Shown one piece after another: positions 1 through 64,000 of a stretch of DNA of 64,000 nucleotides. Within the stretch, counting starts at the first letter, position 1, and each line of letters opens with the position of its first letter. The stretch lies in the NCBI GenBank assembly GCA_030295235.1, contig AP026125.1, positions 1 through 64,000 on the forward strand, in the 5' to 3' direction. A model generated the notes under the pieces. The model was not told the DNA's origin and made no database searches. It saw only the letters and a list, made by a program, of their open reading frames with translations. Position numbers and translations under genes: made by a program. The DNA comes from Fistulifera solaris. Taxonomy: Eukaryota; Bacillariophyta; Bacillariophyceae; Naviculales; Stauroneidaceae.

Positions 1-476
1 AACCCTAACCCTAACCTCTAACCCTAACCCTAACCCTAACCCTAACCCTAACCCCAACCCTAACCCTAACCCTAACCCTAACCCTAACCCTAACCCTAAC
101 CCTAACCCTAACCCTAACCCTAACCCTAACCCTAACCCTAACCCTAACCCTCAACCCTAACCCCAACCCCTAACCCTAACCCTAACCCTAACCCTAACCC
201 TAACCCTAACCCTAACCCTAACCCTAACCCTAACCCTAACCCTAACCCTAACCCTAACCCCAACCCTAACCCCTAACCCTCAACCCTAACCCCTAACCCC
301 AACCCCAACCCCAACCCTAACCCTAACCCTAACCCTAACCCTAACCCTAACCCTAACCCTAACCCTAACCCTAACCCTAACCCTAACCCTAACCCTAACC
401 CTAACCCTAACCCTAACCCTAACCCTAACCCTAACCCTAACCCTAACCCTAACCCTAACCCTAACCCTAACCCTCG
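1..476. repeat. Left telomere, CCCTAA repeat array
   Basis: Near-uninterrupted tandem CCCTAA units read toward the chromosome interior, which is the orientation expected at a left chromosome end (TTAGGG type on the G-rich strand). A few variant units (AACCCC, CCTCAACCC, CTCTAACCC) cluster at about 13-60, 150-170 and 255-315. The array stops abruptly at about 476, where retrotransposon coding sequence begins with no intervening subtelomeric satellite. Confidence 0.98.
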
Positions 477-1735
477 CATCGTCTGGTCTTCGCTGGCACG
501 AAAGATTTGCTGATCGCTTTATGCACGATGGGTTTCTATCCTTCTAAGGCCGAACCTGACATCTGGATGCGAGAAAATGAAGGTCTCTACTTAATACATA
601 GCTGTTTACGTAGATGATATCGCCATCGGCCAAGACGGAACCCGCATGAGTATCGTTAAAGAACTTACTGAAACCCACAAGTTCAAACTCAAGGGTACCG
701 GTCCAATCTCCCATCATCTAGGCATGGATTTTTTCCGCGATGGAGAAGGACATCTTTGCTATGCGCCACGGAAGTACATCGAAAGAATGATGAAAGCGTA
801 TGAGTCTTCTTTTTGGTGAGAAGCCCAAACGGATTCTATCATTCCCCCGCTAGTGCCCGGGCGATCACCCCCGTAGACCGACATGTCCAAATCCTTGGAT
901 GCCGCACGGCATTAAGAAGTATCAGTCGCTTCATTGGTGCATTGCAATGGGTCATTACTATCGGGGATTTGATATTATGACAGCTGTCATGACGCTTATC
1001 TTCGCTCCGAGCCGCGACCGCTAAGGGGGGCATCTAGATAGAGCCAAAAGAATCTATGGCTATTTATCCTGTATGCTTAAATGCGGCCATTTGTATTTGC
1101 AACGGAAGAGCCTGATTTCTCGGCAATCCCGGATCCGGATCATGACTGGAAGTACTCAGTGTATGGCGACACAAAAGAAGAAATTCCACACGACGCACCT
1201 AAGCCTCTGGGGAAGTTTGTGACTACAGTACACTATGTCGATGCTTTAACCTTATGCATTGCACTCTGACAGGAAAATCAGTCACAGGCATTCTTCATTT
1301 TCTAAATGGTACCGACCGAATGGTATTCAAAGAAGCAAGCTACAGCTCTAAACGGCCACCTTTGGAAGCTTAATACACCGCAGCAAGGACGGTGTTGAAC
1401 AAATCATTGATTTACGCCTTACACCACGCTATTTGGGTGTACCTATTCGCGAGAAGAGCTATGTTTTTGGTGATAACAAAACCGCCGTTGACACAGCTAG
1501 CACGCCCCCATGGAAAGTTGAACAAGAGACATACCGCACTCTCTTATCATCGGGTTCGCCAAGCGGTAGCTAGCGGGATAGTCGGATTCTACCACATTCC
1601 TGGCGAGTTCAATGCAGCCGATATTGTGAGCAAACACTGGGCTGCATTTCAAGCAGTTTGGCATAGCACCTTGCTGCCCTTTGCTTTTCTGGATTCCAGG
1701 AATGTCCGCTAATCCTTTGTGTCCCATGACAATGG
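477..1735 (+). pseudogene. Ty1/copia pol remnant (RT C-terminal part and RNase H)
   Basis: Degenerate copia polyprotein read in shifting frames. The reverse-transcriptase active-site box Y-V-D-D lies at 607-618, followed by the conserved palm/thumb segment with HKFKLKG and HHLGMDFF. The RNase H domain occupies about 1380-1735, with EQIIDLR, RYLGVPIREKS, FGDNKTAV, HKRHTALSYHRVR and GFYHIPGEFNAADIVSKHW. Gag, protease, integrase and the N-terminal RT are missing because the telomere begins inside the RT. Several 1-nt frameshifts and stops make it non-functional. The family assignment is firm; the boundary with the telomere is seen directly. Confidence 0.88.
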
Positions 1736-1861
1736 GTAATTCAAACCCATCGCGGTCTACAAGAGTACATATCCCGCTGCAGTGTACTGACTGTCATTCC
1801 GACAGCCGCATCTTTATGTTTTTTTTTATTATTTATCCCGCCATTGAAGGAAAATGGGGAG

Positions 1862-2395
1862 TGACAAGTTATTATTTTGATTACGCAGTCCCGGTGTTTG
1901 AATCGTGAGTGGCACGCTCCAGTCGGGAGTCGTTATCAGTCATGAACCCTTGAGTGACGTGGTTGTTCCTTCAATGACGGTTCCTTTGGTGTCACGGAAT
2001 CTATGTTGGGTTCCCTACAGTATTGCATTTACTGTATTAGTTTAAGTAGTTTAATTAATCGTGGTGGCTGACAACCTTTGATGCCATGCGATCGTATCGC
2101 TGCTTTGATGATTTTCATCAACCACAAGTTCTTATAATAATGAAGCTTTTCTACTGCATCTTCATCTTGTTGATCGTTGGTAGTAAAGGCTTTTCAAAGC
2201 CGCCCTCTGTGGTATTTCGGTACTTGCAGAGTAATTGTTGTTGTTGTTGCATTCATTGCGCTTTCACTGCTACGCTACTCGGTTTTAAGGCCAGTTCAAT
2301 TCGCCGTTGGTAGACGAAGTCTTCGCATCTGCCCCTTCAGATTATGCTTATAAGTCAAACCCACTTCGCTTTGGTTCACGCTGTAATACTTGTCA
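1862..2395 (+). repeat. Probable 3' LTR of the telomere-truncated copia element
   Basis: A purine-rich tract (GAAGGAAAATGGGGAG) lies directly before TGACAAG at 1862, as expected of a polypurine tract and LTR start, and it sits just downstream of the RNase H end. The end is proposed at TTGTCA (2395) because the other two copia LTRs in the window run TGACA...TGTCA; an alternative TGTCA lies at about 2411. No second copy is present in the window, so the limits are inferred. Confidence 0.5.
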
Positions 2396-2496
2396 CATTG
2401 ACAATTGTGTCAAGCTTGTTTTGGATGCACTACAAGGAATCGGCCTGTAATGATGCTTCGGTGGTCCAACTCACTACAACAAAGCTCTCACGATCA

Positions 2497-3255
2497 TGAC
2501 AATTTTCTTAGCAAGTTTGAGTCATGTTAGTGACTGATTTTCAATAGTATTTGTGTAGTCTACTACTTATACTACACAACGATGGTACACCGGTATCGCT
2601 TATTTAGACTTCGACCGTCTATTTGAAGATAGAGTCACTTGGATACCATTCGGAGTTATTTGAAGTTGCAGTTACAAGGTTTTGATACCGTTGAGAGTGC
2701 AACGTCGACAATTTTGCAGACGTGGACATGTTTCTTCTCTTGCCACGACTGACTGTCAGGTAGACCTTCAGTACATTTTCTTACGGTCGTAGTCAACCCA
2801 CGGAAGCTTCACGGAGCTATGTTCATTTTCTACAGGAATTCAGTACTTGTTTTCTTTGCCACCTCAGCACAAGTTCCTGAAGATTGGAGAAAGGTGTGCA
2901 ATCATTTTCCATTAGAATAGGTCTCATACAAATATAAAATTAGAAATCAATCAATCTATACCGAAGTTTACTGAGTCTTCTTTGTGTGGTGAAATTCTCA
3001 AGGTCACAAACCTTGCGTAGTCGCATCTACATCCTTTGGAGTCCAGGCAGGCAGGCAGTGAGTAAGTACGCACAGGCGACTGTGTGGTTGTCTTTGCTGA
3101 TCATTGCAATCAAAGAGTGTTTGCGAGTATCAGTGCTTTCGCTTGTCAGTTGATCATCTCATCAAAGAGTGTTGAGTTGGTTGATTGTCGCCTTTGGCGT
3201 GAGGGTATTCGCGATTCGAATTCGCGGAGCTATCTGTGCGCCGGAATTTCTGTCA
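2497..3255 (+). repeat. Copia 5' LTR
   Basis: Starts TGACAATTTTCTTAGC and ends TTTCTGTCA, a 5-bp terminal inverted repeat (TGACA/TGTCA) typical of retrotransposon LTRs. It aligns over nearly its whole length with 12218-12965, with scattered substitutions and 1-nt indels. Confidence 0.85.
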
Positions 3256-4470
3256 GATTAACAGTCGCAAGCCTCTGGATTGTGTTTGGCTCGTTGGCTG
3301 TTTCACGTGGGCTGTTGTGAAGCTCTCGTGGAGGTTGTTTGACTTGTGAGTCTTGTTTCGCCGTAGTCGCCAGTGTCTGCCTGACGTCCGTCGTTGTTCG
3401 ACTTGTGAGTCTTGTCTCGCTTCGTGAGTCGCCGCTGTCTGTCTGCTGTCTGCCTACCGACCTGTCTGTCAGCCTACCGTCTGCCTGGCTGTCCGCTCGC
3501 CTGTTTGTCTGTCTGTCAGCCAACTACCCGTCCGCTCGCTAGGAATCCTTGAGGTTCCAGTCCAAGCAGTGACCCGCTTTACAGGAGTGGTGCTGCCTGA
3601 CAAGTCCTATCAATCTTCTGTTGTTCACCAAAGCACTGTACCCGCTTCAACGAGTAGCCAAGCTACTGCTCGGGAGTACCTGTATACCGCTCAGCCGGCG
3701 TTTGGCGCCGACGCTCCAATTGGCCCGCTGTGTAGGGCGCCTATGGGCGTGCTTGGGGCTTATTAATCGGATTTTCCGGTCTGTGAGGTCGCAGTACTGG
3801 GTACACATAGTGCTAAGAATTAACAGTGGGCTTGAAGACAGGGAGTAAGGTTCCTATTGCAGGTTCTCTTATCTTTCTGTTGTTCGGATTCTGGTTGGGC
3901 GGTATCTAATCTACTGGGGCCTTTGTTCCTTGGTACATCCGCATTCCAACGCCTCTGCTGTAAGGCATGATCGGGACACGTGCTTGGCAGGCTTATCACC
4001 TACCTTGCCTGAACCAACCCGCCAAGGTATAAGGGGGCTGTTGGGGAGTACACCGAAAGTGCAAAAGGAAGGGTACTTGGTCCTCACTGTCGCTGATTAC
4101 GTGCTCAAGTTCGGGAGGTCTTCCTCGACGCCAGGGTTGCTACTCCTGGATAGGAGATTGGGTTTTCCGGTGTCATACAGTTCACCGCCATCTCTGACCC
4201 CTTTAAGTAGTAGTACATTCAAGGTTCAAGTCAAGGTTCAAGTTCAAGATGGTTCTTCTCAGATCTCAGGGACGTATTGCCTTCGACCACGCCCCTCGAT
4301 GTACTTTTGGACTGTGCCAATTCCCCGGGCCTTAAACTGTCCCTTGTTTCTCGTGGCTACACCACGCCCCCAAACTGCTCTGTATCGACTATGCTGTTAT
4401 CGACTCCCCTTACCCACGACGAAAAACCCGACGGTGCCGCATGATAGTACTCCAGTCACGGGTTCCAGTA
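3256..4470 (+). other. Copia leader and degenerate 5' gag region
   Basis: No intact gene. It contains two copies of a short GACTTGTGAGTCTTGT segment (about 3340 and 3399), a pyrimidine-rich CTGTCTG-type simple repeat (about 3425-3525) and a run of GTTCAAGT microrepeats near 4220-4250. A 202-codon open frame (3930-4538) overlaps the gag start but shows no convincing domain of its own; it is probably degenerate leader and gag sequence. Confidence 0.45.
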
Positions 4471-5863
4471 CCGCAAGTCGACAAGGACATGCTAAAGATG
4501 TTTTTCAAGTACGCCGCCGATCGTCACTTTCAGGGTGACCCCATCAATGATTGGATGTCAGTCACAGTTGAAGAGTTCGATTCCTTTTGTCTACGGGGAG
4601 ACATTTCAACGCTGCTAATGGCTGCACTCTTGCAAGCACACCAAGTCCTACTGTGTGTCTTAGCAGTCCAAAGCCCACGATGTCCCCAGCTCATGCCTAT
4701 CAACACGGTATCAAGCGCGATTCTCCACTCCTTCCTACAGTCAAGAGTGAAAGTTACAATGACCCATCATGACAGATTTATAATAAGATTGATTCCTGGG
4801 TGTTCATGACTGGACAGTCCGTTTGTCTGTCAGGGTGTATTTTGGGTGGTTCATGACTGGGAGTGAGTCATGAAGCTTGAAGTTGAAGTTGAATACCAGT
4901 GTGAGGAAGATATGTTTTTGGATTCTTCTCTCGCCACGCCAGTGACCACGCCAGTATTTTGAGAAGGATGAGACAGCTTCTCATTTTCATTAGTTTTAGA
5001 TAATGCTCACAATTTAGAAACCCAGTTGATAATGAACTAGTTGTCATTACCTCGTGACGAAAGTAACGGTCAGAGATACATTTGCTGTGTGGAATCTCAG
5101 AGGGTTGGCACACCTTGTGAGAACGGTTGAGTCGAGTTGGCACACTTGACCTAACCAGTGTTAGGAGAAGGCTGGCACGCCGGATCTTTATACTGAAGCA
5201 GTAAGTACGCTGCGATTTCGGGTTGGCACCGGATTGTACTTATTGACCTATACGGCAGCGGGTGGCCAGTTGTCGTGACTCTTTGTGTGTAGTGTGCAGT
5301 GACACGGTCGGGTCATTCGCTCATAGCGAGTTCGGGTGATTTTGACGCCTGTGCGCCGATTGTTGCGCGGTGTCGAGTTACACGTGGCATTGGATTGTGT
5401 CGCTTTGTACTCTCAGCGTGGAGAGTCTCAAATTCTGGGAGCTATCTGTGCGCTTCAGAATTTTGTCACATCATTTCAGTCATTTGTGACTCAAGTACGC
5501 GCACAAAACGTCAGTAGTACACCTAAGGATCCATACAAGTCTACAACTGACAACAAGAAGGAACTCTCCACTGTCAACGCATAAATACAAGTGACTGCCG
5601 CTCGTCCGACTACTGAACGACTATCCAGTAACACATCAACTCCATGCTTGACTGAACCTGCTGCTTCTATTGAAGGTGCTTCTACTGAAGGGTTAATAAC
5701 GCTCCAGAAGACGGCAATTTCCTTGCTTCTGGAATCGAGTGTGGTACTTATGATGGTGTTGATGGTTTTGACGTCACAAACACCGACAAGGTTTTTCCGT
5801 ACTATCGCATTGGCATTCAGGACATTGGTGACCATCAAATGACCGGCCTCAAAATGGTACTGT
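4471..5863 (+). pseudogene. Copia gag fragment split by a solo LTR
   Basis: The gag reading runs through KDMLKMFFKYAADRHFQGD and, after a frameshift near 4665, HGIKRDSPLLPTVKSESYND, which resembles the gag region of diatom copia elements. The solo LTR interrupts it at 4769. Removing the LTR and one copy of its 5-bp duplication joins SESYNDPS in frame to FQSFVTQVRAQNVSSTP at 5469, restoring a continuous gag reading. The segment ends at the gypsy insertion at 5863. It is non-coding now because of stops and shifts. Confidence 0.72.
4770..5468 (+). repeat. Solo copia-type LTR with 5-bp target duplication
   Basis: A 699-bp segment begins TGACAG and ends TTTTGTCA, and is flanked on both sides by CATCA (4765-4769 and 5469-5473). 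There is no internal domain. Its last 30 bases resemble the end of the 2497-3255 LTR (GAGCTATCTGTGCG), so it comes from a related but distinct family. It arose by insertion followed by LTR-LTR recombination. Confidence 0.85.
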
Positions 5864-6191
5864 TGCCCTATGCACCACGTAGACAAATGTTTGAGAAGAA
5901 GAAATTGTGTGAACATCTACGCTTTATTTTCTATGCTACTCTTTTGCAATGTTCGCTTTTATGCTGATCGCTGTCTCTTCTGACGTCGGCAAATGTTCTG
6001 GATACGCTTCCATGTTCTGGATACGCTTCAAACTTCCGTTGTTAACCTAGGGAAGCTTCAGTCCCGAGCACGTAGTGTCATCGGGAATGGAATTTCTCGG
6101 ATGTGACGTGTACACTGTCGCGACCGGCAACACTAGTGTACAAAGTTTTCCGCTTAGCTCCGGTTCTTTAGATATAGCTTTCGCTATTACA
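5864..6191 (-). repeat. Gypsy 3' LTR
   Basis: TG...CA-bounded and about 328 bp. It contains an 18-bp tandem duplication ATGTTCTGGATACGCTTC at 5993-6010 and 6012-6029, also present in the other LTR. It differs from the 5' LTR by roughly twenty positions, many of them in one short segment near 5957-5977 and the rest mostly single-base indels. Confidence 0.93.
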
Positions 6192-6247
6192 TTCGCTTTC
6201 CCTAATTGGACGCCTTCGGATTCAAGTAGGGCTGAACAAGACGAATG

Positions 6248-7193
6248 TTAACACGCTCGGGTAACGGGACCGCGCCGAATGCTAATAGTTCCATTAGCAT
6301 ATCGTTGTGTTACCTCGTAAGGTCCATGGCGGGGTGTGCTGAGCTTGCACAGGATCCCATGCTTTTTATAAAGCACTTTATCGCCAACTTGATATTCATG
6401 TGGAATTCGCCAAGCATTTTCGCGTTGATTATTTTTGTCGATAGTTTGTTGTCGACGTTGTCGAAGAGCTTCCCAATTTGCACGAAAGGTTATTGGGAGA
6501 ATCATATCAGCGGCCAAAGACTAATTGAGCCGGTGTTGCCTCGAAGCGTTGTATGATACGTGGCCGGATTGCAAAAGCAACAGAAGAAAGAAAATCTTTC
6601 CATGTGTGAATCGGGTCGAAGTTCGCGCTCCTCCAATTCAAAAGTGCGTAACATATCCGAAAGAACCGCGTGGACTCGCTCAATAATACCGCTCGACTGA
6701 GGGTTATGGGTCGTCGACGGTTTGGCGGGTTAAGCCGTAGTTGTCGGTCATTTTCTTAAAAACGCCTTTATTCTCGCCGCCATTGTCAAACCCAATGAAT
6801 TGGGGTCGTGGGTAACGGCTAAGCCAATTATGATCAAAGGCTTCCCAAACCGTGGTCGGGCGGTTCGGTCGTGGACTTCCGCTATTTCAAACCAACCGGT
6901 AGTTGGGTCAATCATAGTTAAAGCATTTAGTTCGAATGACCCATTGGGCGTTTGTACATTTAAGGGCCCGATAAGGTCCACATTAACCCTTTGCCATGGA
7001 ATAGCGGGTTCGGCTTCTTTTGGGGGTAAATGTCCATACTTTTGCGAGTCTTTTTGCACAGTTGGCATTCCCTGCAAGTTTTTACGTGTTGCTCTATGGT
7101 ATGACGCATATTGGGCCACCAGTAGAGTTGACTCAAAGTCCCTTCCATGCGAAGTTTGTCCAGGGTGCCGCAGATATAAATGATACCATGCAA
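6248..7193 (-). pseudogene. Gypsy integrase
   Basis: Reading on the minus strand, the zinc-binding N-terminal domain appears first (LYWWPNMRHTIEQHVKTC with CRECQLCK, HHCC type). It is followed by the catalytic core beginning WQRVNVDLIGP, with further motifs in other frames, and the C-terminal segment YQVGDKVLYKKHG (about 6330-6400) typical of gypsy integrases. At least three frameshifts or stops separate the parts, so no functional protein is predicted. No chromodomain is evident after the C-terminal segment. Confidence 0.8.
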
Positions 7194-7286
7194 CGATCTC
7201 GCTGGCGCAATGGAGTTGGAATGACTATGCGGTTTTTGTGCATAATTAATTCCGTATCTTCAATAGTAGATCGTGAGAAGTTGGGG

Positions 7287-8012
7287 TCAGAAACGACTTT
7301 TTGCTGCAACTTTGTGTCTTTCGCTTGATACTTTGGCGATAAGACTCGGATGCATCGGAAACTGTTCAAGTTCCGCTTCTGTACTACTAGCAAATGTCGC
7401 TGCTATCCAGTTGGGATCGCCTGTGACTAGGGTTGATTCGTCTCGAACGGCGTGCCATGACGTAGCAGCATACTGTCCTGTGGACACTGTTTCCGCACCG
7501 CTTCGGTACAATTTAACCGAGACAAGGCATCGGCAACGACGTTGTCTTTTCCCGGCTATGTGGACATATTCTGGTCCGTATTCCTCTAAGAGGAGCCGCC
7601 ATCGCGTAATGCGATCATTTGACAGTTTACCATGAATAATATTCATGTGGTCGGTGTGTACGATCAAGCGTTGTCCCAGTAATAAGGATCGGAATTCTTT
7701 GAGTGTTTCCACAATGGATAGTAATTCCTGTTCGCCTGTTGTGTACCGTTGCTGAGCCTTATTCATTTTTCGGCTATAGAATGCTAACGGTTTGTCGTCT
7801 TGAGAAATCACTGCTCCCAGTTGATATGCGCTGGCATCCGTGTGGATGTGGAATGGTTTGTTAAAGTCGGGGAACGAAAGCATTGTTTCCCTGCTGATGT
7901 TTCGTTTTATTTCATCGAACGCCTCCTGTTGTTCGGGTCCCCAGTGGAACTTTACCTTGTCCGAGACTAACTGTGTGAGTGGCGCCATGAGGTGGCTTCG
8001 CCGTCTCCACAT
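7287..8012 (-). pseudogene. Gypsy RNase H domain
   Basis: A long open minus-strand reading matches the Ty3/gypsy RNase H: HWGPEQQEAFDEIKRNIS, then FHIHTDASAYQLGAV (catalytic Asp), GEQELLSIVETLKEFR (catalytic Glu), LIVHTDHMNI (catalytic Asp) and RWRLLLEEYGPEYVHIAGK. The catalytic residues are intact. It follows the RT and is continued by the integrase after a frameshift near 7540. Confidence 0.85.
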
Positions 8013-8900
8013 GTCGCGCGGTAGTAGTTTATCATTCCGAAAGTGGCTGTAGTTGCCTTTTTGTTGTGGGTTCTTTTATGCGCATTATGGCCTCGACCTT
8101 TTTCGGTTGGGGTTGCATTCCTTCTCTGGTGATAACGTAGCCCAGGTACTCGAGTTCTGACTTGGCTAAGAAACATTTTCGCACGCTTGCTCGAACCGGC
8201 TTTCTGAAGACGGGTTAAGTACAATGCTTAGTTTTTCCATGTGATCTTCGAAGGTGCCGTTACTCGTGATTAAAATGTCGCCGATGTACGCCATCGCCGA
8301 AATCAAGGTCACCTAAGAGATCGGACATGATGGATTGAAAAATGTCCGGACAATTTTTTATGCCCATCGGCAACCGCTTGTAGCGATACTTGCCCCATGG
8401 AAGAATTGTTGTACACAATTTTTGAGACTCTTCGTCCAGAGGTATATGATAGTAGCCCATACTAAGGTCTATTGCAGTAGCAAACTTGAAACCTTGTAGT
8501 CTTTGTAAAAGCTCCGCTATTCGTGGAAGCGGAAAGGGCTTACGCTTTGAGTGCTTCGCTTAGACGCCGAAAGTCTGTCAATATTCGCACGTCAGCCTGT
8601 CTTCTTTGGTTGTACAAATGTAGGCGCCGCCCATTCACTTTCATGGTTCTTTTCGAACACATCAATTTCCGTCAAACGGTTTATTTCTTTTTTTGTCGTT
8701 TCATAGAGTGATTGTGGAATCGGAAACGCCGTGAATGATATGGCGTGGCTCCCTCTTGGAGTTCTAAATGGACTGGAGGGATGTTTAAGGTTCCTAGTCC
8801 GTCAGCCGAAGAGTAATTCACATCGAATTAAGACTTGTGTTAGTCTGTGTTTCTCTTCTTGTGTCAAGTAGTCGAAGTTCTTTGATCGTACTCTTCGACA
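8013..8900 (-). pseudogene. Gypsy reverse transcriptase
   Basis: The minus strand contains GYYHIPLDEESQKLCTT and PWGKYRYKRLPMGIKNCPD, the hallmark fingers/palm motifs of gypsy RT. After a 1-nt shift the active-site region reads A-M-A-Y-I-G-D-I-L-I (8277-8288 for Y-I-G-D), where the family has Y-x-D-D, so the first catalytic Asp is read as Gly. Thumb sequence (ECFLAKSELEYLGYVIT-like, about 8130-8180) follows in a third frame. The gene is broken. Confidence 0.8.
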
Positions 8901-8951
8901 TCGACTTTGCTATAGTCGGCATCGAGTATTCTAGCTTGGCGATTTTCGGCC

Positions 8952-9851
8952 TCATGCACCGTTGAAATTCCCGGTGAAGCATGGTAAAGTATTTGTAGCA
9001 TGTTCGACTCGCTTAACATTCCCTCGTTGCTTGAGGGGTGTTGTGCTTTGTTCCCAGCGCACTACTCTGTTTTCGGTGTCCACGACGAGCCCAATCGCTG
9101 TGAGCAGATCCATTCCGAGGATCATATCGCACATGGCTTTGTCTGGCTTTTGTATGCCGATCTACATGGCATATCCATGTGACTCGCTTATCGCCTGAAA
9201 GTTCAGGGAACGAGAAGTCGATTAATGCTTTTGATTTGTCTCAAATGTACCGCCCCATGGTTTTCCACTTGGTCGTTTTTCCTTTATAACTTTTCGCGCA
9301 CTCGGCCGCACAAAGTCTCGAAGCACAATGGATTCGGTGGTGCCCGTGTCGAGTAGACATCGTGCTGGCACCAATTCGCCGTCTTTGTTTTCTATTTGGA
9401 CGATTATTTCGGCGGTGTAGTGGCTGTTTTTAACCTTTTTTTTGTTTCGATTTGTTTCATGAAACGCGTATAAAGCTAGAGTTTCTTTTTCGTTTTTATT
9501 TTCATTCTCGCTACTACGATTATTACTACTTTCACTACTGTCTTGTTGTTCTGCACCGCGTTTACTGCGTTTGGTATGTGCGAAGACATTGGGGTGAGTG
9601 GTGTAGTCGTAGCGATTGCAGCTCGGGCGATTGTTTGGACTTACCTCATTGTCCTTGCCCTGCATACTCTGCAATAATTTAACTGCGTAGGCGTCCATTT
9701 CGTCATCGCTTTCGCTCTTCAACGACGCTGGCGCTTTGTTATTGCGATGTTCTTTTAACTTTTTCAACGCGTTAGTCGTCATCTCCAACGCTTTTTTGTT
9801 GACTGCCTTGTTGAATTTGTCATTCTTTTTATTGTTGTTCTGACCGAGCAA
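8952..9851 (-). pseudogene. Gypsy aspartic protease and upstream linker
   Basis: The reading begins with a Lys/Asn-rich linker and reaches the retropepsin motif CLLDTGTTESIVL (active-site D-T-G) at about 9335-9370. After a shift it ends with MILGMDLLTAIGLVVD (about 9080-9130), the second conserved protease strand. It lies between gag and RT as expected for Ty3/gypsy. Confidence 0.78.
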
Positions 9852-9857
9852 AATTGC

Positions 9858-10876
9858 TCACCGTTGTTGCTGTTTCAGAGCAGCGAACGGCATTCCTCGT
9901 CGGGCGCCTTGTGGTATTTTTTTGCAATGTCGGCAGGCTTTGCGCTGTTTTTTGTTCTTTCTGTTGCTCGCCGTCTCGGTCGAAGTCGTCAGCGCTCCGT
10001 TTGCCTTCAGCCTCTTTCCTTTTGTTCTCCCTCGGCTTTTTGCTCTAGTGCTTTTTTTGCACTGCCACGCGTCCCACCAACCGCCTAGGTCGTTTCGTAG
10101 GCATCCGGCCGCCTCAAATCGGTCGCTCGTGGCTCGCTGCGCCATCATGAGTTGTTGCACTTCGCCATGGCGCGCTTCATCGAGGATGTCGATGAGGATG
10201 TCGTCCGGTAGCTTGTTGTTGCGTGCTAGCTGGCCATTGCCCAGTCTTTTGCTCGGAAAGAATGGCAGCCAATTGTTCAATGTTTCCAAACGGGCGCCAA
10301 AAGTACTGCGGTTTGTGTCCGAACATCCGCAAGTGACCTTTTGGAGGTATCGCTTCTGAATTTTGTGAGCGCCGTCCGGCGAGGAAAAAACGGTGATTGC
10401 GACTTCGTTGAGCTCAACGGAGACGCTTCTTCGGTTCTTTGTCGATGTACTTTCTCAACGACTGTTCAAAAATCGCACTCGCTTTACCCTCAAGTGTAGC
10501 CGAGAAAATTTCGGTTTCCGTTGTCGCGCGCTCCGCCTGAACTTGCGCGTCCGCTATGCTCGGAGGGAGCGGAGGTGCTTTTGCGCCGAAATATTTCACG
10601 CTCGCAAAGGGTGCACCATTCTTCCGGCTTTCCAAATCGGAAGATTCGGATTTTTACCTCGTGACTTGTCATCTCTTCCTTCTGCATTTGAAAGGTTGAC
10701 CTCAAAGGTGCGATATTCATCGCGTTCCATCTCGGAATCGGTTTTCTCTCCGTTCGCTCACGCCTTCGTTTCAAGGTGTAAAAATCGATCGGAGGAGGAA
10801 CTCCCAGAGCCGCTTTCGCTTTCTCCAGGGCAACAATCTCGTCCTTTGAGCGCTTCATCGTGCTGAGGACGGCCAT
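9858..10876 (-). pseudogene. Gypsy gag with zinc knuckle
   Basis: Starts at an ATG 45 bp inside the 5' LTR edge (10876). It is a basic, Lys/Arg-rich protein in three frames. Near 9900-9930 the sequence CRHCKK, followed after a shift in an A7 run by Y-H-KAPDEEC, gives a C-x2-C-x(4)-H-x-C zinc knuckle, the RNA-binding motif of retroelement gag. The remainder has no recognisable domain. Confidence 0.7.
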
Positions 10877-10920
10877 TGTCGATGGTTGTTTGTTTTCTCC
10901 TTTCGGAAGTATATATACTG

Positions 10921-11249
10921 TGCCCTATGCACTACGTGAGACAAATGTTTGAGAAGAAGAAATTGTGTGAACATCTACGCGTTTATTTTCTATGCTACTC
11001 GTTTGCAATGTTCGCTTTGCGTTGACGTTGCCCTTCTGACGTCGGCAAATGTTCTGGATACGCTTCCATGTTCTGGATACGCTTCAAACTTCCGTTGTTA
11101 ACCTAGGAAGCTTCAGTCCCGAGTACGTAGTGTCATCGGGAATGGAATTTCTCGGATGTGACGTGTACACTGTCGCACCGGCAACACTAGTGTACAAAGT
11201 TTTCCGTTTAGCTCCGGGTTCTTTAGATATAGCTTTCGCTTATTACAAC
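10921..11249 (-). repeat. Gypsy 5' LTR
   Basis: The 329-bp partner of 5864-6191; this is the upstream LTR for the minus-strand element. It is bounded TG...CA and followed by the ACTGT target duplication at 11250-11254. I could not identify a convincing tRNA primer-binding site in the adjacent internal sequence (10900-10920). Confidence 0.93.
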
Positions 11250-12217
11250 TGTTGCCGATATTGTTACTACCGAATTACCCCCTGCTGAACCTCCTCCCGG
11301 TCTTTCGGTTACTTCACATACTGTCCCCAAGTATACTACCCATTTTCCGCGACTATGTCCCTATTTTGGCTGGATCACCAATGACGTCAGTGTCCTTCTC
11401 CGCTTCTACTTAGGGCAGAGAGTACCAGTACTCTATGTGCGTGGCAATTATTGTTTTCCTTCCGAGTCCCCCGGCAGTCATGGGTTACAGTGTCAATATT
11501 TCTGAGCATGTTTGCCCCACCCTGTCCTGGGCAATACTTACTTCGGATCCTCAGCAAGTAATTGTTCGCTCCCAGGTCCCTCCCTACACTCTGGATGACC
11601 CTACTTTGCGCCGGCCTCTGACTGACGAAGAGTGTTCGCGATTTGTCCACTCCAGTTGTACAATCTTGTACATCCGCCCTTGAAGTGGATCCTGATGCTA
11701 TTGCTGATATCAGTCCTCCCGACGCCGCTGTCAGTCCTCAAGTACAGACTGCTACTTATGGTTCAATTTATTGCAGCGAGAACGCGGCGTTGAGCAGATC
11801 ATCGATCTCCGCAATACACCGCGATATTTAGGGGTACTGATTCGGCGAGAAGGCCTACATGTTTGGGGATAATGAGTCTGTTGTCAACAGTGCTACCATG
11901 GTACAAGCAAAGCTACACAAGAGACATACTATGCTCTCTTTTCACCGTGCGAGGCTATTAAGGCCAGGAATGGTTGCATTCTTGCAAGCAAACATTAGGG
12001 TTATTCGCAGATATGGAATCGCTTATACTTTTCTGGACTGGAGACACCGCAGAACTGAAGAACTGAAGAGTACTAAGTACTACTTTGGGTTAGAGAGATA
12101 TTTGTTTAGAGAGAAATGCATGTGTTAGTGATTAGGATTTAGGAAGAAAATGGAAGACCTTCGAACGAGAATGCGAGTCAGTTATTGCAGCCGCCGTGCC
12201 TTCGAGAAGACGGGGAG
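11250..12217 (+). pseudogene. Copia pol remnant, deleted interior to RNase H end
   Basis: Continues the copia interior after the gypsy insertion. About 11250-11430 reads PRLCPYFGWITNDVSVLLRF, weakly like sequence upstream of the copia integrase. From about 11775 the RNase H end appears: EQIIDLRNTPRYLGVLIR, then MFGDNESVVNSATMV and KLHKRHTMLSFHRAR. Integrase and most of RT are lacking. Multiple frameshifts. The 3' end leads into the purine tract and LTR at 12218. Confidence 0.72.
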
Positions 12218-12965
12218 TGACAATTTTCTTAGCAAGTTTGAGTCATGTTAGTGACTGATTTTCCATAGTATTTGTGTAGTCTACTACTTATACTACACAA
12301 CGATGGTACACCGGTATTGCTATTTAGACTTCGACTGTCTATTTGAAGATAGAGTCACTTGGATACCATTCGGAGTTATTTGAAGTTGCAGTTACAAGGT
12401 TTGGATACCGTTGAGAGTGCAACGTCGACAATTTTGCAGACGTGGACATGTTTCTTCTCTTGCCACGACTGACTGTCACGTAGACCTTCAGTACATTTCT
12501 TACGTGTCGTAGTCAACCCACGGAAGCCTACGGAGCTATGTTCATTTTCTACAGGAATTCAGTACTTGTTTTCTTTGCCACCTCAGCACAAGTTCCTGAA
12601 GATTGGAGAAAGGTGTGCAATCATTTTCCATTAGAATAGGTCTCATAAAAATATAAAATTAGAAATCAATCAATCTATACCGAGTTTACTGAGTCTTCTT
12701 TGTGTGGTGAAATTCTCAAGGTCACAAACCTTGCGAGTCGATCTACATCCTTTGAGTCCAGGCAGGCAGGCAGTGAGTAAGTACGTAACAGGCGCACTGT
12801 GTGGTTGTCTTTGCTGATCATTGCAATCAAAGAGTGTTTGCGATATCAGTGCTTTCGCTTGTCAGTTGATCATCTCATCAAAGAGTGTTGAGTTGGTTGA
12901 TTGTCGCCTTTGCGTGAGGGTATTCCGCATTCGAATTCGTGAGCTATCTGTGCTTCGGAATTTCT
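12218..12965 (+). repeat. Copia 3' LTR, abutting ClpP
   Basis: The second copy of the 2497-3255 LTR, starting TGACAATTTTC after GGGGAG. It matches to GGAATTTCT at 12965 but lacks the final GTCA of the 5' copy, so its last four bases are lost or changed at the junction with the ClpP gene. Confidence 0.85.
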
Positions 12966-14145
12966 AGTTGTTATTCCCTATCAAAATACAGTTACGAACG
13001 CAAGCTCGGCATAGCCGGTACCGAATGTGGGATGTTTTCGTCTTGATGACTTCATCAATGATTCCGTAATCCAAAGCCTCATAGGGGGTCATAAAGAAAT
13101 CACGATCCGTATCTTCTTCGATCTTTTCTACCGGCTGGTCGGTGTAATCGGCAATGTATTTGTTAAGCAAGGCCTTGGTAAAGAGAATCTCCTTGGCTTG
13201 GATTTCAATATCGGCCGCTTGTCCCTCGCGCACCACCCAACGGCTGATGAATCATAATACGGGCATTGGGAAGCGATTTATGCCTGCCCGGCACCCAACA
13301 GAAACGCACCCATACTCGCTGGCCATCCCGAAACAAACCGTTTGCACATCGCACGGAATGAATTTCATGGTATCATAAATCGCCAGACCCGCCGAAACCG
13401 AACCACCCGGGTGAATTGATGTAAAGAGTAATGTCTTTGTTGGGATCCTCGCTCAGCGAGATACAAGAGCTGTGCCACCAATACATTCGCTACTTCATCA
13501 TTGACATCCGCTCCCAAGAGTAAGATTCGATCTTTGAGCAATCGCGACACGACATCAAGTTGACCATTCTTTCCATCGACCGTCGGGTAACGGAGGCGGA
13601 CGAGGAGGTTTGGGAGCTGGTTTCGATGGTTCATCTGGTTTATTGGGCTGATATTGTGTAAGAATGTGGGTGAGTCTTCATATGTACTCCATAAATAAAA
13701 GACAACGACAAGACGACTGCAAAAAGGAACGAGCATTCTTCGCATTTATTACAGATAATGCTAACAGTCTCTAAACAAAAGCTAAGGCTTCTTACCTCAT
13801 CCGGCATCATGAAAGGAGAATACTGGAGACTAATCATACATTTATGAAATAATAAGAGAACAACGAATGAGGAAAAAGTGGATCGACCATTGTCAGACGG
13901 CGTCACGTGCGCTAAAATCCTTCTTACCTAGACGAACGCATCGCCGATGGAGCCACTTGAAAGGCATCTGCTTGAAATTTGAAAAAAGGATAACGTTAGT
14001 GAGCGGAAAGAGGAGCAGGGAAAGGGAGCTTTACGGAACTCAAACTCCTCTCGTTGTCATCCTTGTTTTGTGTTTTTCAAGAAAATAATTACTTACCCGA
14101 TGCCGTGAAGGCCAAGGAAAGCAAGATTAACAACTTCTGTCTCAT
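12964..14145 (-). CDS. clpP: ATP-dependent Clp protease proteolytic subunit, plastid-targeted
   Basis: Serine peptidase of the Clp complex. The catalytic triad context is visible across frames: Ser in FGMASSMGAF, His in MIHQPLGG, Asp in [15 protein letters not shown]. Three short introns are supported: exons 14097-14145, 13928-13967, 13796-13829, then from 13647. Spliced, the N-terminus reads [26 protein letters not shown], a signal peptide plus Phe-led transit peptide as in diatom plastid proteins. The core is broken by at least five 1-nt shifts, probably sequencing errors. The C-terminal stop (12964-12966) straddles the retrotransposon junction, so the native end may be lost. Divergent from the next gene. 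Confidence 0.85.
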
Positions 14146-14591
14146 TTTTCCTTCAAATACGAGAAACAACTATGTTTATTGTTTAAGTTAATGGGATGAG
14201 AACGAAGATGACGGTGAGATGCGCGTCGTATTGTCGTTCCTTTATTATTTGCTCGACGACGAACAGCTGGAGCTTTCGCACGGACGTCAGTCAGGTGAAT
14301 TTAGCGCGGTGCGACCTAAAGCGCACCTAGACCTAAATAGTACAAAACGTGACGTCAAGACGCTCTGTGCGTCATCCGTCCTCGGTTGGACCCTTCTCCA
14401 CGCGCTCCACTCGCTTTTTCGCCCTCGATCGATGCATTTGCTTTTTGTTTTTATTTTTTTGCTCCGCGTCGTGTCCGTGTCTTTCGAGAAGTAAAAAAAA
14501 AGAAGTCGACTGGTGCAATAATCAGACACAAGGAGCAGGAAACAATTAACAAAGCAGTAAAGAAGAATACTAAGCAAAACAAACTATTATT
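14146..14591. promoter_or_regulatory. Divergent intergenic region ClpP / W2 protein
   Basis: A 446-bp gap between two divergently transcribed start codons, so it must hold both promoters. It contains a T-rich stretch and an A9 run at 14495-14503. No TATA box or other element could be assigned with confidence. Confidence 0.4.
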
Positions 14592-16540
14592 ATGGCTTCC
14601 ACCGGAAAATTTGAAACTGACAAAACAGTCGAAGGTCATCGAGGCTCCTCCGATGGTCCGCGTTCTTCGAACCGACCACGTGAACCGACCCGTAGTGAAC
14701 AGGGATCATCGTGGAGACGAGGAGGCGAGGGACGCGGCGGTGAAGGTCGGTTTTCGGAACGAAACAACAATGAACGAGGAAGCTGGCGCGGAGGGGATCG
14801 ATCAAAAGGAGACGGAGGACGCTTGTCGCGAGGAGGAGATCGTGCTGGCCCCGACAGTGCTCCTTCTAGTGGAGAACGTCCCCGTTTTCAATTGAGGCAG
14901 AAAGGGGCACGGGAAAATGAAGATGTCACTGCGCAGATGGAAAAGCTAGATGTTCAAGACAATGATAAATCGACAACCGACAACAAGGCGAATGGCAATA
15001 ATGAGGCGCCGGCGGAACGACACCGACGTGAACCCGAAGTCGTCAATTCGCGTGCGGCAGGATTATCGGAGGTGACAACTCGTCTTCCTTTCGACGAGAG
15101 GTACGTATAAATGAAGCCGGCAATAAGGGTCGCTGTTTGTCTTGTTTGTTCTGATTCATTTTCTTTCACAGAATCGGGAACGTGGATCTGCACCCGGTCG
15201 AGGAGGGGGGAAGTGACAGTTTCCGCCGCGACGACAGAGGACCACCTCCGACCACCAACTCACGTTTTGCTGCGGCGGCCGAAGCCGATCGATCCAATCG
15301 TGACGAAAGGGGACCACCTCCTACGATCAATTCACGTTTTGCTGCGGCAGCCGAAGCGGATCGATCGAGACGCGAGGAGCGCGGACCTCCTCCAGTTGCC
15401 AATTCGCGTTTCGCCGCGGCGGCAGAGGCAGATCGATCCAGTCGTGATGAACTTCGTCGCGATGAAGGGGACCACCGCCCATGGCCAACTCTCGCTTTGC
15501 AGCTGCGGCGGCCTTGGCGGAACAGGAGAATATGGAGCGTGAACAACGGCGTGCGGAGTATGCAGAAGAGCGAAAAGCGGGCGGTAGTAGGTTTGATCGG
15601 GCGGTCCTCCGCTACCGCAAAGTTCACGATTTGCTTCGGCGGTAATGGCCGATAGTGACTATGTGGATCGTGAAGAGCGATTTCGTCGAAATGCGGAACG
15701 TCAAAATGAAAGACAGGAAGGAGGACCGCGCGAGGATCGACGATTTGGAGGGCCGCGCGAAGATAGAGGATATGGCGTGCCTCGTCATAATCCAGCTCCG
15801 GAACCAGAAAAGGATTATTTCGAATTGAGGAAAGAACAGAACAACAAGGTTGCGGAGTTGCTGAAACCGAAAGCTCGGCCCGTTGAAGACAACATACTGA
15901 AGATTCCCGACAAGCCCGCCCCTCAGCATGAAGAGAACATGCTTGAAATGCCTAGCAAGGAAGTTAAAAAGAACCGGCACTTGCCCCGGTACCCAAAGCC
16001 AAAGAACCAGAAGCTCCTGTACCGGCTCCTCCAGCGAAACATTCAGAAGAGTCTCTCCAAGAATTCATCCGCGGCGACAAGCAAGGTGACGAGTTAAAAG
16101 CGTGGTGCGAGTCACAAGGTGCTGCATTACCGCCCGTCAAGCGCTTAGTGTTCAGTCTACTATCCGAGAAGGAAAAGCTCAATCCCGACATTCATTGTTC
16201 TTGGGCGGAGCCCTCTAAGTTCGGTGCTGCGTTTTTGAGTATGGTCGAAGACGATTTGTACGGTCAAATGCAAATTCTCTGGGGTATTCAGCAATATTGC
16301 GATAGCTTGGGTTTCCCGAAGCTCAATGAAGAATCTGTAGTCCAAGCCATGTTCCGGGCCATGTACAAGTTTGATCTAGCATCCGATGATGCCTTTCAAG
16401 CGTGGAAGGAAGACGAGTCGCCCGAACACGAAAAGGGAAAAGTAACAGCTATTATTCAGACAATAGACTGGTTCAACTGGTTGGAGGAAGATGAAGATGA
16501 AGATGGCGAAGAAGATGAGGAGTACGAAGAAGAAGAATAA
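14592..16540 (+). CDS. W2-domain translation initiation factor (eIF4G/eIF5C-like)
   Basis: Start at 14592; one intron 15101-15171 (GTACGT...CACAG). The N-terminus is Arg/Gly/Ser-rich and disordered. It is followed by tandem repeats of about 23-24 residues with consensus NSRFAAAAEADRS-RDERGPPP (three good copies from about 15255, two degenerate ones near 15486 and 15620). The C-terminal 150 residues form a W2 domain: EFIRGDKQGDELKAWCESQG, RLVFSLLSEKEK, then DWFNWLEEDEDED and an acidic tail, as in eIF4G, eIF5 and eIF2Bepsilon, where it binds partner initiation factors. No MIF4G domain is seen, so the exact factor is uncertain. Frameshifts near 15471, 15590 and 15972. Acts in cytosolic translation by inference. 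Confidence 0.75.
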
Positions 16541-16643
16541 GCTACTAGTAAACTACCTAGTGAGTACTACTCTTATCATCTTGTCCTTAGAGTGAAACTA
16601 CTAGAGCAACAAAGAGTAACTATTTCTGTTTCCTTTATTGTAA

Positions 16644-17153
16644 TTATTCGTATCCACATGTAAGTGTGCAGTTTGTGAGAGAAGTTCTTGCGCGAAGCAT
16701 GATGTAGCAATACCAGTCATCGCCGATACCTCGGATCTCACAGCTCTCGGGCGCGTTTCCTGCCGATTCAGCTACACATTCATATTCAGCCGCGTCGTTC
16801 CAGTCATTGAGGAATTCCGGATAAATCCAGTAGCCTTCGTAATCTGTCATGTACAAGTTCACATTACCATCCTGACAACTGACCTCACAAGAGCAAAAAT
16901 CGCGTCGATTATCTGAAGGAGCCAAATAATACAAACGGAAAAGACCGAGAGGCAGAGCCGCGATTTCCGAGGTTTGTCCTGATTCCAGCAAAATACCTCG
17001 CTGCGGACCGTTGCATTGATGCAGCATGTTGCGATCAAAGAGTGTTTCGAAGTTGCTATTGTAAACACCGAACGTCGCAGCGACAAAGAGCAACAATGTG
17101 CTTCCGAGAGCAATCATTGTGCGGGAGATCTTTCGTTCTGGTTGCGCAGTCAT
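16644..17153 (-). CDS. Membrane-anchored Cys-rich protein, PPC-like fold, copy 1
   Basis: 169 residues, uninterrupted. Residues 12-30 (MIALGSTLLLFVAATFGVY) form a single N-terminal membrane anchor or uncleaved signal; the rest carries nine Cys, including F-C-S-C-EVS-C, YECV, ESCEI, WYCY and a terminal pair. The order (N/D)-(V)-(N/D)-LYMTD, YEC, (E)-SC-I, then a closing strand ending GY resembles bacterial pre-peptidase C-terminal (PPC) beta-sandwich domains, a resemblance I infer from memory only. Probably lumenal or secreted because of the Cys content. A paralog lies 735 bp upstream on the same strand. Function unknown. Confidence 0.75.
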   Translation of the reverse strand: MTAQPERKISRTMIALGSTLLLFVAATFGVYNSNFETLFDRNMLHQCNGPQRGILLESGQTSEIAALPLGLFRLYYLAPSDNRRDFCSCEVSCQDGNVNLYMTDYEGYWIYPEFLNDWNDAAEYECVAESAGNAPESCEIRGIGDDWYCYIMLRARTSLTNCTLTCGYE

Positions 17154-17888
17154 CTTCGGAATGAGTTTGTAAGTTCAACAAGGAAGGAAAGGAACGCTCT
17201 GCGCCTTTGAGAAAGCGAGGAATGAAGAAAGGCGAGGATTGGTGCAAGGCGTTTTTGTTGGGCGAACAAAGTAGGCGGTGATTGGAGATTGGAGGAGTGA
17301 ATCTCTTACTAAATAGATGAGTCAACGCCTCAACGGCTATAATTCACTATAGCAGAATGTACATAATAAAATTATTACCGTTGAAGTCCTAAATCTCGTA
17401 GGAATTCTGTACATGTGACTCACATTGACAGTACTTTTCTTTGCACCTCTGACACGACACAATCGCCAATGACTGAATATTTAGCTTAAGTATTGAACGT
17501 CTTAAACATGTGTTTGCCTAAGTAAAACAGAATGGCAAAGGAAAACGTCATCTTGAGTCCGAACCCTAAGACCGAAACTGAAAGTTTCGTCCGCTAATTT
17601 GGCTAGGAAGGAGGCTCTTGATTTCGGCTCTTGTTGATCTATTTTCAAATTAGACCGACCGAGTTTTGAACTGAAAAGTAGACTTCCTGTCGATGACTGA
17701 AAGAAGCGCAAGGATGGCCGACCAAGATTCCTGACACGACAGGATTGACTTGTAAGGTATGAACTACTCGGTTTAATCTAAGAGAGATGTTGAATCAAGT
17801 AGCCTAGTCTAAACTATATAAGTGAAGAAAGAACCCTGCTTTAACCCTGCCTTTCTTATTATCTCGTTTATTAACGAAATGTGCTTCT
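17154..17888. other. Intergenic between the Cys-rich paralogs
   Basis: 735 bp with only short unconvincing open frames; it should contain the promoter of copy 1. I see no repeat or RNA gene. Confidence 0.5.
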
Positions 17889-18407
17889 TTAAATGTATTC
17901 GCACACCATATTGCAGCCGGTGGCGGAAGTTCTAGCACGCACCATCGCGTAGCAGTACCAGTCATCGTTCACTCCACGAATCGAGCAAGTCTCTTTGGTA
18001 TTACCACTTCGCTCAGAAACGCACTCGTACTCTTCTTCGTCTGCCCAGTTGTTGAGGAAATCGGGATAAATCCAGAAGGCTTCGAGATCAGTCATGTACA
18101 AATCGACATTGCCCGTAGCGCACACCACTTCACACTGACAAAAGTCGTTTCTGTTGACACTCCCAACCGGCATGTAGTAAAGACGGACCGTAGCTCGAGG
18201 CATAGCCGCCACGAAACTTGTTTCTCCCGGAGAAAGTTTTTGACCGCGTTTCGGACCGTTGCACTGATGAAGCATGTTGCGGTCGAGAAGAGTCTCGAAC
18301 GAAACAGAGCCATTGTAGACACCCAAAGCGGCCGCGGCAAAGAGCAAGGCAGTGCTGCCAAGAGCTACCAAGGTACGAGAGATCTTGCGCGGTTCTTGAG
18401 AAGTCAT
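17889..18407 (-). CDS. Membrane-anchored Cys-rich protein, PPC-like fold, copy 2
   Basis: 172 residues from the ATG at 18407; the frame stays open upstream to 18599 but only from 18407 does it align with its neighbour. The proteins match from the first residues (PRKISRTLVALGSTALLF against ERKISRTMIALGSTLLLF) through FETL-DRNMLHQCNGP, the FC-C-VVC cluster, LYMTD, IYP-FLN-W, YECV, DDWYCY and the two terminal Cys. All nine Cys are conserved. It is a tandem duplicate of the gene at 16644 on the same strand. Function not known. Confidence 0.78.
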   Translation of the reverse strand: MTSQEPRKISRTLVALGSTALLFAAAALGVYNGSVSFETLLDRNMLHQCNGPKRGQKLSPGETSFVAAMPRATVRLYYMPVGSVNRNDFCQCEVVCATGNVDLYMTDLEAFWIYPDFLNNWADEEEYECVSERSGNTKETCSIRGVNDDWYCYAMVRARTSATGCNMVCEYI

Positions 18408-19388
18408 GATTACAGAGAAAATGGGAAGAAGAATGAATGCTTGTTGCTTTGCAATGCTGCTCGCGAGAAATGGGGGCACTTTCGAGATGATGTGAGGTTT
18501 ATCGTTGGGAAATTTCCCAGGGCTGACTGTTGCTTTCGACATGTAAGCTTGTGTATCTTCTAAATTGTACCGTACAGAGAGAGTCACATGTTTCATCATC
18601 GCTATCTTAACTCAAAACTCTATAATGGCACGCGCCCTTTCGAAAATGCTCCTAAGTATTCTTGTCGTTCATATGTATCACTGAACTAGAATGTACAATC
18701 CAAATTACAGTCAATCTTACGAAAGACTGAAAAATGACCGTTTCATTTTTTTGAAAAAAGTACCAGGTAGTTCGAGAATTTATTTATTGACAGTGATCGG
18801 TGATAGGTGATAGATGATCGATCTTATTGATTTTATGTGCATCGTCGAGAGCTACCTGGTACTGCGATGCGATTCGCAACTATTATTTGTTTTCGCGTCA
18901 CATTTTGAGCGGAATAATCGTCGAATACTCATACCTTTGTGTTTAGAACGGGCGCAGGGCGTAGAGAACAAATTGCTTGACTGAATAACCCAGAAGAAAT
19001 CACCTAACAAGCCAATGATGTTCTGTGCGGTTGTCAAAAGTCAAAATAGGAAGGATCATGCGCTTAATCATAAGCACCATGAGTCTCGAAGAAAGATGAA
19101 GCAGATCATCATCGAGTAGATGTGGGCTCGCAATGCAGCAGAATCATCACTCTTATTTGCTCGGAACGAGGACTTTGTGTGTTGTGTGCAACCGAAACAG
19201 CAGCGATAAAATTCAATTCGGCGTTGCGCAGCAAATTCGAAACTTTCTATGATCTATTTGCTTCATGAACCATTTTTTTAGCAAATTTTGACCAAGAGTT
19301 TCAAGCAAGCGAAAACATTTCACGAAAAGAGAGTTATCAGAGCGCTGTTGGTTTCGATCGGTCCTGTCGAATCGCTTTCATTTGTTCG
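18408..19388. other. Intergenic region, no gene seen
   Basis: About 980 bp. Contains a short internal repeat around 18797-18822 (GATCGGTGATAGGTGATAGATGATCGAT) and T-rich segments. No open frame with a recognisable product; it should hold the copy 2 promoter and the 3' end of the HPPD-like gene. Confidence 0.45.
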
Positions 19389-21439
19389 TTATAACGCGCG
19401 GAACATTCCATCAAAGCTAAATTGCCAGCATTTTTGCGCTCTTCCGCCTCCTCTCCTTTTTTTCTTCCACATCTCAAGTTCGCCATCGTTACCGCCTTTC
19501 AGATGTAAAGCATGGATCTTTTCCTTGCAAAAGCCTTCTTCGGTCATTGCATTCGATATAGCTGTCAAGATCGGGTCGGATTCATTCAGCTGGCTTGTAA
19601 AACAATCAACCACGGCTTGGCAATATTCGACAGCTTCTGTATCCGAAACAGCTTGGGCATCCGATAGAGCGCGCATGGCCTTACTCACTTCTATGGATAG
19701 AAATAAGGTCAAAAAGTTACGAATTCCTGTGCGATGCAAAAAAACTATAAGGGGAATCTGGTCATTATGCGTGTAAAGGAACACCGACACTTACCGAAAC
19801 CGCCGCAACCCGGTTTGATGGCGACGGGGCATCCGTTTTCGTCGTGGCGTTCCGAGCACACCCTTTGTATGAATTCCAAAAAGGCGCTTCGTCTTTCGGC
19901 TGTTTTTGCAAGATATTGGATGTAAAGATCTGATACAACAGGTCTTCTCCTTGAATGTCAACGAGAATCTGGTTACGCACGATGGCCAAGTAGGTCGCTT
20001 CGGACACATGAGACCCCAGAAGTAAAAAAAGGTTTCGATACCGCGAAAGACAGATGCATTCCAACAAGCTTTCTTTCTTCTCTGATAACATGGCTGTCGA
20101 CTCGTTTTCGCTGATACACGGCTCTATAATTGCACGAATTCTATCTCGGTCAGTCGTAAGGTCCACGGCGCCATCTTTTGAAAGTATATCTTCGGTTCGT
20201 AGTGCGTATAAAAGTTTTCTCGCAGTAGCCGCATCTATACCACCTTCCATTTCCAAATCTCTCGAAGTGAGAATGCCGTAATAGCTCCGCGGAATTTGGA
20301 GAAAAGTGAAACCCTCACCCAGTACCAGGCGATGGTCGTTTGCCTGTTGAACAAAGTCCACGAGACTCTCGACCCGTGACGCAATATGTTGTACTCCTTG
20401 TCCGAGTTGATCCAAAAAGCCGTGAACATGACCTACATCACTTAAAGCGTTGTTGATTGGAAGATATACCTGACTTTGATCTCGCAATGCTGTCGCTGGA
20501 TTTGTTGTTTGAAAGAGTGAAGTGTTTCCGGTGACAGTACTCTCGATCTGAGCTTCTCCGGCAGCAACGACGCCCGCATTAAAGTCGACTTTGGGAGTAA
20601 ATCCGAGCGTATCATGAAGAGTATCGAGAAAATCGGTTCGACTGTGAACATTCGAAACCCAATGATCGAAATAGGCCGCATACGTTGGTTGGTGGAACTC
20701 GGATTTCACCTTCTCGAACCCTGTGGCTTCATAGAACGCATCATCGCTAGAACTTCCGATAAAACGAAGAATCGTTCCCTCATCCGGTTGTTCCTTGTTG
20801 CTGTCTCGATAGTAAGCGTATACTTCCAGTACTTTGACATTCTGACCAATGTTTTGGTAGCTGTCGATCAATTTCGGGTGCTTTTCTTGATACCGCTGCA
20901 AAATGCCGCGAATGTCATTCACTGCAAATCCCAAAACACCGATACCCAAATGTCCATCGTGTGTTTGAAGAAAGCGGTCATATTTCTCTAGATTATTGAA
21001 AAGAATTTTAGAGAAATACAGTGTCTGCGTACGAAAGGGATAATCTCATTGACTACACTCACCGTTGGTAAACAAACTTGAAGAGTTATTTTGTTCCGTA
21101 TTTCGGGCCGTGATAATAAACTGCACTCCTTGAGGGTCTTTTGAGGTGACTAGCAGTCGTTGTGGTCCTGCTCGTGTGATTCGAAATCCCAGGCCCGCTA
21201 CGAATTGCTTCACAATGTCACGTCCGTGTGAAACGAATGGAGGGGGTGAAATCATTCCAGATAGCTGCTCCCACGCCTGCTTTTTTTGAATGCACATCGT
21301 CGCAAGCACCACTAGCATGATGTTGGTAGAAGGCATTTAGCCTGTCCTGAAACCTCTGATAGCTCGATAGCTCGTCCAAATGATCTACAAAGAGTTGCAC
21401 ATGAGAGAAGGAAACTTGAAAGGTGCTTGGGTCGTCCAT
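19389..21439 (-). CDS. 4-hydroxyphenylpyruvate dioxygenase-like protein (VOC fold) with insertion
   Basis: Exons 21063-21439, 19795-20987 and 19389-19726, joined by GT-AG introns of 75 and 68 nt. Residues typical of HPPD are visible: iron ligand His in YFDHWVSNV, second His in GVQHIASR, the PRSYYGIL strand, then LLYQIFTSN, the ligand Glu in P-F-L-E-F-I-Q-R and the C-terminal GCGGFGIRNFLTLFLSIE. The last two are recovered by restoring one T at an A5 run (19878-19882, plus strand); another shift lies in T7 at 21281-21287. Between YYGIL and QIFT sits an extra helical segment of some 65 residues. The plant-type LNEP and SQI substrate motifs read INNA and GHV, so the substrate may not be 4-hydroxyphenylpyruvate. 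Confidence 0.78.
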
Positions 21440-22119
21440 TTTCGAGTGAAGGAAACGAGAATTAATAACCGTTTACGATAAGAATGCTCTACTGTCGTCT
21501 GGATTCATAAAAACAATGAAAGGAAGTCAGTCGTAAGAATGGTGATGGCATGATTGTTCTTTTCATGGTCCATTTATGCCAAACGGTGCGAAAAGAATTC
21601 GGCGTGTTGACACTTTTCACTTTTGTTTTGAATGGGTGCCGATAGGATCTTTAATCGAATTATATTTAACGATTAACGATGAGCGATATTATTTCGGGAC
21701 TAAATGTCTTCAGTCTTCAGGCAGAATGATTGCAAAAGATCTAAGGTTTATATTGCGGAGTAATCTCCAAGTGGTGATCTCATTTCATGGCAGAAAATTA
21801 AGTCAAAGGAATGTCCGTTGAAGCGAAAAAGAAAGATTCTCTGAAACGCGTAGTTAGCATCGTTGTAAAACAGTATCTTCTTGCAAAAGTCTATGACTGA
21901 GCAGTCGACAAACACCTGCAGCCCATTTTGCATTCGATGATGAATAATGGAATAGTAGTACTCTTTCGGGAAGAGAGCTGCCTCGCTACCTAAATTCTCT
22001 TGGCGTACAGAGTCCACTTCCTTACATTGCATCCCCCCACAGGCAATTTCGATGCATCATCTTATGATTAAACAGACTACTCATTTTTTGGAAACAAAAT
22101 CAGTCAAATTTTAAAATCA
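21440..22119. other. Intergenic region
   Basis: 680 bp between two minus-strand genes. A 94-codon minus-strand frame (21748-22032) has no recognisable features, and I do not call it. The region holds the HPPD-like promoter and the 3' flank of the RING gene. Confidence 0.45.
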
Positions 22120-24126
22120 TTAACGGCTTCGGAATCCCTCTTCTATGTCGGGATTTGTATCTTGAACGGTCGACGAATGTGTGCGTGCCCGCAGTGGACT
22201 TTGCGCAACCGCACCAGAAGACGAAGTCATTGAGGAGTCGGCATGGCTGAGAATACGCAACAACCCGACCACGGGACGGCCGGTGGGACCCAGAGGTATA
22301 TTGTGTGGACGACTGGGCGTGCTGCTATTGTCATCCAGCGGCATGTTCAAATGCGACGGAATGTCAGTTCGACAAATGGGACAACTACGAGCCTGAAGCA
22401 GCCATTCGCGACAGCACTGTTTGTGAAATACATGCTTGCAATACGTTTCGACCACGACATCTGATCGTCGAAAATCCTCCATGCAAATACAGCATTCTCT
22501 TGGATAGTCACCCGAGGTAACGTTCGGTACGAGTGGTAACATTTCAATGCATGTGCTAGGCGCTCCCGTGTTACTGTAAGCGGCCGGAAAGACTGGTTGT
22601 GATGCTCCAGACTGTGACATTTGCGAAGATGATGGATTGTAGCCATTGTACGTCAACAAGGCCGCCACTATGCAGAATGGAAGGAGGTATCCGCAAATAA
22701 TCGTAGCCCATGCCGCAATACTCAGAGAAATAAAAGCAGCACTTGCATTGTAAAGTTCTGGAGCTGTATCACGGCATGTATTGTCACGATCCACAAAAAC
22801 TGAATTGATCCCCAAGCGCAATACCAGCACGGCGTAAATCAAATAGGCAATGTTGTAAACCACCACACGCACTGGGATTCGTTGATTCGATGTCCCGTCC
22901 CAAGAAAACACAACGCGCATGATATCCGTCCGAAAAACGTCGAGCACCAACTGCAAGGTCACCAACCAAAAATATGGCTTGAGCGGCACGTCACATGCCT
23001 TGTCGAACGATACAACGTAAGAACTGGTGAGTACCACCCAACACACCAATACTGCAAATAAGAGCAGACTGAACAAGAGAGCAACAAAGGTAATCACCAA
23101 CTGGAATCGACGATTGATGCGGATCCACCGCATACGGGCTCTCCGTTCCGGGTCGTTGCTATCGGATGGATCTGTCGCGTGCAAGGAAGCGTTCGATACT
23201 CGTGCCGGTGTCCCTGGTGTTCTCGAGAGATCAATCGATCCTCCTTGAACGTTTGACGCATCTCCCTGCATGGGGCTGCTCATAGTATTCAAGCTATTGT
23301 TGCTGGCGTCGGTGGTCATATCAATCGAAGACCTTCCTGGCGTAGATGGTCCGTGATAATCTGTCGCTGCAATGTTATTATTGATGTTGTGGCGGTGGTT
23401 ATCCTGCGGCAAAAACGTTAACGCTCGTGATGAAAGAGCCGAACAAGGTAAGTCTTCAGTAGCAGCGCGTCCACGGCGTCGTCGTACTCGATGCGGTTGC
23501 AATAAATGATCACGAAGGCGCGCTGCGTCCGATTCCGATTGCGTGCGGTGTCGTGGAGGCCTCCGATGATCGCCTTCCATGGAAGGTTCATAATTAGCAT
23601 CACAGTGCAAATCAAAATTATTGAGTAAATTGCGCGGACGAATAATGGATGTTTGGTTGTCGTCTTCTTCATCTTTGTCGTCTGCGTGTTGTGCAGCGTC
23701 GCTGTCTTTGACTTCTCGTTTCGCTCGGATCCAGTTTGTAATAGCAGCCATCCCGGCGTCTAACGACGCTCGGAGCCCCATTTTCGGGGCATCTTCGTCG
23801 CTTTCTACTGACTCGTAGTGGATCGATCCAGAAGTATCTTCTCTCAAAGACATGCTTCTTCTCGCAAAAGGTGTCATAGGAATGCTAGTACAACACAACG
23901 GATCGTTTGTTTGATGATGCTCATTTTCAAGATCTTGTAAACACGGAAACGTCTCTTCAATCCTTCCCGATGACTCTCCTTCTATACTAAGATCATTCGA
24001 AACGTCACAGGAATACCGTGAACTGGTGGTTGAAAGGGGAGAAGAAGCCTCGGTGTCGCAATCGTGCATTCTTTTCTCCGTCATCGACAGAGGATCCCCC
24101 CGATCCTTTGCCTCTTTCGCTCTCAT
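22120..24126 (-). CDS. Multi-pass membrane RING-H2 E3 ubiquitin ligase
   Basis: 668 residues in one intact frame. Residues 1 to about 330 are Ser/Asp/Arg-rich and disordered. Four hydrophobic helices follow: about 340-362 (FVALLFSLLLFAVLVCWVVL), 384-400, 423-445 and 462-492. After a short loop, residues 549-592 form a RING-H2 finger: CCICMEDF, YCKHVFHKQCC, SCPICR (C3H2C3 zinc ligands all present). This arrangement is that of membrane-anchored E3 ligases that ubiquitinate substrates at endomembranes; substrate unknown. An alternative start MTEKRMHD lies 14 residues in. Divergent from the PP1 gene. Confidence 0.88.
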   Translation of the reverse strand: MRAKEAKDRGDPLSMTEKRMHDCDTEASSPLSTTSSRYSCDVSNDLSIEGESSGRIEETFPCLQDLENEHHQTNDPLCCTSIPMTPFARRSMSLREDTSGSIHYESVESDEDAPKMGLRASLDAGMAAITNWIRAKREVKDSDAAQHADDKDEEDDNQTSIIRPRNLLNNFDLHCDANYEPSMEGDHRRPPRHRTQSESDAARLRDHLLQPHRVRRRRGRAATEDLPCSALSSRALTFLPQDNHRHNINNNIAATDYHGPSTPGRSSIDMTTDASNNSLNTMSSPMQGDASNVQGGSIDLSRTPGTPARVSNASLHATDPSDSNDPERRARMRWIRINRRFQLVITFVALLFSLLLFAVLVCWVVLTSSYVVSFDKACDVPLKPYFWLVTLQLVLDVFRTDIMRVVFSWDGTSNQRIPVRVVVYNIAYLIYAVLVLRLGINSVFVDRDNTCRDTAPELYNASAAFISLSIAAWATIICGYLLPFCIVAALLTYNGYNPSSSQMSQSGASQPVFPAAYSNTGAPSTCIEMLPLVPNVTSGDYPRECCICMEDFRRSDVVVETYCKHVFHKQCCREWLLQARSCPICRTDIPSHLNMPLDDNSSTPSRPHNIPLGPTGRPVVGLLRILSHADSSMTSSSGAVAQSPLRARTHSSTVQDTNPDIEEGFRSR

Positions 24127-24941
24127 TCCCGTGATTTATACGTCAGGACTTTTTCTCTGAAAATGCGCGATCGGTTAGCCTTTGCAACCTTATTGCTTGC
24201 AAAGGAGAATGAATGTTAAGGTATAGATAGCTGACAACGACAACGCGATGCCATCGTCGCGGTTGTCGCGTTTCTATTTTCTCTCGTCCGCATACTGCGC
24301 ACCGGTGTGAGCCGCACTGCTTCATTGCTGGGTCACGAAAAGGACGTCGACACCAGGCGGATGATGCTCTTTCCGTTGAGGTACACATTACTATCGTCAG
24401 CAATGTTTGCGGTATTGAATTGTACACAAAGACTCAGACATTTCCTGCGCGCTTCTCATAGTCGGCTGGCAGGCGACACGCAAAAAACGAAAGGTGCTTG
24501 CGGCGCCCGAGCACCTTTCGTCCTTTTCGTTACGCAAACGACCATGGGTGGACCTTGTCGTTCGTTCTTCCTCCAACAACGATTAACAGTTCATTTCCCT
24601 CGATTATTCGCTCATTTGACTGTTGGTAAGTGTAGGAAATGCGTTGCTGTGATTCGGGTGCCAGCGATAGGAAAAAAGAGCCGAACGAGGAATGAGAAAC
24701 GAGACAGAATGTCGTCCTTCAGTGTCTTTCGTTGTAATTATCTGTATTTGCTTGCAAGCATTTATTGCTGATTCATCTATTCTCTCTGTTTCATTCATGC
24801 GTAATTTCTCATTTGTGCGCTTTTATTCTACATAGAGAAATAAGGACAAGCGAGCATACAACTGATAAACTGATCATCTCAAAGACACTCTTGTTCTCGT
24901 CTTCTTTTTCGGCACAATAACAAAACAGACGAACAAAAAGA
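24127..24941. promoter_or_regulatory. Divergent intergenic region RING ligase / PP1, with hairpin
   Basis: 815 bp between divergent start codons. It contains a 12-bp perfect inverted repeat ACGAAAGGTGCT / AGCACCTTTCGT (24487-24498 and 24510-24521) with an 11-nt GC-rich loop. A 154-codon plus-strand frame here is Arg/Phe-rich and not convincing as a protein. Confidence 0.4.
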
Positions 24942-26089
24942 ATGTCAAATAATAATAATGACAACTGGATCGATTCGATGATCGATGTGTTGCTTTCTGC
25001 GCGCAACAAGAAACCAGGTGCACCGATTGATTTGCAAGAACGGGACATTTCGCAATTGTGCATGCAAGCGCGCGATATTTTCCTCAATCAACCCATGCTT
25101 CTTGAACTAGGAGCGCCGATTAAAATTTGTGGTGATACGCACGGTCAATACACGGACTTGTTGCGTCTCTTCGAATATGGTGGATTTTCCTCCGGAGGTG
25201 AGTGCAGTGTCGTGACTTCGCTCGGGAAATTTCGAGTCTTCCGATTCGTTGAACCACACGGTGACATGTTTGCTTGTGCTACTAAGCTCACTTTTTCTTC
25301 GTCTCTCATTCTCTTCGAACAGGCAAACTACTTGTTTCTAGGCGATTACGTCGACCGAGGCAAACAGTCGATAGAAGTGGTCTGTCTTCTTTTGCGTACA
25401 AGATCAAGTATCCGGAAAACTTCTTCTTGCTTCGCGGAAATCACGAATGTGCCGGCATCAACCGTATCTACGGCTTCTATGATGAGTGCCGTCGTCGCTT
25501 CTCGGTTAAAATGTGGAAGCAATTTTGCAACACGTTCAATTGCTTGCCCTGCACGGCGGTCATTGATGACAAAATTATTTGCATGCACGGTGGACTGAGT
25601 CCCGAACTCGCGCAGATGGAGCAAATCGCCAACATTGCCCGGCCGTGTGACGTGCCGGATACGGGGCTTTTGTGTGACATTCTTTGGGCGGATCCGGATC
25701 CGAGTATTACGGTAAGAACACTGAAGATGGAAGTCTGAGTAATGCTGTGAATACTCTAACTTAAAGTCTTCTATCTACAGGGATGGGGTGAAAATGATCG
25801 AGGCGTATCGTTTACTTTTGGTGGAGATGTAGTGCGTCAATTCTTACGCCGTCATGACTTGGACCTAGTCGTTCGGGCGCATCAAGTTGTCGAAGATGGT
25901 TACGAATTCTTTGCCGGTCGAGAACTCGTCACGGTGTTCTCGGCGCCCAACTACTGCGGTGAATTCGACAATGCGGGTGCTATGATGACAGTCGACGATA
26001 CACTCATGTGTTCGTTTCAAATTCTGAAACCAGCCACACAGCAACAACAGCGCGCTGGGTACGGGCGAGCAGGAACACCTTCGAGGTAA
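24942..26089 (+). CDS. Serine/threonine protein phosphatase PP1 catalytic subunit
   Basis: Metallophosphatase that dephosphorylates Ser/Thr, targeted by regulatory subunits. Exons 24942-25197, 25323-25711 and 25781-26089 (introns 125 and 69 nt, GT-AG). All PPP motifs are present: [89 protein letters not shown] and the PP1-type end [10 protein letters not shown]. Length about 315 residues fits PP1. Two 1-nt shifts, an extra T in TTTT near 25187 (GGFPPE then restored) and a missing G near 25395, are best explained as sequencing errors. Cytosol and nucleus by family knowledge. Confidence 0.93.
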
Positions 26090-26294
26090 AAAGACCGATT
26101 AATTGCAGTTTAGCAATTCAACTTAAGATTATTCTCCTTTGTTACATTTCCCGGTGTGTAGTAATTATTTAAGTCGATGATACAAAGTGCTCTTCAAGTG
26201 AGGCGGAGAAAAACGTGAAATCGGGCATTCCGCAAGGTTCGCTGCGTTGCAAAGATTTAACAGCTGTGACGTAGACGGTTCTTGCAAACGAACC

Positions 26295-26807
26295 TTATTC
26301 TCCAGGCATTTTTGCCTTTGTTACTCCCTCAAAAAATCCTTCCAACCCGTATGCTGAACATACAACACGAATGCCTTTCGAGATACGATGCTGTTCATTC
26401 TCTAGTTTTCGCAAAAGCTGAACTTGCTCCTCGTTCACCTGCCTAATTGCAGTTTCAAGCTCCTGATTCAAACGATCCGAGACATCTTCTGTCTTTTTAT
26501 CAATATCTCTCCTCCACCTTCGTGCCTCCCAAAATCTTTCGAAATCTTGCTGCGCTACGCGAAATTCTTCAGTGATGGCTGCGTCTATTTCTGCCGTTGT
26601 TTTCTTATACGCACTAAATATTGCCTCGGATCGTGCTTCCAGTTCGTTGAAACGTTGTTGACCTTCCGTCTCCACCTTTTCTATGAGAAAGACAAGGGCG
26701 CTGCGCAGCGCTTCTAAATCATCGCTTTTCAATTCCGGATTCTGATTATTGTCGTTGTCGTTATAGATCCCGTAAAAGGCCGGTGGAACTGGACGTCGGA
26801 CGTTCAT
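26295..26807 (-). CDS. FYGIY-family coiled-coil protein 1
   Basis: 170 residues, intact, no recognised domain. Near the N-terminus it has VPPAFYGIYNDNDNN, the hallmark shared with four other genes in this window. The middle is charged and helical (about residues 35-150, heptad-like, Glu/Arg/Gln-rich), and the C-terminal part ends in a (V)-x-x-A-x-G-(W/L) element, here VVCSAYGLEGF. No signal peptide or membrane segment. Closest to member 5 (shared RRDID-K and RLNQEL-type segments). Convergent with PP1, 205 bp away. Function unknown. Confidence 0.75.
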   Translation of the reverse strand: MNVRRPVPPAFYGIYNDNDNNQNPELKSDDLEALRSALVFLIEKVETEGQQRFNELEARSEAIFSAYKKTTAEIDAAITEEFRVAQQDFERFWEARRWRRDIDKKTEDVSDRLNQELETAIRQVNEEQVQLLRKLENEQHRISKGIRVVCSAYGLEGFFEGVTKAKMPGE

Positions 26808-28768
26808 TGTTGTTTACGGTGTATTCTTTACGAAAGAAACAAGAAGTTAGTTGTTGTTCTTTGATGTCATGATCATCGTCGTCTTTTGCTTTTACAGCCA
26901 TAATGAGGTGTAGCTTCAGTACATTTTTACACAAAACGTCTTCTACACGCCAGCCGGCCCGTCGCGGAAGAAAAAAGTCTCACTATTTTATCGCCAAAAA
27001 ATGATGAAAGTTTGACAAACGCTCTGTAACTTGATTTGCCGTATTTCGCGACTGAACTACACCATTTATCCTCTTTATTTACCGCTGACATGGGTGGTAT
27101 TATTTCCGTCGCGAAATCCGTTGTTCTTGATACGAAAAATTGAAGCCGAAAATATATGCCTGGTCCTCGGTTAACCATTTTGTTTTCGCTATAAAGCAGA
27201 TAAAAGAAGTGCTTAGAACATGCTTTGCAGTACCATAACTCGTAGCGCCAAAAAGGGAACTGTTTTATTAGAGTAATTCGTCCAGGGCTACGAATTTCCG
27301 TGCTGAGGCACAAATTTATATGCGGCGAGCCGAAAGTATCCTGGGTCATTTTCGATCGCCTTTTTCTTATAAAAATAACATGAAGAGCGACTAGCGACTG
27401 ATCATGGATAGTAAATGTAAAGCATAAGCACTTCGCAAGTTTTATTTGATAAATGTGTTTATCGTCGATCCCAAAGGTTCGTGAAAGGTTGTTCCGTCGA
27501 TTGCACTCGTTTTCTGTCCAGTCTGATACTTACTTTCGAAGGTAGAGTGAAAGCAACCGGTTTTAAAACTTAATGGATTTCTTGGCTACACTTCACATCA
27601 TCCATTTCCTAAGTATAAAACAAAGATTACTACTTAAAAATTGGAAGCAGACGACAGATTGAAGTTTTGCAGATAGATGAGCTCCACCAAGTGCCGCGCG
27701 ATGACGGAAGAAACTCGTCCGAGTAAGTTTAAGGTCGCAGCATAAGAAATAAAGGACGATAAACAATGCTCCAAGTCCGTATAAACCACTGGTGACAGTC
27801 AGTTCATTTTCTTTCTTACCAGGTAGCGACATTTTCAAACTAGCCAAGAAATTCTGTCCTATGCGTATAAAGTGCCATAGAAGCAGTCGTCGTGCCACCC
27901 GAACGAGTGAGAAGAACCATTTATACGTTGATTAAAAGGCTTGGAGTACAAACAAGGACGTATAGTTGCGCTTATTACGCATATGAGTCAACGAAAGATG
28001 TGATGATTGCTGCAAGAAGAAGAGCAGCCCTCGAGGAATCGGTCGACACACAACTGCGGGCACAGGATATCTGCCTACGCTTAATTACAAATGAATAAGA
28101 GTCTATGAACGTTTTCAAAGTTCACAGGGATGCTTCATACTTTGTTTAGGGATATATTCTGAGAAGATTTGTGAAAATTGACGACTAAAAAGAAAAGTTA
28201 TTTACCTATTTGTCCCCTTAGCTCATCCCCCGTAAAATTCCCACTTTCTACTTCATAGTAAAAATATGGTTGGTACTCGTCTACGTAGTCCTACGGCTCG
28301 ACTACGACATGCGCAGCCAACTGTACCAGGTATCGTCTTCGTTTTGGTAACCGGCGAAGGCCTGGTGACGTGATTTAATAAAACTTTAGTCCCGACCGAC
28401 ATCGACTTTATTTTGCGTCTTGTCGCGCAAAAGTCGATACCATACGTAGTCTCTAGTAGAGCGTAATATTTATGAAAAATGAATTTAGTTCGAAGTTGGT
28501 AGTCAGAAGGCGTTTTGGGCTCTAATCGGTTCTATCACCTTATCTTAGTCGTCCTCTAACTCTCATAATTTTGAATGATGCGAGTTCGAGGCACCAAATT
28601 CTCTCGTCTAGATTCACCTTCTAATGAGTTTTCAAACAGCTCGCTCTCTCTTGCCTTTCTCTTTTACAAGACTTCACATGCACACAGCAACCATCGAAAG
28701 TAGCGTCTTAGCCGCTCAGCATTCTTTCCCCATCTGCTCTGTAGAAATGAAAACCTCCGCAGTTACCA
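26808..28768. other. Long gap with only doubtful open frames
   Basis: About 2 kb. Minus-strand frames at 26927-27349 (140 codons) and 27593-27898 (101 codons, with one hydrophobic stretch GLYGLGALFIVLYFLCCDL) and a plus-strand frame at 27892-28098 show no family motifs. Any could be a small gene or a decayed copy; none can be supported. Confidence 0.35.
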
Positions 28769-29288
28769 TTACGATGATTCATCATCAGACGACTCGTCGG
28801 GGAACCATCCATAGGCATCCAGTACAACAGCAAGATCAGCTGTAATGTCATCAATTCTATTGTTTGTCTTGCGGATAAGCTCATTCCGATGTTCCGCTAG
28901 TTCTCTTACAGTTTTTTCGACAACATTGTTAGCCACTTCAAGTGTATCGTTCGCTTTCTTCATAATAACATCTTTCAAATGCAGCGCCTCTTCATATGTG
29001 CATTTGTCTTTGTTCAAGTCGCGACCCAATTGTTGTCGCTCTGCTCTGGCTACCGATAGAATTTCCTCCTTCTTCCTTTCGAATTCCGCCATTATACTTT
29101 CCACTTGTTCATCCATGACAATAATACGTGCCCGACAATCCATCTGCGCCGCCTCAACAAGAGAATACGCTGCTTTTTCCAAAGCTTCGACTACACCGTC
29201 CGTCAGAGTGTTCCAAAATGATCCTCGTCATCGTCATCGTCATCATAGATGCCGTAAAACGGTGGGGGACCTCTTGTCGCGTGCTCAT
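28769..29288 (-). CDS. FYGIY-family coiled-coil protein 2 (frameshifted)
   Basis: Start ATG at 29288 (MSTRQEV). A missing C in the CCCCC run near 29268 would give VPPPFYGIYDDDDDDEDH, and a second shift near 29216 leads to TDGVVEALEKAAYSLVEAAQ and the rest of the open frame to 28769. About 172 residues. It has a helical charged middle and the family C-terminal element VVLDAYGWFPDE, ending in acidic DESSDDESS. Both shifts sit in or beside homopolymers, so a sequencing cause is likely, but pseudogenisation of this copy cannot be excluded. Confidence 0.65.
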
Positions 29289-30003
29289 TTCTTCATCCAT
29301 TTGCACAGTTAATCCTTTTTATCTTCTGCTGCAGCAAATTCTCCTTTAAGCTGTTGAAGTCTTTGTCATTCATTTCGTTCATTTTGTCATCATTGCATCG
29401 CATTTGTTCGCAATGCAACAATAAATGCGAGAAAACCGCTTGTGACATTTGCGACACAGAATGCGGTACTAAGAGTATATCAGAAATCAACTATTCAAAA
29501 TTCTGCTTAGGTACACTTGTGACGTTGGGAATACCGCATGCGTGGCACGAAAACACTATACTCAGAAATAATAGAAGCACGTTTGACAATACTGCACCTA
29601 AAATTACTCTATAGAGTGCATATACTCCATGCTTGTTTATCTTTTATTCTAGATTATAGCCATCATCGAATCTAAAATTTTCTCTTATTTTATATCTTTC
29701 GACACCCGAAATGCAACTCTTATGACTCGAAGACCCTGTCTGCGAGGCCAAGGCTCGATTGATTTCCCAAAGGCGAAGTTGCGCAACCTCATAAGCTAGA
29801 TATTTATGCCGAATCGAGATCAAACAATCGATAGCTTCTTGTAGCATTTGGCTTTTAAGTCGACTAGAAAGGTTGCAACATTAGACGGAATATCCGGTAG
29901 CAGAGTTGCTAGTGCGACAGCCTTCGCCGACCTTGACATTGAAAGACTTTTCGCTCGTCGATCTGATATTTCTGTTATCCGTAATACAAAAGAGCGATTG
30001 CGA
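29289..30003. other. Gap with a possible decayed coiled-coil fragment
   Basis: 715 bp. On the minus strand, 29644-29847 and an overlapping frame upstream (to about 30000) together read FLVDLKAK then MLQEAIDCLISIRHKYLAYE, helical in character, but they lack the FYGIY motif. This may be a decayed family member or chance. Confidence 0.3.
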
Positions 30004-30513
30004 CTAAACATCAAACTCATTGATATCAAAACCGTGCGCATTGATTACCGCATTGAGATCCATTGCTACGTCATGAATTTTAAGGTTGTTGTCTTCAATT
30101 AACTGATTCCGCTCCTCCGTCAACTGCATGGCCGTGAACAACATATCGTCAACGTCTTCTGTAGAGCCTGTCTCTATGCCATCCCCATTGTCGTGATCAC
30201 CGTCGTCGTTATCGTCCTCTGCAATGCTGGGTGAAGCATTCCAGAGCAGTTGCACGGCTCGTTGGAATACGTTGTCGGTTTCCGAAGAAAGAGTGCCGGT
30301 GTCTCTCCGACAGGATGTTAGAATAGCCATCAATCGAGTCTCCAAAGGAGATATTTGATCTTGAGTTTTCTTTTGGATGGCATCAATCATTGCAAATGTG
30401 GCTTTATGCAAAATGTTCATATCCTCTTTCGTGAAGCGCGGATTGTCGTCGTTATCATTGTCGTTGTATATTCCGTAAAACGGCGGCGGCACCTGCGGTC
30501 GCTCGTTTTCCAT
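30004..30513 (-). CDS. FYGIY-family coiled-coil protein 3
   Basis: About 169 residues from the ATG at 30513, chosen because it places VPPPFYGIYNDNDNDDN nine residues in, as in the other members; the frame is open upstream to 30594. The middle has an acidic insert (DDNDDGDHDNGDG) and helical segments. The end carries AVINAHGFDINEFDV, the family C-terminal element. No other domain, signal or membrane segment. Same strand as the other four members, next to member 4 (312 bp apart). Function unknown. Confidence 0.72.
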   Translation of the reverse strand: MENERPQVPPPFYGIYNDNDNDDNPRFTKEDMNILHKATFAMIDAIQKKTQDQISPLETRLMAILTSCRRDTGTLSSETDNVFQRAVQLLWNASPSIAEDDNDDGDHDNGDGIETGSTEDVDDMLFTAMQLTEERNQLIEDNNLKIHDVAMDLNAVINAHGFDINEFDV

Positions 30514-30825
30514 TCTGTTACACTGTTCTTCGTTGATGTTGGAACTGATAGAGGTTTTGATACGCATAACACATCCATTCGAAGGTGAAAGCATTTTTGT
30601 TGAATGAGAGCTTCATTTTTTTTTTCGGCAAAGTGCTGAAATGCCACGTACGACGTACAGGTCTTGGTTTTAGGGGAGGGCTATATAGCTATTCCTAGGT
30701 ATAGGCTATTAAGCTACTCGTATATAGGCTCTCTAGGGCTAGGGCAGGGTGAGGAAAGACGACAAAAGGTTTTATTCTAAAATAAAATACTAGAAAAACC
30801 GTCATCATGTAGCAAAAACTCGATA
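30514..30825. other. Intergenic between FYGIY members 3 and 4
   Basis: 312 bp with a T10 run near 30617 and a CTATATAG-rich stretch around 30680-30735 (several TATAGGCT-like units). It presumably contains the member 3 promoter. No gene. Confidence 0.4.
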
Positions 30826-31335
30826 TCACTCGGCATTATCGAGGTTTTGAGAAAACAGGCGAGCCATATCGGGATGGGTCCAACCGTGTGCCGTCATTAC
30901 AATTGTCAAATCCAGTATGATTTCACGGACTTTGTTGTCGTAGTCAAGCATCAACTGCTCACGTTCTTCTTCAATTCGCCACAACACAACAAGCAGGTCC
31001 TCAAAATCGTCTTCAGTTTCGACTACAATATTGTCCGCTTCCATCTCAATAAGATCCGACGGAACATGCGAAAATTTCTCTAGAGCCTCTTCAAACATTA
31101 CGGGATCGCCAGTAAACCGTTTCAACGCAGTCACAATGCCCATCATTTTTGGCTCCATAGGCGCAAAGTGCGCTAGCATTTTCTGGCGCGCAGCTATCTC
31201 CATGGCACAGGAGGCTCGATACAAGACTTCCAAATCATCTCGAGTGAATTCGCTGGGCTCATCGTCATCGTAGATGCCGTAAAACGGCGGCGGGACGTAG
31301 GGTCGGTCCTCCAATTCTGGGTCTTCTCTTTCCAT
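30826..31335 (-). CDS. FYGIY-family coiled-coil protein 4
   Basis: 169 residues, intact. N-terminal YVPPPFYGIYDDDEPSEFTR; helical middle with Met and acidic residues; C-terminal DLTIVMTAHGWTHPDMARLF, the clearest copy of the AHGW element. No signal or membrane segment. It shares the leading acidic/Arg segment (EDPELEDRP) with member 3 (ENERP). Function unknown. Confidence 0.73.
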   Translation of the reverse strand: MEREDPELEDRPYVPPPFYGIYDDDEPSEFTRDDLEVLYRASCAMEIAARQKMLAHFAPMEPKMMGIVTALKRFTGDPVMFEEALEKFSHVPSDLIEMEADNIVVETEDDFEDLLVVLWRIEEEREQLMLDYDNKVREIILDLTIVMTAHGWTHPDMARLFSQNLDNAE

Positions 31336-31700
31336 CGTAAAGGATCCGCGGAGCTATGTCGATAAACGTTACTTCGAGACACCAAAGTTCAATGGTAAAG
31401 GATTGTTACGGATAGCATCGAAAAGAATTGTGTGAAGTTTTGATGCACCGAGAGGCCGAGGAACGCAAAAACCAAAAACAGCTAAGGTTACGACTCATGA
31501 CTTAAGCCAGTCGTGGATAAAATCGTCTACACCTTGGTACCATAGTAAATTTTTGTGAAGCCGATTTCGATGACGCAGGAAAAAAGAAAAAGAGGGACAT
31601 TTTCATTTCTGATTTGCTCTCTCCGTTTCTTCATTTTGACCATTATCAAATTTTTTCTCTTTGTTATTACAAATCTCTTATTTGTCAATTCACGGCAACG
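31336..31700. promoter_or_regulatory. Divergent intergenic region FYGIY4 / fusion enzyme
   Basis: 365 bp between divergent starts; no defined element recognised apart from T/C-rich sequence at 31600-31680 upstream of the plus-strand start. Confidence 0.35.
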
Positions 31701-33433
31701 ATGACAGATCCTACTTCTTCAAAGATTACCGTCATTCACTGCTGGTCCGCTCCCCGCAGTCGCTCGACGGCTCTTTTGTACAGTTTTGAAGCACGTGACG
31801 ATTGTTGTGCCCTCGATGAACCGTTATATCGACAATGGATGATCGACAATCCGCAAATCCCTCGGCCTTATCGTACAGAAATGATCGAAGGAGCACCGGG
31901 ATGGGAAAAGGAGCAGCTTTCTTTGTCGGATCGACTGCAAACGGCGATGAGTCGTCATCGAGTCATTTTTGCAAGCACATGGCAAAACATGCTCCGCAAT
32001 TTGATTTCAAGCAATATCCCGACACGGAAACGGTTCGGCACAAACATGTCTTGCTCATCCGCGATCCGGTCGCCGTCTTGTCGTCGTGGAAACAGTCTTC
32101 GGAAGTGCACGGCGAAGACATTCCGACCGCATCGGAGATCGGGTTGCTGGATTTGTTGCAAATTCATGCTGCCGTTTCCAATGCAGCTGTCGTATTGAAT
32201 TCCGATGGTTTAGTACAAAATCCGCCGCAAATACTCAAGGAACTTTGTGATTCTTTGAATATTCCGTACACCGAGCAAATGATGCGTTGGAAGAGTGGTC
32301 CTCACGAGTGTGATGGACCGTGGGCGCCATGGTGGTATCACCAAGTCCATCAATCGGTCGGCTGGAATGAATCAAATCACACTGAAACGCGTTATCGTAC
32401 GGTACCCGTTGAGTTTCAGCCCTGTCTGCAAGTGAGTTATGCCGCGTATCAGTATTTCATGACTTTGCAGAAACAACCCGTGATTCCCTTTGAATATGAA
32501 GATCCCCGCAATGCCCATTTGTTAGTGTATGTCGGTACACCGAGTCGCGGAGGACGCTTGATTCCAAGAATTCAAGCCGGTATCAGTCCGTGGGATTCCT
32601 CTGTACAAGGAGGAGATGCGGTTTGGGAAGGGATTCGTGTGTATCGCGGCAAATTGTTGCATCTGGATCAACATTTGCGCCGTTTACTCAATTCCGCCAA
32701 GGCTTTGGGATTCCAACAGGTCCACACCAAAGAACAGATTACACAAGCGATCTTTCAGACACTCGCAGCGAACGGTATGCGGGATGGTGCTCACATGCGT
32801 TTGACCTTGACACGCGGCGAAAAGTATTCCAGTAGTATGAATCCTGTCTTTAACGTGTACGGGACGACGCTCATTGTGTTGGCGGAATGGAAACCGACAC
32901 AGGGACGTACCACGTACGACAACGTCAAAGGTGTATCACTCATCAGTGCAAGTCAGCGGCGCAATTCTCCCAATACGGTCGACTCCAAAATTCATCACAA
33001 CAACTTGATCAACAACATTTTACCCAAAATTCAAGCCAATTTGGCCGACTGCGCTGATGCGATCATGCTGGATGTGGATGGTTATGTTGCGGAGACGAAT
33101 GCTACGAATCTATTTCTGGTGGACCAAGATGGAGTTCTGGTAACACCGTCTCCGGATCATTGTTTGCCCGGAATCACACGCAACACGGTTTTGGATTTAG
33201 CGCGCGAGTTAAACATTCCCATTCAGGAACGTCGGGTTAGTTTGGCGGAATTCCATTTTGCAGAGGAAGTTTTTACGACAGGAACCATGGGTGAATTAAC
33301 ACCCGTGACCTGTATTGATGGCCGTGTAATTGGGAGTGGTGTTCGCGGTCCTATTACGACTCGTTTACAAGACGTGTATCAAACCTTACCCGAACGGGAT
33401 GGTTACGCCACGGCCATCCCTGAGTTTTACTAG
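31701..33433 (+). CDS. Sulfotransferase / class IV aminotransferase fusion protein
   Basis: Two enzyme domains in one chain of about 577 residues. Residues 1 to about 260 are a P-loop sulfotransferase: 5'-phosphosulfate loop CWSAPRSRSTALLYSF near residue 15 and a 3'-phosphate strand LLIRDPVAVLSSW near 118. From about residue 272 a fold-type IV PLP aminotransferase (branched-chain/D-amino acid type) follows: GGDAVWEGIRVYRGKLLHLD, the PLP-lysine region DSKIHHNNLINNIL (about 429), YVAETNATNLFLV, PDHCLPGITR and EEVFTTGTMGELTPV. One T is missing in T5 at 31976-31980, joining the two frames. The start could also be 29 codons upstream. Substrates unknown; coupling of transamination and sulfonation is inferred. 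Convergent with the GH10 gene. Confidence 0.85.
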
Positions 33434-33477
33434 AGGCTTGTACTTTTATAACCTTAACCTGACATTTTGACTTTGAA

Positions 33478-34769
33478 TTAAACCAATAAATGGTCGTCAG
33501 CACCACCATTTTCGTTGTCATTCGTTTCACTCAACAAATCTGTCGGCTCTATTACGGATGCTACACGTCCTGCGTCTTCTTGTTCCCAATCGGGCCGTGC
33601 ATCACTCTTCTGTGCACCCTCTACTTCGTCTTCTGGTTCCGGTAGCATCCACTCGTGTCCCCACGTATTTCCATGGACATCCACGTCTTCCTCCAGCAAA
33701 ACACCATTTCCTACGACACTTCCCACACCAAACGATGCAATCGCTTCCCGTAACGCGTAATAGGCTGGTTTTCGTTGATACTCTTCATCGAAAATTAAAG
33801 GCTGATCGTCATAATAAAAGTGCGACACCCACGTATGTTTGTCGGTAAACCCCCACAACCAAATCCCGTCGCACGAGGGTTCACTGAGTGCGGCGACGAC
33901 TAAATCATGATAGATTTGTTTTTGCGCTACCGTCTCTAGTACAGGATTCTCCAAACGACTCGTTCGGACATCGACCTCACTCAAGTTGACGGTCAATCCC
34001 AAATCTCCAAGGCGACGAATTTGCTGTTTCAGCATGCGTGGTGTGGGTGGACGATTCCGACCGGTTCCGGCCGCATTGAAGTGTCCTTGCATGCCGCAAC
34101 CGTGAATGGGGACCTGTTTCGCTTTCAAATCCGCCAGTAGGTGATAAAAGGCATCACCTTTCGGCGTATCAATAGCTTCCACTTTATTGTCATTGTATAA
34201 AAGCACAGCATCCGGATCGGCTTGATGCGCCCATCGAAAGCATTCTTCGATATACGACGGACCCAATTTTTGCAGAAAGATGTTTTCTGCTAAACTCCCA
34301 TCGGGCGCGAGGGCTTCATTCACAACATCCCACGTCCGAATTCGTCCTCGAAAATACCCCATGACCGTACAAATATGACGTTGTAATGTTCCCGCAATTG
34401 ATCTGCGGTCAATTGCTGCAAACAAGGAGGACTCGTGACATGCCACACCAACACGTGTCCCTTGATTTTCTTATGATGTTGCAAAGCCCAATTCACGACA
34501 ATATCTGCCTGCGTAAAATCATATTGTCCCAAACATCGAATGTCATTGAGATCATTTTTACCTTCTCCTAACAACGGTCCCCATTTCAGGTCGTGTTCGA
34601 CGACAATCGCATTAAATTCACGTTGGAGGGTCGCCTTATAAAGGGACTCGGCTTGCAAGGGTTGCTGTAACACAGCGGTTCCGATATCGATGTGTTTGCA
34701 AGCGCGGGATGCCGCATGCGATAACGAATGATGATTGTTGTTGTCCTTGTGATGATTGTTGCGTGTCAT
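33478..34769 (-). CDS. GH10 glycoside hydrolase (endo-1,4-beta-xylanase type)
   Basis: About 430 residues. GH10 barrel motifs: AIVVEHDLKWGPL, KIKGHVLVWH, the acid/base Glu in TWDVVNEALAPDG, YNDNKVEA, GCGMQGHF, the nucleophile Glu in VNLSEVDVR, and IWLWGFTDKHTW. A 1-nt deletion at AA 34386-34387 (QLREH then LQRHICTVMGYFRG) splits the frame. The N-terminus (MTRNNHHKDNNNHH) has no signal peptide, unusual for a xylanase; a missed upstream exon is possible. The tail of about 70 residues is acidic and not part of the barrel. Cleaves beta-1,4-xylan-type polysaccharides by family; the real substrate is unknown. Confidence 0.85.
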
Positions 34770-35447
34770 TGCGTAAAAAAAGAAATGAAAAGACTAGGAA
34801 ATCAACAAAGATAAGTTTTGTTGTTTGCTGCAAAATGGGCGTAACGAAAAAGATGACTTCATTTGTAGTGTCGCATCGGCTTAAGACTTACGTAACGCGA
34901 AACGTACAAGTATGTCAAGAACCACTGTGGAACAGCTTGTAGGTCAGGACTGAGACATGAAATCTAGTCCCGGAGGAAAGTTTCTCACACTTTGAGATCA
35001 TAATAATAGTGCCTTGCGAGAATCTAATCCGGGATAAATGAGCCATAAACTTGGTGCCTACTCGAAGAAATGTCTAGGTTTAGCTGGCTTCGAAGAGAAA
35101 CTTTTAGAAGAAAAGAGGGCGGCTACAGTGAGATGCGCAAAAACTCGGTATGGATTTGAAAGTTGATCGAGTAGTACCGGGTAGACTGGGAACGATCCTC
35201 TGACACTCTTTGCGACCTAGTCTAGTAGATATCGATGTCATATAATAAGGAACCCTACAATTTTACGGAAGTTTATGCTAGTTTCATTGTCTACAGAACC
35301 AACACAGTTCAACAAGGACGTTATAGACAAAGCCGTTGACACGTCCCCGCAATCGATTCGAGTCGGAAATTGAGTCGCTAACTCATTAATCTCAAAAAAG
35401 CTTTCGTAAACGTAGAAAAACAGCACGGTCGTTGTCGACGACTCTTA
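34770..35447. other. Intergenic region
   Basis: 678 bp between two minus-strand genes, with no open frame worth calling. It should carry the GH10 promoter (or a missed first exon) and the 3' flank of FYGIY member 5. Confidence 0.4.
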
Positions 35448-35975
35448 TTACCCGGGCAGTGCCAATCTTAGTCCGGCACCCGGAGGAATTTGCCATCCGT
35501 GCGCGGTAAAAACAATATGAATGTCCTCTTCAATACGATCGGCGTCATCACGCACAGCTGTGAAGAGCTGTTCTCGCTCCTCCTCCATCTGAATTTGAGC
35601 ATCTTGTAACTCCTGGTTTAAACCTTCAGTAGCATCGGCGTTCTTTTGATCAATGTCCCTCCTCCGCTGATATGCCTCCCCATCTGTAATCTTGCCGCTT
35701 TCCAGATCAGTCTGGACCATGCGAAGCTCTTCAGTCTTCATTACTTGTATTTCTATAACTTTTTCCATAAACGAGTCAATGATAGCTTCTGATTTTTCTT
35801 CAAAGTCTGCGAGCAAGCGCTGACCGTTCGCCTCCGATGCCTCCAAAAGAAACAGAACAGCCCTTCGCAGCGCATCCACGTCATCGCTACTCAATTCGAA
35901 ATTCTGATCGTTGTCACCATCCTGATAGATACCGTAAAAGGCAGGTGGAACCTGGCGTAGGCGTAGGGCGTTCAT
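35448..35975 (-). CDS. FYGIY-family coiled-coil protein 5
   Basis: 175 residues from the ATG at 35975; the frame is open further upstream but similarity to the family begins here. N-terminal QVPPAFYGIYQDGDNDQNFE; long charged helical middle with QRRRDIDQKN and LNQELQDAQI, closely matching member 1; C-terminal DIHIVFTAHGWQIPPGAGLR. Separated from the other four by the fusion enzyme and GH10 gene. Function unknown. Confidence 0.74.
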   Translation of the reverse strand: MNALRLRQVPPAFYGIYQDGDNDQNFELSSDDVDALRRAVLFLLEASEANGQRLLADFEEKSEAIIDSFMEKVIEIQVMKTEELRMVQTDLESGKITDGEAYQRRRDIDQKNADATEGLNQELQDAQIQMEEEREQLFTAVRDDADRIEEDIHIVFTAHGWQIPPGAGLRLALPG

Positions 35976-36277
35976 GGTTATGTTCTGTATTACGGAGTAT
36001 ATGCAAAAGAAATGCGATGCCGCATTTGTTCCTTCTTTTGTTGAACTACCAGATTTTCTGGGGATGGTCCGGAATGTAAATCTGTAGATATGTTCCAAAA
36101 ATTCTGGAATAAGTGATTGTTGAACCACGCAGAAATTCTGCTTAAGTTTTCGATTTACTGGTGGTAGCAAAAAAATCTGTCTGTCTGTCCGCGCTACGAA
36201 ATGCGATTGAGCAGCAATGTATGAGTTTTCGATAACACAACACTCTTTCCAGTATTCATTCTATTTTATCTTCCACA

Positions 36278-37463
36278 ATGCCATCCACACAAGAATTATT
36301 CGGAGATGATTCTTCGGAAGCTTCGGCAGTAGAAGAAACGACGAAAGCCACAGCCGAGCGCGCGGACGACGAGGAGAAGAACGACGACGACAAAGAGGAC
36401 GAGGACACGCCTCCTCCCTCGCCCCGCTCCGGAGAATACTATTACGTACAACGACGAGGAATCGTGGTCGATTCCTTCCTTCTCAGCACCTTCTAGCAAT
36501 CAACAGCCCTTTGTTTTGAAATTACCCAACTTTATGGGCATACAAACGCAACCGTTTTCGGCCGAAGAGTACGATCCGGCTCAAGAAGAAGAATATTTTG
36601 GCCCGCAATCGGTCTGGAATTTAGTCCGCTATCGTTATACGGACGACGGGAAGCGAGAAAGCAATACACGATTGGTGGAATGGGAAGATGGTTCGTATAC
36701 ATTGCACGTGGGTACCGAAGCCTTCACGGTCGATCTCATGGATCATGCGGTGCTACAGAATACGAAGAACGAAGGATTTCCCGGCTTGAATGGGTATTTG
36801 TATGTTTCGCACAAGGCATCGATGGGCAACAACAACGCTACAACTACAACACTGGAATGCGTTCATCCATTAAAAGCCCGCGGTACACTCAAACCAACGT
36901 CCTTGCAATCGGCAGCGCACAAAGCCTTGACGGTGTCGATTCGTCAGCAAATGATCAACAAACGGGCCAAAATTGCCAATTACCAAACCACACAAGATCC
37001 CGAAAAGTTGAAACAAGAACGCATCAAGGTCAAGCAAGATTTGGAAAAGGCCGCCTTGGCGAAGGGAGAACGACGCGTCGTCAGCGGAGGAGCCCGTCGT
37101 CCGCGGCGCTCAAGGGCGTACTTGGAAGAGGAAGACGATGATGAAGATTACGATACCACCAACATCAAGGCCATGAAACGTCGCACCTACAATGACGATG
37201 ATGATGGTGAAGACGATGATTTCGGGAATGATGATGAGGACGACGATGACGATGAAGAAGATGAGACCTTTCATCGAGTTCGTCCTAAAAAGCAAGTTCG
37301 GCAGGAGTCGAAGCAAGACAATAAGAAGGGGCTTTCGGATGATGATGATGATGACGACGACGGCGATGCAGAAGAAGATGATGATGATGTTGTACGACCG
37401 GTGAAGACCAACCACAAACGAAATGCGCAGGCTTTGTTTGATGATGACAGTGATAGTGAATAA
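36278..37463 (+). CDS. LEO1: LEO1, RNA polymerase II-associated PAF1 complex subunit
   Basis: Acidic N-terminus (FGDDSSEASAVEE...), then after a 1-nt shift near 36450 the core Leo1 domain: FVLKLPNFMGIQTQPFSAEE, SVWNLVRYRYTDDGKRESNT, RLVEWEDGSYTLHVGTEAF and GYLYVSH. The C-terminal third is very acidic (long Asp/Glu runs with basic KKQVR islands), as in Leo1 orthologs. Roughly 394 residues. LEO1 works in transcription elongation and chromatin modification with PAF1 in the nucleus. The shift falls between EYYY and YNDEESWSIPSF and reading is continuous once one base is corrected. Convergent with the next gene. Confidence 0.87.
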
Positions 37464-37673
37464 GGATTTACCGTACAAGTACAAGGATGCACCTTAGGGT
37501 GGGTTACAACGAAATTTCAAATAATATATAAAAACAATCACTAACAGCTAAGACGCTTGAAGATTTTTTTCGTATTCTTTGTGATGAATCCCTAAAATGT
37601 ACTTATAAAGTCTCCGTTCGTTTCGGAGTATCAAATATGCAAATGACTTCTTTAGAGAAAACAGTAACGCCAA

Positions 37674-38429
37674 TCATGTGTTTTCACTACCAATGGAAAC
37701 GGCACGATACGTTCTCGAGCGCTCTGCTTGCGCCGACGATGAAATTGCGTCAATCGCCTCTTCCTCCATTCCGTCGTCGTCCTCGCTGTCGTCCTCATCT
37801 TCTTCATCACCATCTTCTTCGTCTTCTTCGTCTTCGGCCATCGTTTCGTCCACAACTTCGTCGAGATCATCGTCCAGTTCTCGTAACATGATCCGACGTG
37901 TCGACGACGATCCCACTACTTGCTGCATATACTGTGCCATCCGACGGTGCAAATCTCGTTCCTCTTGTGCCAAACGCAGCTGATCTTCCAAATCCCGCTT
38001 GGCTTGTTCGGTTTGTCGAAGCGTTGCTTCTAGCTGCCGGAGTCGAATCCGCAACTGATCTTCATCCGATAAAGGCAAATCAAACCAATCTCGGTGTGTA
38101 TACGAAAGGACTTCTAGCCACAAGGCGCGGGGCAACAACGCTGGTGCGTCAACATGTCGGGAGGGATCCGCATTGGCACACAGCAACACCGTGCGACACG
38201 CGGTTCGAAATGTCTCGGAATAATAGGAATGCAATGCCGGTTCCCAAATGCGATGGGGAATGATCAAGGGCGCACTTGACTTGCTGTCAATCATGCCGGT
38301 AAAGCGCACACCGGAAATCACTTCCGTCACAAAATCACGGTGATGAAGCAAAGGAGGACGGAGACGAAAGGTGTTGGCAGAGATATCCATTGTAAGTGCT
38401 TCGGAGCGAGACAAACGAGTGACTTTCAC
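37674..38429 (-). CDS. F-box-like / coiled-coil protein with acidic tail
   Basis: 251 residues, intact; MDISANTF (38390) is an alternative start. The segment APALLPRALWLEVLSYTHRDWFD (about residues 97-119) resembles the short F-box-like helix motif common in diatom proteins. A coiled coil follows (about residues 125-170, Leu/Arg/Glu/Gln-rich) and then a strongly acidic region. The N-terminal part has no recognised domain. An E3-adaptor role would be inference only. It ends convergently with LEO1 and starts 21 bp after the stop of the methyltransferase gene on the same strand. Confidence 0.65.
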   Translation of the reverse strand: MKVTRLSRSEALTMDISANTFRLRPPLLHHRDFVTEVISGVRFTGMIDSKSSAPLIIPHRIWEPALHSYYSETFRTACRTVLLCANADPSRHVDAPALLPRALWLEVLSYTHRDWFDLPLSDEDQLRIRLRQLEATLRQTEQAKRDLEDQLRLAQEERDLHRRMAQYMQQVVGSSSTRRIMLRELDDDLDEVVDETMAEDEEDEEDGDEEDEDDSEDDDGMEEEAIDAISSSAQAERSRTYRAVSIGSENT

Positions 38430-38449
38430 GAGCTCATCGCCGACTAAAG

Positions 38450-39264
38450 TTAAGACAAGGCAAAGGGCGTGTGTGAGTGACGAACAACTTCAATAGAGTC
38501 CGTTTTGCCCCGCCATCCAGTGGACTTACCCGGACAAACGAGAACGCCGTTGGGCCGCAATAAATTCGCAATGGGTTGCAAAGCCTCCAATTCCAATGCA
38601 GCACCCACGTAGATGCGATCAAAGCCCATACACGCTTCTCCTTCACTCGGATGCAGCATTAATCCATTGCCTTGTAGAAACACCATCTTCGGAGGATGCC
38701 GGGTCTGCCTCGATGCGTGTTGCCATTGTTGCACGGCGTGTTGCCCATGGCGAAAGGGTTCATCTTGTAGTTCCACATTGTACGCGATCGTCTGCGGTCC
38801 CATGACCTGTGTGACCAAACACGTCAAATACCCAGTTCCGGAACCCAGATTCAAAAAAGTCGACCCGGCTTCGGTGGATGGCAAATCCAAAGCTTCCAAA
38901 ATGGTACCATAAATGTGCGGCGCCGAAATATGAATATTCCCTTCCCGAATGGGTTGATCGGTATACGCCAAATGACTTTGTTTCTGCATGAAAAGGAAGA
39001 GGGTGAGTGCTTTCTCAAGAGAGAACATTAAATAGAACATCCTCCATACACAACGTACCGTCGGCACAAAGAATTTGCGATCAACCGCACGAAAGGCCGC
39101 TTCAATTTGTGGTGTGCGAATGACACCAAAGCCTACGAGAAGCACAAGATTGGTGAGTACAAACCGGCAGAAAAGCAATTGTTTTGTTAGAAAACGAACG
39201 AACACGTACGCTTCAAATTGTTTACTAGTTCATCGTTGGTTCGACCACTGCTTCGCCACGCCAT
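38450..39264 (-). CDS. PCMT: Protein-L-isoaspartate O-methyltransferase
   Basis: Repairs isoaspartyl residues in aged proteins using S-adenosylmethionine. Exons 39210-39264, 39059-39132 and 38450-38993 (introns 77 and 65 nt). The spliced N-terminus MAWRSSGRTNDELVNNLKRF is the classic PIMT opening, followed by GVIRTPQIEAAFRAVDRKFF, REGNIHISAPHIYG, the SAM loop FLNLGSGTGYLTCLV and a C-terminal LRPNGVLVCPG. About 224 residues, normal length. No frameshift detected. Confidence 0.93.
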
Positions 39265-39848
39265 CGTTGCGCTAACTTCTGTACAACCAAATGAGTTTGT
39301 TGAAGAAGAAGACAGAATCTCCTAAAAGGATGGAAGGAATAATCTAGTCTCTTGGATCGAAACGAACGAAGTATGTGTTGCCACAGAACAAAAATATCAT
39401 CGAAACGAATTTCGAGATTTTTTGGAGAAAGGATGAGACCCACGCTCGCCGTAGAAAGAGTACGAAGATCAACGGTACGAATCTTGTACTCTGCAACAGA
39501 GTGTGGTGTCAAAAGGCACTCGGGACTCCCTTGTCCAGTCCTGCTTCAAGCCTCATGGATCCTTCGTGACTAACGAAGAGAGGAGTCACGGTCAAAACGG
39601 ACAACAGTTTGGTCCTACAGTAAAAGGGGACCGCCAAAAAGTCATTTCGCGGACTTTTTCCGACATTCAACTATAACAAAAAAAATGAGCCCAACACGAA
39701 AGAATAAAGGAACATTGACAACAACAAACAACAACATAACAAAGGCAAAACCGTTTCAAATATCTTTCCTTTTCCTTTACTTTACTTCACTTCATCATTT
39801 CTCATTACTTCCTTTTGACTTTCTATAAACGACACAACTCTTTGAAAG
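39265..39848. promoter_or_regulatory. Divergent intergenic region PCMT / LRR gene
   Basis: 584 bp between divergent starts. Upstream of the plus-strand gene lies an AC-rich stretch (39715-39755, ACAACAACAAAC-type) and a CTTTACTTCACTTC-rich tract just before the start. No gene. Confidence 0.4.
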
Positions 39849-41090
39849 ATGAACGGACCCGATTTGATTGCACGTTTACAAGCCAACGATGCGACGTTGA
39901 TTCGTCTCGATATCACCGCTCCTCTGTTGCAATCGCTTTCCTACTCGCAAATACAAACCTTTTTGGCGACGTTTCCGTGTGTTCCTTCCATTCGATCCGT
40001 TCATTTGAGTGGCTTGGATCTCGACACGGTCTTGTCGGCCACGCAAATTCAAGAATTGTTGTTGGGCATTGCCTCGATGCAGCATATGCAAGATTTGTGT
40101 ATCTTTCGCGGTGGCAGTACTACGCTCAATGAAGAAGCCGTCGCACAATTGTTGCAACACAACAATGATGGTCAATTGACGACGTTATTGTTGTTTCAAT
40201 TTGCGTCCTTGCACGAATGTCCCAACTTGGCGGGGGCCCTTCGACAACATGCGTCCTTGCAACGCGTCACCCTCACGTTGCCGACATTGTTGCCGTACGC
40301 GGCGCTGGATTTGTATACCATGTGTTTTGCCGTCATGCCTCGACTCCAAGTCTTGCAAATTCGCTGTCCCGGTGGAACCACGCAAGAAGAACCGCTCGTG
40401 TCACCGGAAGGCTTTCGCGTCTTGATTTCGTCTCCCACCATTACCAGTCTTTATTTGGAAAATTGTGGTTTGTTGGATGATCATATGGATGTATTGGAAG
40501 AAGAATTGAAACACAACAATCGTACATTGCAATTGTTGGATTTGAAGGACAATACACAACTTTCCGACGATGTCTTGTACAGTATGGGACGCGTCTTACC
40601 ACACAACAACACCTTGGTGTCGTTGGATTTGTCGGGCGTGTACATTTCGCCCGGGGGAGGGCAAGCCTTGGCGAAGGGCATGGCCCAAAATACCACCTTG
40701 ACGCATTTGGAATTGGAAGGGACCGAAGAACGCTATCGCAATGAATTCAATATTCAGTTGCAACATGATCAAGAAGAATGGATGAAACAAATTTATTATT
40801 ATTTGCGCTTGAATCGCGCTCGTGCGGCGGTCGACGAAAACGAGAAACAGTCAATCAATAAACGAGCTTGGGTGGAACAATTGAATCGCGTCAGCGATCA
40901 CTTGGATTGTTTGTACTATTTCATTCGTCAAGAATCGCGCTTTGTGCAAGGGTTCGAATCATCGTCGGACCCGAGTTATTTGAACTATTATCTCGATCAT
41001 TGTCAAAGTGTGAAAGACGATGAACATCGGCAACGACAATTGGAGGCGAATCCTGGAGCCCAAATGATTATGCAGTATTTGGGACAGTAA
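39849..41090 (+). CDS. Leucine-rich-repeat protein (RNI type)
   Basis: 413 residues, intact. Irregular LRRs run from about residue 45 to 300 (IRSVHLSGLDLDT, ITSLYLENCGLLDD, LQLLDLKDNTQLSD, LVSLDLSGVYISPGG, LTHLELEG). The C-terminal segment YYYLRLNRARAA...WVEQLNRVSDHLDCLYYFIRQ matches the LNRAGR-containing helical tail that I associate with diatom LRR families. No kinase, TM or signal. Probably a protein-interaction scaffold; partner unknown. Confidence 0.82.
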   Translation: MNGPDLIARLQANDATLIRLDITAPLLQSLSYSQIQTFLATFPCVPSIRSVHLSGLDLDTVLSATQIQELLLGIASMQHMQDLCIFRGGSTTLNEEAVAQLLQHNNDGQLTTLLLFQFASLHECPNLAGALRQHASLQRVTLTLPTLLPYAALDLYTMCFAVMPRLQVLQIRCPGGTTQEEPLVSPEGFRVLISSPTITSLYLENCGLLDDHMDVLEEELKHNNRTLQLLDLKDNTQLSDDVLYSMGRVLPHNNTLVSLDLSGVYISPGGGQALAKGMAQNTTLTHLELEGTEERYRNEFNIQLQHDQEEWMKQIYYYLRLNRARAAVDENEKQSINKRAWVEQLNRVSDHLDCLYYFIRQESRFVQGFESSSDPSYLNYYLDHCQSVKDDEHRQRQLEANPGAQMIMQYLGQ

Positions 41091-41292
41091 ACTGATAGGG
41101 CGAGTGACGAGCGCAAGATGTGCATCGGTAACCGGAGAGAGTGATACGCCAAGAGATTATGCCTCAAGCCAAAGATGCAATCATTCAATCCCTACACTAG
41201 ATAAAGTTATGTAATTCTCTATAATTCATGCAAAGATCAAAGTTTCGATCCCTCTCTTTTGTTAAGACGTTCCATTCCCGCTCAACGCACGA

Positions 41293-44165
41293 TTAGTTTG
41301 AATTATTGGTATACAAATCGGCGTGGCTTTTGGACCGTTTCCGTTGATGATGACCTCCTACGATTTTTCCGACCGTTCCGTTCGGGCTACTACTACTGCT
41401 GGTGTCATCGCCCATGTGCGGATTGCTGGTGGTTCGGGCCAGATTATCAAAGGAAGGATTCTGACGGTAATAGAAACTAGCCATGGTCGAAGTCTTGATA
41501 TATTCTCCCGCTGGTTTGTTGAAATTGCCTTCGCTGCCCGATCGCATACGTTCCTTACTCTTACGCTTCGGCATGCCCATCGTTTCTTCGTTGCTGCCTC
41601 CGTCCTCGCCCGATTGTTGTTGCTTAAGTATATTTTCTTCCGTTTCTTCGTAAAACAAACCGGAACCATCCGACAAGGTACGATGCAAATTTCCGCTGGA
41701 ACGATTTCCACGCAATCCCATACCGCCCCAGCCTGTTCCAATATCAATGTTATTGACGATTTGATCGGGTGTAGTAGATCGTTCATCACCGCCATTGCTG
41801 TGGTGATTTTTCGGATTGGAACGTGATGGCCGTATTGTTTCAATAGCTTGTTGATCCGAGACATTCAAACCACCCAAATTCAAAAGACTGGGACTATTGA
41901 AGAACGACGGAACGCGCTCCGTGAGCGTAGAGCGCTGAGCATGTTCTTCTTGTCGTTTCTCCCAGGATTCCTTTAACATGCGTTTGCGAAGACGTTGGAC
42001 GCATCGATCCAGTGTAACTTCTTCACTGATATGACTCTTGATAGCTGGAATATGTTTCCATGTTTCTCTCGCGAACGAAAACGAAGCACTCATTGAGATG
42101 ATGCCACTATCACAGCCAACGAAATACACAACGCACCGCAACAACAACAAAACGTACCGCGCCGAAGCTTGAATCCATTCCCGAAATTCCGCTTCACACG
42201 GATTGTAGATAATGTGCAGAATGGCACTCAACAGACTTCGATGTCCCAACCAGGGAATTAAGGAAATATCAATCGACCGGCCTTCGTATTCTTGCGTAAA
42301 GAAACTGGCACCAATCCCACGCGATGTTTCAAACAACGGAGCAATGCGTCGGGCACCGACGCAGTCCACCAAATGCAGCAACCACGACCGGACTTGATCG
42401 CGTAAAAACCGCAAGATTGATTCCAAAACTCCCACTAGAGGATTCGTCCAAACGCCAGCCTTGTGATTGTACGACGCAAACATGACCGCATGTGGATTGG
42501 CTTGACTAATAATAAAATGATTGACATTGAACATTTCCGACAATTGTTGTGTCGGCAAATCCTGTTCCATGGAACCATCCGAAAAGGCCTGTTGTCCACC
42601 ACTTTCGTACCGTTCCCACCCATCGGCTTCCTTCACGACCAGTCGATTGGCTTCAAAGACACCGGGCAACGAACTGCTGGCCACGGCAGCACTCCAGACC
42701 ATAACATGCGGTGCCGTCAAGTAATTGAGCAAACGCGGCGGGTCACTGCTATTCATGGGTGTCACGACAATGTTCAAAATACGTCCCGTCCGATCAAAGG
42801 CTTCTTGAAAGGTAAAATTTCCCACATTGGCGCGGACGCATTCGCGAAAATAATCGGTATCATTCTTAAAGACATCCGACGCTCGTCGACTGCCCGATAA
42901 GACGTCATACAAGAACGCTGTCATGCGTCGCAATGTCAATGGCATGAATCCAATCAATGTCAATTTCATATCATGAAAGGCACCGGCCGTGTTGTAATAG
43001 AAATCCAACCACGAGGCTGTGTTGTTGTGCTTGGAAGTCGTGACGGTACTGGAATGGTCTTTTTTTCTTCTTCTTTTTCTGAGTGGTGGTAGTTTCTTCC
43101 AATCGATTCGTGTAGGGCCGAAAGAAACTCAATTCCAGTTTCCCCGAATGTCCCGGTGCCACCGTCCCTTTGACTTGAAACAAATCATTCGTACATTCGT
43201 CATCGGTCCGTGTCCCGATCATGGCACACACAATGGAACCAGCGGACGATCCTCCAATGACCCGGGGCATGAGACGATTTTCCATCAAGGTCCGGACCAC
43301 ACCGACGTGATAAAATCCCAAGGCGGCTCCGCCACTCAACAAGAGCGCCGTCCGACCGTACGAATGTCGTGTTTCATTGAAAAAGGCCAATCGTGCTTCA
43401 GTGGGAATCGGATCTTGATCATGTAACACTTGGGCATCACAGACAAAATCCAAGGCGGCACAAATGACATTGTGATAGGTTTCTACCAAGACTTTGGTAC
43501 CGGCCCGGGCCTTGGTAAACAATCCTTCATGAAGGAGTCCAAATTTATTGCGTCCAATACTTCCCCGCAACACAAACATGAGTTCAAAAATATCGTGTCG
43601 TCTCATGAGATGCACAAATTCATCAATCCGGGCACTGATGCGTTCTCGTTCGTAGAGTTGACAGTTTGGATCGGACCGCCACACATCATTGCCTTGTATT
43701 TGATCCATCCGTTCCGCCAATTCCATCCATTCATCTTGTGTAGTAACAGTAAGTTGTTGTTGTTGTAATTTGCGCAACAATCGTTTCCGTGTACTGACAT
43801 GACTACTGAGCCACGAAAGTAGATGAGTGAATTGTTGAATCGACAATAATCCGGTTTCCAAGGCTAAAACCAAGACGAGTTGTTTCGCTACCACTTTGGG
43901 TGCGAGTATGGTATCTATGAGATCATTCGCGATTTTTTTGCAATACGGGCATTTGTTGCATTAACACGCGAATGGCTCTTTGAAGATAGTAGAGAGAGAA
44001 AAAGAGAAGATGAGCATAGAAACGATGAAAGAGTTGAGCAATCGATCCTTACTACAAGAAACGACGTGTCAAGCACGCTTTGTTTGTAATATTTACTTAC
44101 TCATCCATCAAAGTTTGTGCCCATTCTGTGGGAAAATCGAATTTCGGATTGTTGTTGTTTGACAT
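41293..44165 (-). CDS. SDP1/TGL-type patatin-like triacylglycerol lipase
   Basis: Acts on lipid-droplet triacylglycerol by family knowledge. Exon 1 44101-44165 (MSNNNNPKFDFPTEWAQTL), intron 43978-44100, then exon 2. The N-terminal DUF3336-like helical region is followed by LLLSGGAALGFYHVGVVR, the nucleophile elbow VIGGSSAGSIV (G-x-S-x-G) and the catalytic Asp in FSDGSMEQDLP, with NVNHFIISQANPH, as in SDP1 and yeast TGL3/4/5. A second intron of about 96 nt (GTACGT...GAGAG, near 42065-42160) is likely but stays in frame. Frameshifts occur in T7 at 43931-43937 and the T-rich tract near 43060-43080. The C-terminal 170 residues are Ser/Asn-rich and disordered. Confidence 0.87.
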
Positions 44166-44730
44166 TCGGAAGCTTTATATTCTATTGTATCGATCGATCG
44201 AGACGCCAAAAAAAGACTGCCGATGTTCGGAAACGAAAAATCAACACTTGAGCTCCGTATTGCTTCCCTTCTTTCCTCTCACTCTTCCTCTTCGTTCCCC
44301 TCTCACACACAAGCTCTCTCCCTCACTCTAAGCCGAAGCTTTACTGTATTCCTCTTTGTTCCTTTCGCTTACAATATTTTAACGATCCTTCCGGTGTATG
44401 TGACACCCTTTTTCGGGTGTGTGAAAGCGAAAGCGGAAAGGATGATGCCCACGTTTCTTGTTTAATTGTGAGTAGCGGTACGACAAATTGTCATCTCCGT
44501 CTGTTCGTCGTACGAAACGTTTGTCCGTCGTAAGTACTTAAATTGAAACGAACGTCTGTCCTTCCCCACCAAAGTTCGGACGTGTTGCGTTTTCGGACCG
44601 CATCGTCATCGAGAACGAAAAAAAAAAAAAAACACGAAAGGATGCGATGAAGAAAGCGTTGCTATTGTTGTTGTTGTTGTTGTAATCGACTTGATTTTTT
44701 CTTCTCTACTATATTCAACAACAATCAACA
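44166..44730. promoter_or_regulatory. Divergent intergenic region lipase / FtsH-like
   Basis: 565 bp holding both promoters; it includes an A15 run near 44619-44633 and a TTG trinucleotide repeat at about 44661-44684. No gene. Confidence 0.45.
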
Positions 44731-46945
<2,215 letters not shown>

Positions 46946-47042
46946 TGGTGAGGATGGATTCGTAGTAACGATTTTATTAGAGCGAAAAAAGAGCGACACA
47001 TTTGCATTTACGTGAATAGAATAAGTATACGTTCATCGTGTT

Positions 47043-47594
47043 TTACAAAACAATACAACATCCATCATCCGAGGGTGCCAATTGACCATTAATACCCATC
47101 AATTTGACTTCAAAGACCAAATCCGCATTCGGTGGAATGACACCATTCCCCGCGCCTTCTTCGCCGTACCCAAAATCACTGGTAATATCCAACACCGCCT
47201 TTTCTCCCAAACTCATCAACAAGACACCGTCATCCCAACCACGGATGACTTGTCCTAATCCAATTTTGAACGAAAAAGGTTGTCCTCGATCGTACGAACT
47301 ATCAAATTGCTTGCCGTTCGATTTCAATGTGCCTCTGCGTGTATGTGTGAGAGAGAAATGCATCCAGAAAACAACCGACGTGACTGCGTTTCCTACGTAC
47401 TTGTAATGCATCATCAGTTTATCGCCCTTTTTCGGAAAGGTTTTCCCATCGCCTGGTTTCAGAGTCGTCTGTTGGGAAAGATCAAACGAGTGAAAGATCG
47501 TTCGATGAGTCAGTTAGTCCACTAAGAAATTGTCGCTTTACAAGCACAACTTTTTCGCTCTACATCGCTATTGACGTACTTTGGTGACACCCAT
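47043..47594 (-). CDS. FKBP-type prolyl isomerase with C-terminal CaaX box
   Basis: Exons 47580-47594, 47401-47468 and 47043-47334 (introns 111 and 66 nt). The spliced protein begins [21 protein letters not shown] and continues [59 protein letters not shown]: the complete FKBP12 fold with the drug/proline-pocket residues. The extra tail ends GCC-I-V-L, a CaaX motif with Leu in the last place, predicting geranylgeranylation and membrane attachment. About 124 residues. Head-to-head with another FKBP (starts 391 bp apart). No frameshift. Confidence 0.92.
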
Positions 47595-47984
47595 GGTAGA
47601 TTTACTGCTTTTCTAATTGCCAGCAAACAAAGGAAGGAGACTATAATATAATCTTTGATGTTATTAATCCTGCCAATGGGGTCATTTTCCGGAAAAAAAT
47701 CCGGCGCGGTCTTTTTTCAAATTTCAAAACCGTCTCCTCGTCGGCGTTTCTCGTTTTTCGTTTTATACCTAAGACAACTTTCGGCAATAAGTGCGGTTGC
47801 GACTCGATACCTCTATCCCGTGGTTGCCACAACGACACTCCTTTGCACCCACAAAAATCTATCGCGCGTTTTTTCGTTGCGTTTTATTGTTGTTGTTGCT
47901 CCTCCGAAAAAAGACTTATATTCATTCCATATCCTATTGCGATCATCATTTCCTTTCCTCTGCATTTTTTCTATTCACAACAAT

Positions 47985-48424
47985 ATGGGAGTCACGAAAA
48001 CCACAACCAAACCCGGTGATGGAAAAACATTTCCGAAAACGGGCGATCAATTGACGATGCATTATCAGTACGTAAAGGAAACAGTTATTTCTCCGTCACA
48101 TAGCCACTCTTTCCTCAGTTCATTCCTTCCTCACTCAATTTCATGCATTCTTCCTCAACGCACAGCGGTACATTGGCGAGCAATGGCGCCAAATTCGATG
48201 CCAGTCGGGATCGGGGACGTCCCTTCTCTTTTAAGATTGGCATCGGGCAAGTGATTCGTGGCTGGGACGAAGGGGTCGCGCAAATGAGTTTGGGCGAGCA
48301 TGCTACCCTCAACATTACGAGTGATTATGGATATGGCGCCCGGGGAGCCGGTGGCGTCATTCCTCCGAATGCCGATTTGGTCTTTGACGTTGAATTGTTG
48401 GCCATCAATGGAGTGGAAGCTTGA
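47985..48424 (+). CDS. FKBP12-type prolyl isomerase
   Basis: Exons 47985-48067 and 48166-48424 (intron 98 nt, GTACGT...CACAG). Spliced: [92 protein letters not shown] and the end VEA. It has the complete FKBP fold, about 113 residues, and lacks the CaaX tail of its neighbour. The two share the MGVTK start and the intron splitting the HY-GTL motif, so they arose by inverted duplication. Soluble cytosolic protein by inference. Confidence 0.92.
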
Positions 48425-48611
48425 AGTATCAAAATGACAAGGGTGAGCGAATCGAAATAGTTGCATCTGCCTATGCATCAGCAATTTATTAAATACAAAC
48501 AAGAAGGAGATGTTTCTCTATACAAGAAACTTATAAACGTAATTCATTTCTCTTTGTTATAAGTTCAAATTGTTTCTCATCCGCATCACCATATGCCGGT
48601 CCTTTTCTCTT

Positions 48612-49164
48612 TCAAGATAAGTATTTACGCCCCAGAGCACGTACCCTGGTATCAAATGCTTCACTTAGAATGGGTGTATCGTACGCATAGAAAGGATTCA
48701 TGGAAAACTGAGAATGAATGGTGAGTTTTCTCCCATTATAAGACACAGTGTGGATCGTTCTATTTTCGTACCTTGACATAAAGTTCGTAGACATCTTGAA
48801 AAAATTGTCGAATGGCGTCTTCACTCTTATTTTGATGAACGTTGTGCAATAACATGAGTTTAATATTCCCCGCAGTGAGAAATGTCGATACTTGCTGTTG
48901 ATTGACCTGGAGAAGAAAGGCGAGAAAAATAAGAAAGGAACATTGCATATCTTTTTTTTCGCAACGTACTTTATCCACAATTTTTAGATACATTTGATTT
49001 GAGGCCGATCGTTCGACCAAATCCAAGGCGGAATGCAGTACAAAATACGATTGTCGCGTCGCCGCATCCGATAGGGGTTGCGAGGATGCCTGCAAATCGA
49101 CTTCGAAGAGTGGTTCATTGCTACCGACAATGACGAATAATAATGAAGAAGAAGAAGAAGTCAT
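48612..49164 (-). CDS. TRAPPC2: TRAPP complex subunit 2 (sedlin)
   Basis: Vesicle-tethering subunit at ER-Golgi. Exons 48970-49164, 48772-48906 and 48612-48707 (introns 63 and 64 nt). Spliced motifs: LLFVIVGSNEPLFEVDL, FVLHSALDLVE, NQMYLKIVDK, VSTFLTAGNIKLMLLHNV, AIRQFFQDVYELYVK and FSMNPFYAYDTPI...LGRKYLS, the characteristic longin-like sedlin fold and end. About 141 residues, normal length, no frameshift. Confidence 0.94.
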
Positions 49165-49692
49165 GAATGAATAGATGAATGATTGTGAGGATGAGAATGG
49201 AATTTAAAAAGATTCTAGTAGAGCGTCCTTTTATGACGGTCGATGGTGAATAAGGCCATGGTGAAATGGATCGCATTCATTTATATCGCGACGATGGCAA
49301 TAAAAAAAGCTTTCGTATCTACTATCATCATCAGTGTAGGTTGAACCCGACTCAGTTCCCATTTAATCCCGGTGCGGTCTGTCCATCGTCTCCTCGGGAT
49401 CCACTGGATATACGAGTCACGAGTATGCAAAAAGACCGCGCTCGATGATGCGATGACACCGGCGTTCGTCCGTTTTGTTATTGCAGTTGAAGAAGAAGAA
49501 AATGTTATTGTGAAGCAAAAGAAGCATCCTTCAATCATTCTTCTTGCTGTTTCTCTCTCTTCTCCTAACTGTTTAATTGATAAACTCGGCGTTTCTTTGA
49601 CCCATTTTGGATACGTCCTTCCAAAGGTCCCTCGCTCGTCACACAACATCATATCGGCATTTCCTCTGTTAGTTGCTTTTTCTGGAAGGAAA
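49165..49692. promoter_or_regulatory. Divergent intergenic region TRAPPC2 / exportin-4
   Basis: 528 bp between divergent starts. The frame of the exportin gene stays open upstream to 49372, but its translation there does not look like an exportin N-terminus, so the start at 49693 is preferred. No other gene. Confidence 0.4.
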
Positions 49693-52600
49693 ATGACAAC
49701 CACCAGCGCCACCACTGCTTTACAACACTATTTGTCTTCAAGTAATGTCTTACCGCATGTTGCCTTTGAACGATTGCGCGATCAAAGTGATCCCCAATGG
49801 CTCTTGTTACGAACCCTTCTCGAATCTACGACCAACAATCAAGAATTGTTGTTTCATTGTATTACCGGATGTCGTCAAGTTCTTTTGCAGACGTGGTCAG
49901 AGCATTCTTCCGTTTTACTGCAAACAGTCAGACAGTATTTCTTGTCGTATGGATGTTTTCATACACCCGATCCGTTGTTGCGCAAAGCCGCTTTGACGAC
50001 GTGTGTCGCGTTTTGGAAACGTGATTGGTGTACTACTTCCACCACCACCCCCGCCACCGCGAAACCCTCCGAACACGCCATCCTGACGCAACTTCAACCG
50101 TTGGTCACGTCCCCGATACTAACAACACCGCAAGAGTTGTGGCAATGGACGTTGCAACAAACGACGCCCCACACGGCACTCTTTTGGACGTTATTTATAG
50201 GAGAATGTTCCGGCAAATCGTCCATCTCGTATCGATTACCGTTGGAATTTCACAAAGCGGTTCATAAACAAGTCGAACAGGATTGGTTGTTGCCTTTGTT
50301 GCAGTGGACTTTGCAACACTGTTCGACGAGTGCTACTCCCGATACCGTGTATTTGGAATTGTTGATTTCGATATTGACGTGGGAATTTGGTGTCACCGCG
50401 TGGTCGTTGGGTTCCTTGGGGGCCAGTACCGCTGGTCGGACTCTTTTGAAACCGCCATTTGCGTGGAGAGATTCTTTGGTAGCACCCGATTTGTGTCGGG
50501 CTGTCTTATATTGGGAACAGCAATCGCCGTCACAGCCGTTGTTGCGACAATTGTTAATTCTCTTGGCCAGTCTTTCGGGACCCATTTTTCAAAGTAAAGA
50601 AGAAAAAACAACACTACGCGAGTGTTTTAATGGGAGGGGCTATGCAGTGGATTCAATCGTTGCGATTGCACAGCAACAATCATGATGAAGACGACCCGCG
50701 TTTGTTGGATACACTCCAATTGGTATCTCGCATTTGGTCAAATTTCAAGTTGGAAATTCTGACAATGTTGCCGCATCAATTGACGCCTTTGCTACAAGCT
50801 TTTGAACAAACGGGCAACAAGCTACTGCAGGCACAATTACGTGAATGCGAACAAGTGCAGGGAGATGTGGATGCCATGGTATATCGTGAATCGCGTGATG
50901 AGGCCTTGGCCGTATTATTGGAAGGGATGGTGTTGTTGTGCAGTGATCCGTGGTTACTGTATACCGGAACGGAAGAATCGAGATTGCAAGTGCAGCAATC
51001 GCTGTCGCAATTGTTGGGGCCTTTGTATCGTGGCTTTGTGTCGTGTCGCACGCGGATGGCGGCATTGGAAGAACATTATACACAATCACAAGAAACGCAC
51101 CTGGATGCTGTTACCGAAGAAATCATGCAAGCGGATTTGGATGAAGAATTAGCGTCAATAGCGGCCGTGGGTCGGTTGGATTTGTTGTTTGCCATTCAAA
51201 CCTTGTCGGAATTGTTTCATCAAACCATGCCACCCTTGGAGCAGGCATGGAGTCCCCAACAACAGCAAACGCCACAAGAGGTCACACCCGAAGTAGCAGC
51301 ACTGCTGGAACAAGCTAGATGGTTGAATTTATATATTATGCACTTGTTGACAGACCCGTGTGATGGCGAGGATGCACAAATTCCCATGGCTGTAGTGGCG
51401 GCCTGTCGTCGTAATCCCGACACGCCGCCAGCTTTGGCATCGGCGGTTCAAGCAGTACTCGCTTTTGCCCAAGCTCAAGCTCAACAAATTGCGCAACAGC
51501 CCCACAACCGTCGATTGTCGCCTTTGTTGGCCTGTTCCTTCCTCGAGTTTATGATACGATTCGTTCCGGCCTATTTGGGACCAGATCAACAGTGGTTCGA
51601 TGCGCCCTCTATACTCCAGCTATGCGGTCAAGTATGTCTGCATTATCATTTACATTGGCCTCATGAACCAGCGGTGCAAGAACATGCGGGTCGACTGTGG
51701 CGTGCATTGGCCGTTCGAGGGCCGCACATGCGACAAGATGTCCTCAAAACACCAGCCTTCCAACAGCTGATGCAATGGCAGGTCATAACTTTGGGAATCC
51801 GACATTCCGTGACACAAGAAGAGTTTGCCGCCACGGTCCAACATCATAGCGTGTCCTTGGAACAGCTGTGGGGATACCATCGCCTTCCGTATCTGGATAA
51901 GCGTCGCATTTTAACAGGTATCATTCTAATGAGTTGCGACGAGCGAGCCGACCAAACGTTCCACCAAGTTCTCTCGGCGGTCCAACAAGCTTGGCAACCG
52001 CTGCAGCAGCAACGCGAAACGTCCATTCATGTCCAAGAACAGCTGTGTTTGTGCGTACATGCACTGATTGGTATGACGGAAGCCAGTGAGATGAAGCCTG
52101 TGGAACGACTGCCGCAATTCTTGACTCCTTATTTATCGCAGCTATCCTATTGGATGGAGCAATATGCCAGTGATTTGACCATTTCGGAACTCATTTTGCA
52201 ATTTTTTCGCTTGTATGCGGAGCAATTTATTGTTATTCTGAACCGCGAACAAAGTCTGGTTTTGTTCGATAGCGTCGCCAAAGTATTACACGCCTACGCA
52301 CAACAGCAATGGCAGTCCCGAGCCATCGTCAAAACCAATAGCGAAAAAGAACACGAGGAAGAGCAGCAGTACAGTGATATTGTCTGTGCTCTACAATTAC
52401 TGATCCAATTATCCACTAAAGATTTTGTCGATGCCTGTAAAGAAGACGGAGTCGAGTCGCATCAGGTCACACACCTCGTCTTTTTCGGTGTCCAACAACT
52501 ATTACCGTTAATGACGCAAGGGTTGTTGCAATTACCCACTCTCTGCTCACTCTTCTACGAGCTGATTGGCTTTCTCGCCGAAACCTACCCGGCGGAACTT

Positions 52601-53092
52601 ACCGACTTTCTATCGTACGAATTGTTTCACCGAGGTTTACTTGAAGCACTTTGGTTTGGCTCAACGCATCATTCGCATCAAGTGGCCAAACTGAGTTTAT
52701 ACGGACTCGGGAGTCTCGCCAAAGAACACGCCCGTTCGCAGGCCTGGCAAAAGCACTTGCAACATTGTCCTACACTGCTGGACGATTGCCGCGAACATCT
52801 GTTGACGCGTGTTATTTTTCAGACGGTCGTGACGGACCGTGTCGAAGCGGCAGGCATGGCCCTGTTGCCACTGTTGGCCGCCGATCCGTCTCGCGCTGTC
52901 TTTACCAAAATTCTGAGTCAAGTTTCCGATGTTTCGCAACGAGAACGACTAGAACAGCACCTGCAGTGGCTGCTGCCACCGATGAACGTAGCACTGGAAG
53001 ATGGATACGAAGGACGACGTATGCGAGCCCAGTTTCGTGAACGATTTGAAGAGTTTGTACAAGAAGTTCATTCCTTCCTCGTATTGCGTTAA
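49693..53092 (+). CDS. XPO4: Exportin-4-like nuclear export receptor
   Basis: Importin-beta superfamily HEAT-repeat protein of about 1,133 residues, start at MTTTSATTALQHYL. No short catalytic motif exists for this family; the call rests on long helical HEAT-like sequence and conserved segments: VYRESRDEALAVLLEGMVLL, LASIAAVGRLDLLFAIQTL and, near the C-terminus, QQLLPLMTQGLLQLPTLCSL followed by GFLAETYPAEL, which closely resemble metazoan exportin-4. Exportin-4 carries eIF5A and other cargo out of the nucleus with Ran-GTP. One frameshift near 50635 (GGG/GGGG) joins the two open frames. Convergent with the V-ATPase gene. Confidence 0.78.
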
Positions 53093-53234
53093 CAATACTT
53101 TGTAGTGAACGGAGAAGTGCAAACAAGGATAAAAAATGATAAGTATATGTTGCTTGAGTTCTATGCATAAACACCCATTATAAGTATTGAAACAAAATAG
53201 TTAAAATGATCTATTTTTGTCCCTCGCTCTATGC

Positions 53235-53819
53235 TTAGACGCCTCCTCCACCCAAGAACATGTTCACACGTTGCATAATATAATCTTGTTCCGGATCATA
53301 CGGATGTTCTTTACTGGGAATTTCCAATACGGTAGGAATAGTGCTATGATAGTCCTTCAAGACGTGTCGAATATTGTTGGCAATGTGCTGATTGATGAGA
53401 ATAATTCCGACATCTTCTCGCGTACTGAATTGTTGAAAGGCTTCTTCAATCGATTGTAACTTCGTATCGGGTTTGACGACTAAAAAGTTGGATCCTTGGG
53501 CGGTACGGTGACCGACGCCGGCTAACAAAAAGCCCGTAACCGTGTCCTATGTGTCAAGGGTGAGAAACCGCGGAAAAAATCGCCTGTCGAGTTTGTCTCA
53601 TCCTCGAGAGAACCTACCTCATCACCAATTACAGCAACTAATTTTCCGACTTCCTGTTAATGCAACAAAACTGTCAGCTTATATCAATTGGAAACAAAGA
53701 AACGGAAGAGATAGAGAACGTACCATGGTAATAGCTTGATAATAATGAAGAGCGACAATCTCTTTGCAACGAGTGCGCTCCTCGTCATCATGGTCGCGAT
53801 CGATGATTTTTTTCTTCAT
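53235..53819 (-). CDS. V-type proton ATPase subunit F
   Basis: Stalk subunit of the vacuolar H+-ATPase. Exons end/start at 53724, 53618-53653 and 53235-53546 (introns 70 and 71 nt). Spliced core EVGKLVAVIGDE-DTVTGFLLAGVGHRT, then FLVVKPDTK, DVGIILINQHIANNI and IPTVLEIPSKEHPYDPEQD is complete (about 116 residues). The start is ambiguous: the ATG at 53726 is the very last codon of exon 1, giving a normal-length protein, while an in-frame ATG at 53819 adds 31 mostly charged residues. I extend to 53819 but prefer 53726. Confidence 0.9.
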
Positions 53820-54588
53820 CGGATTCGCGATAGCCAGAGGCAGGCTGGCGCGTCAACGGCTCTAATTGAGGTGAAAGTAAGTGGTAAGTGGTGCAATCGG
53901 TATTGCAAATATATACTAAAAAACAACTTTGCTTCTAACTGTCAGTACCACTTGCTCCGAAACCGGTACTCGTAATCGCAAATTGCAAGATTCCACATTC
54001 CATTCGACATCTCAACTCTCAACAACGACGACGCTCCGAGAGAACGACTTCGGCACAAAACACATCGATGCACCATTTTTTCTCCTCGAACGAGAAATAA
54101 CCATAACAACACATTCCTTTGCAACGAATTCATGAATTACAGTAATTGAATGTAGTTAAATCTTATAAGAATGATGGAGGATTCGCGGCATCGACAGGAA
54201 GACGAAAGAAACGGACGGTACGTCTATTTGTAACAAAGAAAACGCGTTGGTTCGAGTTTCCGCGTGCGGCTCTGTCTCTCGAGACTTTCTCTTATTTTCA
54301 AATACTTTATTTCGATCTCTTTTGACTAATTTGTCTCATGTTTAAAGTAAAAGATGAACCAAGGTCCTGTTTGGAGTCTTTGTTGGAGATGATGCCGTTT
54401 AGTTCTCTCGCTCGAGACTTTTTCCTCTTTGCAGCACAAACGCGACAGCGGTATCTCCGATACGGGTTTGGTTCGCTAACGTGACGTCATGTCACGGGGA
54501 TTCTTTGACTCGCGTAACAAGACACGAAAAGGTACGTTTGGTGTTTAGTTCGTTTCTATAACTCGTCAATTGTATCTTTATATTATTA
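53820..54588. other. Intergenic region, no gene seen
   Basis: 769 bp between two minus-strand genes with no convincing frame on either strand; it should hold the V-ATPase promoter. Confidence 0.4.
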
Positions 54589-57431
54589 TTATTTACTCAT
54601 GCGCATTCTTTTTTGTTCCTTCTGATTCTTCTTCGCCTCCATATAGGCTTGGATTTTAGCTTTCATTTCATCAAGTACCAGCTGGTGATGGGCCAATACG
54701 GTCTCATCGCTGATGTCCTCTTCTTCATCTTCCTCCTCGTGGTCCTTGGGAGTAGATTCCGCCAATTGTCGCTCCAAATCACTGATATCGGTAATGGGGC
54801 GGCAAAACGGTGCAAAAATGGTTCTCGGTTTGCTGCTTTTGTTGTCGTCATGACTCTCGCTCTTTTCAAATGGCGAGAAGAAGACGAACGTCGCGCGCGC
54901 GGAAGTTCGACACGCTGGAAAATGCCAGCCAGATCTCCCCATTTGATTTCAAAAGTGCTTTTGGGGATACTATCCGCGCTCTCATCCTCCTTTACCTTGA
55001 TAAAGTCTGCTGAGGGCATGTTGTCTGTAGCATCCGAATTCCTAGCTTTTTTGGAAGATCCACCGCGAGCCCCGCCGAACGAGAAAGAATACTTACGATC
55101 GTCATTGCCTCGGCGATGCCGTCCGTACGGTTTGTTTTCAAGCAAGTGCAACTGCCAATCCAAAGGCTCGGATACGTGCTGCGGTTGATAAACGGCCCAA
55201 GACGGTGCTTGCGCGGATCCAGTACCAGGAGGCGGAGGAGGCTCCGAGAAGGAATGCCGCCGTTTCAAACCAACTCTTGTGTGACTGGGTGTAATGCTGG
55301 CTTTAGTGACATTTGCCTCTCGCGATGCGTCTGTTCCGTCTGCATAAGGCCCGTGATCGCTGACGCCTCCTCGAATATTGTGTCGATCTTGAAGCTTTCT
55401 TAACGATTTGTGAAACATGGCGCGCGCATGTGCTCGTCGAATCAATTCTTCACCTGAAGCACCTGGGATAAATCCAGTATCCATTTTACATGGATCTTCC
55501 CATTCGCCATTGTCATCAGTAAAAACATCGTATGGGATCATCGTGGACACAAGCAGCTCTTCATTTTGAACAATCTCGAACAGTTTATCATGTCCCAACG
55601 CCTCACCAGCACGAACCATCGCACTGACATAGGCGTGCGAGAACAATTCACTGACGGTAGTCTTTTTCGCAAGAAAGTTGGCTAACATGACCCGTTCTTG
55701 AGCTTTTGCGCGCAGTGCGCCAACTCGAGATTCATCAAGGAAGGCAATCGCCTGTTCAAAGTTTGGAATGCATTTGTTTGCGAAAGGATCGATATGAAGT
55801 TTCACCATGAGCGCTTTGCTCACAACTGACACCGTTCGAAGCTCCAGCTTTTGGGATGCTAAAGACTTGCTTCTTTCAATTTCGGCTGATCCTTGCACTT
55901 GGACGGCCTTCGGCGCAAGATTCTTCTTCGGCGCGGATTTGTCGGCATATACGGTTTCACCTTTGGTCATTGAGTCGGTAACATCTGCGGACAGTTCTCG
56001 TACTGCTGTATCTACAGCCGTTTGGATAAGCCATTTGCAATCGGGATCGACATCAATGCGTCCGCTTTTCTTAAATGCATCTTGAAAGTTTATCTCATGA
56101 TTCGCCCACAACCAAACCAAAATGACTGCAGCCACTGCATCGCGCGGAAGAGGCAAACATGCAACATTTCCTGGTACTTTTAAGGAGAGATTAGTCAATC
56201 TCTCTCGTAACGGCGACACCACCAAGCTTTTAGGTATCGGCACAGCAGCCCCAGCTTGATGCAGGTGCTCCAAGCATGCATTTAGTCTCGCCAAGTCTTT
56301 GATTTTGTCCAAAACGGAATGGATATAACCGCTTCTAATCAGGGACGCTTCTTGCGTGCCTACTAAATTCGTTGCACTTGGTGCGACATACTTCATTCGG
56401 TCTGCAGAGAAATTCTTTTCTTTAGCACTCTTTCGATCCTGCTTGCCTTCTTCGCTGACTGACGCTGATTCTCTCGGCTGATCCGGGAGGTTAAAGATGG
56501 AACTGTCAGCTTTTGTTTTGGGTTTCCTGTTATCCGTTGAGCAGGCTTCTCTTTCTTTCTCTACGGTGTTGGTCGGTTCAAGGGGCTTCGATTTTCCCGT
56601 TTCTCCAGGATCGGTGCAAGTTGTCTTCGATGCGACGACGATTTCTTTAGCTTCACCGACTTGAACGGCGCTCGCGACAACCTTCTTGTCAAGTGGTGAG
56701 GAGTTTCCTGAGTCGGAAACACTAGGCTTTTGTCCAGCTACTGGCACTTGTTTTCTAGCGTTAGCTGAAGATGCCTTGCTCCTGCCGTTTGAGATCGGTG
56801 CTTTGATGTCAGTCCTATTACCGGCTACTATACTGCTTGCCATCGGCCCGTATCCTGCAGCAATACCTCCAATTCTTCCAAAAGGCGGAAACGGATGTAT
56901 CGGGTTACCTGCAGCTCCCATAAATTGTGCTACTGCATGCTGTTGCTGCTGGAAGCTATGTAGATTAGCGAGGTCACCGGCGGCGGGATGGTGAAGTTGA
57001 TGCATTGCATTTGCCATTTGATATTGGGTATAACTGCCCATCTGATTCATCAGCTGCATATTGAACAAGTGCACCGATTGAGCCGGTGTAGCAACATTTG
57101 CCATATGGATGGATGATGACATAACAGGTGCGCTTTTTACGCTACTTGCCGAATCCTCACTCATTTTGCGCGAAGAAGAAGACTTGACCTTCAGCTGACT
57201 CTTTCGGGAAGCTTCTTGCGTTTTTTCTGTGGTTTTCTCTTTCGCCCCGCCACCTCCGCGTATACTCTTAACGGCAACGACTGTAGCAGGATCGCGCTTT
57301 AGCTTCTTCTCGGAAAGCTCCACCTCGGGTGTTTCTAGCGGGCGCTTTCTTTTAACAGCGAAGATAGCGGAAGTGAGCGATTTATCAGCATTGAGAACTT
57401 TTCCGTGAAGTGATTTCAACTTTTTGACCAC
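54589..57431 (-). CDS. Unrecognised nuclear-type protein, C-terminal part
   Basis: About 945 residues after correcting one shift in the CGCGCG tract near 54897 (the frame then ends QKEQKRMRMSK at 54589). The open frame has no ATG: it begins with GTG at 57431 and is preceded by a stop. Basic segments (KRKRPLETPEVELSEKKLKR) suggest nuclear localisation; regions rich in Ser, Met/Gln (HQLHHPAAGDLANLHSFQQQ) and acidic stretches suggest disorder. Two moderately ordered parts: ARLNACLEHLHQAGAAVPIP and NFLAKKTTVSELFSHAYVSA. I cannot assign a family. Probably the 3' portion of the gene starting at 59625, because restoring one A in A5 at 57420 makes the reading continuous upstream. Confidence 0.55.
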
Positions 57432-57468
57432 AATGCCGAGTTCTTGTCGTCAATCGCTGGTAGCAAAT

Positions 57469-59625
57469 TCACAACTTTGGATGAAGAAGTGGCGGGTGCT
57501 CTCCTAAGAGACCTACAGCATGTAAAACAGAGAACGCAAGAATTGGATCCAAGGGTCTTGCGTCGCTGGACGAACCCTGTGCAACGTTTCCATCAGCAAC
57601 TTCCTTGGACGCGACGGTAGAGGCCGAGACAACTGATTCGCTTTTCTGCTTATTCACCAGTCGTGGAAGGCCGTAAAGGAGTTTTATCTTCGTGACATCG
57701 CATGTTTGCTCTCCGTCACCGCCTACAACAAAGTTGTCCAAGATTTTTTGGATAGAAGACACACCTCTATGAGTTGATGCATCGGCTGTCGTGCACACGG
57801 GTAATGGCTTTCTTTCCCGTCGCTCATTAGTTCCAGGAAGCGGCGGCAGGGTCAATGCAAGATATTCGCTGGGAAAGGGTTCGGCGTGCATCGGATCAAT
57901 CGAACCATGCGGGGCATCTACGCTCGCCCGTCGACGTCCTCCCAGAGAATCCGGATGCGGATGCTTAAGTCTTTGCTGGGCAGACTTGTTAACACCAAAT
58001 CGAGAGCCTCGTGCCATCAGCGCTAAAGTTGAAGGCGCAACGCTTTTGATCTCCCGCGGAGCCCGTACGAACTCTTCTGCCATGGGATTCAGGCTGAGTA
58101 GTTGTCCGAAGGATAGCCCGCTTGAAGCACGAGACTTGTTCGCTTTGATATTCGTGGTCGCCTCCCGTGTTTTCGATTTGCTTGGCTGGGTTTCAGCGGC
58201 TAAATTATTTACATCATTTGTGGGTGAAAGAGTCGCTAGTTTCGTCGACGACGAATCATCGGCGTCAACAGGTGTTGCTTTTGTCAGGTTATCGTACTTT
58301 TTCAAGGCGAGCGGAGGTGGGTCCGGATATAGGGATGGATTTTGATCTTGTCGTTCCATTCTAAGGAGGATCGATTTCCTTTTCCGCTCCAACATAACAT
58401 CACCGGCCGTAGCAGCTGCCAGGCTAATATTTTTTACTCGTTGTCCGGTGACAGGGTGAAGTGGACACCTTTCGCTGTACAGTTTGAGAGTTGACGCTGG
58501 AACTTCTTCTTCGGGTAAAATAATCAAGTTCAGGCCCGCCGACACGAACATGAGCTGGTCCCCATGGTCTACATTTCCTTGCGCAAACATTCGAGCTGCT
58601 GCCATGATCCCTGGCGAAGCGTCGACGGTATTGGATGACGCTTGTTGTGCTTGCTGGACGGCGGCTACCTCGGAATTTAACTTGTTCGCAAATTTCTTTT
58701 CGAGTTCCTTTTCATCCTGATACTTGTTAATCTCACAACACAGCTGCTCGTAAGCTGCAGCCGGATCTTTCTTAATTCTCGCTTCGGATTCAGCTGGTGT
58801 ATTCGGCGGATGCAGGCAAACGCGATATTTACCATAAACACGTTCGGTGAATGCTTTTCGCAGGGCGTACGTCTGGTTTAACGCAGTTTTCAATCGCCGA
58901 CGAACATCGTCGATCGTCTGATCTGAGGGCCGCACGTATTGCGCTATATGTTCCCCGAGACGCGAGTCTAATGTTGCTGGAGGTCCTTGGTCGGCAGAAC
59001 GAAAATCGTTAAAGTCGGTGGGATCGTCGGGGTCGGTTTCTTCCACATGGGATCTTTGCTTGCCAACAGTGACAGGTCGTACAGGCTCTTTCACTATATG
59101 AGGCTCGTTCTCGAATATTTGACTGTTCTTTTCCTTTTGTTTCTCGTTTTCCGAAAGCTTACAAGAAGAGGCATCTTTCGCATCGTCTACAAGACTCGAG
59201 ACAGATTTCGTTTGCACCGGCTTTCGATTCGACAGCTCGTCGTCGTTCTCTTTCGTAACTGTTTCTACTTTTTGTGAAGGACCGGAGATGCCTTGTTTAT
59301 CTATTAGTTGCAGCGGCTGATTGGGAGGATCATCCGTTGTTACTTGATCGTTTCCGTCTTCGTGCGTCGTCGATCCTTCCTGTTTTGCATCACGAATAGC
59401 CTCCTCCGTTGGCTTGTCTTCCGCCGCATCCGCCACTTCCGAAACGCAATTTTGCCCCTCATGTTTATTGTTGCTTGGTTGTGAAATATCTGAGCTCCCT
59501 TTCGTTTCATCCAAAGCGATAAGCGTCAAAGAAGGATCCGACGACTCTGTCGTAGCGACAGTACAGCTTTGACGTGGACCCACTTCAGGGTCTATCTTCT
59601 CCATTTCTTGCTCCGTTTCTGCCAT
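57469..59625 (-). CDS. Unrecognised nuclear-type protein, N-terminal part
   Basis: 718 residues from the ATG at 59625 (MAETEQEMEKIDPEVG); the frame continues to 59814 but the extension is hydrophobic and unlike the rest, and a CAG acceptor-like site just upstream suggests a 5'UTR intron. It is acidic and Ser/Thr-rich, with a more ordered middle: HIAQYVRPSDQTIDDVRRRL, YRVCLHPPNTPAESEARIKK and LYSERCPLHPVTGQRV. No family recognised. Ends HPPLLHPKL at 57469; in another frame the next 80 bases read without stop into the downstream gene. Divergent from the paralog pair at 61381. Confidence 0.55.
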   Translation of the reverse strand: MAETEQEMEKIDPEVGPRQSCTVATTESSDPSLTLIALDETKGSSDISQPSNNKHEGQNCVSEVADAAEDKPTEEAIRDAKQEGSTTHEDGNDQVTTDDPPNQPLQLIDKQGISGPSQKVETVTKENDDELSNRKPVQTKSVSSLVDDAKDASSCKLSENEKQKEKNSQIFENEPHIVKEPVRPVTVGKQRSHVEETDPDDPTDFNDFRSADQGPPATLDSRLGEHIAQYVRPSDQTIDDVRRRLKTALNQTYALRKAFTERVYGKYRVCLHPPNTPAESEARIKKDPAAAYEQLCCEINKYQDEKELEKKFANKLNSEVAAVQQAQQASSNTVDASPGIMAAARMFAQGNVDHGDQLMFVSAGLNLIILPEEEVPASTLKLYSERCPLHPVTGQRVKNISLAAATAGDVMLERKRKSILLRMERQDQNPSLYPDPPPLALKKYDNLTKATPVDADDSSSTKLATLSPTNDVNNLAAETQPSKSKTREATTNIKANKSRASSGLSFGQLLSLNPMAEEFVRAPREIKSVAPSTLALMARGSRFGVNKSAQQRLKHPHPDSLGGRRRASVDAPHGSIDPMHAEPFPSEYLALTLPPLPGTNERRERKPLPVCTTADASTHRGVSSIQKILDNFVVGGDGEQTCDVTKIKLLYGLPRLVNKQKSESVVSASTVASKEVADGNVAQGSSSDARPLDPILAFSVLHAVGLLGEHPPLLHPKL

Positions 59626-61380
59626 TTTTTGGTCAATTCGCTGAAACACAAGTTCGAACACCCAATTCAAGTCTATTTGAATGGGAAAAAGCAATAAAAA
59701 CGCCCCGAGGGCCAAGGAGCGCTCGTTTCCGGCAATCGAGATGAGGCTGCGGCATGGCCGTTCTACGGGATGGAATTGTCGTGGATTTCTACGTGAGGTG
59801 CAGATTTGCTCCACGCGTTCCCTTCCTTTTTCGTTCTCTTTGCGCCGCTGGCCGTTTGTACAGTCGCTTCCACACAGCGTTGGTACGCGGCACTCGACAC
59901 CGTTTTAGAAAGTACTTAACTGCTACCCCTTTTCTACTGTCAGTGTTCCATAGCCCATAGATTGACAAGGACGAAGGACGTACCGCAGCGTCTACTAAGT
60001 TCTAAGTTAATTACTCCGTAGTTAGAATACCTGGTACTGTAATCAAATCATCTCTCTAGAATACTAGACCAAATAAACGACAATGTGAGTAGTCAGCGAT
60101 AGACCTACTATAAAGAGTGATTATCACACTGGATTATTAGTTACGATTGCTCTTGCTTGCAGCTTCATCGAAATGGTCATTTTTGTATTCATTGTGATCG
60201 CTCGCTGCTTCCTGTTATCCCCCGTCTTGATTTTGACTCGTTTGATTCTTCGAGGCTAGTCGCTAAACGCATTTAGTGATTAGGTGCTGCAACTAGCGAT
60301 TAATGAATGTTTTAAGAGCTTTTGATGCTTGCGAAAGCATCGATGCCGAACAAAAGCGATAGAAAAAGGTATTTTCGGAAAGCCCAAACAGTGTATCGTA
60401 ATGAGGAATGAGAGACGAGCAACGCACGACAGCGAACTGCATCTTACATGAGGTTCTAGAGAAACGAGGATACTGTATGAGACTAGAGACTAGAGATACG
60501 TTGTGCTGTTGCGCTTCGTGACCCTTTTTTATTTATTTCTAAAAAAAAAAGGTCGCAGTTGAGACGAGAACGTCCTTGTGTGGAAGCGCTTGGTCAATCA
60601 CGAATCATGAGTGGTATTCCGGGAGTGCGAGATTTCCAGTGATAAGTAGTTTCGTGACCAAAATTTGTACTGATTTGTGACCTGCAATGATACAAAGCTA
60701 AACATATTTATTCCTAATTTTCCTGAAATGCGGATGCTTTTTCGACATTTACATTTTTTTTTTTTTTTTTTGCAGAACCGCGAAAAGTGAGTTCTGACAT
60801 TGTTCTGTTTTCGGACCGCGAACGAGTGTAAATAGTGAAAGAACAAACAATTGCCCTCAAAGGTTTGCCTGTACACAGTTGTAGATACCGTTAAAAGTGC
60901 CGGATAAATGGCCCAATAAATAATAAGGGAATAAGAAACTGGAGGGAATCGGTGGACTATGAGGATTGGGCTTTTTCGCGTTCACGGGTAGCTTTTTGTT
61001 GTGCGTTTGGTGTCACAGCCTCGTGATTGGTTTGCTATGCCCTACGACCTTTTGCTTGAGTCACTTATTACTAATGACCAGAGTAACGTAAAACACATGA
61101 GCCCCTTTTCTTTCGAAAAGGGATTCATCTAGATCCTCGTAGTCTTAGCTACAGTCGTTTATTGAAGGTAGTGCAGTCTATCAATACGACACAAAAAGTG
61201 GTGCATCGTCATCTAAAAATTGTCCCGACAAACAGAAGGTTTTCGTTTATAACAAAATTATATCACGACGTTGTTAAAGAAGCAGCTGCTCCTAACGCCT
61301 GAGAATTGAGAATTGCTGTCTAAATTGCGTTTCGCATTTGTAGAGATCAAGGTGATAATCAATCCTGCAAAAAAATCCCG
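59626..61380. other. Long divergent intergenic region
   Basis: 1,755 bp with no gene I can support. Features: a hairpin GATGCTT-GCGA-AAGCATC at 60324-60341 (7-bp stem, GNRA-like loop), an A10 run near 60541-60550, and a T19-20 run near 60752-60771. AT-rich. Possible 5'UTR exons of both flanking genes. Confidence 0.4.
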
Positions 61381-62166
61381 ATGCACAAAGCCAACAGCAA
61401 GGCAAACAAGGGCGATCAATCTGTATTGACTGTCTCCACATCCGCTGAACTTACCTATGTAACAGCGTCGACTTCTTCGCAAGGCAGTATGATGCAGTGG
61501 GATAGCACAATGAACGTTCAAAACGATCAGGTATCTCGAGAAGGCGAGGATGCATTGCCAAGAATTCAACCCAGTTTTTGTCTGAACTCGAACCAACCAT
61601 CACTGCCTGGTTCCGATGAATCCAAAGTAGCCAAATCATTGCCATCTTCTCTGAGCCAACAACCGCGCGAGAAAAAAATATCGTTTGCTGTGAAACAAAA
61701 ACGGAATTACGAGACTGCTTCGATTGGCAGCGGCGATGCAATGGATGTCGATATCTCACGAAATGATCGCATGACAAATCTCTTGAGTCAAATGAAAGTT
61801 TTAGAGGACAAGATACAAAAAGCAGCATGTGCTGAGCTTCGCTATCTTCAATCTTTGGACGAAGTGACGCAGAAACGGACGCGCTGGGAGGAGAAACACC
61901 GCGAGGCGATATCGCGGCGACCACGGGCTGTCGATGAAGAATCGAGCTCTGTTTTGGAAAACTACATTGCCGAGGCGGACGCCAAGATTGCAAAAGCAAC
62001 CCTAGTTGAAACAGCCTACAAGCGTAAAGTGAAAGAACTACACGATAAGCGGTATCGCTGGAGCAAGTTGCATGAAAACGCGGGCCGAGAGTTACTCGAG
62101 CTCGATCCCAGTCGCAAGATTCCGTCGCTTCCGCCACTGTTAGCACCTTCCTTTCTTAGACGGTAA
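61381..62166 (+). CDS. Unrecognised helical basic protein, tandem paralog 1
   Basis: 261 residues, intact. The N-terminal half is Ser/Thr/Gln-rich and disordered. The C-terminal 120 residues are helical and charged: LEDKIQKAACAELRYLQSLD, RRPRAVDEESSSVLENYI, YKRKVKELHDKRYRWSKLHE, AGRELLELDP and PSLPPLLAPSF. The same block recurs in the gene at 63194, so it is a conserved domain. No signal, TM or known family. The high Lys/Arg content could suit a nuclear protein. Confidence 0.72.
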   Translation: MHKANSKANKGDQSVLTVSTSAELTYVTASTSSQGSMMQWDSTMNVQNDQVSREGEDALPRIQPSFCLNSNQPSLPGSDESKVAKSLPSSLSQQPREKKISFAVKQKRNYETASIGSGDAMDVDISRNDRMTNLLSQMKVLEDKIQKAACAELRYLQSLDEVTQKRTRWEEKHREAISRRPRAVDEESSSVLENYIAEADAKIAKATLVETAYKRKVKELHDKRYRWSKLHENAGRELLELDPSRKIPSLPPLLAPSFLRR

Positions 62167-63193
62167 ATTCTAAGATAAAACTTGATTTTACCGCAACACC
62201 TCTTTCATGACTGGTAAAGATCAGTAGTACTCTTGATCAGCCTTAGTTAAAAGTCGAAGGCTCTAGAGAGAGACGCTAGTCGCCAGTGTACCAGTCTAGC
62301 AGGTGACAGGTGACAGGTGACGACTGACTTGGCAGCTTTTCAGAATGTTCAGAGCAGAGAAAGTTACTATCTGGTTTAGAATAAGTTGTTTCGCCCTAGA
62401 ACATCTGAACGGATGTTACGTTATTGTCTTAACATAGTATCCTAGGAACCTTAGAATAGATTTCACCAGTTTCTTACACATGCTCGAGTTTAAACGTCAG
62501 ACCCAGTGCATTGCATGTGAATTTGCTGCGTGGCTAAATTGCTTCAACAATGAAAGGGTGGTGCGTGTTGGCTAAAACGGTTTTGGTGCGCGACTAAAAC
62601 GGAAGCGCACAGAGCACAGAGCACTATTTATCTTTTATCTAACGTCTTACGCGACCCGTGAAACCGGGACCCGTGTATCGCTGACAACTGACAAGGCAAC
62701 TGCGACAACTGACAACGAACAATATTTCTATCGAAAAGAAGCATGACTGACAATGAATGGTTTTACACTAAAAGTCTAAAGTTGCATACTCGTTGTTACA
62801 GGTTACAGCAGCTGCTAGTTGCTAGTATCAGCTGTAGAAAAGGATGGACTTGTACGGCTCACTCCTCACTCCTCACTCTGTCACCGGTTTTCAATAGCCG
62901 GGATCCGAATCCAGGACTCAACGCCAAGCGCGGATTTTTTCCACTGGTTTACTGGTTGAGAAAATTCTCCGCAGTGTCACAGACATAGATTGTATCTGCA
63001 TCGGCTGTACAAATGACTGGGCGATAAACATTTTGCCAGTTCTATCGTACGTGACACGCAACCAATAAGTTATTTCAGTATTCTTTCGTTCTCTCGTAGT
63101 CTTTGTTGTCTCGTGACTTGATGCATCTTTTGGGTTACTTCATTATTTTCCAACAACAAAGGGATCAACATCAGCCATAATTACGCAAGCAGC
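62167..63193. other. Intergenic between tandem paralogs
   Basis: 1,027 bp. It contains a CAGGTGA triple microrepeat (about 62300-62322) and short direct repeats such as ACAACTGACAA (62681-62715). No gene. It holds the promoter of paralog 2. Confidence 0.4.
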
Positions 63194-64000
63194 ATGTCAA
63201 ACGCCGTATCCTACCCAGCTCACCAAGTTTCGAGTATGCATGGTTTCATGAAGAGCAAAGGTGCAGTTGAATCCTCCGCATTTCCCGGGACCATGAATTT
63301 CGTCGTTCCTTCCTCTCGTGTTGCGAGCAAGTTTGTTCATTGGCATGATGTGACGAATATTCAAAACGATGCAATGTGTATTGATGATAGAAAGTCGGTT
63401 CGAATCTCTCCCAATCGCCTCTCTTTGAGGAAAGCCTTGCGGTCTTCACGTCCAGTGGATGCTGCGGGAAAATTGCCTCCACGACCCCCTTCCCGATCAA
63501 CGGACGACAAGTGCCTTACTTTCATCCCCAAACGTATTCGTTTTGTCGACGACGATGACTCGGATGAAGGCTGCAGCCCGCGTAAGGTGGACACTGAGCA
63601 TGCCAGAAGTGCCCGCAAGACATCTCTGTTGCGTGAAATGAAAGATTTGGAAGGGAAGATACAAGAAGCCGTCGGTAACGAGCTCAAATACCTTCAAAGT
63701 CTCTGTGAAACGCTCCAGACACGAATGCGTTGCGAAGAAAAGCTGCAGAAAGCCGTACTGCGGAGACCACGGGCGGTTGATAAAGACGCCAGTGCTACGC
63801 TGGAAAGCTACATTTCCCATGCCACAGACAAAGTCACCAAAGCCACGCAAGTCGAACTAGGTTACAAACGCAAAATCAAAAGATTACATGACAAGCGTTA
63901 TCGCTGGAGCATGATGCATGAGCATGCTGGTCGCGAGCTTCGAGAGCTCGACCCGACGTTCGTCACTCCGTCACTGCCTCCTTTGTTTGCTCTTTCCTTC
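63194..64000 (+). CDS. Unrecognised helical basic protein, tandem paralog 2 (3' end beyond window)
   Basis: Open from the ATG at 63194 through the last base (269 codons without a stop). The N-terminal half is disordered with basic patches; the C-terminal block LEGKIQEAVGNELKYLQSLC, LRRPRAVDKDASATLESYI, YKRKIKRLHDKRYRWSMMHE, AGRELRELDP and PSLPPLFALSF aligns with paralog 1 almost residue for residue. The stop should lie a few codons past the window if the lengths match. Same strand, 1 kb downstream of its paralog. Confidence 0.75.
   Translation, partial: MSNAVSYPAHQVSSMHGFMKSKGAVESSAFPGTMNFVVPSSRVASKFVHWHDVTNIQNDAMCIDDRKSVRISPNRLSLRKALRSSRPVDAAGKLPPRPPSRSTDDKCLTFIPKRIRFVDDDDSDEGCSPRKVDTEHARSARKTSLLREMKDLEGKIQEAVGNELKYLQSLCETLQTRMRCEEKLQKAVLRRPRAVDKDASATLESYISHATDKVTKATQVELGYKRKIKRLHDKRYRWSMMHEHAGRELRELDPTFVTPSLPPLFALSF

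Follow-up and report, generated by a model that had tools for sequence, protein, structure and literature searches.

A small tandem family of FYGIY-motif genes in the diatom Fistulifera solaris, mostly missing or truncated on the presumed homoeologous contig

The 64,000 nucleotides analysed here, referred to as the window, are the start of contig C5 in the genome assembly of F. solaris (51.7 Mb in 61 contigs). Five genes on the minus strand are clustered in the window, in the tandem location noted in the original prediction, which had described all of them as genes for proteins of about 170 residues. Four are indeed intact, specify 169 to 175 residues and have exactly the predicted coordinates; the stretch 28769-29288, taken as the remaining gene, is not one open frame. 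The genes are:

Gene 1: 26295..26807, minus strand, intact open frame of 170 aa; FYGIY codons at 26763-26777
Gene 2: 28769..29300, minus strand, two frame breaks, near 29260 and 29210; FYGIY codons at 29245-29259
Gene 3: 30004..30513, minus strand, intact open frame of 169 aa; FYGIY codons at 30466-30480
Gene 4: 30826..31335, minus strand, intact open frame of 169 aa; FYGIY codons at 31270-31284
Gene 5: 35448..35975, minus strand, intact open frame of 175 aa; FYGIY codons at 35925-35939

The frame of gene 3 stays open upstream as far as an ATG at 30594. In gene 2, the frame of 28769-29288 is rich in stop codons, and the front, the FYGIY motif and the body are found in three different frames. 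The body frame (28769-29203) is open for 144 aa, or 137 aa if counted from a TTG, and the start of the gene is likely to be the ATG at 29300. The N-terminal motif VPP(P/A)FYGIY, expected in all members, is present in four; gene 2 reads GPPPFYGIY, in its broken frame. The predicted C-terminal element A-(H/Y)-G-(W/F/L) was detected in all five genes. Neither a signal-peptide-like N-terminal stretch nor a transmembrane stretch was seen on inspection by eye. Words of 8 to 10 bases common to the upstream regions of at least three of the five genes were not found, the region of gene 2 being anchored 4 bases upstream of its ATG, and shorter shared words were slightly in excess over shuffled sequences (34 versus 27.5 for length 6, 6 versus 3.0 for length 7).

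Searching the whole genome with the protein of gene 5 retrieved the other four genes of the window with E values of 1.4e-33, 2.6e-10, 1.9e-7, and 5.7e-7. The closest paralogue of gene 1 is gene 5 (46% identity, E 6.4e-34) and that of gene 3 is gene 4 (E 1.7e-20). The body of gene 2 matched gene 5 with an E value of 1.5e-7, and is too distant from genes 3 and 4 (E 0.06-0.14) for significance as single pairs. By sequence comparison, the five genes as a set are truly related, beyond what would be obtained by chance.

When all five proteins served as queries, matches at E of 0.001 or below comprised the five window copies and three places on a second contig, C6 (about 12159-12389, 12698-12901, and 16744-17145), and no others. 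Since this search scores the best candidates only, exon by exon, and diverged or split copies could escape it, the family counts are lower bounds. A weak match on contig C26 (E 1.5), the sole listed match outside the family, was dismissed as noise. The pattern PxxFYGIY/F was found six times in the genome, five times in the window and once on C6, and not at all in the reversed control. A looser FYGIY-type DNA pattern gave 14 matches against one in the reversed control; eight fall within the cluster or the corresponding part of C6, and the other six were rejected as additional members, their frames being rich in stop codons and four of the six lying in copies of one repeat. The tandem paralogues thus appear to be confined to one locus and the homoeologous places on C6, with at least the copies named here.

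The first 40,000 nt of C6 (C6:1-40000) can be aligned to positions 14189-57648 of the window. The eight blocks longer than 1 kb are collinear with 77-87% nucleotide identity, and a few short matches are inverted or displaced. F. solaris is described, in the part of the literature source available here, as an allopolyploid with 42 homoeologous chromosome pairs and 75% overall homology (PMC5935921). We infer that C5 and C6 are homoeologues in this allodiploid diatom.

Comparison of the two contigs revealed very uneven retention of the family. The homoeologue of gene 5 (C6:16669-17160) has one frame break near its C-terminus, genes 2 and 4 are represented by front-end fragments only, and for genes 1 and 3 no counterpart was detected at the corresponding places of C6. 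As assembled, C6 contains none of the five as a complete member, although the break in its copy of gene 5 could be an assembly error; this speaks against a strong form of the proposal of an undescribed gene system. Two neighbours on C5 bear on the frame breaks. The sulfotransferase-aminotransferase gene at 31614-33433 has a dN/dS of 0.075 and the GH10 gene at 33478-34769 one of 0.07; both are broken on C5 by a one-base length difference, the C6 frames being whole. As these two genes are strongly constrained, the assembly may carry single-base errors, real mutations being possible there as well, so that neither for gene 2 on C5 nor for the C6 copy of gene 5 can the breaks be called pseudogene mutations from the assembly. 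On C6, single-base errors would explain neither the truncated copies of genes 2 and 4 nor the lack of genes 1 and 3.

The lowest whole-gene dS among the paralogues is 1.08 (gene 1 versus gene 5), synonymous sites between paralogues being saturated or nearly so. Homoeologue dS is 0.27-0.39 for five neighbouring genes and 0.50 for the gene 5 pair. From a paralogue dS of at least 1.08, compared with 0.27-0.39 for the neighbours, it follows that the family duplicated before the subgenomes diverged. The simplest account is then that members were lost from C6, not gained on C5, and with most of the set lost there, a full second dose would be dispensable.

Conservation along the protein was determined as pairwise identity in ten-residue blocks of the four full proteins, the front of gene 2 being excluded for its frame breaks. 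The predicted arrangement of fixed ends and a diverging middle holds in outline. Residues 11-20 can be regarded as fixed with 84% identity (43/51 matches), and identity is moderate in residues 1-10 (50%, 26/52), 21-30 (40%, 24/60), 31-40 (43%, 26/60), 131-140 (50%, 30/60), and 151-160 (47%, 28/60). All remaining blocks show 12-30% identity, and conservation is lacking in the last 15 residues, contrary to a fixed C-terminal end. FYGIY itself is present in all eight copies found by protein search, five in the window and three on C6, while the codons for Gly, Ile, and the final Tyr vary among the copies in a codon list that was itself drawn up using the motif.

Structure predictions were consistent with the charged helical middle that had been proposed. 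For gene 5, AlphaFold predicted two helices (H30-93 and H98-158), with a block of pLDDT above 90 over residues 61-130 and values below 50 for residues 1-25; for gene 4, the helices were H32-75 and H108-149. Each model was based on five sequences only, and the pTM values were 0.53 and 0.55; such predictions also readily default to long helices. A helical hairpin is thus predicted, preceded by a disordered front of about 25 residues bearing FYGIY, with hairpin sequence and length varying toward the tip. The designation as a coiled coil could be upheld in part: hydrophobic periodicity was significant in two of the four helices (permutation p <0.05, periods 3.6 and 3.3) and not in the other two. 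Foldseek with the gene 5 model gave no meaningful fold match. Smac/DIABLO came first, without being a structural match of weight (E 0.2, rmsd 22, TM 0.20), and Vipp1, PspA, PI3K p85, BAR, and axonemal chains were listed as generic helical proteins.

Homoeologue rates were calculated with stop codons and overlapping tblastn pieces skipped and refer, among the family, to the gene 5 pair only. For this pair, dN is 0.27, dS 0.50, and dN/dS 0.54 over 161 codons on both sides of the frame break (0.62 for the 132 codons before it, 0.30 for the 29 after it). All five neighbours have values of 0.07-0.17, and the non-synonymous excess of gene 5 over them is highly significant (Fisher p 6e-14), so that, for the one pair measured, the predicted rapid evolution was confirmed. 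Some of this excess would reflect decay of the C6 copy, should that copy be a pseudogene. The pair is nevertheless below neutrality (p 0.007).

Among the paralogues, whole-gene pN/pS ranges from 0.58 to 0.76 and is below 1 in all ten pairs. For the comparison of ends and middle, suggested earlier as a check, regions of eight codons or fewer were omitted and the front of gene 2 was excluded from the substitution counts. The front 25 residues gave values of 0.33 (genes 1 and 5) and 0.37 (genes 3 and 4), with Fisher p of 0.014 and 0.028, and the remainder of these two pairs is also constrained (p 4e-4 and 1e-6). At the hairpin tip, pN/pS reaches 0.98 (genes 3 and 5). No region tested in the ten pairs exceeded 1, the last 15 residues or so lying outside the tested regions. 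Judged from these substitution patterns, weak purifying selection, and not adaptive change, seems to lie behind the fast evolution.

That no known family was recognised in the original prediction agrees with the library searches; no match of weight was obtained in Pfam, NCBIfam, PHROGs, or PDB, and the matches overall were weak, helical, and mutually inconsistent. In Pfam-A, none of the four full proteins scored above any listed cut-off, the body of gene 2 and the C6 piece gave no best-per-family E value below 0.0015, and each weak family was matched by at most one of the six members. PF22743 (PspA-associated protein) was hit by one protein with E 0.0016 and 19.1 bits, compared to a cut-off of 27; long helices commonly give weak scores of this kind. 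With NCBIfam, gene 5 stayed below all three listed cut-offs, and the lowest E value listed for the other five members, 0.00063, belonged to FliH, which was matched by two of the six and, in gene 5, scored well below its cut-off. The best E value of the four full proteins in PHROGs was 0.031. Gene 5 alone had no match at E of 1 or below among PDB sequences, and a profile of six members gave a designed protein as the best PDB hit (E 0.073).

Scans of prokaryotic sequences (one query) and of viral sequences (two scans) detected no relative. The search with gene 4 picked out 24 pattern-matching stretches in prokaryote genome contigs, one of which was confirmed, on contig L028 from a metagenome-assembled genome labelled "uncultured Clostridia". 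It was taken as a chance match because the similarity lies at EAHGWTHPDM and the frame contains HPHDDH, which we take to be part of a metallo-beta-lactamase fold. None of five pattern-matched stretches from viral contigs was confirmed with gene 1 as query. The single match to the motif pattern on viral contig L027, reading PAFYGIYQEMGTSRG...HPYLRPA, lies in an unrelated frame, presumably of the phage tail-protein type. A literature search for the motif FYGIY found no paper, and nothing on the family. Two readings of the motif were set aside in our judgement, both being short and frequent by chance: a LIR-like one, F-x-x-I being the Atg8-interacting core, and a WW ligand (PPFY), which applies to genes 2 to 4 only.

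These results describe a real small family, undescribed as far as the library scans and the motif literature search, both without a match, indicate, and of a familiar kind, a fast-evolving tandem family; it ranks above a repeat artefact and below a new system. Orphan tandem families share with it small size, lack of a recognised family, tandem co-oriented arrangement, fast divergence, and uneven retention between related chromosomes, but the FYGIY duplications are older than the subgenome split and one motif is almost fixed. A comparison as to the way of working, and not as to ancestry, can be made with Smac/DIABLO, a helical bundle presenting a short N-terminal linear motif, the tetrapeptide AVPI; a helical bundle with a short linear motif near the N-terminus is also predicted here. 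Inspection by eye of the four translated proteins, with their N-termini unprocessed, revealed no tetrapeptide of the AVPI type.

The explanation we favour, tentatively and with a probability of about 0.38, is a small, old tandem family of diatom adaptors or scaffolds with a fixed docking motif and a variable hairpin arm, without a relative in the libraries. VPPxFYGIY and the acidic run after it would be a short linear motif on which a single shared partner docks, and the helical hairpin may be an arm for dimerisation or partner binding, different from copy to copy, so that the proteins could act as adaptors or scaffolds. As no signal-peptide-like stretch was seen by eye, they are probably cytosolic or nuclear. 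In an extension of this model, considered a long shot, a single hub protein would bring in different partners by way of the diversified arms of the paralogues, forming a small and hitherto undescribed kind of combinatorial scaffold or recognition system.

Almost as likely as the adaptor model, though still improbable by itself, is a once functional but dispensable orphan family that is slowly decaying under largely relaxed selection, having survived by chance on C5 and been dismantled on C6. The dN/dS of gene 5, far above that of its five neighbours, would fit such a decay, as would the absence of complete members from C6 as assembled and the frame breaks of gene 2 on C5, although some of these breaks may be assembly errors of the kind suspected in the sulfotransferase-aminotransferase and GH10 genes. 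Decay does not readily account for four C5 frames that have remained open despite a pairwise nucleotide identity of 42-61% in alignments. In simulations of unconstrained substitution without insertions or deletions, 0.5-1.3% of the copies were free of stop codons after changes at 30% of the sites, and 2.7% after 20% (gene 5 only). Changes in the gene 5 pair are, moreover, significantly less frequent at non-synonymous than at synonymous sites. A recognition or conflict system with a variable middle under adaptive change would match the fixed front, the variable hairpin tip with its pN/pS of up to 0.98, and the different copy numbers of C5 and C6. We regard it as very unlikely, as pN/pS was never above 1 in the tested regions of the ten pairs, which end before the last 15 residues or so, and neither a secretion signal nor a transmembrane stretch was seen by eye; with paralogue dS mostly saturated, a short episode of adaptation could escape notice. 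The family might also be a diverged branch of known helical-hairpin proteins, for instance PspA/Vipp1-like, BAR-like, or tubulin cofactor A-like proteins or kinetochore or centrosome coiled coils. We consider this origin unlikely, though somewhat less so than adaptive conflict; unlike a member of the PspA/Vipp1 helical hairpin proteins, the family has no sequence match above cut-off.

An allodiploid diatom shows, as in a natural experiment, which genes can do without one of the parental copies, and here an unnamed cluster was kept on C5 and is mostly missing or truncated on C6, between neighbours present on both. If the genes are expressed, they would make up a helical protein family so far undescribed and marked by a short, sharply delimited motif; if not, they would be a clear case of a fast-evolving tandem family lost from one half of a hybrid genome.

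The G+C content is higher on C5 than on C6 in five of six aligned blocks, whose edges are rough and which include non-coding DNA. According to the available part of the published analysis, the chromosome with higher G+C, as measured on paired genes, retains the larger number of unpaired genes in 38 of 42 pairs (PMC5935921), with which the blocks, non-coding DNA included, agree weakly. As a separate observation on this genome, 23 matches to the silicon transporter family were found, all 23 above the cut-off and many of them paired, for example on C15/C16 and C23/C24; one of 14 control genomes gave a match, below the cut-off.

Between genes 1 and 2 of the FYGIY family lies a stretch with similarity to two other contigs of the same genome, C19 and C1, and two further genes of the window bear on the comparison of its contig, C5, with the presumed homoeologous contig C6.

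26906-28325, repeat-like stretch of about 1.42 kb
31614-33433, gene with sulfotransferase-like and class IV aminotransferase domains
33478-34769, glycosyl hydrolase family 10 gene

Over its approximately 1.42 kb, the repeat-like stretch shares 93% identity with C19:192145-193582. On C1, 389322-389628 matches one part of the stretch (80% identity) and 390711-391085 another (78%). Clear terminal repeats were not detected within the stretch. It is probably a non-autonomous mobile element.

A one-base length difference breaks the frame of the glycosyl hydrolase gene on C5, and the frame on C6 is whole. In the neighbouring gene, both domains are fused in a single frame in the window; its front part is in a different frame on C5 and in the same frame on C6.

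Elsewhere in the searched diatom genome (G000), silicon transporter matches were observed on contigs C15, C16, C23, C24, C27, and C29. They are carried by paired contigs and also lie side by side on a single contig, and some contain stops as assembled.
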